Source of the DNA: Ramlibacter sp. WS9
GTDB taxonomy: Bacteria > Pseudomonadota > Gammaproteobacteria > Burkholderiales > Burkholderiaceae_C
Assembly: GCF_003797765.1 (NCBI RefSeq)
Contig: NZ_RKMB01000005.1
Span: 1-64,000, forward strand
Direction of reading: 5' to 3'
Length of the DNA: 64,000 nucleotides
In this document: piece by piece, positions 1 through 64,000 of the stretch
Layout of the letters: each line of letters opens with the position of its first letter
Position numbering within the stretch: the stretch's first letter is position 1
The notes under the pieces: generated by a model
Databases searched by the model: none
Told to the model about the DNA's origin: nothing
What the model saw: the letters and a program-made list of their open reading frames with translations, nothing else
Translations under genes and position numbers: made by a program

Positions 1-53
1 GCGGGGGGCAGAGGCATGGAGTGGTGGGTTCCCGGATGAGAGGGTCGAGAAGC

Positions 54-84
54 AAAAAAGCCGCCTGGCGAGCCGGGCGGCTTT
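54..84 (-). terminator. Rho-independent terminator downstream of bcp
   Basis: Inverted repeat with arms AAAGCCGCC and GGCGGCTTT. Read on the minus strand the hairpin is followed by a run of six T, the classic intrinsic terminator layout. It lies about 110 nt past the bcp stop codon. Positions 1-53 show no recognisable gene. Confidence 0.75.
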
Positions 85-193
85 GTGCGGGTTAGCGGTG
101 ATGACGCGATGCGCCGGGATCAACTGCATGAATTCATTATGCACAAGTCACTTGACGCTACAACCGCACCGGGTTGCATGTTGCTACAAAACG

Positions 194-670
194 TCAGGCG
201 GCCTTCTTGAGCAGCTTGACGGCCTTGAGCACGTCGTCAACGTGGCCGGGCACCTTGAGGCCGCGCCATTCCTGCTTGAGCACGCCATCGGCGCCGATGA
301 GGAAGGTGCTGCGCTCGATGCCCTTCACCTTCTTGCCGTACATGATCTTGTTCTTGACCACGCCGAACATGTGGCACATCTTCTCTTCGGTGTCGGCGAT
401 GAGTTCGAACGGCAGTTCGAGCTTGGTCTTGAACTCGTCGTGCGACTTCATGTTGTCGCGCGACACGCCGAACACTTCCGCGCCGGCCTTCACGAAGTCT
501 TTGTACTTGTCGCGGAACTGCATGGCCTCGGTGGTACAACCGGGGGTGTTGTCCTTCGGGTAGAAGTACAGCACCAGGACATTGCCGTTGTGCGAGGTGT
601 TGGTGACTTTGACGCCGCCCGTGGCGTTTGCTTCGAATTCGGGGATGGGCTTGTTGACAACGATCGCCAT
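194..670 (-). CDS. bcp: Thiol peroxidase, BCP/PrxQ-type peroxiredoxin
   Basis: A 158-residue cytoplasmic peroxiredoxin that reduces hydrogen peroxide and organic hydroperoxides, recycled by thioredoxin. The peroxidatic cysteine is Cys45 in the NTPGCTTEA motif. A second cysteine, Cys99 (EEKMCHMFG), lies in the second half of the protein; which cysteine resolves is not certain from sequence. Length fits the family (about 150-160). The ATG at 670 gives the usual short N-terminus before the thioredoxin fold. It is a single gene with its own terminator, and its leader carries a nested hairpin at 702-735. Confidence 0.93.
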   Translation of the reverse strand: MAIVVNKPIPEFEANATGGVKVTNTSHNGNVLVLYFYPKDNTPGCTTEAMQFRDKYKDFVKAGAEVFGVSRDNMKSHDEFKTKLELPFELIADTEEKMCHMFGVVKNKIMYGKKVKGIERSTFLIGADGVLKQEWRGLKVPGHVDDVLKAVKLLKKAA

Positions 671-701
671 GGACTTTGTTTCTCGTGTGACAGGAATGCT
701 C

Positions 702-735
702 GTTGCTACATGGGGACGGATAGTCCCGTTGCAAC
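702..735 (-). other. Nested inverted repeat in the bcp leader
   Basis: Outer arms GTTGC (702-706) and GCAAC (731-735) enclose inner arms GGGAC (713-717) and GTCCC (723-727). The structure lies 32-65 nt upstream of the bcp start codon and could form in its 5' untranslated RNA. There is no T-tract, so it is not an intrinsic terminator. Function unknown. Confidence 0.35.
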
Positions 736-776
736 CCGTGATTTTACCCTGAAACTGCCCTCAGGACGGGCTGAGG

Positions 777-1154
777 TCACGCAGGCTGTTCAATCAGCAG
801 GGCCACCGCGACATTGCGCCCCTCATGCGCGAGGATGTTGTAGGTGCGGCAGGCCGCGGCCGTGTCCATCGTTTCGATGCCGATGCGGCGCGCGATGAGC
901 GGCCGCAGCCACGCGGCCTGCGGAAAGCGGATGCGCGATCCGCTGCCGAAGATCACAACCTCGGCATCCACCTCGGCCAGCCGCGCGAAGTGGTCCGCGT
1001 TGAGGTCCTCGAAAGTGCGCGAAGGCCAGTCGATGCGCTCACCGCGCGAACTGAGGATGACGCTTTTCGTGATTTTTTCCGAGCCGACGCCGACCCATCC
1101 GGGTCCGTGTCCGCTGATCGATTGCACATCTGACTTGTCGGGTTGCAGCTTCAT
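777..1154 (-). CDS. Mth938-like domain (DUF498) protein
   Basis: A 125-residue protein of the Mth938/DUF498 fold, the family that also contains the mitochondrial complex I assembly factor NDUFAF3. Bacterial members have no established reaction. The motif EVVIFGSGSRIRFP followed by the GIETMDTAAACRTYNIL region is typical. I start it at the ATG at 1154 (MKLQPDKS) because relatives begin there; the frame stays open to a GTG at 1178, but no ribosome binding site is evident for either. It faces away from alaA, sharing a short divergent intergenic region. Confidence 0.8.
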   Translation of the reverse strand: MKLQPDKSDVQSISGHGPGWVGVGSEKITKSVILSSRGERIDWPSRTFEDLNADHFARLAEVDAEVVIFGSGSRIRFPQAAWLRPLIARRIGIETMDTAAACRTYNILAHEGRNVAVALLIEQPA

Positions 1155-1244
1155 GGTGCGGTCATTGTTGCGCTGCACTAAAAACAGGCAGAACTGTGGT
1201 CAAATTATAGGTTTTCACCCGTGAAGAACACCCTTGGAGGGGCT

Positions 1245-2471
1245 TTGAAGACTGTCCAGAAATCCGCCAAGCTGGCGAACGTCCTCTACGACATCCGGGG
1301 TCCGATCATGGACGCGGCCCGGCAGATGGAGGAAGACGGCCACAAGATCATCAGGCTCAACATCGGCAACCTGGCCGTGTTCGGCTTCGATGCGCCCGAG
1401 GAAATCCAGCAGGACATGATCCGCAACCTGCCCAATTCGGCCGGTTATTCGGACAGCAAGGGTATTTTCGCCGCCCGCAAGGCGGTGATGCACGAAACCC
1501 AGAAGCAGGGCATCAAGGGCGTCACGCTGGACGATATTTACCTGGGCAATGGCGCGAGCGAACTGATCGCCATGGCCACCAATGCCTTGCTGGACGATGG
1601 TGACGAATTGTTGCTGCCGGCCCCGGACTATCCGCTCTGGACCGCCGCGACCAGCCTTTCGGGCGGCAAGCCCGTGCATTACCTGTGCGAGGAGGCCAAC
1701 GGCTGGATGCCCGACCTTGCCGATATCCGCCGCAAGATCACGCCCGCGACCAAGGGCATCGTCGTTATCAACCCGAACAACCCGACGGGCGCGCTTTACT
1801 CCGACGAACTGCTCAAGGGCATCGTCGAGATCGCCAGAGAGCATGGGCTGGTGATCCTGGCTGACGAGGTCTACGACAAGGTCCTGTACGACGGCGCGAA
1901 GCACACCGCGATCGCCAGCCTGTCCGACGACGTGCTGACGCTGACTTTCAATTCCCTCTCCAAGAGCTACCGCTCGTGCGGCTATCGCGCCGGCTGGGTG
2001 GTGGTCTCGGGCGACAAGAGGGCCGCTGCCGACTACATCGAGGGGCTGAACATGCTCTCGAACATGCGGCTGTGCGCGAACGTGCCTGGCCAATGGGCGA
2101 TCCAGACCGCGCTGGGCGGCTACCAGAGCATCAACGAGCTCGTGGCCGACGGCGGGCGCCTGCGCCGCCAGCGCGACCTCGCTTACGAACTGATCACCGC
2201 CATTCCGGGCGTGAGCTGCGTCAAGCCGTCCGCGGCGCTCTACATGTTTCCGAAGCTCGACCCCAAGGTCTACCCGATCCAGGACGACCGCCAGTTCTTC
2301 CTGGAGCTGCTGCAGGAAACGCGCGTGATGCTGGTGCAGGGCACCGGTTTCAACTGGGCCACGCCCGACCATTTCCGCATCGTCTTCCTGCCGCATGAAG
2401 ACGATTTGCGCGAGGCGATCAACCGCATCGCGAAGTTTCTTGAGAGCTACCGAAAGCGCACCACTGTATGA
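1245..2471 (+). CDS. alaA: Alanine-synthesising aminotransferase, AlaA type
   Basis: PLP-dependent class I aminotransferase that makes alanine from pyruvate with glutamate as donor. The match to E. coli AlaA (YfbQ) is strong along the length: YDIRGPIMDAARQMEE, the INPNNPTGA segment and the PLP lysine in NSLSKSYRSCGYRAGW (Lys240). One proline of the AlaA N-terminal motif NIGNPAPFGF is leucine here (NIGNLAVFGF). The chosen start is TTG 1245, preceded by GGAGGGG at 1236-1242, giving MKTVQKSAKL, which aligns with the E. coli N-terminus. A GTG at 1221 would add eight residues but has no ribosome binding site. The stop overlaps the hom start (ATGA), so the two are translationally coupled. Confidence 0.9.
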   Translation: MKTVQKSAKLANVLYDIRGPIMDAARQMEEDGHKIIRLNIGNLAVFGFDAPEEIQQDMIRNLPNSAGYSDSKGIFAARKAVMHETQKQGIKGVTLDDIYLGNGASELIAMATNALLDDGDELLLPAPDYPLWTAATSLSGGKPVHYLCEEANGWMPDLADIRRKITPATKGIVVINPNNPTGALYSDELLKGIVEIAREHGLVILADEVYDKVLYDGAKHTAIASLSDDVLTLTFNSLSKSYRSCGYRAGWVVVSGDKRAAADYIEGLNMLSNMRLCANVPGQWAIQTALGGYQSINELVADGGRLRRQRDLAYELITAIPGVSCVKPSAALYMFPKLDPKVYPIQDDRQFFLELLQETRVMLVQGTGFNWATPDHFRIVFLPHEDDLREAINRIAKFLESYRKRTTV

Positions 2472-3778
2472 AACCAATCCAAGTAGGCCTGCTGGGCATA
2501 GGCACCGTCGGCACGGGCGCGTACAACGTACTCAAACGCAACCAGGAAGAGATCAAGCGCCGCGCCGGCCGCGGCATCGAGATCACGATGGTCGCGGACC
2601 TCGACACGGCACGCGCCAAGTCCCTCGTCGGCCCCGACACGCAAGTCGTCAGTGACGCCCGCGCCATCATCGCCAACCCCGAGATCGACATCGTCATCGA
2701 GCTGATCGGCGGCTACGGCATTGCCAAGCAGCTGGTGATGGAAGCCATAGAAGCCGGCAAGCACGTCGTCACCGCCAACAAGGCGCTGCTGGCCGTGCAC
2801 GGCACCGAAATCTTCGCGGCCGCTCACCGCCGCGGTGTGATGGTGGCTTTCGAAGCCGCCGTGGCCGGCGGCATCCCGATCATCAAGGCGCTGCGTGAAG
2901 GTCTCACCGCCAACAGCATCGAGTGGATCGCAGGCATCATCAACGGCACCACCAACTTCATCCTGTCCGAGATGCGCGACAAGGGCCTGGATTTCGACGT
3001 CGCATTGAAGGACGCGCAGCGCCTGGGCTACGCCGAGGCGGACCCGACGTTCGACATCGAAGGCGTCGACGCCGCGCACAAGGCCACCATCATGTCGGCC
3101 ATCGCGTTCGGCATCCCGGTGCAATTCGACAAGGCCTACGTCGAGGGCATCACCAAGCTGGGCGCGCAGGACATCAAGTACGCCGAGCAACTGGGCTACC
3201 GCATCAAGCTGCTGGGCATCACCAAGCGCACACCCAAGGGGGTGGAGCTGCGCGTGCACCCGGCGCTGGTCCCGGCCAAGCGCTTGATCGCGAACGTCGA
3301 AGGCGCGATGAACGCCGTGATGGTGCAGGGCGACGCCGTCGGCACCACGCTGTACTACGGCAAAGGCGCGGGCAGCGAGCCGACGGCAAGCGCTGTGATC
3401 GCCGACCTGGTCGACATCACGCGGCTGCACACGGCCGATGCGGCCAACCGCGTGCCGCATCTGGCCTTCCAGCCGGACCAGATGAGCGACGCGGTGGTCC
3501 TTCCCATGAGCGAAGTCGTGACCAGCTACTACCTGCGCTTGCGCGTGGCCGACCAGGCCGGCGTGCTGGCGAAGGTGACGGGCCAACTCGCCGCGGCGGG
3601 CATCAGCATCGACGCGATGCTGCAGCGCGAAGCGGGCGAGGGCGAGAAGCAGACCGACCTGATCATCCTGACCCACAGCGTGCGCGAAGGCACGATGAAC
3701 GAGGTCATCGCGCAGATGCAGGGCCTCCCCACCGTGCTGGCGCCAATCACGCGCATCCGCAAGGAAGAACTCGCCTGA
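2468..3778 (+). CDS. hom: Homoserine dehydrogenase
   Basis: A 436-residue monofunctional enzyme that reduces aspartate semialdehyde to homoserine for threonine and methionine synthesis. The N-terminal Rossmann domain starts with GLLGIGTVGTGAYN. The catalytic domain carries the NGTTNFIL motif and the GYAEADPTFDIEG signature. A C-terminal ACT domain begins near YYLRLRVADQAGVL and is the usual site of threonine feedback inhibition. The start ATG overlaps the alaA stop by 4 nt, and its own stop shares one base with the thrC start (TGATG), so alaA, hom and thrC form one transcription and translation unit. Confidence 0.96.
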   Translation: MKPIQVGLLGIGTVGTGAYNVLKRNQEEIKRRAGRGIEITMVADLDTARAKSLVGPDTQVVSDARAIIANPEIDIVIELIGGYGIAKQLVMEAIEAGKHVVTANKALLAVHGTEIFAAAHRRGVMVAFEAAVAGGIPIIKALREGLTANSIEWIAGIINGTTNFILSEMRDKGLDFDVALKDAQRLGYAEADPTFDIEGVDAAHKATIMSAIAFGIPVQFDKAYVEGITKLGAQDIKYAEQLGYRIKLLGITKRTPKGVELRVHPALVPAKRLIANVEGAMNAVMVQGDAVGTTLYYGKGAGSEPTASAVIADLVDITRLHTADAANRVPHLAFQPDQMSDAVVLPMSEVVTSYYLRLRVADQAGVLAKVTGQLAAAGISIDAMLQREAGEGEKQTDLIILTHSVREGTMNEVIAQMQGLPTVLAPITRIRKEELA

Positions 3779-5208
3779 TGTTGTACGTCTCGACGCGCGG
3801 TCACGCTGACCGCAAGCACTTCTGCGAAATCCTGCTCGAGGGCTTGGCGCCGGATGGCGGTTTGTACCTGCCCGAACGCTACCCGCAGGTCGATTCGGCC
3901 ACGCTGGCGAAGTGGCGCGGCCTGCCGTACGCCGATCTGGCGTTCGAGATCCTGTCGCTGTACATCGACGACATTCCGGCGGCAGATCTGCGCGCGATCT
4001 GCCGCAAGACGTACACGGAGAAGGTGTTCGGCACGACGGAGATCGTGCCGCTGAAGAAGCTCGAAGACGGCCTGTGCCTGGAAGCCTTGTCCAACGGCCC
4101 GACGCTGGCGTTCAAGGACATGGCGATGCAGCTCCTGGGCAACCTGTTCGAATACGAACTGGCGCGCCGCGGTGAAGAACTCAACATTCTCGGCGCGACG
4201 TCCGGCGACACCGGCAGCGCGGCCGAATACGCGATGCGCGGCAAGAAGGGCGTACGCGTCTTCATGACGTCGCCGCATGGCCGCATGAGCCCGTTCCAGC
4301 AGGCGCAAATGTTCAGCCTGCAGGATGCCAACATCCACAACATCGCCATCGAAGGCGTGTTCGACGACTGCCAGGACATCGTCAAGGCCGTGTCGAACGA
4401 CCTCGACTTCAAGCGCAAGTACCGCATCGGCACAGTGAACTCCATCAACTGGGCCCGACTGGTGGCTCAGGTCGTTTACTACTTCGCCGGGTATTTTCAA
4501 GCCACAAGCCCTCTCCCAGAGGGAGAGGGAGCGAAGAAGGTCAGCTTCACTGTTCCCTCCGGCAACTTCGGCAACATCTGCGCGGGCCACGTCGCCCGCA
4601 GCATGGGCCTGCCGATCGACAAGCTCGTACTCGCCACCAACGAAAACGACGTGCTCGACGAGTTTTTCCGCACGGGTGTGTACCGCGTGCGTGCCGCCGC
4701 CGATACGCACGAGACGTCCAGCCCGTCGATGGACATCAGCAAGGCCAGCAACTTCGAACGCTTCGTCTTCGATTTGCTGGGACGCGACGGTCCCAGAGTC
4801 AAGTCGCTGTTCGGCGAACAGCTGTCCGCACAAGGCAAGTTCGACCTCAGCGCAGATCCCGCCTTCAAGCACGCACGCGAGCGCTACGGGTTCATCAGCG
4901 GCAAGAGCACGCATGCCGACCGCATCGCGACCATCCGCGACACACACGAGCGGTTCAAGGCGACGATCGACACGCACACCGCCGATGGCCTGAAGATCGC
5001 GCGCCAGCACGTGCAGCCCGGCGTTCCGATGATCGTGCTCGAGACCGCGTTGCCGATCAAGTTCGCGGCCAGCATCGTCGAAGCGCTCGGCCACGAGCCG
5101 GAACGGCCGCCGCAGTTCGAGGGCATCGAGAAGCTGCCCAAGCGCGTCAAGGTCATGCCGGCGGACGTGAAGGCCATCAAGGAATTCATCGCCGCGGAAT
5201 GCGCCTGA
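3778..5208 (+). CDS. thrC: Threonine synthase
   Basis: A 476-residue PLP enzyme converting O-phosphohomoserine to threonine. The N-terminus MLYVSTRGHADRKHF is typical of the bacterial type, and the PLP lysine is Lys113 in GPTLAFKDMAM. The glycine-rich phosphate site is ATSGDTGSAAEYA. The start ATG at 3778 overlaps the hom stop; an upstream extension of the same frame lies wholly inside hom and is spurious. Residues of about 244-252 (SPLPEGEGA) are encoded by a perfect palindrome, and this segment does not belong to the family consensus. It sits just before the conserved FTVPSGNFGN motif. Confidence 0.95.
   Translation: MLYVSTRGHADRKHFCEILLEGLAPDGGLYLPERYPQVDSATLAKWRGLPYADLAFEILSLYIDDIPAADLRAICRKTYTEKVFGTTEIVPLKKLEDGLCLEALSNGPTLAFKDMAMQLLGNLFEYELARRGEELNILGATSGDTGSAAEYAMRGKKGVRVFMTSPHGRMSPFQQAQMFSLQDANIHNIAIEGVFDDCQDIVKAVSNDLDFKRKYRIGTVNSINWARLVAQVVYYFAGYFQATSPLPEGEGAKKVSFTVPSGNFGNICAGHVARSMGLPIDKLVLATNENDVLDEFFRTGVYRVRAAADTHETSSPSMDISKASNFERFVFDLLGRDGPRVKSLFGEQLSAQGKFDLSADPAFKHARERYGFISGKSTHADRIATIRDTHERFKATIDTHTADGLKIARQHVQPGVPMIVLETALPIKFAASIVEALGHEPERPPQFEGIEKLPKRVKVMPADVKAIKEFIAAECA
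4509..4529. repeat. Palindromic repeat inside thrC
   Basis: Perfect 9-3-9 palindrome: left arm CCCTCTCCC, spacer AGA, right arm GGGAGAGGG. It is read in frame within thrC as part of SPLPEGEGA. The architecture matches the 9-3-9 palindrome inside mfd at 34557-34577. Confidence 0.8.
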
Positions 5209-5235
5209 TGCGCGGTATCTCGAGCCGGTAACGCG

Positions 5236-5769
5236 ATGAAAGTCGTCGCCTTCGCGGGATTCTCGGGTTCGGGCAAGACCACGCTGGTCGAGCGGCTGAT
5301 CCCGGCCCTCAAGCTGCGCGGCCTGCGCGTTTCGGTGGTCAAGCACGCGCACCACAAGTTCGACATCGATCAGCCCGGCAAGGACACGTTCCGGCACCGC
5401 GAGGCCGGCGCCTTCGAGGTGGTGGTTGCGTCCGACAAGCGTCTCGCTCTGATGCGCGAATTCGAGCAGCCGGCGCAGCTGACGGTGCACCATCTGCTGG
5501 CGGAACTGTATGAGGGCGTCGACTGGGTGCTGGTCGAAGGCTTCAAGGCCAGCAACCTGCTGAAGATCGAGGTCTGGCGGCCGGCCGCCGGCAAGCCGGC
5601 GCTGTACAACGACGACGACTTCATCGCGGCCATCGCCACCGACTTGCCCGCGCAACTGCCCGGGCCCACCCTGCGCCCGGTGCTGGATTTGAACGATCCC
5701 GATGCGGTGGCCCAATGGCTGACCGAAAATGGGCACCGCTTCGACTACGACCCGGAGATGTATTCATGA
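5236..5769 (+). CDS. mobB: Molybdopterin-guanine dinucleotide biosynthesis adaptor MobB
   Basis: A 177-residue P-loop GTPase that supports MobA in attaching GMP to molybdopterin. The Walker A motif GFSGSGKTTL is at residues 8-17. It is followed by VVKHAHHKFDIDQPGKDT, the MobB region that holds the conserved histidines and the GKDT-type motif, and the later segment VLVEGFK. The ATG at 5236 puts the P-loop at the usual distance from the N-terminus. It begins 27 nt after thrC and overlaps moeA by 4 nt. No mobA is in the window. Confidence 0.9.
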   Translation: MKVVAFAGFSGSGKTTLVERLIPALKLRGLRVSVVKHAHHKFDIDQPGKDTFRHREAGAFEVVVASDKRLALMREFEQPAQLTVHHLLAELYEGVDWVLVEGFKASNLLKIEVWRPAAGKPALYNDDDFIAAIATDLPAQLPGPTLRPVLDLNDPDAVAQWLTENGHRFDYDPEMYS

Positions 5770-7004
5770 GCGCCCCACGCGCCCCACGCGCGCCGCTGAA
5801 GGCGCTCGACGATGCCTTGGCCGAGCTGCTGGGCCATGCACGAACGCTCGATGGCACCGAAACCGTCTCGACCTTCGACGCCGACGCGCGCGTGCTGGCG
5901 CAAGACCTCGTCTCGGCCTTACAGGTGCCGCCCCAGGACAACAGTTCGATGGACGGCTATGCCGTGCGCAGCAGCGAGATCGCCGACGAGGGCGTGAACC
6001 TGCCGGTTAGCCAGCGCATCCCCGCCGGCACCGCGCCCGAGCCATTGGTCCCAGGTAGCGCAGCGCGTATCTTCACCGGCGCGCCGATCCCGCCGGGCGC
6101 CGACGCGGTGGTGATGCAGGAAGAGACCGAACCCGCCGGTGAACAGGTCGTTCGCATCCTGCGCGTTCCCGCACCCGGCCAGTGGATCCGCCGCAGCGGC
6201 GAAGACGTGACGCGCGGTGCCGTGGTGCTGGCCAAGGGTGATCGTCTCACCGCCGCTGCGCTCGGCCTGGCCGCCAGCATCGGTATGGCCCAGCTGACGG
6301 TGGCTCGCCGCCCTCGCGTGGCACTCTTTTCCACCGGCGACGAGCTTGTGATGCCGGGCGAGGTTGCCCCGGACCAGATGAAGCCCGGTGCCATCTACAA
6401 CTCCAACCGCTTCTTCCTCAGCGCCTTGCTGCGCCGGCTGGAGTGCGAGGTCAGCGACTACGGCATCGTGCCGGACAAGCGTGACGCCACGCTCCAGGCG
6501 CTGGCGCATGCCGGCAAAGAGCACGACCTGATCCTCACCAGCGGCGGCGTCTCCGTCGGCGAAGAAGATCACATCAAGCCGGCGGTGGAGCAGCTCGGCT
6601 CGCTGGACCTGTGGCAGATCGCGATCAAGCCCGGCAAGCCCTTCGCCTATGGCAAGGTCGGCGCCGCGCACTTCATGGGCCTGCCGGGCAACCCGGTGTC
6701 GAGCTTCGTCACCTTTCTGCTGCTGGTGCGGCCCTTCCTGCTCAAGCTGCAGGGCGCAACCCAGCTCGCGCCTGCCCGCACGCAACTGCAGGCGCATTTC
6801 GACTGGCCTCGCGCCGACAAGCGCCGCGAGTTTCTGCGCGTGCGCCGCAATGCAGAAGGCGGCCTCGACCTATTCCCCAACCAGAGCTCGGGGGTGCTGA
6901 CTTCCGCCGCCTGGGGTGACGGCCTGGTCGACAACGCGCCCGGGCAGACGATCGCCAAGGGCCAGCTCGTGTCCTTCATTTCGCTCGCGGAGTTGCTGGC
7001 ATGA
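5766..7004 (+). CDS. moeA: Molybdopterin molybdenumtransferase MoeA
   Basis: A 412-residue enzyme that inserts molybdate into adenylylated molybdopterin. Signatures are QDNSSMDGYAVRS near the N-terminus, FTGAPIPPGADAVVMQEE, the MoCF domain segment LTSGGVSVGEEDHIKPA and MGLPGNPVSSFVTF. Length is normal (E. coli 411). I start at ATG 5766, overlapping the mobB stop, rather than at the in-frame codon at 5715 that lies inside mobB. The stop overlaps moaD by 4 nt, so mobB, moeA and moaD are coupled. Confidence 0.94.
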   Translation: MSAPRAPRAPLKALDDALAELLGHARTLDGTETVSTFDADARVLAQDLVSALQVPPQDNSSMDGYAVRSSEIADEGVNLPVSQRIPAGTAPEPLVPGSAARIFTGAPIPPGADAVVMQEETEPAGEQVVRILRVPAPGQWIRRSGEDVTRGAVVLAKGDRLTAAALGLAASIGMAQLTVARRPRVALFSTGDELVMPGEVAPDQMKPGAIYNSNRFFLSALLRRLECEVSDYGIVPDKRDATLQALAHAGKEHDLILTSGGVSVGEEDHIKPAVEQLGSLDLWQIAIKPGKPFAYGKVGAAHFMGLPGNPVSSFVTFLLLVRPFLLKLQGATQLAPARTQLQAHFDWPRADKRREFLRVRRNAEGGLDLFPNQSSGVLTSAAWGDGLVDNAPGQTIAKGQLVSFISLAELLA

Positions 7005-7252
7005 AGGTCACGGTGAAGTACTTCGCGTCCATCCGCGAAGCGTTGGGGCAGGGCAGCGAAACCGTCGATACGTCCGCAGGCAGCCTCGCCGCGTTGCGTG
7101 AAGAGCTGATCGCCCGCGGCGGCGCGCATGCGCAAGCGCTGGCGCATGGCAAGTCCGTGCGGGTCGCGTTGAACCAGGTGATGAGCGATGAATCCGTCGC
7201 GCTGGCCGAGGGCTGCGAGGTGGCGTTCTTTCCGCCGGTGACAGGGGGCTGA
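7001..7252 (+). CDS. moaD: Molybdopterin synthase small subunit MoaD
   Basis: An 83-residue ubiquitin-like sulfur carrier. It ends in the obligatory Gly-Gly (PPVTGG), which is adenylated and thiocarboxylated to donate sulfur in molybdopterin formation. The N-terminal strand MKVTVKYFASIREALG is typical. It overlaps moeA by 4 nt and is followed 4 nt later by moaE, its heterotetramer partner. Confidence 0.94.
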   Translation: MKVTVKYFASIREALGQGSETVDTSAGSLAALREELIARGGAHAQALAHGKSVRVALNQVMSDESVALAEGCEVAFFPPVTGG

Positions 7253-7256
7253 GCCC

Positions 7257-7820
7257 ATGGGCCCACGCGTTTCCATCCAGACCCAGGACTTCAACCTTGC
7301 CGACGAGATCGTGGCGCTGCAGGGGCCGGACAAGCGCGTCGGCGCCGTGTGCAGCTTCGTCGGCACGGTGAGAGGCGCGAATATGGCCCCCACGCTTGCC
7401 GCTGGCGCGGCTGCGCTGCCCCCCGAGGGGGCCCTGCCGCCTAGGGGCGGCCCGTCGCCGGCAGAGGGCAACAACGGTCCCCAGGTGCTGAGCATGGAGC
7501 TGGAGCACTACCCGGGCATGACGGAAAAGGCGATCGAAGCCATGATCGATGAAGCGCATCGGCGCTTCGACATCTATGGCGCGCGCGTGATCCACCGCAT
7601 CGGCGTGCTGCAGCCGCTGGACCAGATCGTGATGGTGGCGGTGACCTCGGCGCACCGCGGCGAGAGCTTCAAGGCCTGCGAGTTCCTGATGGACTACCTG
7701 AAGACGCAGGCGCCGTTCTGGAAAAAAGAGCAGACACCGCAGGGCGCGCACTGGGTCGATGCCCGCGTGACCGACGACGCCGCGCTGGCACGCTGGGGCA
7801 TCGAAAAACCCAACACCTGA
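7257..7820 (+). CDS. moaE: Molybdopterin synthase catalytic subunit MoaE with inserted repeat-encoded segment
   Basis: The large subunit of molybdopterin synthase, which converts precursor Z to molybdopterin using MoaD thiocarboxylate. Core motifs are GAVCSFVGTVRG, MELEHYPGMTEKAI, RIGVLQPLDQIVMV and APFWKKEQ, the last carrying the conserved active-site lysines. At 187 residues it is about 35 longer than E. coli MoaE (150). The excess is one block, residues of about 43-75, between FVGTVRGAN and VLSMELEHYPGM. It is rich in Pro, Ala and Gly and is encoded by a palindromic repeat cluster (7385-7470). Everything flanking it is intact, so I expect a functional enzyme with an added loop. Confidence 0.93.
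   Translation: MGPRVSIQTQDFNLADEIVALQGPDKRVGAVCSFVGTVRGANMAPTLAAGAAALPPEGALPPRGGPSPAEGNNGPQVLSMELEHYPGMTEKAIEAMIDEAHRRFDIYGARVIHRIGVLQPLDQIVMVAVTSAHRGESFKACEFLMDYLKTQAPFWKKEQTPQGAHWVDARVTDDAALARWGIEKPNT
7385..7470. repeat. Comamonadaceae-type palindromic repeat cluster inside moaE
   Basis: Contains GCCCCC-CGA-GGGGGC (7418-7432) and, four bases on, GCCGCC-TAGG-GGCGGC (7436-7451). The preceding CCCCCACGCTTGCCGCTG stretch resembles extragenic repeats that I associate with Comamonadaceae genomes. It is translated as part of moaE without a stop or frame change. Confidence 0.7.
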
Positions 7821-8339
7821 CTACTTCTTCCCCGGCGGCACGAAAGCCGCCCGCGCATCCTCTTCCAGCTCCCCCGTCAGCAACTGCAGCAGTTCCACCA
7901 ACTGCGCCTGCTGCGCCTTGTCGAGCGGCGCCAGCAGGCGCTTGTAGGCCTTTTCGGCAGGTTTCTGGGCCCGTGCCAGCATGGCCGTGCCTTCCGCCGT
8001 CAGCGCGACCGAGACATTGCGCTTGTTGTCGGGCGCGGGTGCCCGAGCCACCAGGCCGCGCGCTTCCAGGCCGCGCAGCACCCGAAGCACCGTCACCTTG
8101 TCGAAGCCCAGGGCTCGCGCGAGGCTGGACTGCCCCAACCCGGGGTGGGCCTTGACGACAGTCAGGACCCCGAACTGGGCCGGCGTCAGCGCCAGGTCGC
8201 GGCACTCGTCCTCGAAGACGGCGGCCGAGATCTGGTGGGCCCGGCGCAAAAGAAAGCCGGGGCGCACATAAAGGCGGGAGAGACTGGCGGGCATCGAAGC
8301 GGGCGGCGGTACAGGACCTAAAGCGTTACGGGAATCCAT
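7821..8339 (-). CDS. MarR-family transcriptional regulator
   Basis: A 172-residue winged helix-turn-helix regulator. The DNA-binding region includes LTPAQFGVLTVVKAHPGLGQ, SLARALGFDKVTVLRVLRGLEARGLV in consecutive helices and the wing APDNKRNVSVALTAEG. The C-terminal helices (KAYKRLLAPLDKAQQAQLVELL) form the dimer interface. I chose ATG 8339, which has GAGG about 8 nt upstream, over a TTG at 8366. It abuts moaE tail to tail with no spacer. It is divergent from the Bug-type binding protein and monooxygenase, which it probably regulates; that link is inferred from position. Confidence 0.88.
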   Translation of the reverse strand: MDSRNALGPVPPPASMPASLSRLYVRPGFLLRRAHQISAAVFEDECRDLALTPAQFGVLTVVKAHPGLGQSSLARALGFDKVTVLRVLRGLEARGLVARAPAPDNKRNVSVALTAEGTAMLARAQKPAEKAYKRLLAPLDKAQQAQLVELLQLLTGELEEDARAAFVPPGKK

Positions 8340-8371
8340 GGATTGTGCCTCGTATGGAGCCGTCAATAATG

Positions 8372-8385
8372 GTTAGCATACAAAC
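8372..8385. promoter_or_regulatory. Candidate MarR operator
   Basis: Imperfect palindrome GTTAGCATACAAAC; ten of its 14 positions are symmetric. It lies in the 63-nt gap between the MarR gene and the divergent binding-protein gene, where an autoregulatory operator is expected. No binding evidence is available. Confidence 0.4.
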
Positions 8386-8402
8386 TTGCTCCGGAAAAAG
8401 CC

Positions 8403-9386
8403 ATGCCTGCCTTCCAGCGCCGCATGGCCGTCCTGGTGTTGTCCGCGCTGGCGGTTTTCGGCGCCGCCGCGCAGTCGCCCACGCCGGCCACTCCCTCGCA
8501 GGCGCCCCTGCGCCTGATCGTTCCCTTCACACCCGGCACGGGAATCGACCTCATTGCCCGTACCGTCGGGCCCAAACTGTCTGAACGACTGGGTCGGCCC
8601 GTCGTGGTCGACAACCGGGCCGGCGCCTCGGGAAACATCGGCACGGAGGCCGTCGTGCGGGCACCGCCCAACGGCTCCACGCTGCTGGTCAGTGTCAACA
8701 CCCTGGTCATGAACCGCAGTCTCTATCCGCAACTGCCGTTCGACCCCGTCAAGGACCTCGTCCCTGTCTCATTGACCAGCTGGGGCCAGCTGTTGCTCGT
8801 GGCCAGCTCGCAGTCGGGCTACAAGACGGCAGCGGAACTGGTGGCGGATGCGAAGCGGCGGCCCGGCGCCATCAACTATGCGAGCCCAGGTGTGGGCACG
8901 CCCCATCATCTGTCGATGGAGCTGTTCAAGACCACCGCGGGTGTGTTCCTCACCCATATCCCTTACCGGGGAACGGCGCAGGCGGTGACGGATGTCCTGG
9001 GCGGACAGATCGATGTGATGTTCCTGCCCATCCACGTGGCCCTGCCGCAGGTCAAGGCCGGCAAGCTCGTCGCGCTGGCGATCGGCAGCAACAAGCGACA
9101 CGCACTGCTGCCGCAAGTGCCGACGCTGGCCGAGGCCAAGGCGGGCAACGTCAACGTCGACATGTGGTATGGCATCTTCGCGCCACCCGGAACGTCGCCG
9201 CAGCTGGTGGCGCAGCTCAACCGCGAGCTGAAAGACATCCTCGGCGCCCCGGACGTGCGCGCGGCTTTCGAGACGCAGGGCATGGACCCCGCGAGCAGCA
9301 GCCCCGAGGAATTCCGCCAACTCGTCGAACGTGACTCCGAGCGTTGGGCCCGCCTCATCAAGGCGCAGCACATCACGGCCCAATGA
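8403..9386 (+). CDS. Bug/TctC-family periplasmic solute-binding protein
   Basis: A 327-residue extracytoplasmic binding protein of the tripartite tricarboxylate transporter family, which is expanded in Burkholderiales. It has a Sec signal peptide (hydrophobic stretch AVLVLSALAVFGAAAQ). Family motifs are LRLIVPFTPGTGIDLIART, VVVDNRAGASGNIGTEAV, PFDPVKDLVPVS and a THIPYRGTAQAVTDVLGGQI segment. No TctA/TctB membrane genes are nearby, as is common for this family. Its stop overlaps the monooxygenase start, suggesting that the bound carboxylate or aromatic ligand is related to that enzyme's substrate. The ligand cannot be named. Confidence 0.92.
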   Translation: MPAFQRRMAVLVLSALAVFGAAAQSPTPATPSQAPLRLIVPFTPGTGIDLIARTVGPKLSERLGRPVVVDNRAGASGNIGTEAVVRAPPNGSTLLVSVNTLVMNRSLYPQLPFDPVKDLVPVSLTSWGQLLLVASSQSGYKTAAELVADAKRRPGAINYASPGVGTPHHLSMELFKTTAGVFLTHIPYRGTAQAVTDVLGGQIDVMFLPIHVALPQVKAGKLVALAIGSNKRHALLPQVPTLAEAKAGNVNVDMWYGIFAPPGTSPQLVAQLNRELKDILGAPDVRAAFETQGMDPASSSPEEFRQLVERDSERWARLIKAQHITAQ

Positions 9387-10609
9387 AGATCGCGATCATC
9401 GGCGGCGGTATTGGAGGGTTGGCCCTCGCGCTGTCGCTTCACCGGAAAGGCCTGGATTGCGATGTGTACGAAACCGTGCCCGAGGTGCGCGAGATCGGTG
9501 TCGGCATCACCTTGCTTCCGCACGCGATGCGCGAGCTCGCCGCCCTGGGCCTTCAACCCGAGTTGGAGGCCGCGGGCATCGAAAACCTGGAGAGCGTTTT
9601 CTTCAATCGCTTCGGCCAGTTCATTTATCGGGAGCCGCGCGGCCGGCATGCAGGATACGAAACACCGGAGATCGGCATTCATCGCGGCAAACTGCATCGC
9701 GTGCTGTACCAGGCCGTGCTGGAACGGCTTGGCCCCGGCCGCGTCCACCTGGACCACCGCTGCATGCGCGTGGAGCAGGACGGCGCCAGCGCCACTGTCC
9801 TTTTCCAGGACAGTTCCGGCGCGGCCCTGGCGCCGACGCGGGCTGACGTCGTCGTCGCTTGCGACGGCATCAACTCATCCGTCAGGCGGCAGTTCTATCC
9901 TGGCGAGCAACTCGCCTTCGGCGGCATCAATACCTGGCGCGGCGTTTCGGTGTACCCGCCGATCCTCAGCGGCCGGAGCTACCTGCGCATCGGCTCCATC
10001 GAGACCGGCAAGATGGTCATCTACCCGATCGCGGACAACGTTGACGGGCGCGGCAATCAACTGGTGAACTGGGTGGCTGAAATTCGCCGGGAAGGCGCCC
10101 AGATGAACGACTGGAACAAGGCCGGCGATCCGGCCGACTTCAGCGGCATCTTCAGCGATTGGCGCTTTGACTGGCTGGACGTGCCGGCACTGATCGCGTG
10201 CGCCCAGACCATCTTCGAGTACCCGATGGTCGACAAGGACCCGGTGTCTCGCTGGACCTTCGGGCGGGTGACCCTGCTGGGCGACGCGGCCCATCCGATG
10301 TATCCGCGCGGCTCCAACGGGTCGGCCCAGGCGATCATCGATGCGCGCGTGCTGGCTGAGCAACTGGCCGGCGTCGAGGACGGCCCGGCTGCGCTGGCCG
10401 CCTACGAGAGCCTCCGGCTCGCGGTGACGGCCCGCATCGTCGAAACCAACCGGACGGTGCCGCCCGATTTCATCAACATCAGGGTGGACGAACTGAGCGG
10501 CGGCAGGCCGTTCCGCCATATCGACGACCTGATCAGCCGGGACGAGCTGCAGCGGATGTCCGACGAATACAAGCGCATCGCCGGATTTGCGCTGGAGCCG
10601 AAAGCCTGA
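9383..10609 (+). CDS. FAD-dependent monooxygenase (PhzS/salicylate hydroxylase-like)
   Basis: A 408-residue group A flavoprotein. The dinucleotide motif GGGIGGLALALSLHR is at the N-terminus (MKIAIIGG). The DG motif appears as VVACDGINSSVRRQFYP, and the ribose-binding GD motif as GRVTLLGDAAHPMYPRGSNG. The architecture is closest to the PhzS-type flavin-dependent oxidoreductases that hydroxylate aromatic or heterocyclic substrates with NAD(P)H. I start at ATG 9383, which overlaps the upstream stop (ATGA), rather than further upstream in frame. It probably forms a catabolic pair with the binding protein; the substrate is unknown. Confidence 0.88.
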   Translation: MKIAIIGGGIGGLALALSLHRKGLDCDVYETVPEVREIGVGITLLPHAMRELAALGLQPELEAAGIENLESVFFNRFGQFIYREPRGRHAGYETPEIGIHRGKLHRVLYQAVLERLGPGRVHLDHRCMRVEQDGASATVLFQDSSGAALAPTRADVVVACDGINSSVRRQFYPGEQLAFGGINTWRGVSVYPPILSGRSYLRIGSIETGKMVIYPIADNVDGRGNQLVNWVAEIRREGAQMNDWNKAGDPADFSGIFSDWRFDWLDVPALIACAQTIFEYPMVDKDPVSRWTFGRVTLLGDAAHPMYPRGSNGSAQAIIDARVLAEQLAGVEDGPAALAAYESLRLAVTARIVETNRTVPPDFINIRVDELSGGRPFRHIDDLISRDELQRMSDEYKRIAGFALEPKA

Positions 10610-10627
10610 GGAAGAGCCCCATATCAC

Positions 10628-10641
10628 CCCGCCTGCGCGGG
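10628..10641. repeat. Short GC-rich hairpin repeat
   Basis: Arms CCCGC and GCGGG with a CTGC loop, inside the common proteobacterial extragenic string CACCCCGCCTGCGCGGGAAT. It lies between two convergent genes and could terminate either transcript weakly. Confidence 0.5.
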
Positions 10642-10657
10642 AATGACGGCAACAACC

Positions 10658-11239
10658 TCAGTTCAGGTAGCGCGGCTTGCGCGGAACGGTCTGGTCATCG
10701 TCCGTCGGCGTCCCGTCGTCCACCGCCACCGGGGCGCCGAAGGGCTCGCGCCATTGCGAGCGTTCCAGCGCTTGCTCGAGCAGGTGCATCAGGCCCTGCA
10801 TCAGCTTGGGCTCCATCTCCATCTGGAAGCTGCGCGGCTTGTCGGTATCGGGCGGCCGCTCGTTGAAGGAGAGGCGAAGGCGCCCGTTGGGCAGGGGCGA
10901 GGCGTCTACGTCCGTCACCAGCAAAGGTTCGTCGCCCAGGGGCAATGTCGCCTGGCTTTCCTGATACGGGGTGTCGAAATCGGCTTGCCGCAGGAACTCC
11001 TCCTTGCGGAAGTCCGCCAGCATCTTCTTCAGCCCGTCATCGGCCGCTTCCAGCGACGTGCCGGCCGCTTCCAGCTTGAGCAGGTGCTTGGTCAGCAGCT
11101 TCGACAACAGGGGCCACAGACCCAGCAGCAGGCGCCGGGTGAGCCACACGCGCATTTCTTCCGATGCAGACGTGTTGATGCGCACCAGAATGCGATCCTG
11201 CTCGGCCAGGTAACTCACGGACAACTGGTGGATCTTCAT
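10658..11239 (-). CDS. Conserved hypothetical protein
   Basis: A 193-residue protein starting MKIHQLSVSYLAEQDRIL. I do not recognise a characterised domain. It has no signal peptide or membrane segment. The first third is basic and helical (RVWLTRRLLLGLWPLLSKLL), the middle contains alternating beta-like segments (PNGRLRLSFNERPP), and the C-terminus is acidic then basic. It is divergent from clpB with 100 nt between them. Its length and codon use match its neighbours, so it is probably a genuine core gene of unknown function. Confidence 0.75.
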   Translation of the reverse strand: MKIHQLSVSYLAEQDRILVRINTSASEEMRVWLTRRLLLGLWPLLSKLLTKHLLKLEAAGTSLEAADDGLKKMLADFRKEEFLRQADFDTPYQESQATLPLGDEPLLVTDVDASPLPNGRLRLSFNERPPDTDKPRSFQMEMEPKLMQGLMHLLEQALERSQWREPFGAPVAVDDGTPTDDDQTVPRKPRYLN

Positions 11240-11286
11240 GGAGCTTGATTCTAGTCAACGAAAGGATGCGGGCCGAATACAGTGGG

Positions 11287-11315
11287 CTTGAAAACCAGGG
11301 CTTCGAGCCTAAGCT
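11287..11315 (+). promoter_or_regulatory. Heat-shock sigma-32-like promoter of clpB
   Basis: CTTGAAA at 11287-11293, then 14 nt, then CCTAAGCT at 11308-11315. The upstream element matches the sigma-32 -35 consensus CTTGAA exactly; the -10 is only a partial match to CCCCATNT. It is 25-50 nt upstream of clpB, a classic heat-shock regulon member, which raises its plausibility. Confidence 0.5.
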
Positions 11316-11339
11316 GGGGGTCACCGGAGAAATGCGAAC

Positions 11340-13973
<2,634 letters not shown>

Positions 13974-13993
13974 GCGAGTTTTAAGTTTCGCCT

Positions 13994-14021
13994 AATGGCC
14001 GGCGTCCATACTCCGGCCATT
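13994..14021 (+). terminator. Hairpin downstream of clpB
   Basis: Perfect inverted repeat AATGGCCGG (13994-14002) and CCGGCCATT (14013-14021) with a 10-nt loop, 20 nt after the clpB stop. The following sequence (GGCGTATTT) is only weakly T-rich, so termination may be incomplete. Confidence 0.5.
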
Positions 14022-14047
14022 GGCGTATTTGCCGCGAGGGGACACAA

Positions 14048-14356
14048 TTGCCCAGCTTCATGAACTTCCTGTTTCGACTCTTCGTGCTGGCCGCCGGCCT
14101 GATCTTCGCGATCAGCGCGGGCATCGCCGCCTTGCTGATGCTCGGCATCTGGGGCGTGCGCGCGGTGTGGGCCCGGCTGACGGGCCAGTCGGTGAGCCCG
14201 TTCATCGTCCGCGTGAATCCGCGCCAGGGCTTCGAAGCGATGTACCCGCGCCGCAACGAAGACAGCCGCACGCCGCGGGCCGATTCGGTGGTTCAGGCAG
14301 GGAGGAAAATTCCCGACGTGACGGACGTGGAGCCCAGGGCGCCGAGCTCTCCGTAA
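14048..14356 (+). CDS. Small single-pass membrane protein, hypothetical
   Basis: A 102-residue protein with one long hydrophobic segment near the N-terminus (LFVLAAGLIFAISAGIAALL, residues of about 11-31), then a basic stretch and a polar, probably cytoplasmic tail. I do not recognise a named domain. The TTG at 14048 is preceded by AGGGG with a 6-nt gap, whereas the ATG at 14060 is too far from that site, so I prefer TTG. It sits alone between clpB and a carboxymuconolactone-decarboxylase-like gene. Confidence 0.65.
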   Translation: MPSFMNFLFRLFVLAAGLIFAISAGIAALLMLGIWGVRAVWARLTGQSVSPFIVRVNPRQGFEAMYPRRNEDSRTPRADSVVQAGRKIPDVTDVEPRAPSSP

Positions 14357-14404
14357 GCCTGCAAATACTCCTAAACTGGCGGCTCACAGCCAAGGAGCAC
14401 CGCC

Positions 14405-14989
14405 ATGTTTCTGAACACTCCCGCAGACAGCGAGGCGGCAACCCGCCTTTTCCAGAAAGACCTGGACAACCGCGGCCACGTGATGAATCTCAGCCGGGCA
14501 TGGGCCTGGCGGCCCGACATCACCGAAGCTTTCCTCGCGTTGCGAACGCAACTCACCTCGGCCTCCAAACTGTCCCAGCGCGAACTGGCGGTGATGGTCT
14601 GCTCGGCGGCTGGCACGCTCGGCGATTCGTACTGCTCGCTCGCGTGGGGCAAGATCCTGGCTGCGGCCGCTGGTCCCTCGGCAGCGGCGTCTGTGTTGCG
14701 CGCGGTGCCGGGCGCGGACCTGAGCGAGCGAGAACAGGCGTTGGCGCGATGGGCCCGGCAGGTCGTGCAGGACCCGAACGGCACCGGCGCGCAGGATGTC
14801 GATACGCTGCGCGCCGCCGGACTTTCGGACCAGGAAATTTTCGAGGCCACGGTTTTCGTGGCTTTCCGCATGGCGTTCTCGACCGTCAACGACGCGCTCG
14901 GGGTCGAGCCGGACGCGCAGGTTGCGGAGGCGGCGCCACCGGAGGTGCGAGAAGCAGTGACCTTCGGCCGGGCCGTGGCCACGGCATAG
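14405..14989 (+). CDS. Carboxymuconolactone decarboxylase (AhpD-like) family protein
   Basis: A 194-residue all-helical protein of the CMD/AhpD superfamily, with the segment SQRELAVMVCSAAGTLGDSYCSLAWG and the later LSDQEIFEATVFVAFRMAFSTVNDAL. AhpD enzymes use a CxxC redox pair. Here only separated cysteines are present, so alkylhydroperoxidase activity is doubtful and the function is open. A GGAG precedes the ATG. The next gene, a DUF2277 protein, begins 5 nt after its stop, so the two are probably co-transcribed. Confidence 0.85.
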   Translation: MFLNTPADSEAATRLFQKDLDNRGHVMNLSRAWAWRPDITEAFLALRTQLTSASKLSQRELAVMVCSAAGTLGDSYCSLAWGKILAAAAGPSAAASVLRAVPGADLSEREQALARWARQVVQDPNGTGAQDVDTLRAAGLSDQEIFEATVFVAFRMAFSTVNDALGVEPDAQVAEAAPPEVREAVTFGRAVATA

Positions 14990-14994
14990 CAACC

Positions 14995-15288
14995 ATGTGC
15001 CGCAACATCAAGACCCTGTTCAATTTCGAGCCGCCCGCGACCGAGCTGGAGATTCGCGACGCGTCGCTGCAGTTCGTTCGCAAGCTGAGCGGCTTCAGTG
15101 TGCCGTCGAAGGCCAATGAAGAAGCCTTCGACCGGGCGGTCGAGGAAGTGGCGGCGGTTGCGAGGGTGCTGATCGCGTCGCTGGTCACGACGGTCGAGCC
15201 GCGGAACCGCGAAGTCGAGGCCGCGAAGGCCAAAGCCAGATCGGCGATCAGGTTCCCGGTCGATGCACCGGGCCGCTCGTCAGCCTAG
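14995..15288 (+). CDS. DUF2277 domain protein
   Basis: A 97-residue protein beginning MCRNIKTLFNFEPPATE, the diagnostic start of DUF2277. No biochemical role is known for the family. The CRNI start and the FEPPAT turn are followed by predicted helices including EEAFDRAVEEVAAVARVLIASL. It directly follows the CMD-family gene. The last 9 nt overlap the 3' end of the convergent gene at 15280-15627. Confidence 0.88.
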   Translation: MCRNIKTLFNFEPPATELEIRDASLQFVRKLSGFSVPSKANEEAFDRAVEEVAAVARVLIASLVTTVEPRNREVEAAKAKARSAIRFPVDAPGRSSA

Positions 15289-15627
15289 GCGGCTGGGGCG
15301 GGAGGCGAGCCCGCCGGGCAGCAGGCCCTGGAACTGGGCGTTGATCAAGGCGATCTGTTCGCGGGCAACGGCTTCGCCGTGCAGCCCGGCCACCGCGGCC
15401 ATCAGGTCGCCGCGCAGGTACCACAGGTCCTTGATGTCGGTGGCATAGCGGATGCGCCGGGTCGTCCCTGCATACTGCTTGGCACCCTTGTCGCCCAAAA
15501 CGGACAGCATCGCCTCGCGGATGTCCTCCAGCCCGTTTTCAAGAACGGACTCGGAAGGCTCCCTCGGCCGCCCGATCAGGCCTGAAATGCTGCTCCTGAA
15601 GTCAACCCTCTTTTTGAATATTCCCAT
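15280..15627 (-). CDS. Conserved hypothetical protein
   Basis: A 115-residue, largely helical protein starting MGIFKKRVDFRSSISGLIG. I do not recognise the family. It has no signal peptide or membrane segment. The middle includes a basic patch (AGTTRRIRYATDIKDLWYLR) followed by a helix ending LINAQFQGLLPGG. It overlaps the convergent DUF2277 gene by 9 nt at their 3' ends. The reading frame is well supported by length and codon composition, but no function can be given. Confidence 0.65.
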   Translation of the reverse strand: MGIFKKRVDFRSSISGLIGRPREPSESVLENGLEDIREAMLSVLGDKGAKQYAGTTRRIRYATDIKDLWYLRGDLMAAVAGLHGEAVAREQIALINAQFQGLLPGGLASRPSRLG

Positions 15628-15937
15628 CTACGCCTCGAAGTGCCGCGACCGCCCATATGCCGCGGCTTGCCGACTGTCCGGTGACAGCCGCCCATGTTAC
15701 TGCCCTGCATTCGGCCTATTGTCGCCTGAGTCGCGGAAACTTCAAACTGACGAATTGCACGGAAGTCCCCTCATTTTCGCGGCAGCGCGCGGCCCGTGTT
15801 CCCCGCCACTCGGTGTCCATGCCCCGAGTGCCATACACACCCGTGGTGTTGAAAATGCAGGCGGTTGACACGCGGCCCGCGCACTGGGCATGATGGCCGC
15901 CCTGCCGGAAACGTCCGGCCTTATCCAGGAGAAAAAC
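15628..15937. other. 310-nt non-coding gap upstream of the 1-Cys peroxiredoxin
   Basis: No reading frame here looks like a real gene. Its right end holds the promoter and ribosome binding site of the peroxiredoxin gene. The remainder would carry the promoter of the leftward gene ending at 15280. It is AT-richer than the coding surroundings. Confidence 0.6.
15865..15894 (+). promoter_or_regulatory. Sigma-70-type promoter of the 1-Cys peroxiredoxin gene
   Basis: Perfect -35 TTGACA at 15865-15870 and -10-like CATGAT at 15889-15894, 18 nt apart, giving a predicted leader of about 40 nt. The -10 is a partial match. Confidence 0.45.
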
Positions 15938-16600
15938 ATGTCACTGCGCATCAATGACACCGCGCCCAATTTCACCGCGCAAACCACGCAGGGCCCGATC
16001 GACTTCCACCAGTGGATCGGCGACAGCTGGGCCGTCCTTTTCTCGCACCCGAAGGACTTCACGCCCGTTTGCACGACCGAGCTGGGCTACATGGCCAGGA
16101 TCGAGCCGGAGTTCACCAAGCGCAATGCCAAGCTGATCGGCTTGTCGGTCGACCCGGTCGACAACCACACCCGCTGGGCTGCCGACATCGAGGAGACGCA
16201 GGGCGCCAAAGTCAACTACCCCATGATCGGCGACACCGACCTGGCCGTGGCGAAGCTCTACAACATGCTGCCGGCCGAGGAGCCGGGTTCCTCCGAAGGA
16301 CGCACCGCCGCGAACAACGCGACCGTGCGCTCGGTGTTCGTGATCGGCCCCGACAAGAAGATCAAGCTGATGCTGACCTATCCGATGACCACCGGCCGCA
16401 ACTTCGACGAGATCCTGCGTGTGCTGGATTCGATGCAGATGACGGCCAAGTACAAGGTGGCCACGCCGGCCAACTGGAAGAATGGCGAAGATGTCATCAT
16501 CGCGGGCTCGGTGTCGGACGAAGAGGCCAAGACCCTGTTCCCCGGAGGTTGGAAGGCGGTGAAGCCGTACCTTCGCGTCACGAAGCAACCCGGAAGCTGA
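15938..16600 (+). CDS. 1-Cys peroxiredoxin (Prx6 type)
   Basis: A 220-residue antioxidant enzyme reducing peroxides. The peroxidatic cysteine is Cys45 in the KDFTPVCTTELG motif characteristic of the Prx6 subgroup, and the C-terminal extension (WKNGEDVIIAGSVSDEEAKT, then FPGGWKAVKPYLR) is typical. I see no resolving cysteine. The start is ATG 15938, with GGAG 8 nt upstream; the longer in-frame opening from 15890 has no support. It has its own promoter and is followed 42 nt later by a DUF3096 gene that may share the transcript. Confidence 0.94.
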   Translation: MSLRINDTAPNFTAQTTQGPIDFHQWIGDSWAVLFSHPKDFTPVCTTELGYMARIEPEFTKRNAKLIGLSVDPVDNHTRWAADIEETQGAKVNYPMIGDTDLAVAKLYNMLPAEEPGSSEGRTAANNATVRSVFVIGPDKKIKLMLTYPMTTGRNFDEILRVLDSMQMTAKYKVATPANWKNGEDVIIAGSVSDEEAKTLFPGGWKAVKPYLRVTKQPGS

Positions 16601-16642
16601 TCAAAGGTCCATACTGCGGGACTTCACAACCAGGGAGTCCCC

Positions 16643-16780
16643 ATGAACCTTGTTCCCCATATCGGCCCGGTCGCGGCGCTGGTCGCCGGCATCCTGATCC
16701 TCATCATGCCGCGCCTGCTCAACTTCATCGTCGCAATCTACCTGATCATCATCGGCGTGGTCGGGCTCCTCGGGAAGTAA
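16643..16780 (+). CDS. DUF3096 small membrane protein
   Basis: A 45-residue, highly hydrophobic protein beginning MNLVPHIGPVAALVAGIL and ending LIIIGVVGLLGK. Two short membrane segments flank the RLLNF turn. The pattern matches DUF3096, a family of tiny inner-membrane proteins of unknown role. GGGAG lies 6 nt before the ATG. A palindromic repeat element follows the stop. Confidence 0.85.
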   Translation: MNLVPHIGPVAALVAGILILIMPRLLNFIVAIYLIIIGVVGLLGK

Positions 16781-16794
16781 AAGCCCACCCCGAA

Positions 16795-16867
16795 GCGGCC
16801 AAAGGCCGCCTCCCCTCAAGGGGCGCCACCAGCGGCCCGGCAGAGCCGGTTCCGCGGTGGCCGCTGG
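16795..16867. repeat. Three-hairpin extragenic repeat element
   Basis: Consecutive palindromes: GCGGCC-AAA-GGCCGC (16795-16809), CCCC-TCAA-GGGG (16812-16823), and a long stem with arms CCAGCGGCC (16829-16837) and GGCCGCTGG (16859-16867). It resembles extragenic elements I associate with Comamonadaceae and lies between two convergent genes, where it may also stop transcription. Confidence 0.75.
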
Positions 16868-16881
16868 GAAAGACCCGCAAT

Positions 16882-17655
16882 CTATTTCACGCTGTGCAGG
16901 CCGTACAGCTTCTGCATGCCGCCCAGCCATCGGTCGTAGTCCTGCCCCTTGGCCTGGAAGTACTTGGCGACTTCCGGGTGTGGCAGCACCAGGAAGGTTT
17001 CGTCCTTCATGACCCGCACCACGTCGTCGGCCACCTGCGCGGGCGTCAGCACGCCGTTCAGGCCGGCCGAACCGGTGCCGTCCTTGGTCATGTCGCTTTC
17101 CACCGATTGTGGGCACAGGCACGAGACGCGCACACCGCGGCGGCCGTACGCGATGCGCAGCCACTCGGCGAAAGCCAGTGCCGCGTGCTTGGTCACGCCG
17201 TAGGGCGCGCTTTCGACGATGTTGAGCAGGCCGGCGGCCGAAGCCGTGACGAGAAAGTAGCCTTCGCCGCGCGCCACCATCTCGGGCACCACCGCGCGGG
17301 CCGCCCAGACGTGGGCCATCCCGTGGATCTGCCACATCTTGTCCCACAAGGCGTCTTCCAGCTCGATGCCGCCGGGCTTTCCGAGGATGCCGGCATTCGA
17401 CATGAAGATGTCGACCTGGCCGAACTGCCGGCGCGTCGACGCCACCAGCGCCTGGATGTCCGCCTCGACGCTGACGTCGCACTTCATCGCCACCGCGGTG
17501 CCGCCGATCTCGCCCGCCACGCCTTGGGCGCGCTCGAGGTTCACGTCGGCCAGCACCACGCCGCGCGCGCCTTCGGCCACAAAGCGCTTCGCCAGGCCGG
17601 CGCCTATGCCGCTCGCACCGCCGGTGACGATGGCGACTTTTCCTTGTATGTCCAT
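16882..17655 (-). CDS. SDR-family oxidoreductase
   Basis: A 257-residue classical short-chain dehydrogenase/reductase. The cofactor motif is TGGASGIGAG, the NAG motif is MSNAGILGKPG, the catalytic serine lies in VTASAAGLL, and the YxxxK pair is in YGVTKHA. Aspartate after the second strand (LADVNLERA) suggests NAD preference. I start at MDIQGKVAIVTG (17655), because the upstream in-frame residues are not family-like. The substrate is unknown and the gene stands alone on this strand. Confidence 0.9.
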   Translation of the reverse strand: MDIQGKVAIVTGGASGIGAGLAKRFVAEGARGVVLADVNLERAQGVAGEIGGTAVAMKCDVSVEADIQALVASTRRQFGQVDIFMSNAGILGKPGGIELEDALWDKMWQIHGMAHVWAARAVVPEMVARGEGYFLVTASAAGLLNIVESAPYGVTKHAALAFAEWLRIAYGRRGVRVSCLCPQSVESDMTKDGTGSAGLNGVLTPAQVADDVVRVMKDETFLVLPHPEVAKYFQAKGQDYDRWLGGMQKLYGLHSVK

Positions 17656-17739
17656 GGGGTTCTCTCCGGTTTCCCGGAAGTATCGCGGCCCCCGGCGGCC
17701 GCGCAAGCCACGAAGGCGACAGCCGTTAGATGGCCGGCT

Positions 17740-18180
17740 CTATTGCCGGCTCGCCGTCAGCTTCAGGGGTGCTGCCGGCCTGGGCTGGTGCGCAGCCGAA
17801 TGCACAGCCGGGATGGACACGGCCGGAAACACCATCCGGTAGGCCACCACACCGATGGAGACGACGGCGAAAGCAAAGGTGGCGAAGAGCAGCCACCAGG
17901 GCCACATCGCGTCGCGCACCGGCTGCTGCGCGGCACGCCGCGCGTTGTTGGCGCGAAGGCGCGCGCCGTCGATGGCACGGTCGTAGCTGGCGCGCTTTTG
18001 CGGATCGGAGAGCACGGCATAGGCCTCGTTCAGCGCGGCCATCACGCGGATGGCGTCGGCGTTGCCGGGGCGCTTGTCCGGGTGGTAGCGCTGCGCCAGG
18101 GAACGGTACGCCGCCCGCACGCCTTCGGGCGCGGCCTTGCGGTCGACTTTCAGCAGGTCGTAGTAGGTGGCTGTACTCAC
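17740..18180 (-). CDS. J-domain protein with a C-terminal membrane anchor
   Basis: A 146-residue type III J protein. The J domain is at residues of about 5-70, with the HPD tripeptide at 33-35 (QRYHPDKRPGNAD), which stimulates Hsp70 ATPase. A single membrane segment follows (WPWWLLFATFAFAVVSIGVV), then a short periplasmic tail. It would thus bring DnaK to the inner membrane with the J domain cytoplasmic. I use the GTG at 18180 (MSTATYYDLLKV) because it places the J domain at the N-terminus as in relatives. The client is unknown. Confidence 0.85.
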   Translation of the reverse strand: MSTATYYDLLKVDRKAAPEGVRAAYRSLAQRYHPDKRPGNADAIRVMAALNEAYAVLSDPQKRASYDRAIDGARLRANNARRAAQQPVRDAMWPWWLLFATFAFAVVSIGVVAYRMVFPAVSIPAVHSAAHQPRPAAPLKLTASRQ

Positions 18181-18310
18181 GCTATTGAAAGTATAGCAGC
18201 GGTGTCGTCCGAATCGGGTGCCGGTGTTTTCTCGGCGCAACAGTGGATGCCGTCCTACGCGCTGGGCCCATGGTTTCGCCGAGCATCACGCAAACCTGAA
18301 GGAGACCCCG

Positions 18311-18637
18311 ATGAATGCCGTCGCAGAAGAGCTGGACACGTCCGAACTGGTCAAGGCGCCCGCCGCCTTGAGCCGACATGAAGCGCTGGGCGAGGATGCC
18401 CACTGGCAGCGCGCCCACAGCGGCGAAGGGTACTACCGAGCCGGGCTCGACTACGAGGACTATGCGCCGGCCTACTGTGTCGGTTACATGGGCTATGCGC
18501 AATACGGCGGCGAATTCGACGACGCCGAGCGTTCGCTGTGCGCCAACTGGGAGCGCATCAAGGGCGATTCGCGTCTGTCGTTCGACGAGGCATTGCCGGC
18601 GATGCGGGCCGCGTGGTCCCGCGTCGCGGGCCGTTAG
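18311..18637 (+). CDS. Conserved hypothetical protein
   Basis: A 108-residue soluble acidic protein beginning MNAVAEELDTSELVK. A Tyr/Gly-rich core (YEDYAPAYCVGYMGYAQY) is followed by ERSLCANWERIKG and a helical C-terminus ending AWSRVAGR. The pattern is familiar from uncharacterised burkholderial proteins, but I cannot name a domain. AAGGAG lies about 6 nt before the ATG. The frame opens upstream to 18218, but that stretch is leader sequence. Confidence 0.75.
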   Translation: MNAVAEELDTSELVKAPAALSRHEALGEDAHWQRAHSGEGYYRAGLDYEDYAPAYCVGYMGYAQYGGEFDDAERSLCANWERIKGDSRLSFDEALPAMRAAWSRVAGR

Positions 18638-18664
18638 TGCCCCGAGCCTCTGCGTTAACGGGCT

Positions 18665-19264
18665 CTAGCCGCGTTCCAGCACCAAAAAAGTCCAGTTCAC
18701 GTCGGAACGCAGCAGCATGTCCTGCCGCGCCGCCCGGTGCACTTCAGTCATACCGGCAGCACGGGCCAACGCCGTGACGTCATCGGCCGACACATCGAAC
18801 ATGCGGCGCCCTTCGGGAACCGGGCCGTGGCGCAGCGTCATGGAGATGCGGCCGCCCGGCGTGACCAACTCCGCCAACGTCTGCATGGCCGCTCGCTGCT
18901 GCTCGGTGTCGAGGTGCATCCACACCGCGGTCAGCAGAACGAGATCGAATCGCTCACCTAATGTGTGGACGTTGTCCAGCGCCGGCAGCATGTCGTCGAT
19001 CCAGCGGATGGAGGCGGGGTGATGGGCTTCGCCCCAGGCTCGAAGCTCGGTCGTGGGTTCGACGGCCGTGACGGAGTAGCCCTGGCGCGCCAACGCGGCG
19101 GCGTCGCGGCCCGTGCCGGCCCCGATATCGAGTGCGCGGCCCGGCGCCGCGGGAAAGTACCGCAGCACGGGCCTGTGCACCTGCTCGAAGGTGATGCTCT
19201 CGTACTGCGCGATCAGGGCCTCGGCCGATGCGCCGTAGCCGCTGTTGGAAGCGTCTTGGGTCAT
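18665..19264 (-). CDS. Class I SAM-dependent methyltransferase
   Basis: A 199-residue methyltransferase of the Methyltransf_11/25 type. Motif I is ALDIGAGTGRDAAALA, the acidic residue of motif II is in VTAVEPTTELR, and motif IV-like sequence is FDLVLLTAVWMHLD. The substrate is not deducible. It lies 14 nt downstream of the ABC-type binding-protein stop-to-start boundary on the same strand, so it could share a leader, although the two genes have no obvious functional link. Confidence 0.85.
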   Translation of the reverse strand: MTQDASNSGYGASAEALIAQYESITFEQVHRPVLRYFPAAPGRALDIGAGTGRDAAALARQGYSVTAVEPTTELRAWGEAHHPASIRWIDDMLPALDNVHTLGERFDLVLLTAVWMHLDTEQQRAAMQTLAELVTPGGRISMTLRHGPVPEGRRMFDVSADDVTALARAAGMTEVHRAARQDMLLRSDVNWTFLVLERG

Positions 19265-19278
19265 GCCGCCGCGGCGGC

Positions 19279-20409
19279 TTACTGCCGGATCTTGCCCGCG
19301 CCGCTGATGATGGACAGCTCGACGAACTTGGAGCCGGTGCGCACGCCAGGCTTGTACCCGACGACATAGCCACCCAGGTCGTAGTTGCTGATGCCGTCCA
19401 GCGCGGTGGCCATGCCTTCGCGCGTGGGCCGCGCGCCCTGGCGGCGCACCGCTTCGACGATGACCTTGGCCGTGATGTAGCCCTCCATCATCGCGTAGCT
19501 CACGGGCACTTCGAGCTTTTCGGCCTTGGCCACGGTGTCGCTGAATTCCTTGGCCAGGCGGCCGGCGATCTTGTAGGGGCTGGGCGTGACCTGCGCGATG
19601 GCGACCCCCTGCATCTGTTCTTCTGCGAGGCGCTTGGACAACTGCTCGATGTCGGCGCCCGAGTGCGCGAACAACTGCGCGGCGCCGCCGGCGGCACGGT
19701 ACTGCTCGATGAAACCCGCCGCTGCGGCGCCGCTCGCGACCATGATGATGGCCTGGGGCGTCGACTTCATGAAGACGTCGATGGCGGGGGACACCTTGGC
19801 CGTGCCCGCCGGGTATGACGCCTTGCTCATGATCGAGGCTTTGGCGTTCTTCGCGGCCTCGTCGGCGGCGGCGAGCAGGGGCGGGGCACCGGAGCCTTCT
19901 TCATAGAACAGGCCCAGCCGCGTGATGCCGATGGTCGCCAGGTGTTCGGTCAGCTTGTTGATCTCGTCGCGCAGGCTCGCGCGCACGTTGTACAGGAGCG
20001 GGACTTCCGCCCGGATCTCGGCCGACCGGTAGCCGACGAGGACGATCTTTTCTTTTTCCAGCAGGCCGGCGGCGACCAGGTCGCTGATGTTGCGATTGCC
20101 GAAGAATCCGGCCAGTACCAGCGGCTTGTCGTCGGCCAGCATCTGCTTGGTGACGTTGACCGTATCTTCCGGCCGGCCGCCGTCGTCCTTGCGCACGAGC
20201 GTGAAGGTGTGGCCGTTGACGCCGCCCGCCTTGTTGACGTTGTTGAACAGGAGCTGCATGCCCGCCGAATAGGCGCGGCCCTGGTTGGCTTCGAGGCCCG
20301 ACATCGGACCGACTTGCCCGACCATGAGCTGCGCCGCATGTGCCCATTGAGAGCCCGCCACGACGGCGACGGCGACGCCGATGCGCGCGAACAGACTGCT
20401 TGTTTTCAT
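19279..20409 (-). CDS. ABC transporter substrate-binding protein, branched-chain amino acid type
   Basis: A 376-residue periplasmic type I binding protein (LivJ-like). It has a signal peptide (SLFARIGVAVAVVAG, ending AHA before AQLMVGQVGP). Family motifs are VGQVGPMSG, YSAGMQLLFNNVNKAGGVNG and DDGGRPEDTVNVTKQML. The start is ATG 20409. No permease or ATPase genes are adjacent, so it is an orphan binding protein, as is frequent in Burkholderiales. The ligand is unknown. It is divergent from an MFS transporter 120 nt away. Confidence 0.9.
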   Translation of the reverse strand: MKTSSLFARIGVAVAVVAGSQWAHAAQLMVGQVGPMSGLEANQGRAYSAGMQLLFNNVNKAGGVNGHTFTLVRKDDGGRPEDTVNVTKQMLADDKPLVLAGFFGNRNISDLVAAGLLEKEKIVLVGYRSAEIRAEVPLLYNVRASLRDEINKLTEHLATIGITRLGLFYEEGSGAPPLLAAADEAAKNAKASIMSKASYPAGTAKVSPAIDVFMKSTPQAIIMVASGAAAAGFIEQYRAAGGAAQLFAHSGADIEQLSKRLAEEQMQGVAIAQVTPSPYKIAGRLAKEFSDTVAKAEKLEVPVSYAMMEGYITAKVIVEAVRRQGARPTREGMATALDGISNYDLGGYVVGYKPGVRTGSKFVELSIISGAGKIRQ

Positions 20410-20529
20410 GGTGTCTCCTGTAATACGATCAGCCGCAGTTTGCACGATAAGGCAAGCGTCGCCGGTGCGTCAGTGTGGAAAGCACTTAGACGTTCAGCCG
20501 CGCTTTCGCTTCCCGTGTCAAATCACCGC

Positions 20530-21768
20530 ATGAGGAACAACGACGCAACACGCGCAGACATCGAGTCACCCTATGCCTGGATGCGGCTTGCATTGTCGCT
20601 GCTGCTCATGACCATCGGCGGATCGGGCATGTATTCGGTGACGGTGGTGCTGCCGCGGATCCAGGAAGACTTCGGCGTGGCGCGTGCCGACGCGTCGCTG
20701 CCCTACACATTGACCATGATCGGCTTCGGCCTGGGCGGCGTGCTCATGGGGCGTTTGTCCGACCGGTTCGGCGTGGTGGTGCCCGTGGGCATCGGGGCCG
20801 TCGGCCTGGGCGCCGGATTCGTGGCCGCGGGGCTCGCGCCCAACCTCTGGCTTTTCTGCGCGGCACAGGGCGTGCTGATGGGCCTGCTGGGCACCTCGGC
20901 GACGTTTGCGCCGCTGGTGGCCGACACCTCGCAATGGTTCGACCGCCGCCGCGGCATCGCGCTGGCCATCTGCATGAGCGGCAACTACGTGGCGGGCGCC
21001 GTGTGGCCGCCGATCATGCAGCACTTCATCGACAGCGTGGGCTGGCGCTCCACTTACATCGGCATCGGTGTGTTCTGTGTGGTGACGATGCTCCCGCTGT
21101 GCCTGGTGCTGCGGCGCCGGCCGCCGCAGCAGATGCCGGCCGCGGCTGCGGCGAGCGGGGCCCGGCCGCAGAGCGCGCGGCCGATGGGGATGAAACCGGG
21201 GACGGTGCAGTTGCTGCTCTGTATCGCCGGCGTTTCGTGCTGCGTCGCGATGTCGATGCCGCAAGTCCACATCGTGGCCTACTGCGGCGACCTGGGCTTC
21301 GGCGCCGCGCGCGGCGCCGAGATGCTGGCGCTGATGCTGGGTCTGGGTGTGGTGAGCCGGCTCGTTTCAGGCTGGATCTCGGACCACATCGGCGGCCTGC
21401 GCACGTTGCTGCTCGGCTCCATCCTGCAGGGCGTGGCGCTGCTCATGTTCCTGCCGTTCAACGGCCTCGTGTCGCTGTATGTGGTGTCGGCGATGTTCGG
21501 CCTGTTCCAGGGCGGCATCGTGCCTTCGTACGCGCTGATCGTGCGCGAGCATTTTTCGCCGAAGGAGGCGGGAGCGCGCGTCGGGACGGTGCTGATGGCC
21601 ACGATGTTCGGCATGGCGCTGGGGGGCTGGATGTCCGGCGCCGTGTTCGACCTGACCGGCTCCTACCGCGCGGCCTTCCTGAACGGCATCGCGTGGAACC
21701 TGCTCAACGTGAGCATCGTCCTGTTTCTGCTTTATCGCGTGAGGCTTATGTCCAGAAGCACCGGTTGA
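20530..21768 (+). CDS. Major facilitator superfamily transporter
   Basis: A 412-residue transporter with about 12 hydrophobic segments, starting after a short polar N-terminus (MRNNDATRADIESPYAWM). The MFS motif A region is GRLSDRFGVVVPVG between helices 2 and 3, with a related SGWISDHIGGLR between helices 8 and 9. It resembles the monocarboxylate/oxalate-formate antiporter subgroup, but the substrate cannot be fixed. I start at ATG 20530; an upstream in-frame extension has no support. Its last 37 nt overlap the convergent EEP gene. Confidence 0.9.
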   Translation: MRNNDATRADIESPYAWMRLALSLLLMTIGGSGMYSVTVVLPRIQEDFGVARADASLPYTLTMIGFGLGGVLMGRLSDRFGVVVPVGIGAVGLGAGFVAAGLAPNLWLFCAAQGVLMGLLGTSATFAPLVADTSQWFDRRRGIALAICMSGNYVAGAVWPPIMQHFIDSVGWRSTYIGIGVFCVVTMLPLCLVLRRRPPQQMPAAAAASGARPQSARPMGMKPGTVQLLLCIAGVSCCVAMSMPQVHIVAYCGDLGFGAARGAEMLALMLGLGVVSRLVSGWISDHIGGLRTLLLGSILQGVALLMFLPFNGLVSLYVVSAMFGLFQGGIVPSYALIVREHFSPKEAGARVGTVLMATMFGMALGGWMSGAVFDLTGSYRAAFLNGIAWNLLNVSIVLFLLYRVRLMSRSTG

Positions 21769-22592
21769 TGGTCCGAGGCCTGGGTCTGGCCTTCCACTTC
21801 CACCCGCCTTACCGCTGGCGCGAGGTTCTTCGAGACAAAGATGAAGTCGAAGCACTGCTTGTGGCCGTGCCATTGCGCGTCGTCGTAGCAGCCGACGGTA
21901 CTGGCGTGTTCCTCGCCAGGATGCGCAACGTCCCATGCATCGGTCCATTGCGCCGCGCCGCCCTTCAGCGGGGCCTGCATGCGTGCGATCAGTGGGTCGC
22001 TCACGTCGCAGTTGAAGTCGCCGGTGAGGATCGCGCGCGAATCCCGTGGGCGAGGCTCGAAGGGCCGGCCCTGCTGATTGGTGGGCTGGGCGCTCGACGC
22101 GTGGCCCGATGCCTCAACCTGCAGGCCTCGCAATGCCTCGACTTGGGCGGCGCGCTGCGCGGGGGCGTAGTACTCCAGGTGTGTCGTGACGATGCGCAGC
22201 GGCCCGCCGGGAGGATCGATCACCACCTCCAGCGCCATTCGCGGCATGCTGGGGTTGGCCGCGTCGGCGGGCCAGGGGAGTTGGTGGCGCAAGACCTGCA
22301 ACGGCGCGAAGCGGCTGAAGACCATGTTGCCGAAGCGCTGGCGGCCCAGCCCCTCGGTATGGCGCTCGACGGCGATGCCCTCGCAGGCGTGAAAACCGGG
22401 CAGCAGCGCCGCCAGTTCAGCGAACTGGTTGCCGGTGCCGGCACCGGCCAGGCCCGGGTAGTTGTCGGCGACTTCCTGCAGGCACAGCACGTCGAAGTCG
22501 CCCATGCGCCTGGCGGTGTCCACGATGCGCTGCAGGTCTACGCGGCCGTCGACGCCGCGCCCCCATTGGATGTTCCAGGTGATCACAATCAT
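21732..22592 (-). CDS. Endonuclease/exonuclease/phosphatase (EEP) family protein
   Basis: A 286-residue metal-dependent phosphoesterase fold. Catalytic motifs are TWNIQWG at the N-terminus, LCLQEVADN, THLEYY, GDFNCDVSDP and the C-terminal QASDHQPVLLD. The family includes nucleases and phospholipid phosphatases, and there is no signal peptide, so a cytoplasmic enzyme is likely. I start at MIVITWNI (22592). The 3' end overlaps the convergent MFS gene by 37 nt. Confidence 0.88.
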   Translation of the reverse strand: MIVITWNIQWGRGVDGRVDLQRIVDTARRMGDFDVLCLQEVADNYPGLAGAGTGNQFAELAALLPGFHACEGIAVERHTEGLGRQRFGNMVFSRFAPLQVLRHQLPWPADAANPSMPRMALEVVIDPPGGPLRIVTTHLEYYAPAQRAAQVEALRGLQVEASGHASSAQPTNQQGRPFEPRPRDSRAILTGDFNCDVSDPLIARMQAPLKGGAAQWTDAWDVAHPGEEHASTVGCYDDAQWHGHKQCFDFIFVSKNLAPAVRRVEVEGQTQASDHQPVLLDISLTR

Positions 22593-22662
22593 CGGGCGAG
22601 CATCGCACGGCCGCCGACCCGTCTGCAATGGCCTGCGTCACAGTTGCTATAGTCGTCCGGCC

Positions 22663-24240
22663 ATGGCCCATGATGTCCCGTCCGACCGCCGCCGCCTGTT
22701 GCAACTGGCTGCCGCAGCCGCCGGAACGCTATGGCTGCCGCGCAGCAGCTGGTCCCAGCCGCGCTTTTCCAGTGACCCCTTCGCGCTGGGTGTTGCCAGC
22801 GGGTCGCCGACGGCCGATTCCGTGGTGCTGTGGACGCGCCTGGTCACGCCCGGCCTTTTCGTCGGCGTGGGCAGCGAACCCGTCACCGTGCGCTGGGAAA
22901 TCGCGCACGACGAGCAGTTCACCCGCGTCGCGCAGCGTGGGCAGGCGCAGGCGCTGGCCGCACTGGCCCATTCGGTCCACGTCGAGGCTGGCGGGCTGGA
23001 GCCCGACCGCTGGTACTTCTACCGCTTCATAGCGGGCAACGCTGTCAGTCCCACCGGCCGCACGCGGACCTTTCCTGCGCCCGACGCGGCCGCGCAGAAA
23101 CTGCGGCTGGCTTATGCCTCCTGCCAGCGCTGGGAACACGGCTACTTCAGCGCCTGGCGCCATATGCGCGAGGAAAACCTGGATGCCGTGTTGTTCCTGG
23201 GCGACTACATCTACGAATACCCGCCCCTGCTGACCGGCGTGCGCTCCCATGCGGGCAGCGGGGTGTATTCGCTGGACGACTACCGGCAGCGCCATGCGCT
23301 GTACCGGAGTGAGCCGGAACTGCAGGCCATGCACGCGGCCTGCCCGTGGCTGGTGACGTGGGACGACCACGAGGTGCAGAACGACTATGCCGGCCTGGTC
23401 GAAGGGCGCGGAGGGGCTGTCCCCGACTTCGCTGGACGGCGCGCCGCTGCTTACCAAGCCTTCTACGAGCACATGCCGGTTCGCGCCGCTGTGCTGACGC
23501 GGGCCGTCGGCGGACTGGCGGCAGGCGCGGAGATGCGGCTGTATTCGCAGCACCGGTTCGGCCGTCTTGCCACGCTGATATTGCTGGACGGCCGGCAATA
23601 CCGCGACCCTCAGTTGTGCACGTCTGGCGGGGCCCGGGGATCGGGCGAAGTCGACGTCGCCGGCTGCGTCGGGTGGAACGACCCGGCGCGCACCCTGCTG
23701 GGCGCGCAGCAGGAAGGCTGGCTCGACGCGGCGCTGGGGCAGGGCGGCACGGCCTGGAACGTGATCGGGCAGCAGACGCTGTTCGGCCAGCGCGACGCGC
23801 GCCCCGGCCCCGGGCAGGTGCTGTGGAACGACAGCTGGGATGGCTACCCCGCCGCCCGCCGGCGATTCATCCAGTCGCTGCAGCGCCACAAGACGGCCAA
23901 CCCGGTCCTGCTGGGCGGCGACATCCACGAGAACTGGGTCGGCCACGTCAAGGTCGATTACCAGCGCCCGGACAGCGCTTCGGTGGGTGTGGAGTTCTGC
24001 GGCACCAGCATCACCTCCCGGTCGCGCGGCAACGAGAAGACGCCGCAGCGGCTGGCCGAGAACCCGCACTTCGTCTTCGCGGATGCGGCGCGCAGGGGCT
24101 ATGGCGTCGCGGAGTTCACGCCCGGGCTCCTTACCACCACCCTGCGCGTCGTCGACGATGCGACGAAACCCGACGCCGCCATCGAAACCCTGGCGCGCTT
24201 CGCGGTGCAGGCCGGCCGGCCGCAGGTGGAGCGGGCATGA
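22663..24240 (+). CDS. phoD: PhoD-family alkaline phosphatase/phosphodiesterase
   Basis: A 525-residue secreted metallophosphoesterase releasing phosphate from phosphodiesters and monoesters. The N-terminus carries a twin-arginine signal (SDRRRLLQLAAAAAGTLW), as expected for PhoD, which is exported folded with Ca/Fe cofactors. Family motifs are FALGVASGSPTADSVVLWTR, VLFLGDYIYEYP, VTWDDHEVQNDYAG and LLGGDIHENW. The start is ATG 22663, just before the RR motif. Its stop overlaps the following sensor kinase start by 4 nt, indicating co-translation. No pho box was identified by eye. Confidence 0.92.
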   Translation: MAHDVPSDRRRLLQLAAAAAGTLWLPRSSWSQPRFSSDPFALGVASGSPTADSVVLWTRLVTPGLFVGVGSEPVTVRWEIAHDEQFTRVAQRGQAQALAALAHSVHVEAGGLEPDRWYFYRFIAGNAVSPTGRTRTFPAPDAAAQKLRLAYASCQRWEHGYFSAWRHMREENLDAVLFLGDYIYEYPPLLTGVRSHAGSGVYSLDDYRQRHALYRSEPELQAMHAACPWLVTWDDHEVQNDYAGLVEGRGGAVPDFAGRRAAAYQAFYEHMPVRAAVLTRAVGGLAAGAEMRLYSQHRFGRLATLILLDGRQYRDPQLCTSGGARGSGEVDVAGCVGWNDPARTLLGAQQEGWLDAALGQGGTAWNVIGQQTLFGQRDARPGPGQVLWNDSWDGYPAARRRFIQSLQRHKTANPVLLGGDIHENWVGHVKVDYQRPDSASVGVEFCGTSITSRSRGNEKTPQRLAENPHFVFADAARRGYGVAEFTPGLLTTTLRVVDDATKPDAAIETLARFAVQAGRPQVERA

Positions 24241-26960
24241 TGCGTCACTGGTGGCTCGCCTGCCTCTGGTGTCTGGCGTTTTGCAGCGCTTTCGCCCAGG
24301 AGCCCGCCGGCGAAGTCGCCATCGCGAACGAGGACAGTTATCTGCTCTCGCGCACCTTCACCTTCCTGGAAGACAAGGAAGGCCGCCTGCAACTGGACGA
24401 CGTTCTCCGGCCTGAAGCGCAGGCACGATTCCGCCCGGTGCCGCAGGCCGGGCCGGGCGCGAACTTCGGCCTGACGCGCTCCGCGATCTGGCTGCGCATC
24501 AAGCTGAAGGCGCAGCCGGGCACGCCGCGCGACTGGCTGCTGGAAGTGGCCTATCCGCCGCTGGACCTGCTGGAGGTCTACTCACCCGATGCGGCCTCCG
24601 GCTGGCGGAAGCAAGTCGCGGGTGACCTGCAGCCGATTGCGAGCCGCGTGATCGCGCATCGCAACCACGTGGTGCCGGTCAGGTTGGAACCGGGTGGCGA
24701 CACCGTGCTGTATTTGCGCGTGCAATCCGAAGGCACGGTGTCCGCACCCACGCGCCTGTGGCAACCCGCCGCCTTGTGGCGGCACGACCAGGCCAACTAC
24801 GCGGCGCTGAGCCTGTACTTCGGCCTGTTGGTGGGACTGCTCTTGTACAACCTGCTGCTGTTCACGTCGGTTCGCGACATGGGCTACCTGATCTACGCGG
24901 CCTTCGTTGCCTCCATGGGCATCGGCCAGGCCGCGTTGACAGGGCTGGGCGCACAGTTCCTCTGGCCGCAATGGACCTGGTGGAACAGCGTGTCGCCGCC
25001 GGTCGGCATGGCGGGCGCGGCCATGTTCGGCCTGCTGTTCGCGCGGCATTTCCTTTCCAGCGCCGCGCGCATGCCCCGCATGGACAAGTTCATGCTGGCG
25101 CAGCTCACGGGCTGGGCCCTGGCGCTGCTGGCCGCCCTGACGCTGCCGTACACCGTGTCGTCTTACATGGTCACGGTTCTGGCGGTGCTGAGCGTGGCGA
25201 CGATGGTGGTGCTGGGCTACATCAGCATCCGGCACGACTTCGCCGGCGCCCGCCCGTTCTTCACTGCCTGGGCGTTGCTGCTGCTGGGCGTGGCGGCGCT
25301 TACGCTGCACAACACCGGCGTGCTGCCGTCCAATATTTTTACTTCCAACGCGCTGCTCATAGGCTCGGCGCTGGAGATGGTGCTGCTGTCGTTCGCGCTG
25401 GCCGACCGCATCAACGTGGCGCGCCGTTTCAAGGAGCAGGCCCAGGCGCGCATCGCGGCCGAACACGCGATGGTCGAGGCGCTCAAGGAATCGCAGGGGC
25501 GCCTGCGCACGGTGCTGGAAGAGCGCGAGATCATTCTGGAAAGCTCCATCGTCGGCATCGCCTTCCTCACACCCGACGGGCGCTTCCGCTGGGCCAACCG
25601 GGCGATGCAGGACATCTTCGGCGCGTTCGGCCATACCCACACGTCGATGGAGCCGTACTACCTGTCGCGCGAGCAGTACCTCCGGATTGGCGGCGAAGTG
25701 TCGAACACGGTTTCGCGCGGCGAGGTCTACGAAACCGAGCTGCAGATGCAGCGCGTCGATGGCGCAAAAATCTGGGTGTCGCTGTCGGGCAAGGCCGTGA
25801 GCCGGCGTGACCTGACCCAGGGCACGGTCTGGGTGATCATGGACATCACGCAGCGAAAAGAGCTGGAAGAGCAACTGCAAAAGACGAACTCCGAGCGCGA
25901 GGCCATCCTCAACAGCACGCTGGTGGGCATCGTGCTGTCGGTCGCGCGCCGGCACGAATGGGTCAACGACAAATTCGCGCAGATGCTGGGCTATCCGCGG
26001 CAAGTGCTGATCGGCCAGTCTTCCAGCTACATCCACACCGACGAAGTGTCGTGGGAGCGCTTCGGCGTCGAAGCGCGCGCCGCGCTGATCGCAACCAACT
26101 CCTACATCTGCGAGCGGCAGCTCAAGCGCCGCAACGGCCAATTGTTCTGGGTGGAGATGGGCGGCAGCTGCCTGCGGCCACATGACCCGGATTCCGGCGT
26201 CATCTGGACCTTCCTGGACATCACCGAGCGCAAGAAATCCGAAGCCGAGATTCGCGAGGCGCTGGAGCAGCAGAAGGCGCTGAACGAGCTGCGCAGCCGC
26301 TTCGTGGCCATGACCAGCCACGAGTTTCGCACGCCGCTCGCCGCCATCCTGTCGGCCGAGGAACTGCTACGCCACTACGGCGACAGGTTGCCGCCGGCCG
26401 AACGCATCGAAGTGCTGGACGGCATCGCCGCGGGGGTGCAGCGCATGTCGCGGATGATGGATCGTGTCTTGCTGCTGGGCAAGGCCGACGCGGGCATGCT
26501 GGAGTTCGCGCCCGAGCGCATCGAGTTGGTGCCGCTGTGCCGGCAGTTCGTCGACGAAGCCCGCGCGCAGCAGCCGGACAGCCGCAGCGAGGTGGTCACG
26601 GAATTCGGCGACGGGCTGGGCGTCGGCGACTACGACGAGAAATTGCTGCGCCACATTTTCAGCAACCTGTTGTCGAACGCGCTGAAGTATTCACCGGGCG
26701 GCGGCCGCGTCGGTTTCAAGGTGCGCCGTGAAGGCGAATCGACGATTTTCGACGTGACCGACCAGGGCATCGGCATTCCGCCGGAGGAAGTCCCGCATCT
26801 GTTCGAGTCCTTCCACCGCGCCAGCAACGTGGGGGCGATTCAGGGCACGGGGCTGGGCCTGGCGATCGTGAAGAACGCCGTGGAGATGCACGGGGGCGTG
26901 ATGGAAGTGAAGAGCCGGCTGGGCGAGGGGACGACCTTCACGGTTTGGATTCCGGCCTGA
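24237..26960 (+). CDS. 7TMR-DISM sensor histidine kinase with two PAS domains
   Basis: A 907-residue membrane sensor kinase. In order: signal peptide (CLAFCSAFAQ), a periplasmic 7TMR-DISM extracellular domain (about 30-170), seven membrane segments (about 185-390), a coiled linker, PAS domains from about 433 and 557, HisKA with phospho-acceptor His695 in SHEFRTPLA, and an HATPase domain with N-box NLLSNALKYSPGG, DQGIGIP and GTGLGLAI. There is no receiver domain and no response-regulator gene nearby. Translation is coupled to phoD. DISM sensors often bind carbohydrates or envelope-derived ligands; the signal here is unknown. Confidence 0.92.
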   Translation: MMRHWWLACLWCLAFCSAFAQEPAGEVAIANEDSYLLSRTFTFLEDKEGRLQLDDVLRPEAQARFRPVPQAGPGANFGLTRSAIWLRIKLKAQPGTPRDWLLEVAYPPLDLLEVYSPDAASGWRKQVAGDLQPIASRVIAHRNHVVPVRLEPGGDTVLYLRVQSEGTVSAPTRLWQPAALWRHDQANYAALSLYFGLLVGLLLYNLLLFTSVRDMGYLIYAAFVASMGIGQAALTGLGAQFLWPQWTWWNSVSPPVGMAGAAMFGLLFARHFLSSAARMPRMDKFMLAQLTGWALALLAALTLPYTVSSYMVTVLAVLSVATMVVLGYISIRHDFAGARPFFTAWALLLLGVAALTLHNTGVLPSNIFTSNALLIGSALEMVLLSFALADRINVARRFKEQAQARIAAEHAMVEALKESQGRLRTVLEEREIILESSIVGIAFLTPDGRFRWANRAMQDIFGAFGHTHTSMEPYYLSREQYLRIGGEVSNTVSRGEVYETELQMQRVDGAKIWVSLSGKAVSRRDLTQGTVWVIMDITQRKELEEQLQKTNSEREAILNSTLVGIVLSVARRHEWVNDKFAQMLGYPRQVLIGQSSSYIHTDEVSWERFGVEARAALIATNSYICERQLKRRNGQLFWVEMGGSCLRPHDPDSGVIWTFLDITERKKSEAEIREALEQQKALNELRSRFVAMTSHEFRTPLAAILSAEELLRHYGDRLPPAERIEVLDGIAAGVQRMSRMMDRVLLLGKADAGMLEFAPERIELVPLCRQFVDEARAQQPDSRSEVVTEFGDGLGVGDYDEKLLRHIFSNLLSNALKYSPGGGRVGFKVRREGESTIFDVTDQGIGIPPEEVPHLFESFHRASNVGAIQGTGLGLAIVKNAVEMHGGVMEVKSRLGEGTTFTVWIPA

Positions 26961-26965
26961 AGCCC

Positions 26966-27691
26966 CTACTTGACGACTTCCAGCAGCCGATCCAGCCCAC
27001 CATCATTGATCGCCACCATCGCCTGTTCCCGGACCGTGGGCTTGGCGTGGTACGCCACCGACAGGCCCGCTTCGCCCATCATCGGCAGGTCGTTGGCACC
27101 GTCGCCCATGGCGATGGCCTGCTTGGGCGAGATGCCCAGTTGCGCGCAGGTTTCGAGCAGCATCTTGCGCTTCTCGGCGCCGTCGCAGATATCGCCCCAG
27201 GGCTGGTCCACCATGCGGCCGGTGAGCTGGCCGCAGTTGGGGCCGGACTCGATCTCGAGGATGTTCGAGCGCGTGAAGTCGACGCCGAGCCGGTCGCGAA
27301 TGCGGTCGGTGAAGAACGTGAAGCCGCCGGAGACCAGCAGCACCTTCATGCCGGCGGCCTTGCACGCCTTGACCAATGCCTCAGCCCCGGGATTGAGTTG
27401 CAGGCGTTCGGTGTAGACCTGCTCCATGTCCGCCACGGTGACGCCGCGCAACAATGCGACGCGCTTGCGAAGGCTGTCCTTGTAGTCGGTGATCTCGCCG
27501 CGCATCGCGGCTTCGGTGATCGCGGCAACTTCTTCCTTGCGGCCGGCGGCATCCGCGATCTCGTCCACGCATTCGATGTTGATCAGCGTGGAGTCCATGT
27601 CGAAGGCGATGAGCTTGAAGTCTTCGAGCTTCAGCGGCGGGGTGAAGTTCTGTATCACCAGGCCAGGGGAGATTTCAAGGGGTGAGGTCAT
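26966..27691 (-). CDS. serB: Phosphoserine phosphatase SerB
   Basis: A 241-residue HAD-superfamily enzyme for the last step of serine synthesis. The nucleophile and acid are Asp31 and Asp33 in FDMDSTLIN. Motif II is LLVSGGFTFF and motif III/IV is MGDGANDLPMM. It lacks the N-terminal ACT-like domain of E. coli SerB (322 residues), as is common in beta-proteobacteria. I start at MTSPLEIS (27691); the longer upstream frame runs inside the ligase gene. Its ATG overlaps the ligase stop by 4 nt, so it is translated behind the ligase. It converges with the sensor kinase across a 5-nt gap. Confidence 0.95.
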   Translation of the reverse strand: MTSPLEISPGLVIQNFTPPLKLEDFKLIAFDMDSTLINIECVDEIADAAGRKEEVAAITEAAMRGEITDYKDSLRKRVALLRGVTVADMEQVYTERLQLNPGAEALVKACKAAGMKVLLVSGGFTFFTDRIRDRLGVDFTRSNILEIESGPNCGQLTGRMVDQPWGDICDGAEKRKMLLETCAQLGISPKQAIAMGDGANDLPMMGEAGLSVAYHAKPTVREQAMVAINDGGLDRLLEVVK

Positions 27692-29142
27692 GAAGCTCTT
27701 GCTTGTCGTGCGGCCATTTCCTGTTCGACGAGTTCGCGCAGCCGCGCGCGCATCGCCTTGCCCATCTCGTTGCGCGGTATCTTGTCGATGCGAACGACGG
27801 TTGGCGGAGGGTGCTTCGGGAAGGCCTCGCCGTAGCGGCGATACAGTTCTGTTTGGTCGAAGCCATCCGCGGCGACGATGGCGATCCAAAGCCGATCCGT
27901 CTTTGCGCCGGGCACCGAAAAAGCAGCCAGGTCAGCCACACCCGGGCAGCCAATCAATGCGTCGTCGATAACGTGAGGAGCGATCTTGAGGCCGCCGAGG
28001 TTGGCGATTTCCGTGACGCGGCCGACGATGTGCACGCCACCTGACGCATCGAGCTTGGCCCTGTCTCCGGGATAGAACCAACCGTCGCGGAACGCGGTGG
28101 AAGTGGTCTCGGCATCGTCGACGTAGCCAGTCGCCATGCCCGCGCCCTGCACCCGGAGGATTCCTTCCTCTCCGACCGGACGCGCATTGTGCTGTGCGTC
28201 GACGATCTCGATGCGCGCATAGGCCAGGCATTGCCCAACGTAGCCCGGCCGGCCGATTGCCAGCGGTGCATAGGCCAGCGTCGCGGTCGAGACTTCGGTG
28301 GAGCCATAGATGATGTACAGGTCCGGGGTGAGGCGTTGCCGTGCCTGCTCGTTCAGCGCTTCCGACAGCGGCGCACCGCCCACAATGATCTTCAGTCCCG
28401 GAATGGGCGGGGCGTCCTTCGGCAAACGCCGCATCACGTCGGCCAGCCGGGCCGGCGACGTGAACACCGATGTGACGCGGTCATCGCGCAGCGCCGGCCC
28501 GAAGTCATCACCCGCCAGCACCACGGCGCCACCCGAATACCAGGTGGCGACCGGGATCATGAAGCCGCCGACGGTCGACATGCCGACGCCCGACAGATAG
28601 CGGGCCGAAGGGTGCAACTCGTAAGTGCGGGCCCCGAACAGGCAGCGCCTTTGCAATTGCTCGTGGGTGATGCCCACGCACTTGGGCACGCCGGTTGTCC
28701 CCGACGAGAGAACCAGGCGGCAAAACGCGCCCGGATCTTGCGGCTTCTCGCGGTAGGGCGGCAGTGCCTCGGGCGTCATGCGGTCGAACCACTCTGGCGA
28801 CAGCGTGAGCAGCCGGATGCCCGGCCCAAGATCGGTCGCCGGCCCGTCGGTCAGAAAAACGGTCGCGCCGACCTGCAAGACATCGGAGGCTGTCGCGGTC
28901 GCGCTCGGCATTCCCATCCTGGCGAGGGCCATCAGCACCAGCCAGGAGCGGTAGGCCCCACGCAGGTCCACGGCGACTCGCGCGCCTTCGGGCAACGCTT
29001 CGGCCGCGAGGGCCCGTGTGACTCTTTCAATGTCGGCGGCAAAACGGGCGTAGCTGAACTGCTTGCCGCCGGAAACGACGGCCGGGGCGTCGGGATTCAG
29101 CCGCGAATAAAAGAGGATTTCGCGGAAAATAAAGTTGGACAT
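27688..29142 (-). CDS. AMP-forming acyl/aryl ligase-like protein, serB-side paralog
   Basis: A 484-residue ANL-superfamily enzyme. The P-loop is LSSGTTGVPK, the A5 motif is IYGSTEVSTA, the hinge/A7 region is GWFYPGDRAK, and the A10 lysine lies in IPRNEMGKAMRARL. It is expected to activate a carboxylate with ATP, but the substrate is unknown and no carrier protein or CoA enzyme is adjacent. It is colinear and about 80% identical (hand count, 97 differences in 484) with the second ligase at 30631-32085. Its stop is coupled to serB. A fragment of the mfd 3' end lies just upstream, marking it as part of a tandem duplication. Confidence 0.88.
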   Translation of the reverse strand: MSNFIFREILFYSRLNPDAPAVVSGGKQFSYARFAADIERVTRALAAEALPEGARVAVDLRGAYRSWLVLMALARMGMPSATATASDVLQVGATVFLTDGPATDLGPGIRLLTLSPEWFDRMTPEALPPYREKPQDPGAFCRLVLSSGTTGVPKCVGITHEQLQRRCLFGARTYELHPSARYLSGVGMSTVGGFMIPVATWYSGGAVVLAGDDFGPALRDDRVTSVFTSPARLADVMRRLPKDAPPIPGLKIIVGGAPLSEALNEQARQRLTPDLYIIYGSTEVSTATLAYAPLAIGRPGYVGQCLAYARIEIVDAQHNARPVGEEGILRVQGAGMATGYVDDAETTSTAFRDGWFYPGDRAKLDASGGVHIVGRVTEIANLGGLKIAPHVIDDALIGCPGVADLAAFSVPGAKTDRLWIAIVAADGFDQTELYRRYGEAFPKHPPPTVVRIDKIPRNEMGKAMRARLRELVEQEMAARQARAS

Positions 29143-29178
29143 TGCGGTTTCAGGAATCAGGGGATTTTCAAGTATCGA

Positions 29179-29232
29179 TCAAGCGGTCACTGTAACCTTC
29201 GGCTGACCCAATGAGCGCAGCATGTCGCGCAC
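29179..29232 (-). pseudogene. Remnant of the mfd 3' end
   Basis: Seventeen codons plus TGA stop reading VRDMLRSLGQPKVTVTA. They correspond to the last residues of the intact Mfd encoded at 32126 (VRDVLRSLGQPKVTVAA). The remnant holds the same position relative to the downstream ligase as in the intact copy, with a similar spacer. Homology stops abruptly at about 29233. It is a non-functional scar of a duplication. Confidence 0.85.
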
Positions 29233-29327
29233 CGCTCATGGCGAGGATTTTCGCATCGCCATCCTGGTTGGCGCTCAATTTTGAAGCGCGTATGCTTGCG
29301 GACACGGAACAAGCTGGAGATCGGATC

Positions 29328-30614
29328 ATGCGACGTTGGGGGAAGCTGCTGCTCGCACTCTCGATGTTGGTGCTTTCCGCGGGCTCTGTTCAGGCGCAGG
29401 AGTGGAACTACCAATCGTACGATCGAGCCGGCGCCTCTGCGGGCAAGGGGACGGTCCAGCTGCGAGAAGCGGGAGCGGGCACCCACGCGCTTCGCTTCAT
29501 CGTGCCCAACATGGACTTTTGCTTCAGGGCGGAATTGCCCGCCGAGGTCCGGCAAGCGGGCGGAACCTTGATCATCGACGCCAAACCGCTGACCAGCGGG
29601 TGTGACCCCGTCCGCCTGGTCATCAATGGGGATGGCTCTGGCGGCCAGAGGCACTTTCTCGGGTCAAATGGGCAGTGGAGTTGGGATGGAAAGCAGCGCG
29701 GGCTCAATCGCATCGGAACTGCCTTGCGTCCCAGCGCATCTCCCAACGTCGCGGCTGCGCCAGTCGCCCCGGCCATCGTGCCCGCGCCGGCGACTTCCCC
29801 CCGTCCCACGGACAACACAAAGGATCTTCTGGCGGCCTTGCAGCAGCAGGTGGACGAACTCAAAAGCCAGCGTCCAGCCCCGCCGGCGCCGGCGCGGGCA
29901 AGGGCGGGCGTTCCGCGGCTTACGGCGCGTGCCCTCGTGATCGGCAACGGCAAATACACGAGCTTCGGCCGCCTCGCCAACCCTGTAGCGGACGCCCGCG
30001 CGATGGCGAAGAAGTTCGAGAGCTTTGGAATCGGGGTGGATCTGGTTCTGGACGCCGAGCGGGATGACCTGATCAAGGCGCTCAACGAGTACGCGCGCAA
30101 AGCGGCAGGGGCAGATATCAGCATCCTCTACTACGCAGGGCACGGCGTTCAGGTCGAAGGCAGCAACTACCTGATTCCGGTCAACATGCGCGCCGACGGA
30201 ATCACCGCCGGCTACGTCAAACTGGCCGGCATTTCGCTGAACGCCGCGCTGGACTACTTGCCCGCAAAGACACGCCTGGTCTTCCTGGACGCGTGCCGCG
30301 ACAATCCGGCCGCACGCAGCATGAGCAACACCCGCAGTGGCGCGGTGGCAGCCGGCCTTGCACCCGTCTCGGCCGCAAGCGGCACACTGATCGCGTACTC
30401 GACCCGTGATGGCTCCACGGCGGATGATGGCTCCGGTCCGAACAGTCCGTATACCTCCGCGTTGCTCCAGCACATCGACAACCCTGTCGACATATCACTG
30501 GTATTGCGGCAAGTACGGCAGACAGTGTTGCGGACCACATCCGGCCGCCAGGAACCTTGGGAATACGGGTCGCTCGTTGGCGAGCAGATCGTATTGCCGC
30601 TGATGGCCCGCTAG
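29328..30614 (+). CDS. Secreted caspase-like (peptidase C14) protein
   Basis: A 428-residue protein. The signal peptide is residues 1-23 (LLLALSMLVLSAGSVQA). An N-terminal beta-rich domain (about 25-135) follows, then a Pro/Ala-rich linker with a short coiled helix (DLLAALQQQVDELKSQ) and a C-terminal caspase p20-like domain (about 198-428). The catalytic dyad is His272 in YYAGHGVQ and Cys323 in FLDACRDNP. Such proteins cleave after basic or acidic residues; the substrate here is unknown. I chose ATG 29328, which has GGAG 8 nt upstream, over in-frame codons back to 29211. It is the only plus-strand gene between the two duplicated ligases. Confidence 0.9.
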   Translation: MRRWGKLLLALSMLVLSAGSVQAQEWNYQSYDRAGASAGKGTVQLREAGAGTHALRFIVPNMDFCFRAELPAEVRQAGGTLIIDAKPLTSGCDPVRLVINGDGSGGQRHFLGSNGQWSWDGKQRGLNRIGTALRPSASPNVAAAPVAPAIVPAPATSPRPTDNTKDLLAALQQQVDELKSQRPAPPAPARARAGVPRLTARALVIGNGKYTSFGRLANPVADARAMAKKFESFGIGVDLVLDAERDDLIKALNEYARKAAGADISILYYAGHGVQVEGSNYLIPVNMRADGITAGYVKLAGISLNAALDYLPAKTRLVFLDACRDNPAARSMSNTRSGAVAAGLAPVSAASGTLIAYSTRDGSTADDGSGPNSPYTSALLQHIDNPVDISLVLRQVRQTVLRTTSGRQEPWEYGSLVGEQIVLPLMAR

Positions 30615-30630
30615 CCAAGCCAGGGGCGCG

Positions 30631-32085
30631 TCATGAAGTTTTCGCTTGTCGTGAGGTCAATTCCCGCTCGATGAGTTCGCGCAGCCGCGCGCGCATGGCC
30701 TTGCCCATTTCGTTGCGAGGAATCTTGTCGATGCGAACGACTGTTGGCGGAGGGTGCTTCGGGAATGCCTCGGCGTAGCGGCGATGCAGCTCCGCCTGGT
30801 CGAGGCCATCGGATGCGACGACCGCGATCCAAAGCCGATCCGTTTTTGCACCAGGCACGGAAAACGCTGCCAGGTCGATTACACCCGGGCAGCCAACCAA
30901 TGCTTGGTCGATCACGTCGGGAGCGATCTTGACGCCGCCCAGGTTGACAACTTCGGTGACGCGGCCGGCGATTTGCAGGCCACCCGTCGCATCGACCCTG
31001 CCCGCATCTCCGGGATAGAACCAGCCGTTCCTGAAGGACGTGGCGGTGGCCTGGGCGTCTTCCAGGTAGCCAGTGGCCATGCCTGCCCCCTGTACCCGGA
31101 CTATCCCTTCCATCCCGGTCGGAACCGTGTTGTCCTGCGCGTCGACGACCTCGACGCGCGCATAGGTGAGGCAATGCCCGACGTAGCCCGGCCGGTCCGC
31201 CGCCAATGCGCCATAGGCCAGCGTCGCGGTCGAGGTTTCTGTGGAGCCATAGGCGATATACAGGTTCGGCGTGAGGCGCTGCCGTGCCTGCTCGTTCAGC
31301 GCCGCCGACAGCGGTGCGCCGCCGACATAGAGCGTCAGCCCCGGCACGACAGGGGCATCCGCCGGCAAGCGTTCCAACAGCTGCGCCAGCTGCGTCGGCG
31401 ACATCAGGAGCGACGTGACGCGGTCATCGCGCAGCGCCCGCCCATAGTCGTCGCCCGCCAACACCACGGTTCCACCCGATTGCCATGTCGCGACCGGGAT
31501 CACGAAGCCGGCGACCGTCGACATGCCGACGCCCGAAAGGTAGCGGGCCGTCGGGCCGAGCTCGTAGCTACGGGCCGCGAACAGGCAGCGCCATTGCAAT
31601 TGCTCGTTGGTGATGCCCACGCGCTTGGGCACGCCGGTCGTCCCCGACGAGAGAACCACGCGGCAAAGCGCGCCTGGATCTTGCGGTTTCTCGCGGTAGG
31701 GCGGCAGTGCCTCGGGTGTCATGCGGTCGAACCACTCCGGCGATAGCGCGAGCACCCGCATGCCCGGCGCAAGACCGGTAGCCGGCCCGTCGGTCAGGAA
31801 AATGGTCGCGCCCACGTGTGAGACATCGGGGGCGGACGCGGTCGCGCTGGTCATTCCCATTCTGGCGAGCGCCATCAGCACCAGCCAGGAGCGGTAGGCG
31901 CCGCGAAGGTTCACGGCGACTCGTGCGCCTTCGGGCAGCGCTTCCGCCGCAAGGGCTCGTGTCACTCTTTCGATGTCCGCGGCAAAGTGGGCGTAGCTAA
32001 ACTGCTTGCCGCCGGAAATGACGGCCGGTGCGTCGGGATTCAGCCGCGAGTAAAAGAGGATTTCGCGAAAAATAAAGTTGGACAT
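30631..32085 (-). CDS. AMP-forming acyl/aryl ligase-like protein, mfd-side paralog
   Basis: A 484-residue ANL-superfamily ligase with the same motifs as its neighbour: LSSGTTGVPK, AYGSTETSTA, GWFYPGDAGR and IPRNEMGKAM. No gaps are needed to align the two. Differences cluster in the middle (residues of about 200-400), where substrate specificity is set, while the first 50 and last 80 residues are nearly unchanged. This fits two enzymes with diverging substrates. It lies 40 nt after mfd. Its stop still overlaps an ATG (30634) that opens only seven codons, apparently a vestige of the serB start. Confidence 0.88.
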   Translation of the reverse strand: MSNFIFREILFYSRLNPDAPAVISGGKQFSYAHFAADIERVTRALAAEALPEGARVAVNLRGAYRSWLVLMALARMGMTSATASAPDVSHVGATIFLTDGPATGLAPGMRVLALSPEWFDRMTPEALPPYREKPQDPGALCRVVLSSGTTGVPKRVGITNEQLQWRCLFAARSYELGPTARYLSGVGMSTVAGFVIPVATWQSGGTVVLAGDDYGRALRDDRVTSLLMSPTQLAQLLERLPADAPVVPGLTLYVGGAPLSAALNEQARQRLTPNLYIAYGSTETSTATLAYGALAADRPGYVGHCLTYARVEVVDAQDNTVPTGMEGIVRVQGAGMATGYLEDAQATATSFRNGWFYPGDAGRVDATGGLQIAGRVTEVVNLGGVKIAPDVIDQALVGCPGVIDLAAFSVPGAKTDRLWIAVVASDGLDQAELHRRYAEAFPKHPPPTVVRIDKIPRNEMGKAMRARLRELIERELTSRQAKTS

Positions 32086-32179
32086 TGCGGTTCGACCCAG
32101 GGATCGGCAGGTTTCAAAATCTCGATCAAGCCGCCACTGTAACCTTCGGCTGGCCCAGTGAGCGAAGCACGTCGCGGAC
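30631..32179 (-). repeat. Duplicated segment, mfd-side copy
   Basis: Covers ligase, spacer and the true 3' end of mfd, matching 27688-29232 in order and orientation. The caspase-like gene lies between the copies in the opposite orientation. Confidence 0.85.
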
Positions 32180-35100
32180 CATTTGCGCCCGGTCTTTCGG
32201 GTCCGGTAAATCCCGCTCGATGCGCAGCTTTTCGTTGCCGGCGAGCTTGATGTGCTTGTTCTTCTGCACCAGCTCGACGATGCGCATGAAGTCGATCGGA
32301 GGGTTCGCCTTGAAGGTGATGTTGATGACGCCGGGGGCGGCGTCGACCTTCACAACCCCGTAAGGACGGGCGAGCACGCGCAGGCGGTGCACGTCGATCA
32401 GCGTCTGGGCCTGGGGCGGCAACTTGCCGAAACGGTCGACGATCTCTTCGAGCAGCGCGTCGATCTGGTCCGTGGTCTTCGCAGTTGCCAGCCGTTTGTA
32501 GAACGACAGGCGCAGGTGCACGTCGCCGCAGTAGTCGTTGGGCAGGAGTGCGGGCGCGTGCAGGTTGATGTCGGTGGTGACGGACAGCGGGGCCAGCAGG
32601 TCGGGCTCCTTGCCCTCTTTCAACGACCGCACTGCTTCGGACAACATCTCGTTGTACAGCTGGAAGCCGATCTCGAGCATGTTGCCGCTCTGGTTTTCAC
32701 CCAGCACCTCGCCCGCGCCGCGGATCTCCAGGTCGTGCATGGCCAGGTAGAAGCCCGAGCCCAGTTCTTCCATCTGCTGGATGGCATCGAGGCGTTGCGC
32801 CGCCTGCTTGGTGAGGCTCTCGGTGTCCGGCACCATCAGGTACGCATAGGCTTGGTGGTGGCTGCGGCCGACGCGCCCGCGCAGCTGATGCAGCTGCGCA
32901 AGGCCGAACTTGTCGGCGCGGCTGATGACGATGGTGTTGGCCGTCGGCACGTCGATGCCGGTCTCGATGATGGTGGAGCACAGCAGCAGGTTGTAGCGCT
33001 GGGCGATGAAGTCGCGCATGACACGCTCGAGTTCGCGCTCGGGCATCTGGCCGTGCGCGACAGCGATGCGCGCCTCCGGGAGCAACTCCTCGAGCCGCTG
33101 GCGCCGGTTCTGGATGGTTTCGACTTCGTTGTGCAGGAAGTAGATCTGGCCGCCGCGTTTGAGCTCGCGCAACACGGCCTCGCGGATTACGCCGTTGCCT
33201 TCGTTGCGAACGAAGGTCTTGATCGCGAGCCGCCGCTGCGGCGCCGTGGCAATCACGGAGAGGTCTCGCAAGCCCTCAAGCGCCATGCCCAGCGTGCGTG
33301 GGATCGGGGTGGCCGTGAGCGTGAGCACGTCCACTTCCGCACGCATGGCTTTCATCGCCTCCTTGTGCCGCACGCCGAAGCGGTGCTCCTCGTCGATGAT
33401 CAGAAGGCCGAGGTTCTTGAACTTCGTCGACTCGGACAAGAGCTTGTGCGTGCCGACGACGATGTCGACACTGCCGTCGGCCAGGCCCTTGATCGTCGCC
33501 GTCACCTCCTTGCCCGAGCGGAAGCGCGAGACCTCGGCCACCTTGATCGGCCACTTGGAGAAACGGTCGACCAACGTGGTGTAGTGCTGCTCCGCCAGCA
33601 GCGTGGTGGGCGCGAGAAACGCCACCTGCTTGCCGCCCGTGATGGCGATGAACGCGGCGCGCAAAGCCACTTCGGTCTTGCCGAAGCCGACGTCGCCGCA
33701 GACCAACCGGTCCATCGGCTGCGGCGAGATCATGTCCTGGATGACGGCGTGAATGGCCGCGTTCTGGTCAGCGGTCTCCTCGAAGCCGAAGTCGTTCGCG
33801 AAGGTCTCGTAGTCTTGCGCGGAGAAGCGGAACGCGTGTCCTTCGCGCGCGGCGCGGCGGGCGTAGATGTTGAGCAATTCCGCCGCCGTGTCACGCACCT
33901 GCTCGGCGGCCTTGCGCCTGGCTTTCTCCCACTGGCCCGAGCCCAGCTTGTGCAGCGGCGCCTCGTCGGCCGAAACCCCGGTGTAGCGGCTGATCTGGTG
34001 CAAGCCGCTGACCGGCACGTACAGCGTGGCGTTGTCGGCATATTCAAGGTGCAGGAACTCGGTGCTGCCCTGGCCCAGGTCCATGTTGACCAGGCCCTTG
34101 TAGCGTCCGATGCCGTGCTGGGTGTGGACGACCGGATCGCCCACGTTGAGCTCCGACAGGTCCTTGATCAGCGCTTCGACGTCGCTGACCTGTTCCTGCT
34201 TCTTGCGGCGGCGCGTGGTGGGGCCCGCGGCGAAGAGCTCGGTCTCCGTGACGAAGTCGATGCCTTCTTCGAGCCAGCTGAAGCCAGTGTTGAGCGGCGC
34301 CGTTGCGATGCCCAGCTTCTCTTCGCTGGACTTGAATTCCTCCAGCGAGTCGAAGGCCGGCGGCGCCAGGTGGCTGGCGTGCAGGAAGTCGAGCAGGCTC
34401 TCGCGGCGGCCATCACTTTCGGCAAGCACCAGCACGCGGTGCTGCGTGTTGCGCAGGTGCTCCTTGAACTTCGCGAGCGGCTCGTCGGCGCCGCGGACCA
34501 CGGCCATCGGGGGCAATTCCTCCAATTCGGCGTACGGCGGCGTGCCCCCACCCCCGCCCTCCCCCGGAGGGGGAGGGAGTGAAGGCCGGATCGCCAACTG
34601 CGCATGCTCGTTCGCGCGGCCATAAAACTGCTCGGCCGTGAGAAACAAAGTTTCCGGCGGGAGTGCCGGGCGTTCCGGGTCGCCCTGCACCAGTCGGTAA
34701 CGGTCGCGCGTGTCCTGCCAGAACCGCTGGAACGCGGGCTCCAGGTCGCCATGCAGCACGACGGTGGCGGCGTTGCCGATGTAGTCGAACACCGTGGCCG
34801 TCTCTTCGAAGAACAGCGGCAGGTAATACTCGATGCCGGCTGTGGCGACGCCGTTGCCGATGTCCTTGTAGATGCGGCTCTTCGTCGGGTCGCCGTCCAA
34901 CAGCTCTCGCCAGCGGCTGCGAAAGCGGGCGCGGGCATCGTCGTCCATCGGGAATTCGCGGCCCGGCAGCAGGCGCACTTCGGGCACCGGGTACAGGCTG
35001 CGCTGACTGTCGGGGTCGAAGGTGCGGATGGAATCGATCTCGTCGTCGAACAGATCCACCCGCAGAGGCACGTTGGAGCCCATCGGGAACAGGTCGATCA

Positions 35101-35599
35101 GGCCGCCGCGCACCGCGTATTCGCCCGGGCTCACCACCTGGGTGACATGGCTGTAGCCCGCCAATGTCAGCTGCGCTTTCAGCTTGGCTTCTTCAAGCTT
35201 CTGCTTGACCCGGAAATGGAACGTGTAGCCGGCCAGGAAGGACGGCGGCGCGACACGGTAGAGCGCCGTGGTGGCGGGCACAACCACCACATCGGCGTCA
35301 CCCTGCGAAATGCGCCACAGCGTGGCCAGGCGCTCGCTGATCAGGTCCTGATGCGGCGAGAAGGTGTCGTACGGCAGCGTTTCCCAGTCGGGAAACAACG
35401 CGCAGCGCAGATCAGGCGCGAAAAATGCAATCTCTTCGATCAGGCGCTGCGCATCGGTGGCGTCGGCCGTGACAATGGCCGTGAGCTGGCGCGCGGCCTT
35501 GGCACGGCCGGCGACTGCGGCCACCAGCATGGCGTCGGCTGAGCCGGGAGGGCGTGGCAGGGTGTACCGTTTGCCGGTCAGAAGTTTGGGTAAATCCAT
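32126..35599 (-). CDS. mfd: Transcription-repair coupling factor Mfd
   Basis: A 1157-residue SF2 translocase that removes stalled RNA polymerase and recruits UvrA. The N-terminal UvrB-like region includes PDWETLPYDTFSPHQDLISE, the RNA polymerase interaction region includes VVHTQHGIGRYKGLV, and the translocase has Walker A GDVGFGKTEVALRA and LLIIDEEHRFGV. I start at MDLPKLLTGKRYTLP (35599). Residues of about 340-355 (RPSLPPPPGEGGGGGTPP) form an unusual Pro/Gly-rich segment encoded over a palindromic repeat. The 3' end was duplicated together with the neighbouring ligase. Confidence 0.97.
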   Translation of the reverse strand: MDLPKLLTGKRYTLPRPPGSADAMLVAAVAGRAKAARQLTAIVTADATDAQRLIEEIAFFAPDLRCALFPDWETLPYDTFSPHQDLISERLATLWRISQGDADVVVVPATTALYRVAPPSFLAGYTFHFRVKQKLEEAKLKAQLTLAGYSHVTQVVSPGEYAVRGGLIDLFPMGSNVPLRVDLFDDEIDSIRTFDPDSQRSLYPVPEVRLLPGREFPMDDDARARFRSRWRELLDGDPTKSRIYKDIGNGVATAGIEYYLPLFFEETATVFDYIGNAATVVLHGDLEPAFQRFWQDTRDRYRLVQGDPERPALPPETLFLTAEQFYGRANEHAQLAIRPSLPPPPGEGGGGGTPPYAELEELPPMAVVRGADEPLAKFKEHLRNTQHRVLVLAESDGRRESLLDFLHASHLAPPAFDSLEEFKSSEEKLGIATAPLNTGFSWLEEGIDFVTETELFAAGPTTRRRKKQEQVSDVEALIKDLSELNVGDPVVHTQHGIGRYKGLVNMDLGQGSTEFLHLEYADNATLYVPVSGLHQISRYTGVSADEAPLHKLGSGQWEKARRKAAEQVRDTAAELLNIYARRAAREGHAFRFSAQDYETFANDFGFEETADQNAAIHAVIQDMISPQPMDRLVCGDVGFGKTEVALRAAFIAITGGKQVAFLAPTTLLAEQHYTTLVDRFSKWPIKVAEVSRFRSGKEVTATIKGLADGSVDIVVGTHKLLSESTKFKNLGLLIIDEEHRFGVRHKEAMKAMRAEVDVLTLTATPIPRTLGMALEGLRDLSVIATAPQRRLAIKTFVRNEGNGVIREAVLRELKRGGQIYFLHNEVETIQNRRQRLEELLPEARIAVAHGQMPERELERVMRDFIAQRYNLLLCSTIIETGIDVPTANTIVISRADKFGLAQLHQLRGRVGRSHHQAYAYLMVPDTESLTKQAAQRLDAIQQMEELGSGFYLAMHDLEIRGAGEVLGENQSGNMLEIGFQLYNEMLSEAVRSLKEGKEPDLLAPLSVTTDINLHAPALLPNDYCGDVHLRLSFYKRLATAKTTDQIDALLEEIVDRFGKLPPQAQTLIDVHRLRVLARPYGVVKVDAAPGVINITFKANPPIDFMRIVELVQKNKHIKLAGNEKLRIERDLPDPKDRAQMVRDVLRSLGQPKVTVAA
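34557..34577. repeat. Palindromic repeat inside mfd
   Basis: Perfect 9-3-9 palindrome: CCCTCCCCC, spacer GGA, GGGGGAGGG. It has the same layout as the one inside thrC and is read in frame by mfd on the minus strand within SLPPPPGEGG. Confidence 0.8.
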
Positions 35600-35610
35600 G
35601 CAAGCCAAAT

Positions 35611-35651
35611 GAAAAATACAAAACACCCCGCGCCTGAAGAGGGTGGGGTGT
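35611..35651 (-). terminator. Terminator-like hairpin in the mfd leader
   Basis: Arms ACACCCC (35623-35629) and GGGGTGT (35645-35651). Read toward mfd, the hairpin is followed by TTTTGTATTTTTC, an intrinsic-terminator layout, 12-50 nt before the mfd start codon. No minus-strand gene lies immediately upstream, so it is either an attenuator of mfd or an antisense stop under ispD. Confidence 0.45.
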
Positions 35652-35676
35652 GAGCCTCGATTCTAGAATGGACCTT

Positions 35677-36387
35677 ATGGCTACGAGTGACAGCAAACCC
35701 GATCACCCCCCTTCACGGTTCTACGCCCTGGTTCCCTGCGCCGGCACAGGCACCCGCGCGGGCACCCCGGGGCCTAAACAATACGAGCGCATCGCCGGGC
35801 AGCCCATGGTCTGGCACACGCTCGCGGCATTCGCCGCCGTCAAGCGCATTGCCCGCACCGTCGTGGTCGTTGCGCCGGGCGATGGCTTCTTCGAACGCAA
35901 CGCCACCTCGGCATTGGTCGTGCCGTGCGGTGGCGCCACCCGCGCCGCCAGCGTCGCCAACGGCCTCTACGAGTTGACACGCGCCGGCGCGACCGAGCAG
36001 GACTGGGTCCTCGTGCACGACGCCGCGCGCTGCCTGATCACGCCCGCGCTGATCGATTCGCTGATCGATGCGTGCGCCGGCGACGAGGTCGGCGGCCTGC
36101 TGGCACAGCGGCTGCCCGACACGCTCAAGCGCGAGGAGGGCGGGCGCGTGGCTGCCACGATCGACCGCGAGGACAAATGGCTCGCGCAAACACCCCAGAT
36201 GTTCCGCATCGGCCTGCTGATGCACGCGCTGGAGAAAGCCGGCGGGCAGGTGACTGACGAAGCGACGGCCGTGGAAAGCCTGGGACAAAGGCCGATGCTT
36301 GTGCAAGGCGGCACGCAGAACTTCAAGGTCACCTACCCGGACGACTTTGCTCTGGCTGAAGCGGTGCTGAAGGGTCGAGCCCGGTGA
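35677..36387 (+). CDS. ispD: 2-C-methyl-D-erythritol 4-phosphate cytidylyltransferase
   Basis: A 236-residue MEP-pathway enzyme making CDP-methylerythritol from CTP and MEP. The CTP-binding motif is [20 protein letters not shown], followed by VHDAARCLI and the C-terminal [14 protein letters not shown]. Three in-frame starts are possible (GTG 35650, ATG 35668, ATG 35677). I use 35677, but the ribosome binding signal does not decide between them. ispF begins within the stop codon region (GTGA overlap), so the two are coupled. Confidence 0.93.
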
Positions 36388-36872
36388 AGCCAAGTTTTCG
36401 CATCGGCGAAGGCTGGGATATCCACGCCCTGGTGCCGGGGCGCAAGCTGCTGATCGGCGGAGTGGAAATTCCTTTCGACCGCGGGTTGCTCGGGCATTCC
36501 GATGCTGACGTGCTGCTGCACGCGATCACCGACGCGCTGCTTGGCGCGGCCGGCTTGGGCGACATCGGAAGCCACTTTCCGGACACCGACGAGCGGTTCA
36601 AGGGCGCGGATTCGATCGTGCTGCTCACGGAGGCGGCGAGGCGCGTGCGCGAGCAGGGCTTCCAGATCGGCAACGTGGACAGCACCGTGATCGCCCAGGC
36701 TCCGAAGCTCGCACCGCACATCGATGCGATGCGCTCGCGCATCGCGCAGGCGCTGGACCTCTCGGCAGCGCAAGTCAACGTGAAGGCCAAGACGGCGGAG
36801 AAGCTGGGCCCCGTGGGGCAGGGCCTGGCGATTGAGGCGCGCGCGATCGTTCTGCTGGCGAATGACAAATGA
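36384..36872 (+). CDS. ispF: 2-C-methyl-D-erythritol 2,4-cyclodiphosphate synthase
   Basis: A 162-residue trimeric enzyme forming MEcPP from CDP-ME 2-phosphate. The metal site motif [17 protein letters not shown] includes the Asp-x-His pair, and [20 protein letters not shown] is the family signature. The start is GTG 36384, overlapping the ispD stop. The final codons and stop lie within a copy of the ATGACAAATGAC repeat that continues into the gap with risS. Confidence 0.96.
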
Positions 36873-36935
36873 CTTCGGCTTCGCCGTCGATGACAAATGA
36901 CGGCATGGTCATTCGTCATTTGTCATCTGTCATTT
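36862..36935. repeat. ATGACAA/GTCATTT repeat cluster with a perfect 14-bp inverted repeat
   Basis: ATGACAAATGAC occurs at 36862-36873 and again at 36890-36901. GATGACAAATGACG (36889-36902) is the exact reverse complement of 36914-36927. On the right side, four tandem heptamers of GTCATTY type run from 36908 to 36935. The cluster lies between convergent genes and contains the ispF stop codon. Confidence 0.85.
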
Positions 36936-36936
36936 C

Positions 36937-38406
36937 CTAGTACGCCGGCTCGGCCTTGGACCGTGGCGCCATTTCCTCCGGTTCCTCGCCGGCCACGGGC
37001 AACTTCGGCTTTTGCAGCTTGATGTGCGCGGCGAGGCCGCCCGAGGTGGTGTTGGCCAGGGCGAAGATGCCGCCCATGCGCTGCACGGTCTTGTCGACGA
37101 TGGCCAGGCCCAGGCCCGCGCCCGTGGCGGCCGTGCGCGCCGCGTCGCCGCGGAAGAACGGTTTGATCAGGTTGGGCAGCGCTTCTGGCGCAACGCCCAT
37201 GCCGTGGTCGCGCACTTTCAGCAGCACCCATTCGTTGCGCGACTTGGCGGCGATGTCCACGATCGCGATGCCGGTCTCGGGCGTTTTGCCGTAGCGCCGG
37301 GCGTTTTCCAGCAGGTTCGAAATGACGCGCGCCAGCTCCACCTCGTCGGCCAGCACGTAGAGGCCCTTGGATACGTCGAGGTTGATGCGCATGTCGCCCT
37401 GGTCCTGCACGGCGTAGAGGCAAGCCTCGATGACGTCGTTGAGCAGCACCGGCTTGAGCTCGGCATGGTCCGGCCGCGCGTAATCGAGGAATTTGTCGAT
37501 GATGGCGTCGAGCTGGTCGATGTCGGCCGCCATGTGGTCGCGTGCGTCCTTGTCGGCGACGCTCATCTCGGTTTCCAGGCGCAGGCGGGCCAGGGGCGTG
37601 CGCAGGTCATGCGAGATCCCGGCCAGCATCACAGCGCGATCCTGTTCGATCTTGGCGAGCTGCTGGGCCATGCGGTTGAACCCGATGTTGACTTCGCGGA
37701 TCTCGCTGGTCACGGCCTTTTCGTCGAGCCGGCTGGCGTCGAAATCGCCGTCGCGCACGCGGCTGGCGGCAAAGGAAAGCTGCTTGAGCGGGCGATTGAT
37801 GAGCCGCGCGATCAAGGCGGCACCGGCGAGCGACAGCCCTGCAGCGGTGATCAGCCAGATCAGCCACGTCTTGCCGCCGACCCTGGTGAAGCGTGCGCGG
37901 TCCAGCAGCATCCAGTACTGGTCGGCCTCGATCTTGAAGCCGATCCACAGGCCTTCTTCGCCGTTCACGCTGGCCGCCATGAGCGTGCCGGGGCCGAGGC
38001 GGCTGGCCAGCTCTTCCATGATGCGCGTGTCGAGCTCGCCGGCGCTGAAGTTGGCATAGCGGTCGCCAGGCTCGCGCGGCAGGATGCGCACGCCTTCCTG
38101 GTCAGCCAGCGTCTTGATCAGGGAAACGCGGTTGATCGAATCCGAGTGCACCAGGGCGGCGCGGCTCAGGTTGACGAGGGAGGCGATCTGCTGGGCGGTC
38201 TGCACCGCCCGCGGCTCGAACTCCAAGGCCCGGAATGTCTGCAGCCAGGCCACGATGCTGCCGATGAGCAGCAGCGACAGAAGGAAGAAAGTTCGCCAGA
38301 ACAGGGAGAGGCCGACGCGCGGGCGCATCTCCAGCGGCGCCGGCGCCGTTTCAAGCGGTGCCGGGCCGGTGACGTCGATGCTCGTCGAATTGACCCCGCG
38401 GATCAC
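36937..38406 (-). CDS. risS: Membrane sensor histidine kinase, RisS/EnvZ type
   Basis: A 489-residue kinase. It has two membrane segments (about 35-55 and 180-205) flanking a periplasmic domain of about 120 residues, then HAMP (about 200-255), phospho-acceptor His266 in GISHDLRTPLARL, an N-box VISNLLENARRYG and an ATP lid with GAGLGLAIVDKTV. The start GTG 38406 gives a proline-rich cytoplasmic N-terminus; an internal ATG before RPRVGLSLFW is possible. It follows its regulator gene by 61 nt on the same strand. The pair matches the order and sequence type of the burkholderial RisA/RisS systems. Confidence 0.88.
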   Translation of the reverse strand: MIRGVNSTSIDVTGPAPLETAPAPLEMRPRVGLSLFWRTFFLLSLLLIGSIVAWLQTFRALEFEPRAVQTAQQIASLVNLSRAALVHSDSINRVSLIKTLADQEGVRILPREPGDRYANFSAGELDTRIMEELASRLGPGTLMAASVNGEEGLWIGFKIEADQYWMLLDRARFTRVGGKTWLIWLITAAGLSLAGAALIARLINRPLKQLSFAASRVRDGDFDASRLDEKAVTSEIREVNIGFNRMAQQLAKIEQDRAVMLAGISHDLRTPLARLRLETEMSVADKDARDHMAADIDQLDAIIDKFLDYARPDHAELKPVLLNDVIEACLYAVQDQGDMRINLDVSKGLYVLADEVELARVISNLLENARRYGKTPETGIAIVDIAAKSRNEWVLLKVRDHGMGVAPEALPNLIKPFFRGDAARTAATGAGLGLAIVDKTVQRMGGIFALANTTSGGLAAHIKLQKPKLPVAGEEPEEMAPRSKAEPAY

Positions 38407-38467
38407 GCATGTCCCCTGTTGATGTGGCTCACCCTCCGATTATTGGTGATTCGCAAAGGGGATGTGA

Positions 38468-39199
38468 TCAGCCCGCGCCGTCCGGCACGAAAACGTAGCC
38501 CACGCCCCACACCGTCTGGATGTAGCGCGGAGCCGCCGGATCCATTTCCACGAGCTTGCGCAGGCGCGAGACCTGCACGTCCAGGCTGCGGTCGAAAGGC
38601 TCGAATTCGCGGCCACGGGCCAATTGGGCGAGCTTTTCGCGCGACAGCGGCTGGCGCGGGTGCCGCACCAGGGCCTTGAGCATTGCGAATTCGCCGGTAG
38701 TCAGCGGCAATTCCTCACCGTTCTTGCGTAACGTGCGCGCACCAAGATCGAAGGCGAACGGCCCGAAGCTGACCACTTCGTTGTCGCTCGACGGTGCGCC
38801 AGGCGCTTCCTGCGCCGGGCGGCGGCGCAGCACGGCATGGACGCGGGCCAGCAACTCGCGTGGGTTGAAGGGCTTGCCCAGGTAGTCGTCGGCGCCGACT
38901 TCCAGGCCGACGATGCGGTCCACGTCCTCGCCCTTGGCGGTGAGCATGATGATCGGAGTGCGGTCGTTGGCGGCACGCAGGCGCCGGCAAATGGACAGGC
39001 CGTCTTCGCCCGGCATCATCAGGTCGAGCACGATCAGGTCGGCCGTCTCGCGCAGCATCAGGCGGTTGAGGGCCTTGCCGTCTTCCGCCAGGATGACCTC
39101 GAAGCCCTCCTGGGTGAGGTAGCGGCGCAGCAGGTCGCGGATGCGGGCGTCATCGTCTACCACCAGGATCTTGTCGGTACGGGCTGCAGCTTGTGTCAT
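38468..39199 (-). CDS. risA: OmpR-family response regulator, RisA type
   Basis: A 243-residue regulator with an N-terminal receiver (DKILVVDDDARIRD, phospho-accepting Asp59 in LIVLDLMMPG, lysine in GKPFNPREL) and a C-terminal winged helix (LPLTTGEFAMLKALV, REFEPFDRSLDVQVSRLRKL, YIQTVWGVGYVFVP). The start ATG 39199 (MTQAAART) is chosen over a longer frame that has no homology. The upstream gap holds GTAACA-type direct repeats that may be its own binding site. Confidence 0.92.
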   Translation of the reverse strand: MTQAAARTDKILVVDDDARIRDLLRRYLTQEGFEVILAEDGKALNRLMLRETADLIVLDLMMPGEDGLSICRRLRAANDRTPIIMLTAKGEDVDRIVGLEVGADDYLGKPFNPRELLARVHAVLRRRPAQEAPGAPSSDNEVVSFGPFAFDLGARTLRKNGEELPLTTGEFAMLKALVRHPRQPLSREKLAQLARGREFEPFDRSLDVQVSRLRKLVEMDPAAPRYIQTVWGVGYVFVPDGAG

Positions 39200-39283
39200 G
39201 GTGCTCCAAAGAGATATGTAACAGAGCCGATTCTGAGGGGCTTGGGAGCCTGCGTGCGGGGTTTTCCCGGACCCTTGACACAG

Positions 39284-39298
39284 TGTTACAAATGTTGC
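39284..39298 (-). promoter_or_regulatory. Candidate OmpR-type binding boxes
   Basis: TGTTAC-AAA-TGTTGC on the plus strand, i.e. two GnAACA-like half sites 9 nt apart on the minus strand. A further TGTAACA lies at 39217-39223. OmpR-family proteins recognise direct GnAACA-type half sites about 10 nt apart. The site lies between risA and the divergent SIMPL gene. Confidence 0.35.
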
Positions 39299-39367
39299 CC
39301 TGCAGTTCAATACGAAATTCATTCCTTCGTAACCCCATGCAAGCGCCTGGGCCGTTTAAATCGGCAT

Positions 39368-40075
39368 ATGAAAAATCTCATCACTGCCTTGCTCTTCACG
39401 GCGGTCATCGCCGCGGCTCCCGCGTTCGCCCAGACCGTCGCCTACCCGCCGCCGCAAAACGTGCTGCAACTGTCAGCGACCGGGTCCGTCGAGGTGCAAC
39501 AGGACCTGTTGAGCTTGTCCCTCACCACCACGCGCGAAGGTACCGACGCCAACGCCGTGCAGCACCAGCTGAAGGTCGCGCTCGATGCCGCACTGGCCGA
39601 AGCGCGCAAGGCGGCGCAGCCCGGCCAACTCGACGTGCGGACCGGCAATTTCTCGCTGTACCCGCGCAGCACGCGCGACGGCAAGATCAGCGGCTGGAAC
39701 GGGACGGCTGAGCTGATCCTGGAAGGCCGGGATTTCGCCCGCATCACGCAGACGGCAGGGCGCATCCAGACCATGACCATGGGCGGCGTGAGCTTCAGCC
39801 TGAGCCGCGAGCAGCGTGCCAAGGTCGAAGGCGAGGCGCAGACCATCGCCATCGAGCGCTTCAAGGCGAAAGCCGGTGAACTGGCGAAGGGCTTCGGGTT
39901 TTCCGGCTACACGCTGCGCGAGGTGGCCATCAATGCGAACGACCAAGGATTCCCGCGCCCGATGATGCGTATGCAGATGGAGGCCAAGGCTGCGTCCGCC
40001 GACATGGCCGTGCCGGTCGAAGCAGGCAAGAGCACGGTGATGGTGACCGTATCAGGGTCGGTGCAACTCAAATAG
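39368..40075 (+). CDS. SIMPL (DUF541) domain periplasmic protein
   Basis: A 235-residue secreted protein. The signal peptide is residues 1-21 (LLFTAVIAAAPAFA). The mature part is a SIMPL domain: LQLSATGSVEVQQDLLSLSL at its start, GWNGTAELILEGRDF in the middle and VMVTVSGSVQLK at the end. E. coli YggE of this family is linked to lowering oxidative stress, but the mechanism is not known. The start ATG 39368 fits the signal peptide. It is divergent from risA with 168 nt between, and its stop abuts the convergent bdhA stop. Confidence 0.88.
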   Translation: MKNLITALLFTAVIAAAPAFAQTVAYPPPQNVLQLSATGSVEVQQDLLSLSLTTTREGTDANAVQHQLKVALDAALAEARKAAQPGQLDVRTGNFSLYPRSTRDGKISGWNGTAELILEGRDFARITQTAGRIQTMTMGGVSFSLSREQRAKVEGEAQTIAIERFKAKAGELAKGFGFSGYTLREVAINANDQGFPRPMMRMQMEAKAASADMAVPVEAGKSTVMVTVSGSVQLK

Positions 40076-40846
40076 TTATTGAGCCGCCCAACCCCCATCC
40101 ATGTTCCAAGCCACCCCGCGAACGTTGTTCGCCGCGGGCGAGCAGAAGAACACGGCCAGCTGGCCCAGTTCTTCCGGCGTGGTGAACTGCAGCGACGGCT
40201 CCTTTTCGCCGAGAAGCTGCTTGGTCGCTTCCTCGTTGCTCCAGCCATTGGCAGCGGCCTTCGCATCGACTTGCTTTTGCACCAGCGGCGTGAGGACCCA
40301 GCCGGGGCAGATCGCATTGCAGGTGATGCCGGTGGTGGCGTTTTCCAGCGCGGTCACCTTGGTCAGGCCGACCAGGCCGTGCTTGGCGGCGACGTACGCT
40401 GACTTCTGCGCCGACGCGACGAGGCCGTGCACCGATGCCAGGTTGATGATGCGGCCCCAATTGGCCGCCTTCATCGCGGGAAGTGCGAGGCGCGTGGCAT
40501 GGAACGCGCTGGACAGGTTGATGGCGATCACGGCGTCCCACTTCTCCGGTGGGAAATCTTCGACCGGTGCGACGTGCTGGATGCCTGCGTTGTTGACGAG
40601 GATGTCGACGCGGCCGAACTGCGCTGCGGCGAACTTCATCATGTCCTCGATCTCGGACGGCTTGCTCATGTCCGCGCCGTGGTACGCCACCTTCACGCCC
40701 AGCGCCTCCACTTCGGCCTTGGGGCCCTGGACGTCGCCGAAGCCGTTGAGGACGATGTTGGCGCCCTGGCCGGCGAGGGCCTTGGCGATGCCTAAGCCGA
40801 TGCCGCTGGTGGAGCCGGTGACGAGGGCAGTCTTGCCTTTGAGCAT
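40076..40846 (-). CDS. bdhA: 3-hydroxybutyrate dehydrogenase
   Basis: A 256-residue SDR oxidising D-3-hydroxybutyrate to acetoacetate with NAD, a step in polyhydroxybutyrate use. Motifs are TGSTSGIGLGIAKAL, NNAGIQHVAPVEDFP, INLASVHGLVAS with the catalytic Ser, and YVAAKHG. The sequences HGLVASAQKSAYVAAKHGLV and CPGWVLTPLVQKQ are highly typical of BdhA. It stands alone between the SIMPL gene and a divergent hydrolase. phaR lies 4 kb away, in line with PHB metabolism in this organism. Confidence 0.92.
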   Translation of the reverse strand: MLKGKTALVTGSTSGIGLGIAKALAGQGANIVLNGFGDVQGPKAEVEALGVKVAYHGADMSKPSEIEDMMKFAAAQFGRVDILVNNAGIQHVAPVEDFPPEKWDAVIAINLSSAFHATRLALPAMKAANWGRIINLASVHGLVASAQKSAYVAAKHGLVGLTKVTALENATTGITCNAICPGWVLTPLVQKQVDAKAAANGWSNEEATKQLLGEKEPSLQFTTPEELGQLAVFFCSPAANNVRGVAWNMDGGWAAQ

Positions 40847-40920
40847 GAGGAAGTCTCCGTTGGATTAGGATGCTGTGGAACCACAAGCAAACCCGCAAAG
40901 TATCCGGGTTTTTCCACGCC

Positions 40921-41859
40921 ATGCCTGAACCTACGCTGAACTACGTACCGTGCCCTGATCCATCCGGCGGGCACCGCATGGCGTACTGGGAATGGGGCGA
41001 CGCGAAAGCCGCGCACGTCGTCGTTTGCATCCATGGCATTTCGCGCCAGGGACGGGATTTCGACGTGCTGGCGCAGGGGCTGGTCGCTCGCGCCGAGGAG
41101 CCGCTGCGCGTCGTCTGCCCCGATGTGGTCGGGCGCGGCCGCAGCGACTGGCTCAAGGACCCCGCCGGCTACCAGGTCCCCAACTATGTGGGCGACATGC
41201 TGGCGCTACTGGCGCAACTGAACCAGCAGGCGCCGATCAAGACGCTCGACTTCGTCGGCACCAGCATGGGCGGGCTGATCAGCCTGGGGCTTTGCGGCAC
41301 GCCCAAGCTCCCGCTGCCCGCGCCGGTGCGCAGACTCGTGATCAACGACGTGGGCCCGGTGATCCAGTGGGAAGCGGTGCAGCGCATCGGCGGCTACCTC
41401 GGAAAGACGGGCCGCTTCGACACGGTGCAGCAGGCGGCCGACATGATGTGGGCCATCTCCACCGGGTTCGGTGCGCACACGCCCGAGCAGTGGCTGGCGC
41501 TGTCGCAGCCCATGGTCAAGCCCCTGGCCGAAGGCGGCTTCACCTTGCATTACGACCCTTCCATTGCCGTGCCTTTCCGCAGCGTCACGCAAGAGTCCGC
41601 GCAGGACGGCCAGGCCGCGCTGTGGCAGGCCTATGACAACATCACGGCCGAGACGCTGATCACCCGCGGCGCCGCATCCGACGTGCTGGCGCCGGCCACG
41701 GCGCAAGCCATGACCGGGCGCGGCCCTCGCGCGCGCCTCATCGAATTTGAAGGCGTGGGCCATGCCCCCACCTTCGTCACCAACGATCAGGTCGAGGCCG
41801 TGGCCTCTTTCCTGCTGAGACCGACTTCCCATGAAAAGCCTGACAGCGGAGCAAGTTGA
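40921..41859 (+). CDS. Alpha/beta hydrolase
   Basis: A 312-residue alpha/beta-hydrolase. The oxyanion region is VVVCIHGISRQGRDF, the nucleophile elbow is DFVGTSMGGLISLG, the acid lies near RGAASDVLAP, and the catalytic histidine is in EGVGHAPTF. The substrate is unknown. I start at MPEPTLNYVPCP (40921); the frame extends to 40870 without homology-like sequence. Its last 29 nt overlap the start of relA, so the two are probably co-transcribed and translationally linked. Confidence 0.88.
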   Translation: MPEPTLNYVPCPDPSGGHRMAYWEWGDAKAAHVVVCIHGISRQGRDFDVLAQGLVARAEEPLRVVCPDVVGRGRSDWLKDPAGYQVPNYVGDMLALLAQLNQQAPIKTLDFVGTSMGGLISLGLCGTPKLPLPAPVRRLVINDVGPVIQWEAVQRIGGYLGKTGRFDTVQQAADMMWAISTGFGAHTPEQWLALSQPMVKPLAEGGFTLHYDPSIAVPFRSVTQESAQDGQAALWQAYDNITAETLITRGAASDVLAPATAQAMTGRGPRARLIEFEGVGHAPTFVTNDQVEAVASFLLRPTSHEKPDSGAS

Positions 41860-44035
41860 CTCCGCGCCCGTTCCCGAGCTGATCGCCGCCACCGAGCAGG
41901 CGCTGCCGCACCAAGCCCACGCCCTGGCGCGTGCACGCGCGTTTGCCGAGCCGTTCATCGCGGCCGAGACGCTGGACACCGGCGAGAACACCCTGGCCCA
42001 CGCCGATGCGGTCGCCGCCATCCTGAAGTCGATGGGCGGCTCCGAAGCCATGCAGGCGGCGAGCTACCTCGTCTATGCCGTCGCGCACCTGAACAAGCCG
42101 CAGGAGGTGATCGCCAAGGCATTCGGTGACAGCTACGCCGCGCTGGCGATGGAAACCAACAAGCTGGTGAAGATCCAGCTGCAGACGCGCGAAGCGGAAG
42201 ACGCCGGCCGGCTGGTGGACGACCCGAAGGCCCAGACCGAGGCGGTGCGCAAGATGCTGCTGGCGTTCTCGCGCGACCTGCGCGTGGTGATGCTTCGACT
42301 GGCGTCGCGCTTGCAGACCCTGCGCTGGCACGCGGCCTGCAAGACCGTGGCACCGCCGAGCGTTGCGCGTGAAGCGCTCAATGTGTTCGCGCCCCTGGCC
42401 AACCGCTTGGGCATCTGGCAGCTGAAGTGGGAGATGGAAGACCTGGCCTTCCGTTTTCTCGAGCCCGACACGTACAAGCAGGTGGCGGGACTCCTGGACC
42501 AGAAGCGCGTCGAGCGCGAGCTTTATGTCGAGGAGATGCGCTCCCGGCTGGAGGCGGAGCTCAAGGCGCGGGGCATCCGCGCCCAGGTGCATGGCCGGCC
42601 CAAGCACATCTACAGCATCGTGAAGAAGATGCGCGGCAAGTCGCTGGACTTCGACCACGTGTTCGACATCCGTGCGCTGCGCGTCATCGTGCCCACGGTG
42701 GACGATTGCTATGCGGCGCTGTCGTGGGTGCACGAAAAGTTCACGCCGATGGTGGAAGAGTTCGACGACTACATCGGACGGCCCAAGGCCAACGGCTACC
42801 AGTCGCTGCACACCATCGTGCGGGATTCTGGGGGCCGGGCCATCGAGATCCAGATCCGCACGCAGGCCATGCACGACCACGCGGAGCACGGCGTCGCGGC
42901 GCACTGGGCGTACAAGGAAGCGGGCAGCAAGGGCTATTCGGGCGTGTCGGCTGCCGGCGAGTACGACGCCAAGATCGCGGTGCTGCGCCAGCTGCTGGCG
43001 TGGGAGCGGGACCTCGCCGGCTCGGGCGAGGGGCTGTTCGAAGACCGCATCTACGTTCTGACGCCCGGGGCTGCGATCGTCGAATTGCCGCAGGGCGCCA
43101 CGCCGGTGGACTTCGCGTACACCTTGCACACCAACCTGGGCCACCGCTGCCGCGGCGCCCGGGTCGACGGCGTCATGGTGCCGCTGAACACGCAGCTGCA
43201 GAACGGCCAGACCGTGGAGATCACGGCGGCCAAAGAGGGCGGGCCGTCGCGCGACTGGCTCAATGCCGACCTGCACTTCCTGGCGAGCCATCGCGCCAAG
43301 GCGAAAGTCCGCGCGTGGTTCAACGAGCAGATCAAGCACGAGACCATCGCGCGGGGCCGTGAATCAGTGGAAAAACTGCTGCAGCGCGAAGGCAAGACAG
43401 CGGTGAAGCTGGAAGACCTCGCGTCGCAGTTGGGCTTCAAGTCGGCTGACGACCTGTTCGCGGTGGTGGGCAAGGACGAATACTCGCTGCGCCAGATCGA
43501 AACCGTGCTGCGGCCGCCCGAAGCGCCGATCGCGGTGGACGACCTGCTGCTGCTGCGCAAGTCGCGCAATGTCGAGAAGACGCCCAAGGGCGGCGTGCTG
43601 GTGGTGGGCATCGATTCGCTGATGACGCAGCTCGCCAAATGCTGCAAGCCGGCGCCGCCCGACGCCATCGCGGGCTTCGTCACGCGCGGCAAGGGCGTGA
43701 GCGTGCACCGCCGCGACTGCAGCAATTTCCGCGAGATGTCGGCCCGCAACGGCGAGCGCGTGATCGACGTTGAGTGGGGCACACCGAAGGCCGACAGCGG
43801 CGCTGTCTACCCGGTGGACGTGGGCGTGGAGGCGGCCGACCGGCAGGGTCTTCTGCGCGACATTTCGGAAGTGTTCGCCAAGGAAAAGATGAACGTGATC
43901 GGTGTGCAGACCCAATCCGTCAAGGGGACCGCCTGGATGACATTCACGGTCGAAGTGGCCGACTCGGGCCGCCTGAACAAGGTGCTTGGCCTTGTCAATG
44001 AAGTGGGCGGTGTGCGCTGGGCCAAGCGGCGCTGA
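41831..44035 (+). CDS. relA: GTP pyrophosphokinase RelA
   Basis: A 734-residue stringent-response enzyme making (p)ppGpp from ATP and GTP or GDP on stalled ribosomes. The N-terminal hydrolase-like domain is degenerate: the HD/ED motif is replaced by YLVYAVAHLNKP, so it should be synthetase-only, as in RelA rather than SpoT. The synthetase domain has GRPKHIYSIVKKMRGK and PKANGYQSLHTIV. A TGS domain (EDRIYVLTPGAAIVELPQGA), a zinc-finger region (CCKPAPPD to HRRDC) and a C-terminal ACT domain follow. Its ATG lies inside the upstream hydrolase gene. Confidence 0.95.
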   Translation: MKSLTAEQVDSAPVPELIAATEQALPHQAHALARARAFAEPFIAAETLDTGENTLAHADAVAAILKSMGGSEAMQAASYLVYAVAHLNKPQEVIAKAFGDSYAALAMETNKLVKIQLQTREAEDAGRLVDDPKAQTEAVRKMLLAFSRDLRVVMLRLASRLQTLRWHAACKTVAPPSVAREALNVFAPLANRLGIWQLKWEMEDLAFRFLEPDTYKQVAGLLDQKRVERELYVEEMRSRLEAELKARGIRAQVHGRPKHIYSIVKKMRGKSLDFDHVFDIRALRVIVPTVDDCYAALSWVHEKFTPMVEEFDDYIGRPKANGYQSLHTIVRDSGGRAIEIQIRTQAMHDHAEHGVAAHWAYKEAGSKGYSGVSAAGEYDAKIAVLRQLLAWERDLAGSGEGLFEDRIYVLTPGAAIVELPQGATPVDFAYTLHTNLGHRCRGARVDGVMVPLNTQLQNGQTVEITAAKEGGPSRDWLNADLHFLASHRAKAKVRAWFNEQIKHETIARGRESVEKLLQREGKTAVKLEDLASQLGFKSADDLFAVVGKDEYSLRQIETVLRPPEAPIAVDDLLLLRKSRNVEKTPKGGVLVVGIDSLMTQLAKCCKPAPPDAIAGFVTRGKGVSVHRRDCSNFREMSARNGERVIDVEWGTPKADSGAVYPVDVGVEAADRQGLLRDISEVFAKEKMNVIGVQTQSVKGTAWMTFTVEVADSGRLNKVLGLVNEVGGVRWAKRR

Positions 44036-44045
44036 GGCCGCACTG

Positions 44046-44429
44046 ATGGACGAACCCCCATCCATCGATCTTCTCCTGATCGCCTGCGAGCTGGCGGGCA
44101 AGGTGGAGTGCAAGCCGCAGCGTGAGGATGGCACGGACGCCGCCGTCTATGCGAGCTCAGGTCCGACGGTCGCGCGCCGGATCAAGGCCGGCGCGAAATT
44201 CGTCGCCTCTTTCAACGGGGCACCCCTGGAGCCGGGCCTTTGCCCGGCCCGCTTCTATTGGGCCGTCTCCATGCAAGTCGGCGCTGTGCGCAAAACCAAC
44301 TACAAGCTCTGGCTCGACCAGTCGCCGGAAGAGGTCAAAAACTTGTGGCGGGCTCGCCAGGAAGCCAGGGTTCTGCGCGACAGCCTGCCGCACGGCCAGC
44401 GAAAGAAGAAGCCCTGGGGCCCACTCTGA
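44046..44429 (+). CDS. Conserved hypothetical protein
   Basis: A 127-residue basic protein starting MDEPPSIDLLLIACELAG, 10 nt after the relA stop with GAGG ahead of the ATG. I do not recognise a domain. The middle has small-residue beta-like segments (RRIKAGAKFVASFNGAPLEP) and the tail is strongly basic (LPHGQRKKKPWGPL), which could bind nucleic acid. It may be part of the relA transcript. The frame opens upstream into relA, but that is not a supported start. Confidence 0.7.
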   Translation: MDEPPSIDLLLIACELAGKVECKPQREDGTDAAVYASSGPTVARRIKAGAKFVASFNGAPLEPGLCPARFYWAVSMQVGAVRKTNYKLWLDQSPEEVKNLWRARQEARVLRDSLPHGQRKKKPWGPL

Positions 44430-44467
44430 CTCAGAGGTGCGCCATAAATCCGCATGGGTTCCGGGTT

Positions 44468-44476
44468 TGCTATAAT
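44468..44476 (+). promoter_or_regulatory. Extended -10 promoter of tRNA-Val
   Basis: TGCTATAAT, a perfect extended -10 (TGn plus TATAAT), 52 nt before the tRNA. No good -35 is present at 17 nt, which extended -10 promoters do not need. Confidence 0.65.
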
Positions 44477-44527
44477 TCGAGGCTGTCAGGTAGCCCAACT
44501 GCTTTTGTAGGGGCGCACCGATGACAC

Positions 44528-44602
44528 GGGCCGTTAGCTCAGCGGTAGAGCGCCTCTTTGACGTGGAGGATGTCGGAGATTCGATCTCTCCACGGCCCAC
44601 CA
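44528..44602 (+). tRNA. tRNA-Val (anticodon GAC)
   Basis: A 75-nt cloverleaf. The acceptor stem pairs GGGCCGT with ACGGCCC, the D stem is GCTC/GAGC, the anticodon stem is CCTCT/GGAGG with loop TTGACGT (anticodon GAC, reading GUC/GUU valine codons), and the T stem is GGAGA/TCTCC with loop TTCGATC. CCA is encoded. It has its own promoter upstream and a terminator downstream. Confidence 0.93.
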
Positions 44603-44620
44603 ATGAACAGTGTTTGCAAT

Positions 44621-44657
44621 AAGCCTGCAACCGCAAGGAAGCAGGCTTTTGCTTTTT
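44621..44657 (+). terminator. Rho-independent terminator of tRNA-Val
   Basis: AAGCCTGC (44621-44628) pairs with GCAGGCTT (44641-44648), followed by TTGCTTTTT. It lies 18 nt after the tRNA end. Confidence 0.8.
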
Positions 44658-44773
44658 GGCGGCCCCATCGTCAGGGAAAACCTTGGGGAAACGCCCCCGC
44701 CCCCTCCCTAGAATCTGCTGCAGTGCAATACCCGAGCGCCGGTCCCAGCGCGCCCGTGCCCAGGAGCCCCTCA

Positions 44774-45310
44774 GTGCAAAGCAAGAAAACCGCCGCCGCC
44801 GGCAAGCCCGCGCAGCGCGTCATCAAGAAATATCCCAACCGGCGGCTCTACGACACGGACACCTCCACCTACATCACGCTGGCCGAGGTCAAGCAGCTGG
44901 TGATGGACAGCGAATCCTTCGTGGTGCGCGACGCCAAGAGCAATGAGGACCTGACGCGCAGCATCCTGCTGCAGATCATCCTGGAAGAAGAAGCCGGTGG
45001 CCAGCCGATGTTCAGTGAAGCCGCGCTGGCCAACCTGATCCGCATCTATGGGCATGCTTCCCAGGCATTCATGGGGTCGTACCTCGAGAAGAACGTGCAG
45101 GCCTTCACCGACATCCAGGCCAAACTGACCGAGCAGTCCAAGACGCTCACGCCCGAGATGTGGGCCCAGTTCATGAGCCTGCAGAACCCGCTGATGCAGG
45201 GGGTGATGGGCAACTACGTCGAGCAGTCGAAGACCGTCTTCGACAAGATGCAGGAGCAGATGGCCAAGCAGACGGAGCAGATGCTCGGGGCATTTGGCAT
45301 CAAGCGATAG
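44774..45310 (+). CDS. phaR: Polyhydroxyalkanoate synthesis repressor PhaR
   Basis: A 178-residue regulator that binds DNA and PHB granules and represses phasin synthesis. The N-terminal PHB/PHA accumulation DNA-binding domain is [20 protein letters not shown], followed by the PHB accumulation domain ([20 protein letters not shown]) and a C-terminal amphipathic helix rich in Met and Gln ([17 protein letters not shown]). The start GTG 44774 has GGAG about 7 nt upstream; the longer frame enters the tRNA and is not real. rimO follows by 29 nt. Confidence 0.93.
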
Positions 45311-45339
45311 GCGTGCCGGTTAACTGGGACAATAGAGGG

Positions 45340-46722
45340 ATGAGCGAAGTTGCCTCCCCCGAAACCAAAATCCCGAAAGTCGGGTTCGTCAGCCTGGGCT
45401 GCCCCAAGGCCCTGACGGATTCCGAACTGATCCTCACCCAGCTGAGTGCCGAGGGCTACCAGACGTCCAAGACCTTCGAGGGCGCGGACCTGGTGATCGT
45501 CAACACCTGCGGCTTCATCGATGACGCGGTGCGCGAAAGCCTCGACACCATCGGCGAGGCGCTCGCGGCAAATGGCCGCGTGATCGTCACCGGCTGTCTG
45601 GGCGCCAAGGCAGGCGAGGGCGGCGGCAACCTTGTCAAGCAGATGCACCCTTCGGTGCTGGCCGTCACCGGCCCTCACGCGACGCAGGAAGTGATGGACG
45701 CTGTCCACCTGAACCTTCCCAAGCCGCACGACCCGTTCATCGACCTCGTTCCGGCGGCCGGCATCAAGCTCACGCCGAGGCATTACGCGTACCTGAAGAT
45801 CAGCGAGGGCTGCAACCACCGCTGCACCTTCTGCATCATCCCGTCGATGCGCGGCGATCTGGTCAGCCGGCCCATTGGTGACGTGCTGAAAGAAGCCAAG
45901 GCGCTTTTTGAAGGCGGCGTGCGCGAGTTGCTGGTGATCAGCCAGGACACCTCGGCCTATGGTGTCGACGTGAAATACCGCACGGGCTTCTACGACGGCA
46001 AGCCGATCAAGACCCGCATGCTGGAACTGGTGCAGACCCTGGGCGAAATGGCCGAGCCGTACGGCGCGTGGGTCCGCCTGCACTACGTCTACCCGTATCC
46101 GTCGGTGGATGAAGTCATCCCGTTCATGGCGACCGGCAAGATCCTGCCGTACCTCGATGTGCCGTTCCAGCACAGCCACCCCGACGTGCTGCGCCGCATG
46201 AAGCGGCCCGCCAGTGGCGAGAAGAACCTGGAGCGGATCCAGCGTTGGCGTGAAGCCTGTCCGGAGATCGTGATCCGCAGCACGTTCATCGCGGGCTTTC
46301 CGGGCGAGACCGAAGAAGAATTCCAGCACCTGCTGGACTTCATGCGCGAGGCGCGAATCGACCGGGCCGGCTGCTTTGCCTACAGCCCCGTCGAGGGAGC
46401 CTTGGCCAACGAAATTCCCGGCATGCTGCCGCAAGAACTGCGTGAAGAACGCCGCGCGCGCTTCATGGCGGTGGCAGAGGAAGTGTCAGCCGCCAAGCTG
46501 CGCGAGCGCGTGGGCATGACGATGCAGGTGCTGGTGGATTCGGCCCCGGCGTTGGGGCGCAAGGGCGGCGTGGGCCGCTCCTATGCGGATGCGCCGGAGA
46601 TCGACGGCACCGTGAAGCTGCTGCCGCCGGAAAAGATCAGCAAGCAGCTGAGGGTGGGCGAGTTCACCCAGGCGCGCATCGTCGGCACGCAGGGCCACGA
46701 CCTGGTGGCTGTCCCTGTCTGA
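45340..46722 (+). CDS. rimO: Ribosomal protein S12 methylthiotransferase RimO
   Basis: A 460-residue radical-SAM enzyme that methylthiolates an Asp of S12. The N-terminal UPF0004 domain supplies cluster ligands Cys21 ([12 protein letters not shown]), Cys57 (IVNTCGFID) and Cys86 (VTGCLGAK). The radical-SAM CxxxCxxC is Cys158, Cys162 and Cys165 ([17 protein letters not shown]). A C-terminal TRAM domain ends the protein. [12 protein letters not shown] distinguishes RimO from MiaB. The start ATG 45340 is preceded by AGAGGG. A hairpin at 46758 follows. Confidence 0.96.
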
Positions 46723-46757
46723 GCGGCATTCTGCCCAACAGACATGCCCAACAAAAA

Positions 46758-46783
46758 AGCCGCTCGGTAGGAGCGGCTCAATT
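46758..46783 (+). terminator. Terminator after rimO
   Basis: Perfect 8-bp stem AGCCGCTC (46758-46765) and GAGCGGCT (46771-46778), with loop GGTAG and CAATTT following. An A-run before it means it could also act on minus-strand transcripts. Confidence 0.7.
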
Positions 46784-46802
46784 TGTACACTTCGTTCACA
46801 AC

Positions 46803-46823
46803 AAAGCCGGCAGCGCCGGCTTT
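46803..46823 (-). terminator. Terminator of tRNA-Leu
   Basis: Perfect 9-bp arms AAAGCCGGC and GCCGGCTTT with a 3-nt loop, 17 nt past the 3' end of the minus-strand tRNA-Leu. Confidence 0.65.
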
Positions 46824-46840
46824 ATGATCAACTCCATTGT

Positions 46841-46926
<86 letters not shown>

Positions 46927-46980
46927 TCTCAGGAAAGAAAAGGATTCTATATCAAAAATATCGGACACATCAGCACAGGG

Positions 46981-49209
46981 CTGCTTGATGAAATAGAGGG
47001 AGTCATCCAGGGCCATCGCGACGGGCACGGTTACGTGGTCCGCGACGACGGCGAAGGTGACATTTATCTCCCCCCCAACGAGATGCGCGCCGTGCTGCAC
47101 AAGGACCGCGTGAAAGCGCGTGTCGTGCGCCACGACCGCAAGGGCCGCGCCGAAGGCCGCGTCGTCGAGATCATCGAGCGGCCGCCGCAGCCGATCATCG
47201 GGCGGCTGCTGCACGAGAGCGGTGTCTGGCTCGTCGCGCCGGAAGACAAGCGGTACGGGCAGGACGTCCTGATCCCCAAGGGCGCCACGGGCCTCGCGAA
47301 GGCTGGGCAGGTGGTCGTGGTCGAACTGACCGAGCCACCCAGCCTGTATGGCCAACCCGTGGGCCGCGTCAAGGAAGTGCTGGGCGAGATCGACGACGCC
47401 GGCATGGAGATCGAAATCGCCGTGCGCAAGTACGGCGTGCCGCACGAGTTTTCCGATGCGTGCATCGGCCTCGCGCGTTCGCTGCCGGACAAGGTCCGCC
47501 CGCAGGACAAGCGGCATCGTGTCGACCTGACCGACGTCCCGCTCGTCACCATCGACGGCGAGGACGCACGCGACTTCGACGACGCGGTGTACTGCGAACC
47601 GGCCAAGGTCGGGCGCGGCAAGGGCTGGCGATTGCTGGTGGCCATCGCCGACGTGAGCCATTACGTGGAGACCGGCAGCGCGATCGACATTGACGCGTAC
47701 GACCGCGCCACCAGCGTTTATTTCCCGCGCCGCGTGATCCCCATGCTGCCGGAGAAGCTGTCGAACGGACTGTGCTCGCTCAACCCCGAGGTCGAGCGGC
47801 TGTGCATGGTCTGCGACATGCTGATCACCGCCACCGGCGAGATCCAGGCGTACCAGTTCTACCCTGGCGTGATGTGGAGCCATGCGCGCTTCACGTACAC
47901 CGAAGTCGCGGCCATCCTGGCCAACACGCGCGGCCCCGAGGCCGTGCGCCGCAAGGACCGCGTCACCGACCTGCTGAACCTGCACGACGCCTATCGCGCG
48001 CTGCTCAAGGCGCGCAACGTGCGCGGCGCGGTGGACTTCGAAACGACGGAAACGCAGATCATCTGCGACGAGAACGGCCGCATCGAGCGTATCGTGCCGC
48101 GCGTGCGCAACGATGCACACCGGCTGATCGAGGAAGCGATGCTGGCGGCCAACGTCTGCAGCGCCGACTACATCCAGCAAAGCAAGCACCCGGGCCTGTA
48201 CCGCGTGCACGAAGGCCCGACGCCCGAGAAGAAGGACCTGCTGCGCAACTACCTCAAGGCCATCGGCGTGCCGCTGACCATCACCGAGGACCCGCTGCCG
48301 GCCGAGTTCCAGCGCATCGCCGAAGCAACCAAGGAGCGGCCCGACGCGCAGCAGATCCACACGATGCTGCTGCGCTCCATGTCGCAGGCAATCTACGGGC
48401 CGATCAACGCCGGCCACTTCGGCCTGGCCTACGACGCCTACACACACTTCACCAGCCCGATCCGGCGCTATCCCGACCTGCTGGTGCACCGCGTGATCAA
48501 GGCGATCCTGCGCAACGAGAAGTACGAGCTGCCGGCGTTGCCGACGCCCGGTGAGGCGCACGAGAAACTGGCGCGCCGCCTGGCGTCGCGCGTCAAGGCG
48601 CCGCAGAACAAGCTGAAGAAGCCCGCCCCTCCGCCCAGCCGCGAAGTGCAGGCATGGGAAGCCGCGGGCCTGCATTGCAGCGCCAACGAGCGCCGCGCCG
48701 ACGAAGCCAGCCGCGACGTGGAAGCCTGGCTCAAGTGCAAGTACATGCGCGAACACCTGGGCGAGGAGTACGGGGGCATCGTCACGGCGGCCACCAGCTT
48801 CGGCATCTTCGTCACGTTGGACCAGATGTACGTCGAAGGCTTGGTGCACATCACCGAGTTGGGCGGCGAATACTTCAAGTTCGACGAGGCGCGGCAGGAA
48901 TTGCGCGGCGAGCGCACCGGAATCCGCTATGTCATCGGCACGCGTGTTCGTGTGCAGGTGAGCCGCGTCGACCTCGACGGCCGCAAGATCGATTTCCGTC
49001 TGGTGCGCGAGGGCGAGGAACTCGTGGCTCGCGCATTGAAGGAGAAGGGCGTGCCCGGCGGTGGCCGCGGCGGTGCCAGCGGTACACCCGCCAAGTCGTC
49101 GACCAAGCGCGCAGCCAAGAAGGCCGAGGCCAAGTCGCCCATCCAGGCGTTGAAGGCGGCGGTCAAGAAGACCGTGGCCAAAGGCAAGAGCCGCAAGGCC
49201 AGGCGTTAA
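46981..49209 (+). CDS. rnr: Ribonuclease R, start codon uncertain
   Basis: An RNase II/R-family 3'-5' exonuclease that degrades structured RNA. It has N-terminal cold-shock-like domains ([36 protein letters not shown]), the RNB catalytic domain with acidic cluster [14 protein letters not shown], an S1 domain ([20 protein letters not shown]) and a Lys/Ala-rich C-terminal tail, as in RNase R. In this frame no ATG, GTG or TTG lies between the tRNA-Leu (46926) and a GTG at 47035, which would cut off conserved residues. Homology-like sequence begins at about CTG 46981 (LLDEIEGV); ATC 46951 with AAAAGGA upstream is an alternative. The 3' end and remaining length are normal. Confidence 0.93.
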
Positions 49210-49225
49210 CGGGGAGAAGTTTTCA

Positions 49226-49990
49226 ATGACTACGAATGCAACGGGCGGCCGGGTCGCCATCGTCACTGGGGGTGGCACCGGGGTTGGCAAGGCGGCGGCA
49301 CTGGCGCTGCTGGGTGATGGATGGCGAGTCGCCATCGCCGGGCGCCGCAAGGAGCCGCTGGACGAGGTGGTGGCGCAGGCGAATGCGGATGGCCGCGCGA
49401 TGGCCGTTCCCACCGATGTGACGGATCCAGCGTCGGTCGAGGCGCTGTTTGCCACGACGGCGAAGTCCTGGGGCCGCGTCGACCTGCTGTTCAACAACGC
49501 CGGTGTCGGCGCCGCCGCAGGGCCGCTGGAAGACCTGCCGCTGGAGCAATGGAAACGCGTGGTCGACACCAACCTCAACGGCATGTTCTACGGCATCCAG
49601 CAGGCCTTCCGCCAGATGAAGGCGCAGACGCCGATGGGCGGGCGCATCATCAACAATGGGTCGATCTCGGCGCACGCGCCACGGCCCAGCTCGATCGCCT
49701 ATACCGCCACCAAGCACGCGGTCACCGGCATGACCAAGACGGCGGCGCTTGACGGCCGCAAGTACGACATCGCCGTGGGCCAGATCGACATCGGCAACGC
49801 TGCTACGGAAATGGCGATGCGCATGGCCAAGGGCGTGCCCCAGGCCAATGGCGAGATCGCGATCGAACCGCTGATGGACGTGAACATCGTCGGCCAGTCG
49901 ATCCTCTACATGGCGAACCTGCCGCTGGAGGCGAACGTCCTCTTTCACACGGTCATGGCCACAAAAATGCCGTTCGTGGGCCGAGGCTAG
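49226..49990 (+). CDS. SDR-family oxidoreductase
   Basis: A 254-residue classical SDR. The cofactor motif is [16 protein letters not shown], and [10 protein letters not shown] suggests NADP preference because of the paired arginines. [11 protein letters not shown], the catalytic Ser in [11 protein letters not shown] and YTATKHA complete the signature. A distinctive C-terminal segment ends [18 protein letters not shown] lies about 11 nt before the ATG, 16 nt after rnr, so it may be co-transcribed with rnr. The substrate is unknown. Confidence 0.9.
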
Positions 49991-49996
49991 GCTGTC

Positions 49997-50039
49997 ATTG
50001 CGGGCCGATCCCGGAGGGATCCTCCGGATCCGCCGCAAT
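49997..50039. repeat. Intergenic palindromic repeat
   Basis: Outer arms ATTGCGG (49997-50003) and CCGCAAT (50033-50039) enclose GATCCC-GGA-GGGATC (50007-50021) and a further GGATCC pair. It fills the gap between convergent genes and may act as a bidirectional terminator. Confidence 0.7.
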
Positions 50040-50049
50040 CCAGGCCGTT

Positions 50050-51477
50050 CTATCGGCGCGCCAATGCACTCGCGGTAAGAGGCTCGCCCGCCGGCCAGCG
50101 ATCCGCCGCCAGCCCGTGCGCATAGACCGCGCCCGCCGCGGCATCCATCGCCGAGGCGCCTGCCGCCAGCCGCGCGGCAATCATTCCCGCCAGCACATCC
50201 CCGGTGCCCGCCGTGGCCAGGCGCGCGTTGCCGGTGGGGTTGATCAGCGGCGCCGACCCCGGCGCTGCGATCACCGTCCCCGATCCCTTGAGCACCACCA
50301 CGCACGCGAAACGTTGTGCGAGGTCACGCGAGGCTCGGAGGCGGTCGCCCTGGACGTGAGTGGTATCGCAGCCGAGCAGGCGCGCCGCTTCCAGGGGGTG
50401 GGGTGTGAGCACCGTGGCCTTTTGCCGGCGCGCTCGCGCTTGCAACAGCGACTGCAGTTGCATGTCGGCTGCGATGGCGTTGAGTGCATCGGCGTCAAGC
50501 ACCAGTGAGTCGGCCGATGAAAGAACTTTGGGCAGTACTGCCCGGATCGAGTCCCCGCCGCCGCAGCCGCAGGCGACAGCCATGTGCGCGAGGTCGAGCG
50601 AGTCCCAGGGGCGCAGCATCAGCTCCGGCTGCGGGGGGTCGATTGCAAGCCCCATGCCGTCGAGCAAAGAGACGAATACCCGTCCGGCACCGTCATGCAA
50701 TGCCGCCGACGCGGCGAGCAGCGCGGCGCCCGTCATGCCGGGCCCGCCGCCGACGACGCCCACGTCGCCGTAGCTGCCCTTGTGCGATGCATGTGCCCGC
50801 ACGGGCACCGCCGGGGGGCCAGCCAGCCACGCAGTCGGCGTTTGCTCGCCATGCCCGACGCCCAGATCGTCGAGCCAGACCTGGCCCGACGCATCGCGGC
50901 CCGCAGCGGTGAAGAGTCCCGGTTTCAACACCAGCAACGCCAGCGTATGCGTCGCTCTGACGGTGTGCCCTGCGCCCGTGTCGGCGCCAAGGCCGGAGGG
51001 CAGGTCGACTGCCAGCACGGGTGCCGGGGCCGCGCTCATGAGCGCGGCCCATTGCGCCATCGCGCCGTCCATGGCGCGGGCGCCGCCGAGGCCGAGCAGG
51101 GCGTCGATGGCCAGGTCCCAGTGCGCGGGGGGCTCGCTCGCAAACAGAACACCGGCGTCGCGGGCTCGCTTCAACGATGCCAGTGCATCGGCCGGCGCCT
51201 TCGCTTCGTCGCCCAGCCACGTCACCACGGCCTGTTTGCCCCAGCCCTGCAAGTGCATCGCGGCTTCGAAGCCGTCGCCGCCGTTGTTGCCGGGGCCGCA
51301 TGCGATCCAGATGGTTTTCGCGTTCGGGGCCAGCGCCAGGGCCAGCCGGGCCACGGCCAGGCCGGCGCGCTGCATGAGGGTGTGAGGTGGCAGCGACGCG
51401 GCTGCCGCGGATTCGATCGCGCGGGTTGCCGCGACGTCGAAAAGCGGCCAGGGCTGATGGGTTGTGACGCGTTGCAT
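50050..51477 (-). CDS. nnr: Bifunctional NAD(P)H-hydrate repair enzyme Nnr
   Basis: A 475-residue fusion of an NAD(P)HX epimerase (YjeF N-terminal domain; ACGPGNNGGDGFEAAMHL) and an ADP-dependent NAD(P)HX dehydratase of the ribokinase fold (KGSYGDVGVVGGGPGMTGAA, VLTPHPLEAARLLG, ARLATAGTGDVLAGMI). Together they repair hydrated NAD(P)H. I start at MQRVTTHQPWPLFDVAA (51477) because relatives begin close to this point. It lies 49 nt downstream of dadA on the same strand and may be co-transcribed. Confidence 0.94.
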   Translation of the reverse strand: MQRVTTHQPWPLFDVAATRAIESAAAASLPPHTLMQRAGLAVARLALALAPNAKTIWIACGPGNNGGDGFEAAMHLQGWGKQAVVTWLGDEAKAPADALASLKRARDAGVLFASEPPAHWDLAIDALLGLGGARAMDGAMAQWAALMSAAPAPVLAVDLPSGLGADTGAGHTVRATHTLALLVLKPGLFTAAGRDASGQVWLDDLGVGHGEQTPTAWLAGPPAVPVRAHASHKGSYGDVGVVGGGPGMTGAALLAASAALHDGAGRVFVSLLDGMGLAIDPPQPELMLRPWDSLDLAHMAVACGCGGGDSIRAVLPKVLSSADSLVLDADALNAIAADMQLQSLLQARARRQKATVLTPHPLEAARLLGCDTTHVQGDRLRASRDLAQRFACVVVLKGSGTVIAAPGSAPLINPTGNARLATAGTGDVLAGMIAARLAAGASAMDAAAGAVYAHGLAADRWPAGEPLTASALARR

Positions 51478-51526
51478 GGATCGCGGATCAAGCGTCCGCA
51501 ATGACAGTTTAATCACGCCTTTGCGT

Positions 51527-52801
51527 TCACGCGGCCAGCCGCTCCACGCCCAATCCCTCGATGTCGACCTCCGGTGCGCGGCCGTCCATCAGGTCGGCCA
51601 CGACGCGGGCGCTGCCGCACGACAGTGCCCAACCACTGGAGCCGTGCCCCAGGTTGATCCATACGCCGGGGATGCCGGTGGCCCCGAGCAGCGGCGGCCC
51701 GTCGGGCAGCATCGGGCGTGCGCCTTTCCACTCCTGCACTGTCGCGCCGGTGCTGGCGATGCGCGCGGCGCCCGGAAACCAGTCGTGCAACACCTTGTAC
51801 AGGGTCTGGATCGCGGCCGGGTTCTTCTTGTCCGGTGAACCGCCGATCTCCGCGCTGCCGGCCACGCGCACGCGGTTGCCCAGGCGCGAGATCGCGACCT
51901 TGTAGCGTTCGTCCATCAATGCGCTGCGCGGGGCGTTGAGCGGCTCCTGGATCGGCGCGCTGATCGAGTAGCCCCACACCGCGGCAAGCGGCACGTGCAG
52001 CCCCAAAGGACGCAGCAACTGCGCGGAGTCGACCCCACCGCAGACCACGACGGCGTGGAAGCGCCGCGGCACGGGCGCGGTGGCGTCCAGGCTCCACACC
52101 TGCAACGAGGTGGGATTGGCTTGGTCCAGCGGTCCGACGGCGCAGTTGAACTCGAACGTCACCCCGCGCGCCTGCGCCTCGTTCTTCAGCAGCATGGCGA
52201 ACTGCCTGCAATTGCCGACGCCGTCCTGCGGCAGGTGGACGGCGCCCACGAAGTCGGTGTCGGGGCTCAGCGCAGGCTCGATCGCGCGCGCTTGTGCGGC
52301 GTCGATTTCCTTGAACACGACGCCGGCTTCGCGCAGGAAGTCGAGGCCGGGCTGCACGAGCTTGCGGTCTTTCTCGCCGCGCAGCAGGACCATGTAGCCG
52401 GTGCTGCGGTCGTACTCCAGCTGGAAGTGATCGGTGATGTCGTTCAGGCGGGTGCGGCTGTAGAACGCCAGGCGCTGCATGCGCGCGCGATTGGCCTGGT
52501 AGCTGGCGAGGTCGCAGGCGCGGTACCACTGCCTCATCCACGACAGCTCGTCGCGGGACAAAGGAAGGGACACGCGGACCGGGGCATGCTGGCTCAGCAG
52601 GAAGCGTGCGACCTTGCCCGGCATGCCCGGCGCCGCCCACGGCGTCACGTAGCCCGGGGCCACGACCCCTGCATTGGCGAAACTGGTTTCCTCCGCGACC
52701 GCGGCACGGCGCTCGTACACCGTGACGTCGTGCCCGTCGGCGGCTAGCTCGAAGGCCGTGGTGACGCCGACAATCCCGGCGCCGATGACGGCGATTTTCA
52801 T
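51527..52801 (-). CDS. dadA: D-amino acid dehydrogenase small subunit DadA
   Basis: A 424-residue membrane-associated FAD enzyme oxidising D-amino acids, chiefly D-alanine, to keto acids with transfer of electrons to the respiratory chain. The FAD motif is VIGAGIVGVTTAFELAADGHDV at the N-terminus. Family segments are ETSFANAGVVAPGYVTPWAAP, STGYMVLLRGEKD and the C-terminal LGHGSSGWALSCGSARV. It overlaps the stop of the upstream amidase by 4 nt, implying an amidase-dadA operon. No alanine racemase gene is nearby. Confidence 0.92.
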   Translation of the reverse strand: MKIAVIGAGIVGVTTAFELAADGHDVTVYERRAAVAEETSFANAGVVAPGYVTPWAAPGMPGKVARFLLSQHAPVRVSLPLSRDELSWMRQWYRACDLASYQANRARMQRLAFYSRTRLNDITDHFQLEYDRSTGYMVLLRGEKDRKLVQPGLDFLREAGVVFKEIDAAQARAIEPALSPDTDFVGAVHLPQDGVGNCRQFAMLLKNEAQARGVTFEFNCAVGPLDQANPTSLQVWSLDATAPVPRRFHAVVVCGGVDSAQLLRPLGLHVPLAAVWGYSISAPIQEPLNAPRSALMDERYKVAISRLGNRVRVAGSAEIGGSPDKKNPAAIQTLYKVLHDWFPGAARIASTGATVQEWKGARPMLPDGPPLLGATGIPGVWINLGHGSSGWALSCGSARVVADLMDGRAPEVDIEGLGVERLAA

Positions 52802-54144
52802 GAATTCCCTGTTGTTGCTTTTGCGAGTATGGCCTCGGCCTGGAGCGCGACGTTCAAAACCGTGTCGTCACGCATTGCACTTTGCCAGATCATGAGCCCG
52901 CATGGGAGTTCGCCGGGCACATGGCAGGGAATCGAGATGGCGCATCCATCCAGCATGTTGACGACGCTCGGGTTGCGCAGCAGCAGGGCGTTGACGCGAA
53001 AGAACTCTTCGTCCCGCTCCGCACCGGGCGCGACTTGCGCGACAAGCGGCGCGGTGATGGGAACCGTGGGCGACAACACGGCATCGAAACCGCGCAGGGC
53101 CGACTCGACGCGAGCGATCCAGCCGGCGCGCGCCTGGACGAGCTCGAGATATTCGTAAGCCAGCATGCCGGTGCCGCGCAGGATTCGGACGCGCACGCGG
53201 GGGTCATAGCGCTCGCCCGCGCGATCGAACAGCGCGCGGTGCCACGCGTAGCTTTCCGGGGCCGTGAAGCCGCCGGTGGCCTGGAGCGCGCCCAGGTCGC
53301 GGATCTCGGCCAGGGGGATCTCCTGGATGCTCGCGCCCGCGTCGCGCAGGGCTTTAAGCGTGCGCTCGAAGGCGGTTGCGACCACCGGATCCAGCCCGTC
53401 CAGCATGGAAGTGCGTGCCACGGCCAGCCGGTAACCCGACAGCGGCATGTGCCTGCGGGTCACGAGCCGGTCGGCCAGGATTTCGTGAACGAGCATGGCG
53501 TCGCGCACGGAACGCGTCATCGCGCAGACGGTATCCAGCGTGGTCGACAGCGGGACGGCACCCTCGCGCGGGGTGAGGCGGGCCGTGTTCTTGAAGCCGA
53601 CGATGCCGCACAGCGCGGCGGGGATGCGGATGGAGCCACCCGTGTCCGAGCCCAGGCCGACGAATGCGGCGCCGGTTGCAACGGACACCGCCGCGCCCGA
53701 TGACGAACCGCCGGGGATGCGCTCGTCGACGGCGTCGGCAGGGTTGGCGGGTGTTCCGAAATGCGGATTGACGCCGACGCCCGAGAAGGCGAACTCCGTC
53801 ATGTTGGTCCGCCCGATGATGGCGCCACCTGCCGCTTTGAGTCGGGCCACGGCCGGGCTGTCCCGCGTGGCAGGCGGCGCGTCGGCCAGGACCGTCGAGC
53901 CGGCGGCCGTGACATCGCCCGCGATGTCGAACAGGTCCTTGACCGAGACGGCCAGGCCCGCGAGCGGACGCTCCACGACCGATGGGGCAGCTGCGGCCGA
54001 GCGAGCCGTGTCGAAGTGAGTTTTGGTGAATGCCCTGGCGCACGCCGGCGACTGGGCCGCGGCGATTGACGCTGCCATTGAGTCGGATGCACGGCCCTGG
54101 CCGCTGCGAAGGTTTTCACGGGTGGCGAGGAGGTCGGGGCGCAT
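52798..54144 (-). CDS. Amidase signature family enzyme
   Basis: A 448-residue amidase using the Ser-cisSer-Lys triad. The catalytic lysine is in LAVSVKDLFDIAG, the cis-serine is in GGSSSGAAVSVA, and the nucleophilic serine is in GSDTGGSIRIPAALCG. FKNTARLTPREGAVPLS follows. Its coupling to dadA suggests that it releases an amino acid, perhaps from a D-amino-acid amide or a related compound; this is inference. I start at MRPDLLATRENL (54144); the frame opens further upstream without family-like sequence. It is divergent from rpsB. Confidence 0.9.
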   Translation of the reverse strand: MRPDLLATRENLRSGQGRASDSMAASIAAAQSPACARAFTKTHFDTARSAAAAPSVVERPLAGLAVSVKDLFDIAGDVTAAGSTVLADAPPATRDSPAVARLKAAGGAIIGRTNMTEFAFSGVGVNPHFGTPANPADAVDERIPGGSSSGAAVSVATGAAFVGLGSDTGGSIRIPAALCGIVGFKNTARLTPREGAVPLSTTLDTVCAMTRSVRDAMLVHEILADRLVTRRHMPLSGYRLAVARTSMLDGLDPVVATAFERTLKALRDAGASIQEIPLAEIRDLGALQATGGFTAPESYAWHRALFDRAGERYDPRVRVRILRGTGMLAYEYLELVQARAGWIARVESALRGFDAVLSPTVPITAPLVAQVAPGAERDEEFFRVNALLLRNPSVVNMLDGCAISIPCHVPGELPCGLMIWQSAMRDDTVLNVALQAEAILAKATTGNS

Positions 54145-54162
54145 GGGCTTCCAGGTGGGGCG

Positions 54163-54171
54163 TGCTACAAT
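54163..54171 (+). promoter_or_regulatory. Extended -10 promoter of the rpsB operon
   Basis: TGCTACAAT, an extended -10 element, about 160 nt before rpsB in the gap with the divergent amidase gene. No strong -35 is seen. Confidence 0.5.
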
Positions 54172-54329
54172 CTTTGGGTTTTGCCGGGTAGTGGGCGCAG
54201 GGTGCGTCCACAACGCTGTCGGCAAGACGAAACGCGAATCCAGGCCAACAAGGTGTCGATGCCCGTGCGCACATGCACATGGGTCAGCGATTTCGGGCTG
54301 GATTTTAGACCCAACCTTCAGGAAACAAT
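54172..54329 (+). promoter_or_regulatory. Long structured rpsB leader
   Basis: About 150 nt of untranslated leader. GTTTTGCCG near its start can pair, with G-U pairs, with CGGCAAGAC about 40 nt later, and GGGCTGGATTTTAGACCC lies close to the start codon. S2 autoregulation through the rpsB leader is known in proteobacteria, so this is a candidate S2-binding element. AGGAAACAAT is the ribosome binding region. Confidence 0.4.
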
Positions 54330-55082
54330 ATGTCCGTCACCATGCGTCAAATGCTGGAAGCCGGTGTCCATTTCGGCCACCAAACGCGCTTCTGGAACCC
54401 CAAGATGGCCCCGTACATCTTCGGCCATCGCAACAAGATCCACATCATCAACCTGGAAAAGTCGCTCCCGCTCTTCCAGGAAGCCACCAAGTTCGTCAAG
54501 CAGCTGTCCGCCAACCGCGGCACCATCCTCATGGTGGGCACGAAGCGCCAGGCGCGCGAGACCGTCGCCATGGAAGCCAAGCGCGCCGGCGTCCCGTACG
54601 TCGACCAGCGCTGGCTCGGCGGCATGCTGACCAACTTCAAGACCGTCAAGACGTCCATCAAGCGCCTGAAGGATATGAAGGCCCAGCAGGAAGCCGGCCT
54701 CGATTCCATGAGCAAGAAAGAACAGCTCATGTTCGCCCGCGAGATGGAAAAGCTCGAGAAGGACATCGGCGGCATCCAGGACATGAACAGCCTGCCGGAC
54801 GCCATCTTCGTGATCGACGTGGGCTTCCACAAGATCGCCGTGTCCGAAGCCAAGAAGCTGGGCATCCCGCTGGTCGGCGTGGTTGACTCCAACCACTCGC
54901 CCGAAGGCATCGACTACGTGATCCCGGGTAACGACGACTCGTCCAAGGCCGTGACGCTGTATGCGCGCGGCATCGCCGACGCGATCCTCGAAGGCCGCTC
55001 CAACGCCGTGAACGACGTGGTCAAGGCCGTGTCCGAAGGCAGCGACGAATTCGTCGAAGTGGAAGAAGGCGCCGCCTCCTGA
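54330..55082 (+). CDS. rpsB: 30S ribosomal protein S2
   Basis: A 250-residue small-subunit protein. It begins [20 protein letters not shown] and includes [35 protein letters not shown] and [20 protein letters not shown]. Length is normal for the family, with an acidic tail. AGGAAACAAT precedes the ATG. It is the first gene of the operon running to bamA. Confidence 0.98.
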
Positions 55083-55103
55083 TCCGCCTGCCGAGAGCTG
55101 AAC

Positions 55104-55127
55104 AAGGGGGCTTTCGGGCCCCCTTTG
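55104..55127 (+). terminator. Hairpin (partial terminator) between rpsB and tsf
   Basis: Perfect arms AAGGGGGC (55104-55111) and GCCCCCTT (55118-55125) with a 6-nt loop and only three T after the stem base. An attenuator between rpsB and tsf is common, allowing more S2 than the downstream genes. Confidence 0.6.
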
Positions 55128-55167
55128 CACAACTGAAACCGAACTGAACAGTACGAGGAAGAAAAAA

Positions 55168-56091
55168 ATGGCTGCAATTACCGCAAGCATGGTCGCTGAA
55201 CTGCGCGCCAAGACCGATGCCCCGATGATGGAGTGCAAGAAGGCCCTGACGGAGGCCGACGGCAATTTCGACAAGGCGGAAGAGCTGCTGCGCGTCAAGC
55301 TCGGCAACAAGGCCGGCAAGGCCGCGTCCCGCATCACCGCGGAAGGCGTCATTACGGCCTTCATCGACGGCACCACCGGCGCGATGCTCGAGACCAATTC
55401 CGAGACCGACTTCGTCACCAAGAATGACAGCTTCCTCGCGATGGCCCAGGCCGCCGCCGAGCTCGTCGCAAAGCACAACCCCGCCGATCTGGCGGCCCTG
55501 GGCGCCCTGCCTTACAGCCAGGACAGCTACGGCCCCACGCTGGAAGACGTTCGCAAGGGCCTGATCGGCAAGATCGGCGAGAACATGACCTTCCGCCGCT
55601 TCAAGCAATTCTCCGGCGGCAACAAGCTGGCGTCTTACCTGCACGGCACGCGCATCGGTGTTGTGGTCGAGTTCGATGGTGACGAGGCCGCAGCCAAAGA
55701 CGTTGCCATGCACGTCGCCGCCATGAAGCCCGTCGCGCTGACCAGCGCCGACGTGCCGGCCGACCTGATCGCCAAGGAACGCGCCGTCGCCGCCGGCAAG
55801 GCCGAGGAAGACCGCAAGACGGCAGAAGCCGCCGGCAAGCCGGCCCAGCCGGCCGAGATCGTCGCCAAGCGCATCGAAGGTGGCGTGCAGAAGTTCCTCA
55901 AGGAGGTTTCTCTGTTCAACCAGTCGTTCGTCAAGAACGACAAGCAGACGGTCGAGCAGATGCTCAAAGAGCGCGCCACCAGCGTCAAGTCGTTCACGCT
56001 GTACGTGGTCGGCGAAGGCATCGAGAAGAAGGTCGACGACTTCGCCGCTGAAGTGGCTGCGCAAGTCGCTGCCGCCAAACAGGGCGCTTGA
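55168..56091 (+). CDS. tsf: Translation elongation factor Ts
   Basis: A 307-residue guanine nucleotide exchange factor for EF-Tu. The N-terminal UBA-like domain is [20 protein letters not shown], with the TDF signature of the core in [13 protein letters not shown]. The core continues through [19 protein letters not shown] and the C-terminal module [15 protein letters not shown]. Length matches beta-proteobacterial homologs. The ATG lies 86 nt after rpsB, beyond the hairpin. Confidence 0.98.
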
Positions 56092-56174
56092 TCCTTCCAG
56101 CCGGGCCCCGCGGCCCGGCCATTCGCCTGCGAAGGCCGCTAAACTCACCCCAATTCAAAAACAAGGAGTCCTTC

Positions 56175-56897
56175 ATGCCCGATGCCCAGCCGGCCCACAA
56201 GCGAATCTTGTTGAAGCTGTCTGGCGAGGCGCTGATGGGCGACGACGCCTTCGGCATCAACCGCGCCACCATCGTGCGCATGGTTGAGGAGGTCGCCGAA
56301 GTCGTACACATGGGCGTGGAAGTGGCCATCGTCATCGGCGGCGGCAACATCTTCCGCGGTGTCGCTGGCGGCTCCGTCGGCATGGACCGCGCCACCGCCG
56401 ACTACATGGGCATGCTCGCCACCGTGATGAACGCGCTGGCGCTGTCCGACGCGATGAACAAGCAGGGCCTCATCTCCCGCGTGATGTCCGCCATCGCCAT
56501 CGAGCAGGTGGTCGAGCCCTACGTGCGGCCCAAAGCGCTCCAGTACCTGGAAGAGGGCAAGGTCGTCATCTTCGCGGCCGGCACCGGCAACCCGTTTTTC
56601 ACCACCGACACCGCTGCGGCGCTGCGCGGCGCGGAGATCGGGGCCGAACTCGTGCTCAAGGCCACCAAGGTCGACGGCGTCTATTCCGCGGATCCCAAGA
56701 AGGACCCGTCCGCAACCCGTTACAACAAGCTCTCGTTCGACGAGGCCATGGCGCAAAATCTGGGCATCATGGACGCCACCGCTTTCGCGCTATGCCGCGA
56801 CCAGAAGCTGCCGATCAAGGTCTTCTCCATCTTCAAGCACGGCGCGCTCAAGCGCGTGGTGATGGGCGAGGACGAAGGCACGCTCGTCTACGCTTGA
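56175..56897 (+). CDS. pyrH: UMP kinase
   Basis: A 240-residue hexameric kinase phosphorylating UMP to UDP. Motifs are [25 protein letters not shown], the UMP-binding [17 protein letters not shown] and [14 protein letters not shown]. The ATG at 56175 has AAGGAG upstream; the longer in-frame opening is leader sequence. frr follows by 17 nt. Confidence 0.98.
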
Positions 56898-56914
56898 AGA
56901 GGAGACCCCAAAAA

Positions 56915-57478
56915 ATGAGCACGATCGCTGAAATCACCAAGACCATGCAGGGCAAGATGGACCAGTCCATCGCCGCGTTCAAGAACACCATGACCAAGAT
57001 CCGCACCGGCCGGGCCAACCCGGCGCTGCTGGATACGGTGCATGTGGAGTATTACGGCTCGATGATGCCGCTCAGCCAGGTGGCCAACGTGTCGCTGCTG
57101 GACGCCCGCACGATCAGCGTACAGCCCTGGGAAAAGGGCATGGGCGCCAAGATCGAGAAGGCCATCCGCGAAAGCGACCTGGGCCTGAACCCGGCTTCGA
57201 TGGGCGACCTGATCCGCGTGCCCATGCCGCCGATGAGCGAGGAGCGCCGCAAGGAAATGACCAAGCTGGTGCGTACCGAAGGCGAGAACGCCAAGATCGC
57301 CGTGCGCAACCTGCGCCGGGATGCCAACGACCATGTGAAGAAGCTCGTGAAGGACAAGCTGGCGTCGGAAGACGACCAGAAGCGCTCCGAAGCCGAGGTC
57401 CAGAAGATCACCGACAAGCACATTGCCGAGATCGACCAACTGGTCCATGGCAAGGAGCAGGAGATCATGGCGGTATGA
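56915..57478 (+). CDS. frr: Ribosome recycling factor
   Basis: A 187-residue tRNA-mimic protein that splits post-termination ribosomes with EF-G. Hallmarks are [28 protein letters not shown] and the helical tail [22 protein letters not shown] precedes the ATG. It is part of the conserved pyrH-frr-uppS order. Confidence 0.98.
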
Positions 57479-57517
57479 AGGCCCCCGGCGGCGTTCAAGA
57501 GCCATGACCTCTGCAGC

Positions 57518-58243
57518 ATGACCCAAGGCGCGATCCCGAACCACGTTGCCATCGTCATGGACGGCAACGGCCGCTGGGCGACACGGCGCTACATGCCGCG
57601 CGTGGCCGGCCACAAGAAGGGCATGGACGCGTTGCGGGCATGCCTGCGCCATTGCGGCGAGCGCGGCATCAAGGTGCTCACTGTCTTCGCCTTCTCCTCC
57701 GAAAACTGGAACCGCCCCGCCGAAGAGGTGTCGGGCCTGATGGAGCTGCTGGCGCTGGCGCTGGCGCGCGAAGTGCCGCAGTTGAAGACCGAGGGCGTGC
57801 GCGTGCATTTCGTCGGCGATCGCGATGCGCTCTCCGACAAGGTGCGCGCCGGCCTGGTGCAAGCCGAAGCCGACACGGCAGGCAACTCGCGGCTCGTGTT
57901 CAACGTGTGCTTCAACTACGGTGGGCGCTGGGACATCGCCCAGGCTGCGGCCCGCCTGGCGGCCAAGGGCGAAGCCATCACCGAGAGGAGCCTCGACGCG
58001 GCACTGGCGCTCGCCCACGTGGCGGCGCCTGACCTCATCATCCGCACCGGCGGCGAGCGTCGCCTCTCGAACTTCCTCTTGTGGCAGGCCGCCTATTCCG
58101 AGCTGTACTTCAGCGACAAGCTGTGGCCCGAGTTCGACGACGCCGCGCTGGACGAGGCGCTCGCGGACTACGCGGCGCGCGAGCGGCGCTTCGGCCTCAC
58201 GTCCGAGCAGATTGCACCGGCCGCCGACCGCAAAGCGGCCTGA
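57518..58243 (+). CDS. uppS: Undecaprenyl diphosphate synthase
   Basis: A 241-residue cis-prenyltransferase making the C55 lipid carrier for peptidoglycan and O-antigen synthesis. The catalytic Asp is in VAIVMDGNGRWA. FAFSSENWNRP and RTGGERRLSNFLLWQAAYSE are the family signatures. The ATG at 57518 gives a normal N-terminus. cdsA begins 15 nt after the stop. Confidence 0.97.
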   Translation: MTQGAIPNHVAIVMDGNGRWATRRYMPRVAGHKKGMDALRACLRHCGERGIKVLTVFAFSSENWNRPAEEVSGLMELLALALAREVPQLKTEGVRVHFVGDRDALSDKVRAGLVQAEADTAGNSRLVFNVCFNYGGRWDIAQAAARLAAKGEAITERSLDAALALAHVAAPDLIIRTGGERRLSNFLLWQAAYSELYFSDKLWPEFDDAALDEALADYAARERRFGLTSEQIAPAADRKAA

Positions 58244-58258
58244 GCCGCAAAGGCATTC

Positions 58259-59110
58259 ATGCTCAAGCAGCGCGTCATCACCGCCATCGTCATGCTGGCG
58301 ATCCTCCTGCCTGCGCTGTTCTGGCCTTCCCCGGTCCCGTTCGTCGCCGTGAGCCTGTTGATGATCGCGGCGGCGGGCTGGGAGTGGGGCAAGCTCAACG
58401 GGCTCGGGCAGGGCGCCTCGCTCGCCCTCGGCGGCGTGTGCCTCGCGCTGTGTGGCGCGGCGTGGTACGCCGGGCTGCTGGCGCGGCCGCTGCCTTGGCT
58501 CTGGGCACTGGTGGGCGCACTCTGGGTTCTCGGCGGAGCTTGGCTGATTCGCGTCGGTGTGCCAGGCTGGCCGAAAGTCCCTAAGGGCGTCCGCCTTGCC
58601 GGCGGCGTCGTGATGCTTTGGGCCGCGTGGCTCGCCATGGCCCAAGCCCGGGTGATCGGCGTCAACTTCCTGCTGTCGGTGCTGGTGCTGGTCTGGGTCG
58701 CGGACATCTTCGCCTACTTCGCCGGCCGCACCTTTGGCCTCAAGTTCACCAAGCGCAAGCTTGCCCCGGCGATCAGCCCCGGCAAGAGCTGGGAAGGCGT
58801 GTGGGGCGGCATGGCCGGCGTACTCGCGCTGGCCGTGGCCTGGACGCTGGCCGACCATGCCTGGTTCGCGGCCGTGCCCAGCCTTTACTCGCGTCTGGCG
58901 GAGCGGGGTTGGTGGCTGCTGGTCATCGCCGCGCTGTTCATGGCGGCCATGAGCGTGGTGGGCGATCTCGTCGAATCGCTCATCAAGCGCAGCGCGGGCG
59001 CCAAGGATTCGAGCAATCTGCTGCCCGGTCACGGTGGCGTGCTGGACCGCGTCGATGCGCTGCTTCCCACGTTGCCCCTGGCCATGATGTTGGCCACCTT
59101 TGCAACCTAG
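58259..59110 (+). CDS. cdsA: Phosphatidate cytidylyltransferase
   Basis: A 283-residue inner-membrane enzyme making CDP-diacylglycerol from phosphatidate and CTP. It has about eight hydrophobic segments and the C-terminal signature SVVGDLVESLIKRSAGAKDS followed by LLPGHGGVLDRVDAL. SPGKSWEGVWGG is typical. Length is normal. dxr starts 4 nt after the stop. Confidence 0.96.
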   Translation: MLKQRVITAIVMLAILLPALFWPSPVPFVAVSLLMIAAAGWEWGKLNGLGQGASLALGGVCLALCGAAWYAGLLARPLPWLWALVGALWVLGGAWLIRVGVPGWPKVPKGVRLAGGVVMLWAAWLAMAQARVIGVNFLLSVLVLVWVADIFAYFAGRTFGLKFTKRKLAPAISPGKSWEGVWGGMAGVLALAVAWTLADHAWFAAVPSLYSRLAERGWWLLVIAALFMAAMSVVGDLVESLIKRSAGAKDSSNLLPGHGGVLDRVDALLPTLPLAMMLATFAT

Positions 59111-59114
59111 TCTG

Positions 59115-60305
59115 ATGAAACAGCGAATCGCGGTTCTCGGCTCCACCGGTTCGGTCGGGGCGAACACCTTGGACGTGATCGCCCGGCATCCGGAGCGCTT
59201 CGAGGTTTTTGCACTCAGTGCGGCCAGCCAGGTTGACCTGATGGTTCAGCAATGCGCGCAGTTCCGGCCGCGGATTGCCGTGATGGCCGGTGAAGAGGCC
59301 GGGCGTGAACTCGCACGCAGAATCGAGAGCAGCGGCCTGGACACTCACGTGTCGTGGGGCACGGACGCATTGGAAGAGATCGCTTCGCATGAGTCGGTCG
59401 ATGCCGTGATGGCCGCGATCGTCGGCGCCGCGGGTCTCGCATCCTGCATGGCGGCGGCGCGCGCGGGCAAGCGCCTGTTGCTGGCCAACAAGGAAGCGCT
59501 GGTGGTCGGCGGCGACCTGTTCATGCAGGCCGTGAAGCAAGGCGGCGCCAAGCTGCTGCCGATCGACAGCGAGCACTCCGCCATCTTCCAGTCGCTGCCC
59601 GAAGACCCGGCCACCTGGGACGCGCGTGTCGAAAAAATCATCCTCACGGCGTCGGGCGGCCCGTTCCGTACGCGCGAGCCGGCGACGCTGCGCAGCGTCA
59701 CGCCCGAACAAGCGTGCGCCCATCCCAATTGGGTGATGGGCCGCAAGATCTCGGTCGATTCCGCCACCATGATGAACAAGGCGCTCGAGGTCATCGAAGC
59801 GCGCTTCCTGTTCGGGCTGCCGCCCGAGCGTCTGGAGGTGGTGATCCATCCCCAGAGCGTGATCCACTCGATGGTGCAGTACCGCGACACGTCGGTCGTC
59901 GCGCAATTGGGCACGCCCGATATGCGTGTGCCGATCGCGTATGGCCTCGCCTGGCCCGATCGCGTTGCGTCTGGTGCACAGGCACTGGACTTTCACGCGC
60001 TGGCCGACATGAGCTTCGAGGCGATGGACAGCCGCGGGCATGCTGAGCGTTTCCCCGGGCTGGCCCTGGCGTGGGAGAGCCTGCGCGCGCCATCGGGTAC
60101 CACGGCGGTGCTCAACGCGGCGAATGAAATGGCGGTGGCGGCTTTCCTCGAGCGCCGCATCCGCTTTGATCAGATCCACCAGGTAAATCTTGCAACTTTG
60201 GAGGCGGTCACCCCCTCCAAGCCCGGGTCGCTGGAAGACTTGCTGGGGCTCGACGCGCTTTCGCGCGACAGCGCCGGACAGACCATCGCCCGCCTGGGCA
60301 ACTGA
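59115..60305 (+). CDS. dxr: 1-deoxy-D-xylulose 5-phosphate reductoisomerase
   Basis: A 396-residue MEP-pathway enzyme making MEP from DXP with NADPH (also called ispC). The NADPH motif is VLGSTGSVGANTLDV, followed by LLANKEALVVGG, the metal/substrate site PIDSEHSAIFQ, ASGGPFR and HPNWVMGRKISVDSATMMNK. The ATG at 59115 is used rather than a TTG at 59100 inside cdsA. The other MEP genes ispD and ispF are also in this window, 23 kb away. Confidence 0.97.
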   Translation: MKQRIAVLGSTGSVGANTLDVIARHPERFEVFALSAASQVDLMVQQCAQFRPRIAVMAGEEAGRELARRIESSGLDTHVSWGTDALEEIASHESVDAVMAAIVGAAGLASCMAAARAGKRLLLANKEALVVGGDLFMQAVKQGGAKLLPIDSEHSAIFQSLPEDPATWDARVEKIILTASGGPFRTREPATLRSVTPEQACAHPNWVMGRKISVDSATMMNKALEVIEARFLFGLPPERLEVVIHPQSVIHSMVQYRDTSVVAQLGTPDMRVPIAYGLAWPDRVASGAQALDFHALADMSFEAMDSRGHAERFPGLALAWESLRAPSGTTAVLNAANEMAVAAFLERRIRFDQIHQVNLATLEAVTPSKPGSLEDLLGLDALSRDSAGQTIARLGN

Positions 60306-60319
60306 CCTGGATTGACTCG

Positions 60320-61765
60320 ATGTTGACACTTGTTTCGTTCATCGTCGGCCTGGGCCTCTTGATCACGGTCCACGAATACGGGCACTACCGCACGGCGGTG
60401 GCTTGCGGCGTGGCGGTGCAGCGCTTTGGCATCGCCACCTTTCCGGTGACCCCGCCCGAGCCGGGCAAATCGTCGGCGCTGCACCGCTTCTTCTACTTCA
60501 TCACCAAGCCGGTGTGGGAATGGCAGCCGCGCCGCCAGCACAAAGGCCAGAACACCGTCTTCGCGGTGGGACTGTTCCCGCTCGCCGGTTATATCCAGAT
60601 GCTGGGCCAGAACGGCGACAAGGACCCGCCCGCCGCCGGGGTGGCCAGCGACTTCCGCAACAAGCCGGTTCTCCAGCGCATGGCGATCGTCGCGGCCGGA
60701 CCGCTGGCCAACCTGCTGCTGGCGGTGCTGCTGTACGCCGGCGTCAATTGGTATGGTGTCGAAGAGGCCCGCCCGGTGCTGGGGGCCACAGTCGCGGGCT
60801 CCTATGCGCACAAGGCCGGCCTGCTGGGTGGCGAGAAGGTGGAGAGCGGGGCCTTCGACGGCGAGGCGCTGGAGCCGATCCAGACCTTCGAGGAGGTTCG
60901 CTGGCTGCTGACGCGCGGCGCCCTGGACGGGCGCGACGTCCGCTTCGCCGTGGATCGCGACGGCAAGAAGACTGAAACCGTGCTGCGCCTTTCAACCCTG
61001 CGCGCCAGCAACGCCGATGAAAAACTGTTCCGTGAAGTGGGCATCATGGGCCCGCTGGCGCTTGCGGCCATCGGCGACGTGAAGGACGGCGGTGCCGCAC
61101 AGCGCGCCGGCCTGAAAAAGGGTGACGTGGTGCTGTCGGTCGGGGGCGAAGAGGTCATCGATGGGCAGCGGCTTCGCGAATTGATCCGGTCCTCTGTAGC
61201 CGACGGCAAAGGCGTGGCCAAGCCCTGGCAGGTGCGCCGGGACGGCAAGGTGCTCACGCTGGAAGTCCAGCCCGCGCCCGCCGTCGACGCGGGCAAGACC
61301 ATCGGCCGGATCGAGGCATTTGTCGGCGCGCCACCCGCCATGGTCACCGTGCGCCACGGCGTGCTGGAAGGTCTGTGGAAAGGTGTGGTGCGAACAGCGG
61401 AGATGTCGGCCTTCACGCTGCGCATGATGGGCAAGATGCTGACCGGCCAGCTTTCGCTGAAAAACCTGAGCGGCCCGATCACCATTGCGGAATACGCCGG
61501 GAAGTCGGCGGATGTGGGCCTGACTTATTACTTGTTGTATCTCGCCGTATTGAGCGTGAGCCTGGGCGTGCTGAACCTGCTCCCCGTGCCGGTGCTCGAT
61601 GGCGGACACCTGATGTATTATCTTTGGGAAGGCTTGACGGGCAAGAGCGTCTCCGACGCCTGGATGGATTACCTGCAGCGCGGCGGCACCGTGGTGCTGC
61701 TGGCCATGATTTCGGTCGCGCTGTTCAACGATTTCGCTCGCCAGATTTCCCGCTTCTTTGGTTAA
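60320..61765 (+). CDS. rseP: Site-2 intramembrane protease RseP with an extra segment
   Basis: A 481-residue inner-membrane zinc protease that cleaves anti-sigma factors in the envelope stress response. The zinc motif is HEYGH in LLITVHEYGHYRTAVACG. Two PDZ domains occupy about 150-330, and the second metal motif is NLLPVPVLDGGHL. Between the first motif and KPVWEWQPRRQ, where relatives have a short RFSxGFG stretch, this protein has about 20 additional residues (FPVTPPEPGKSSALHRFFYF). The following membrane-loop motif reads PLAGYIQML instead of the usual PLGGYVKML. Otherwise it is complete. Confidence 0.93.
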   Translation: MLTLVSFIVGLGLLITVHEYGHYRTAVACGVAVQRFGIATFPVTPPEPGKSSALHRFFYFITKPVWEWQPRRQHKGQNTVFAVGLFPLAGYIQMLGQNGDKDPPAAGVASDFRNKPVLQRMAIVAAGPLANLLLAVLLYAGVNWYGVEEARPVLGATVAGSYAHKAGLLGGEKVESGAFDGEALEPIQTFEEVRWLLTRGALDGRDVRFAVDRDGKKTETVLRLSTLRASNADEKLFREVGIMGPLALAAIGDVKDGGAAQRAGLKKGDVVLSVGGEEVIDGQRLRELIRSSVADGKGVAKPWQVRRDGKVLTLEVQPAPAVDAGKTIGRIEAFVGAPPAMVTVRHGVLEGLWKGVVRTAEMSAFTLRMMGKMLTGQLSLKNLSGPITIAEYAGKSADVGLTYYLLYLAVLSVSLGVLNLLPVPVLDGGHLMYYLWEGLTGKSVSDAWMDYLQRGGTVVLLAMISVALFNDFARQISRFFG

Positions 61766-61823
61766 CCTTTGTGGCTGCTTCCGCTGCGACGCCCGCCCCG
61801 GCGTCGCGGGACAACCTTGATTC

Positions 61824-64000
61824 ATGAAAAAACAATACAAGCGCTTTCGCCTGCGTACCGTTTCGGCCATGGTGGCCATGGCGTTCGTCGCCAACGCATG
61901 GGCCGTGGACCCGTTCACCGTCCGCGACATTCGCGTCGAAGGCTTGCAGCGCGTCGAGCCCGGCACGATCTTCGCGTCGCTGCCTTTCCGCATTGGCGAG
62001 CAATACAACGATGAAAAGGGCTCGGCCGCCATCCGCGCGCTGTTCGGCCTGGGCCTGTTCAAGGACGTGCGCCTGGAGGTGAACGGCGACGTCCTGGTGG
62101 TGATCGTCGAGGAGCGGCCGACGGTGGCCGACGTCGAATTCGCCGGATCACGGGAATTCGACAAGGACGTGCTCAAGAAGGCGCTGCGGGAAATCGGCTT
62201 GACCGAAGGCCGCCCGTACGACCAGAGCCTGGCCGACCGCGCCGAGCAGGAGTTGAAGCGCCAGTACATCAACAAGAGCCTGTACGGCGCCGAAATCGTG
62301 ACTACCGTTACGCCGATCGAGCGCAACCGCGTCAACCTCACGTTCACGGTGACCGAGGGCGAGCCCGCTCGCATCAAGGAAATCCGCGTCGTCGGCAACA
62401 AGGCCTTCAGCGAATCGACGCTGCGTGGCCTGTTCGACCTGGACACCGGCGGCATGTTGTCCTGGTACACCAAGTCCGACCGCTACTCGCGCGCCAAGCT
62501 CACGGCCGACATGGAAGCGCTGCGCTCCTACTACCTGAGCCGCGGCTACCTGGAATTCCGCATCGATTCGACGCAGGTCGCGATCTCGCCGAACAAGCAA
62601 GACATCACGATCACCGTCAATGTCACCGAGGGCGAGCGCTATGTCGTGTCTGCCGTGCGGCTTGACGGCAATTACCTCGGCAAGGAAGACGAGTTCAAGT
62701 CTCTCGTCACGATCAAGCCGGGCGAGGCCTACAACGCTGACAAGGTGGCGGAAACCACCAAGGCGTTCAATGACTATTTCGGAAACTTCGGCTACGCGTT
62801 CGCCAACGTGGAAGCGCGTCCCGAAATCGACCGCGCCAACAACCGCGTGGCCTTCGTGCTGGTGGCCGAGCCCTCGCGCCGCGCTTACGTGCGCCGGGTC
62901 AACATCGCCGGCAACAACCGCACCCGCGACGAAGTGATCCGCCGCGAATTCCGCCAGTTCGAAGCTTCCTGGTACGACGCCGACAAGATCAAGCGCTCCC
63001 GCGACCGCGTCGACCGCCTGGGCTACTTCAAGGAAGTGAACATCGAGACCAGCGACGTGCCCGGCGCGCCCGACCAGGTCGACCTCACCATCACCATCGT
63101 CGAGAAGCCCACGGGCAGCTTGCAGTTGGGCGCCGGTTTCTCCAGCGCGGAGAAATTGGCATTGTCGTTCTCCGTCAAGCAGGAGAACGCCTTCGGCACC
63201 GGCAATTACCTGGGCGTCGAGGTCAACACCAGCAAGTACAACCGCACCATCGCGTTCAGCTCGGTCAACCCGTATTTCACGCCGGACGGCGTTTCACGCG
63301 CGGTCGACGTCTACTACCGCACCTCGCGTCCTTACGAAGACCAGGGCGGCAACTACCAGATCGCCACGGCGGGCGCCGGCCTGCGCTTCGGCATCCCGTT
63401 CAGCGAGCTGGACACCGTGTTCTTCGGCGGCGCCCTCGAGCGCACCGAGATCAAGCCCGGCACCAATATCCCGGCCGCCTACCTCGCGTATGCCGAGCGC
63501 TTTGGCTACAAGAGCGTCTCGGTCCCCTTGTCCATCGGCTGGGGCCGCGACGACCGCGACAGCGCCATCGCACCGACGAGCGGCCGCTACCAGCGGGTGG
63601 CGGGCGAGGTCGGCGTGGCGGGCGATACCCGCTACGTGCGCAGCAATTACCAGTTGCAGCAATACATCCCGCTCAACAAGCAGTTCACCCTGGCGTTCAA
63701 CGGGGAGCTCGGCTGGGGCAAGGGCCTCGGTGGCCAGGCGTTCCCGGTGTTCAAGCACTTCTATTCGGGCGGCCTGGGTTCGGTGCGCGGTTTCGACCAG
63801 GGCACGCTGGGCCCGAAGGACGTGACCGGCTCGACCATTGGCGGCCCCAAGAAGATCACGATGAATGCCGAAGTCATCACGCCGTTCCCCGGCGCGGGCA
63901 ACGACCGCAGCCTGCGGATGTTCGGCTTCATCGATGCGGGTAACGTGTATGGCGAGAACGAAAAGTTCCGCCTGAGCGAACTGCGCGCCTCGGTCGGCGT
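61824..64000 (+). CDS. bamA: Outer-membrane assembly factor BamA, truncated by the window edge
   Basis: The first 725 residues of the beta-barrel assembly protein. The signal peptide ends VANAWA before VDPFTVRDIRVEGLQRVEPG. Five POTRA domains (about 25-350) precede the barrel. The conserved barrel motif FYSGGLGSVRGFDQG includes VRGF at 654-657. The ATG at 61824 follows the rseP stop by 58 nt. The reading frame is still open at 64000, so only the last strands are missing. Confidence 0.97.
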   Translation, partial: MKKQYKRFRLRTVSAMVAMAFVANAWAVDPFTVRDIRVEGLQRVEPGTIFASLPFRIGEQYNDEKGSAAIRALFGLGLFKDVRLEVNGDVLVVIVEERPTVADVEFAGSREFDKDVLKKALREIGLTEGRPYDQSLADRAEQELKRQYINKSLYGAEIVTTVTPIERNRVNLTFTVTEGEPARIKEIRVVGNKAFSESTLRGLFDLDTGGMLSWYTKSDRYSRAKLTADMEALRSYYLSRGYLEFRIDSTQVAISPNKQDITITVNVTEGERYVVSAVRLDGNYLGKEDEFKSLVTIKPGEAYNADKVAETTKAFNDYFGNFGYAFANVEARPEIDRANNRVAFVLVAEPSRRAYVRRVNIAGNNRTRDEVIRREFRQFEASWYDADKIKRSRDRVDRLGYFKEVNIETSDVPGAPDQVDLTITIVEKPTGSLQLGAGFSSAEKLALSFSVKQENAFGTGNYLGVEVNTSKYNRTIAFSSVNPYFTPDGVSRAVDVYYRTSRPYEDQGGNYQIATAGAGLRFGIPFSELDTVFFGGALERTEIKPGTNIPAAYLAYAERFGYKSVSVPLSIGWGRDDRDSAIAPTSGRYQRVAGEVGVAGDTRYVRSNYQLQQYIPLNKQFTLAFNGELGWGKGLGGQAFPVFKHFYSGGLGSVRGFDQGTLGPKDVTGSTIGGPKKITMNAEVITPFPGAGNDRSLRMFGFIDAGNVYGENEKFRLSELRASVG

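Follow-up and report, generated by a model that had tools for sequence, protein, structure and literature searches.

The moaE gene of the window (the whole 64,000-nucleotide stretch of Ramlibacter sp. WS9 DNA analysed in this work) encodes a protein with an additional internal block, which raises the question of where this block came from and how the enzyme accommodates it. A sequence-only reading had proposed that a mobile palindromic repeat has become coding at this site, and the comparisons described below support this proposal, mobility being suggested by the existence of empty and filled sites in related genes. Very likely, the block represents one copy of a palindromic DNA element (about 78 bp) that is, or once was, mobile; the element is spread through Comamonadaceae genomes and would be tolerated in MoaE as a harmless loop.

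An in-frame insertion in MoaE

The features of the locus are compiled in Table 1. Upstream of moaE lie, in this order, mobB at some distance, moeA, and a MoaD-like gene of the ThiS family. Among the matches listed for its own genome, moaE was the sole MoaE match at E-values up to 1e-10, and the best Pfam MoaE stretch covers residues 73-151, beginning past the inserted block.

Table 1. Coordinates of the moaE region and of the inserted element in the window
Feature	Position	Strand	Basis
moeA	5715..7004	+	
moaD-like gene (ThiS family), directly upstream of moaE	7001..7252	+	
moaE, molybdopterin synthase catalytic subunit, 187 aa	7257..7820	+	ORF; Pfam MoaE E 2.8e-32
81-bp insert, codons 43-69, absent from nearest relative	7383..7463	+	loop DNA of L111 compared with L143, L146, L147, and L118
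Dispersed palindromic element, full length	7386..7463	+	covariance model R1 positions 1-78, 75.8 bits, E 1.6e-10
Hairpin I, GCCGC / GCGGC, varies between copies; outer two pairs counted, covary	7398..7411	+	
Hairpin II, GCCCCC / GGGGGC, invariant in 32 aligned copies	7418..7432	+	
Hairpin III, CTGCCG (7434-7439) / CGGCAG (7459-7464), variable stem, compensatory changes	7434..7464	+	

Empty sites with a 15-residue loop were found in three loci of the same genus code (L143, L146, and L147) and in two loci of another one (L118 and L123). The empty loop of L118 reads GGN-EGNNGAPVLSME, and that of the window reads GAN, followed by 27 residues and then by EGNNGPQVLSME. Comparison of the window with the empty loops of its relatives therefore delimits an insert of 81 bp that is in frame and has intact flanks, in agreement with the earlier claim that frame and neighbouring sequence are preserved. 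The block had been taken to comprise about 33 residues; its nature as an insertion is borne out by the empty sites of L143, L147, and L118, but its size is 27 residues (43-69). Residues 70-78 are part of the 15-residue loop that is present in these repeat-free relatives.

Residues R39, H133, R134, K149, and K156 (window numbering) are kept in all 61 aligned MoaE rows, and R39 corresponds to Arg39 of E. coli MoaE, an active-site residue. An AlphaFold model based on the alignment had a mean pLDDT of 83.5, with 109 of the 187 residues at 90 or more, whereas residues 41-70 showed block means of 52, 50, and 47 and no secondary structure. The model thus predicts that the block is a disordered loop within an intact MoaE fold; the block is presumably retained in the mature protein. 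Sixteen distinct PDB sequences match MoaE, and the three for which alignments were shown (7l32, 7l2a, and 3bii) are devoid of such a block.

A dispersed element with covarying hairpins

Alignment of 32 copies from the same genome revealed a common plan, in which a conserved GCCCCCACGCT start is followed by hairpins I, II, and III. Hairpin I is variable and missing in some of these copies, and hairpin III is a variable stem around CTNGGGGCGGCCCGNCG, so that the element has a conserved GCCCCCA 5' end and a variable stem at its 3' end. The two palindromes that had been noted in the sequence, 7418-7432 (GCCCCCCGAGGGGGC) and 7436-7451 (GCCGCCTAGGGGCGGC), are both present as claimed; the extent of the second needs to be corrected, the covarying stem being slightly wider (7434-7439 paired with 7459-7464). 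In hairpins I and III, 74 alignment cells had changed on both sides, as compared to 25.7 ± 4.0 after shuffling, with none of 500 shuffles reaching this number, and 88.7% of the cells were paired versus 47-58% when the partners were slid. Two of the five covariation measures did not clearly exceed the shuffles, namely, double-change pairs (227 of 500 as high) and further pair types (60 of 500 as high).

The covariance model (R1) identified 66 copies in the genome at E-values up to 0.01, these values being rough due to a short calibration, and the segment is consequently not single-copy, as the sequence-only reading had anticipated. The matches are 62 to 84 bp long, apart from one of 101 bp. All 40 places scored by BLAST, out of 146 candidate places, matched, including the query itself, and a two-part pattern had 24 matches in the whole genome versus none in the reversed control. 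Within the window, the 23-base core with up to 3 mismatches had no other match, and the mean in 100 shuffles was 0.00. Neighbouring copies are arranged head to tail with a period of mostly 81-87 bp, and a weak A-rich signal with TG is seen upstream of the element. Many copies contain CGTC internally, not at an end. A known RNA was considered as a candidate and rejected: the lone Rfam match with an E-value up to 1 in positions 6900-8000 is a sub-threshold mir-205 match at 6964-7017, outside the insert.

The element is widespread in related bacteria. Among the matches listed, 21 related genomes had from 5 to at least 150 matches each (150 being all that were scored), and 15 of 20 named genomes contained the element, including Polaromonas sp. 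JS666 (43 matches), Pseudorhodoferax (29), and V. paradoxus (17). The two Variovorax genomes had 17 and 24 matches, and 1 and 4 matches were found in a Paraburkholderia and a Burkholderia genome, respectively. Of the 20 named genomes, those of Cupriavidus, Massilia, Polynucleobacter, Collimonas, and Malikia had none. No match was obtained in 50,697 phage records at an E-value of 1e-3, and 4 of 72,556 plasmid records had a match, one of them under an annotated gene, the gene tables of the plasmids being incomplete.

Copies inside other genes

A home-made codon score of both flanks, trained on the open reading frames of the same loci, was used to assess whether a copy is located inside a gene. 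Four of the 66 copies of the own genome passed this test and 62 failed. The four hosts are MoaE, a PP2C phosphatase-Ser/Thr kinase fusion (L008), a DUF2126 protein (L226), and a hybrid histidine kinase (L323). In the fusion protein (L008:520-2472), the insert is read in the same frame as in MoaE, and the kinase model begins just past it. In other genomes, 21 of 83 scored copies were found inside genes, 4 of them with weak support on one flank; this proportion is not a genome-wide rate, since the 85 copies from other genomes were mostly the best-scoring ones listed, 2 of which lie at locus ends and remained unscored. Another 10 of the 66 own copies and 10 of the 83 other copies showed one shared best frame on both sides with a stop at or near the element; they were scored as not in-gene and could correspond to the ends of neighbouring genes or to broken genes.

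In-frame copies are present in about 20 other protein families, as defined by NCBIfam or Pfam, MoaE being the family for which empty homologues were read. Threonine synthase (ThrC) serves as host in three species of other genera (L267, L278, and L279), with the element inserted in both orientations at about the same site. KdpB carries two inserts, FdhD is a host in two genera, and FolC contains two tandem copies. Further hosts are GcvP, a fatty-acid hydroxylase family protein, biotin carboxylase, RlmI-like and AmgK-like proteins, RecJ, an alpha/beta hydrolase, valine-tRNA ligase, GlnD, Ada/AlkA, phosphogluconate dehydratase, and a GH94-like protein. At least one protein model spans the insert in GcvP, RlmI, RecJ, valine-tRNA ligase, GlnD, phosphogluconate dehydratase, DUF2126, the hydrolase, and the histidine kinase, and the best model is broken into several stretches in ThrC, KdpB, biotin carboxylase, AmgK, FolC, and FdhD. 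The evidence is weaker for the fatty-acid hydroxylase, the GH94-like protein, Ada/AlkA, and a Fic protein, in which the insert is located outside or between the modelled stretches; the annotated Fic host is WP_075587959.1 from a Rhodoferax antarcticus plasmid. Tandem in-frame copies that give at least two successive repeat peptides were seen inside three genes, namely, those for MoaE (L187, genome G380), FolC (L346, G364), and the GH94-like protein (L344, G364).

The element is almost exclusively read in one frame per strand, in which it encodes a linker rich in Pro, Gly, Ala, and Ser. In 150 copies, frames 0, 1, and 2 were open in 82, 78, and 52% of cases in the sense direction and in 86, 27, and 88% in antisense, and 11 of 24 in-gene copies were read in sense frame 0 and 12 in antisense frame 2. 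The remaining copy (L226) contains an additional base inside the element and encodes the identical peptide up to that base. This count comprises 24 of the 25 in-gene copies, the second FolC copy having been omitted, and its rows are partly non-independent (ThrC in two genera on the same strand, and KdpB twice). With equal use of the open frames, 11 sense copies would be expected by chance in about 1 in 10,000 and 12 antisense copies in about 1 in 20,000 cases, according to our own arithmetic and before correction for the post hoc choice of frames and for non-independent rows. The frames used read APTL...LPPEGA...GGPS and AGPPQG...APSGGSA.HEV.SVGA, and translation of the consensus showed that the open frames left unused on each strand are rich in arginine.

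Recurrence at one moaE codon

MoaE was identified in at least 286 of 299 genomes drawn from the family; the genus surveys covered 60, 7, 87, 5, and 1 genomes, of which 59, 7, 77, 5, and 1 had MoaE. At least 15 of 165 compared MoaE genes, the loops of which were read from loci returned by the searches, carry an insert at the same codon and in the same orientation and frame. These carriers belong to five genus codes: g1, which is that of the window (2 carriers), g99 (9), g62 (2), g71 (1), and g64 (1). Genus code g99 is probably Polaromonas, because one of its MoaE rows is identical over the compared stretch to that of Polaromonas sp. JS666. In all 15 carriers, the distance from the VR codons to the start of the element is 12 nt, and in L187 (g99) its two tandem copies extend the loop to 70 residues. 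Longer loops without a clear repeat (L116, L186/L039, L057, L031, and L157) were counted as non-carriers. Loops of 18-32 residues without a recognisable repeat occur at the same site in L031, L039/L186, L057, and L157 and are possibly decayed inserts.

The block is not a conserved feature of related MoaE proteins, and its carriers are scattered on the MoaE tree. For this tree, the loop was removed, and 165 rows remained after exclusion of 5 identical rows, repeated loci, and rows lacking complete ends; the tree is short, and 27 of 162 inner branches were starred. Carrier state changed 14 times, close to the mean of 14.6 for shuffled labels, and the starred branches alone force at least five changes. 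An empty MoaE (L170) shares 93% core identity with a carrier (L113). It is unlikely that all inserts descend from one old insertion in an ancestral MoaE, passed on vertically and by recombination and precisely lost in most lineages, even though site, orientation, and frame are common to 15 of 15 inserts and 8 of them, including that of the window, are nearest to another MoaE insert. The distal half is nearly identical in 7 of the 9 g99 inserts, so that part of the scatter may be due to recombination of an old insertion, and the ending VLSME is frequent in inserted as well as in some longer uninserted loops. A common origin would, however, require many precise excisions, the Massilia, Burkholderia, and Polynucleobacter rows that were read have a 12-residue loop, and a single clade of carrier cores was rejected (log-likelihood difference 353, p-AU 7e-80). 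Moreover, for 6 of the 15 inserts the nearest sequence is a copy outside MoaE, in one case by a margin of 0.001 only, and 1 insert is tied, in a comparison that for most carriers included few, if any, genomic copies from their own species. The insert of L183 shares 98.7% identity with a copy outside MoaE from another species (L329) and 84.6% with the best other MoaE insert, and the corresponding values for L113 are 94.9 and 88.5%. Since some inserts are closer to copies outside MoaE, repeated insertion at one site appears likely, and the number of separate insertions would be below 14 and, judged from insert type and tree, at least five or six.

Adaptation appears to be a very unlikely reason for this recurrence. 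An insertion that alters MoaE activity or partner binding could have been kept as useful, which would agree with its repeated presence at one codon near the arginine equivalent to the active-site Arg39 of E. coli and with the use of linker-like frames; yet the same peptides are present in unrelated proteins such as a tRNA ligase, KdpB, RecJ, and a Fic protein, the block is predicted to be disordered, and most of the compared MoaE rows lack it. An assembly or annotation artefact, or a pseudogene, is strongly disfavoured: the genome is a draft of 180 contigs, but inserts of the same kind are present in 14 other genomes, one of which (G364) consists of 3 contigs, and the frame is open, the core residues are conserved, and moaE is a single match. 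Insertion of a dispersed element that is tolerated as a loop remains the preferred reading, the insert being presumably close to neutral. A bolder version, which we consider possible and put forward tentatively, is that the element is a coding-compatible selfish repeat of Comamonadaceae with a true hot spot in moaE that was hit independently in several genera. If this were so, an open frame encoding a bland linker on each strand would let the element spread into genes, and the moaE codon three residues past the VR arginine would record its activity over evolutionary time.

Probable insertion and persistence of the element

Most likely, the hairpin-forming element inserts in a transposition-like manner beside A-rich targets, and in moaE the insertion point would be located after the third codon past the VR motif, beside an AAT codon. 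In-gene insertions would persist only where neither the protein site nor the encoded frame causes harm, and copies in other frames may have been removed by selection. The persistence of the moaE insertion may be explained by the fact that, on each strand, the element keeps open a frame for a flexible peptide rich in Pro, Gly, Ala, and Ser; with this bland linker frame, MoaE would gain only a disordered loop. Inspection of the MoaE site by eye revealed no target-site duplication, and no conserved terminal inverted repeat was seen in the element alignment.

A RAYT transposase was considered as mobiliser. One or two Y1 transposase genes were found in 7 of the 8 genomes searched, and for the nine places concerned there was no element within about 5 kb of eight and within 1.5 kb of the ninth. 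None of the 9 short or 8 wider Y1 loci of these 8 genomes had an element match with an E-value below 0.7. The gene neighbourhood hence provides no support for this candidate, although action in trans is possible. The single Y1 (RAYT-like) match of the own genome (L406 and L415, G000:C125:149234-149563) has no element nearby.

Relation to known repeats and significance

Rickettsia palindromic elements (RPE) are reportedly the subject of studies by Ogata from 2000 and 2002. The available parts of several articles describe them as dispersed palindromic repeats that occur both between genes and, in frame, within conserved protein genes (PMC2229807, PMC10969869, PMC6649704, PMC3733652), with a length of 105-146 bp (PMC2229807). 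The likeness to RPE that had been suggested for the MoaE block holds for behaviour, as the element is equally palindromic, dispersed, and present between genes and in frame in conserved genes, where it encodes a loop. In contrast to what is described for RPE, it has a length of about 78 bp and a three-hairpin plan and is found in Betaproteobacteria with large genomes; it is probably another family.

According to the accessible sections of Di Nocera 2013 (PMC3733652), intragenic GTAG/CGTC-tagged REPs encode 20-30 residues in many bacteria, including free-living ones such as Thauera, a REP is located at about the same recB site in two Xanthomonas, and the units measure 20-40 bp with the tag at one end. 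Polaromonas, Acidovorax, Variovorax, and Burkholderia do not occur in the main text of that article (PMC3733652). The present element resembles the REPs so described in being palindromic, intragenic, and coding but differs in its size of about 78 bp, its three hairpins, its head-to-tail tandems, and the absence of a terminal GTAG/CGTC tag. The Beta-proteobacterial repeat element (BRE), in the portions of Hot 2011 (PMC3110155) at hand, is 75-91 bp long, occurs in tandem with few bases between copies, is most numerous in Polaromonas sp. JS666 (29 copies), and is in some cases located wholly in coding sequences. Size, tandem habit, presence in Comamonadaceae, some coding copies, and the top count in JS666 are all shared with the present element, which may therefore be BRE, the comparison having been made by description only; the counts differ for JS666 (43 versus 29) and for V. 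paradoxus, with 17 matches versus no Variovorax entry in the BRE table of the same portions (PMC3110155). MITEs such as ERIC, YPAL, and Correia are described in the available text of Delihas 2007 (PMC2229807) as non-autonomous repeats of small size that form in-frame fusions with host open reading frames. The element is likewise small and in frame with host genes, but its alignment, with a conserved 5' end and a variable 3' stem, revealed no conserved terminal inverted repeat.

As far as the accessible parts of these articles show, intragenic palindromic repeats have been described before, both in Rickettsia and, in the form of REPs, in several other species (PMC3733652, PMC2229807, PMC10969869, PMC6649704). 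The literature searched contained no description of a repeat insertion in MoaE, the closest articles being Hot 2011 and Di Nocera 2013, nor of the moaE hot spot, the rule of one frame per strand, and the variety of Comamonadaceae genes that host the element. A literal search of papers for CCCCCGAGGGGG gave one unrelated match. Rickettsia is the best-known source of in-frame palindromic repeats; the present Betaproteobacteria, whose genomes measure several megabases, are heavily loaded with such an element. A well-understood enzyme that exists naturally with and without the insert, together with candidates in some 20 other families, makes it possible to measure the cost of insertion, any resulting protein changes, and the movement of a palindromic repeat without an obvious transposase. 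For annotation, loops that read APTL...LPPEGA...GGPS or AGPPQG...APSGGSA..V.SVGA should be treated as repeat-derived.

Other hairpin repeats in the window

A different short repeat was noted in the threonine synthase gene of the window, where SPLPEGEG is encoded at 4509-4529 by a perfect hairpin, CCCTCTCCC-aga-GGGAGAGGG. It is located at about the ThrC site that is occupied by the MoaE-type element in other genera (L267, L278, and L279), and the repeat encoding SPLPEGEG is also present in two further loci of the same genome (L015 and L307). A similar hairpin with mismatches, CTCCCCC...GGGGGAGGG, is found at 34557-34577.
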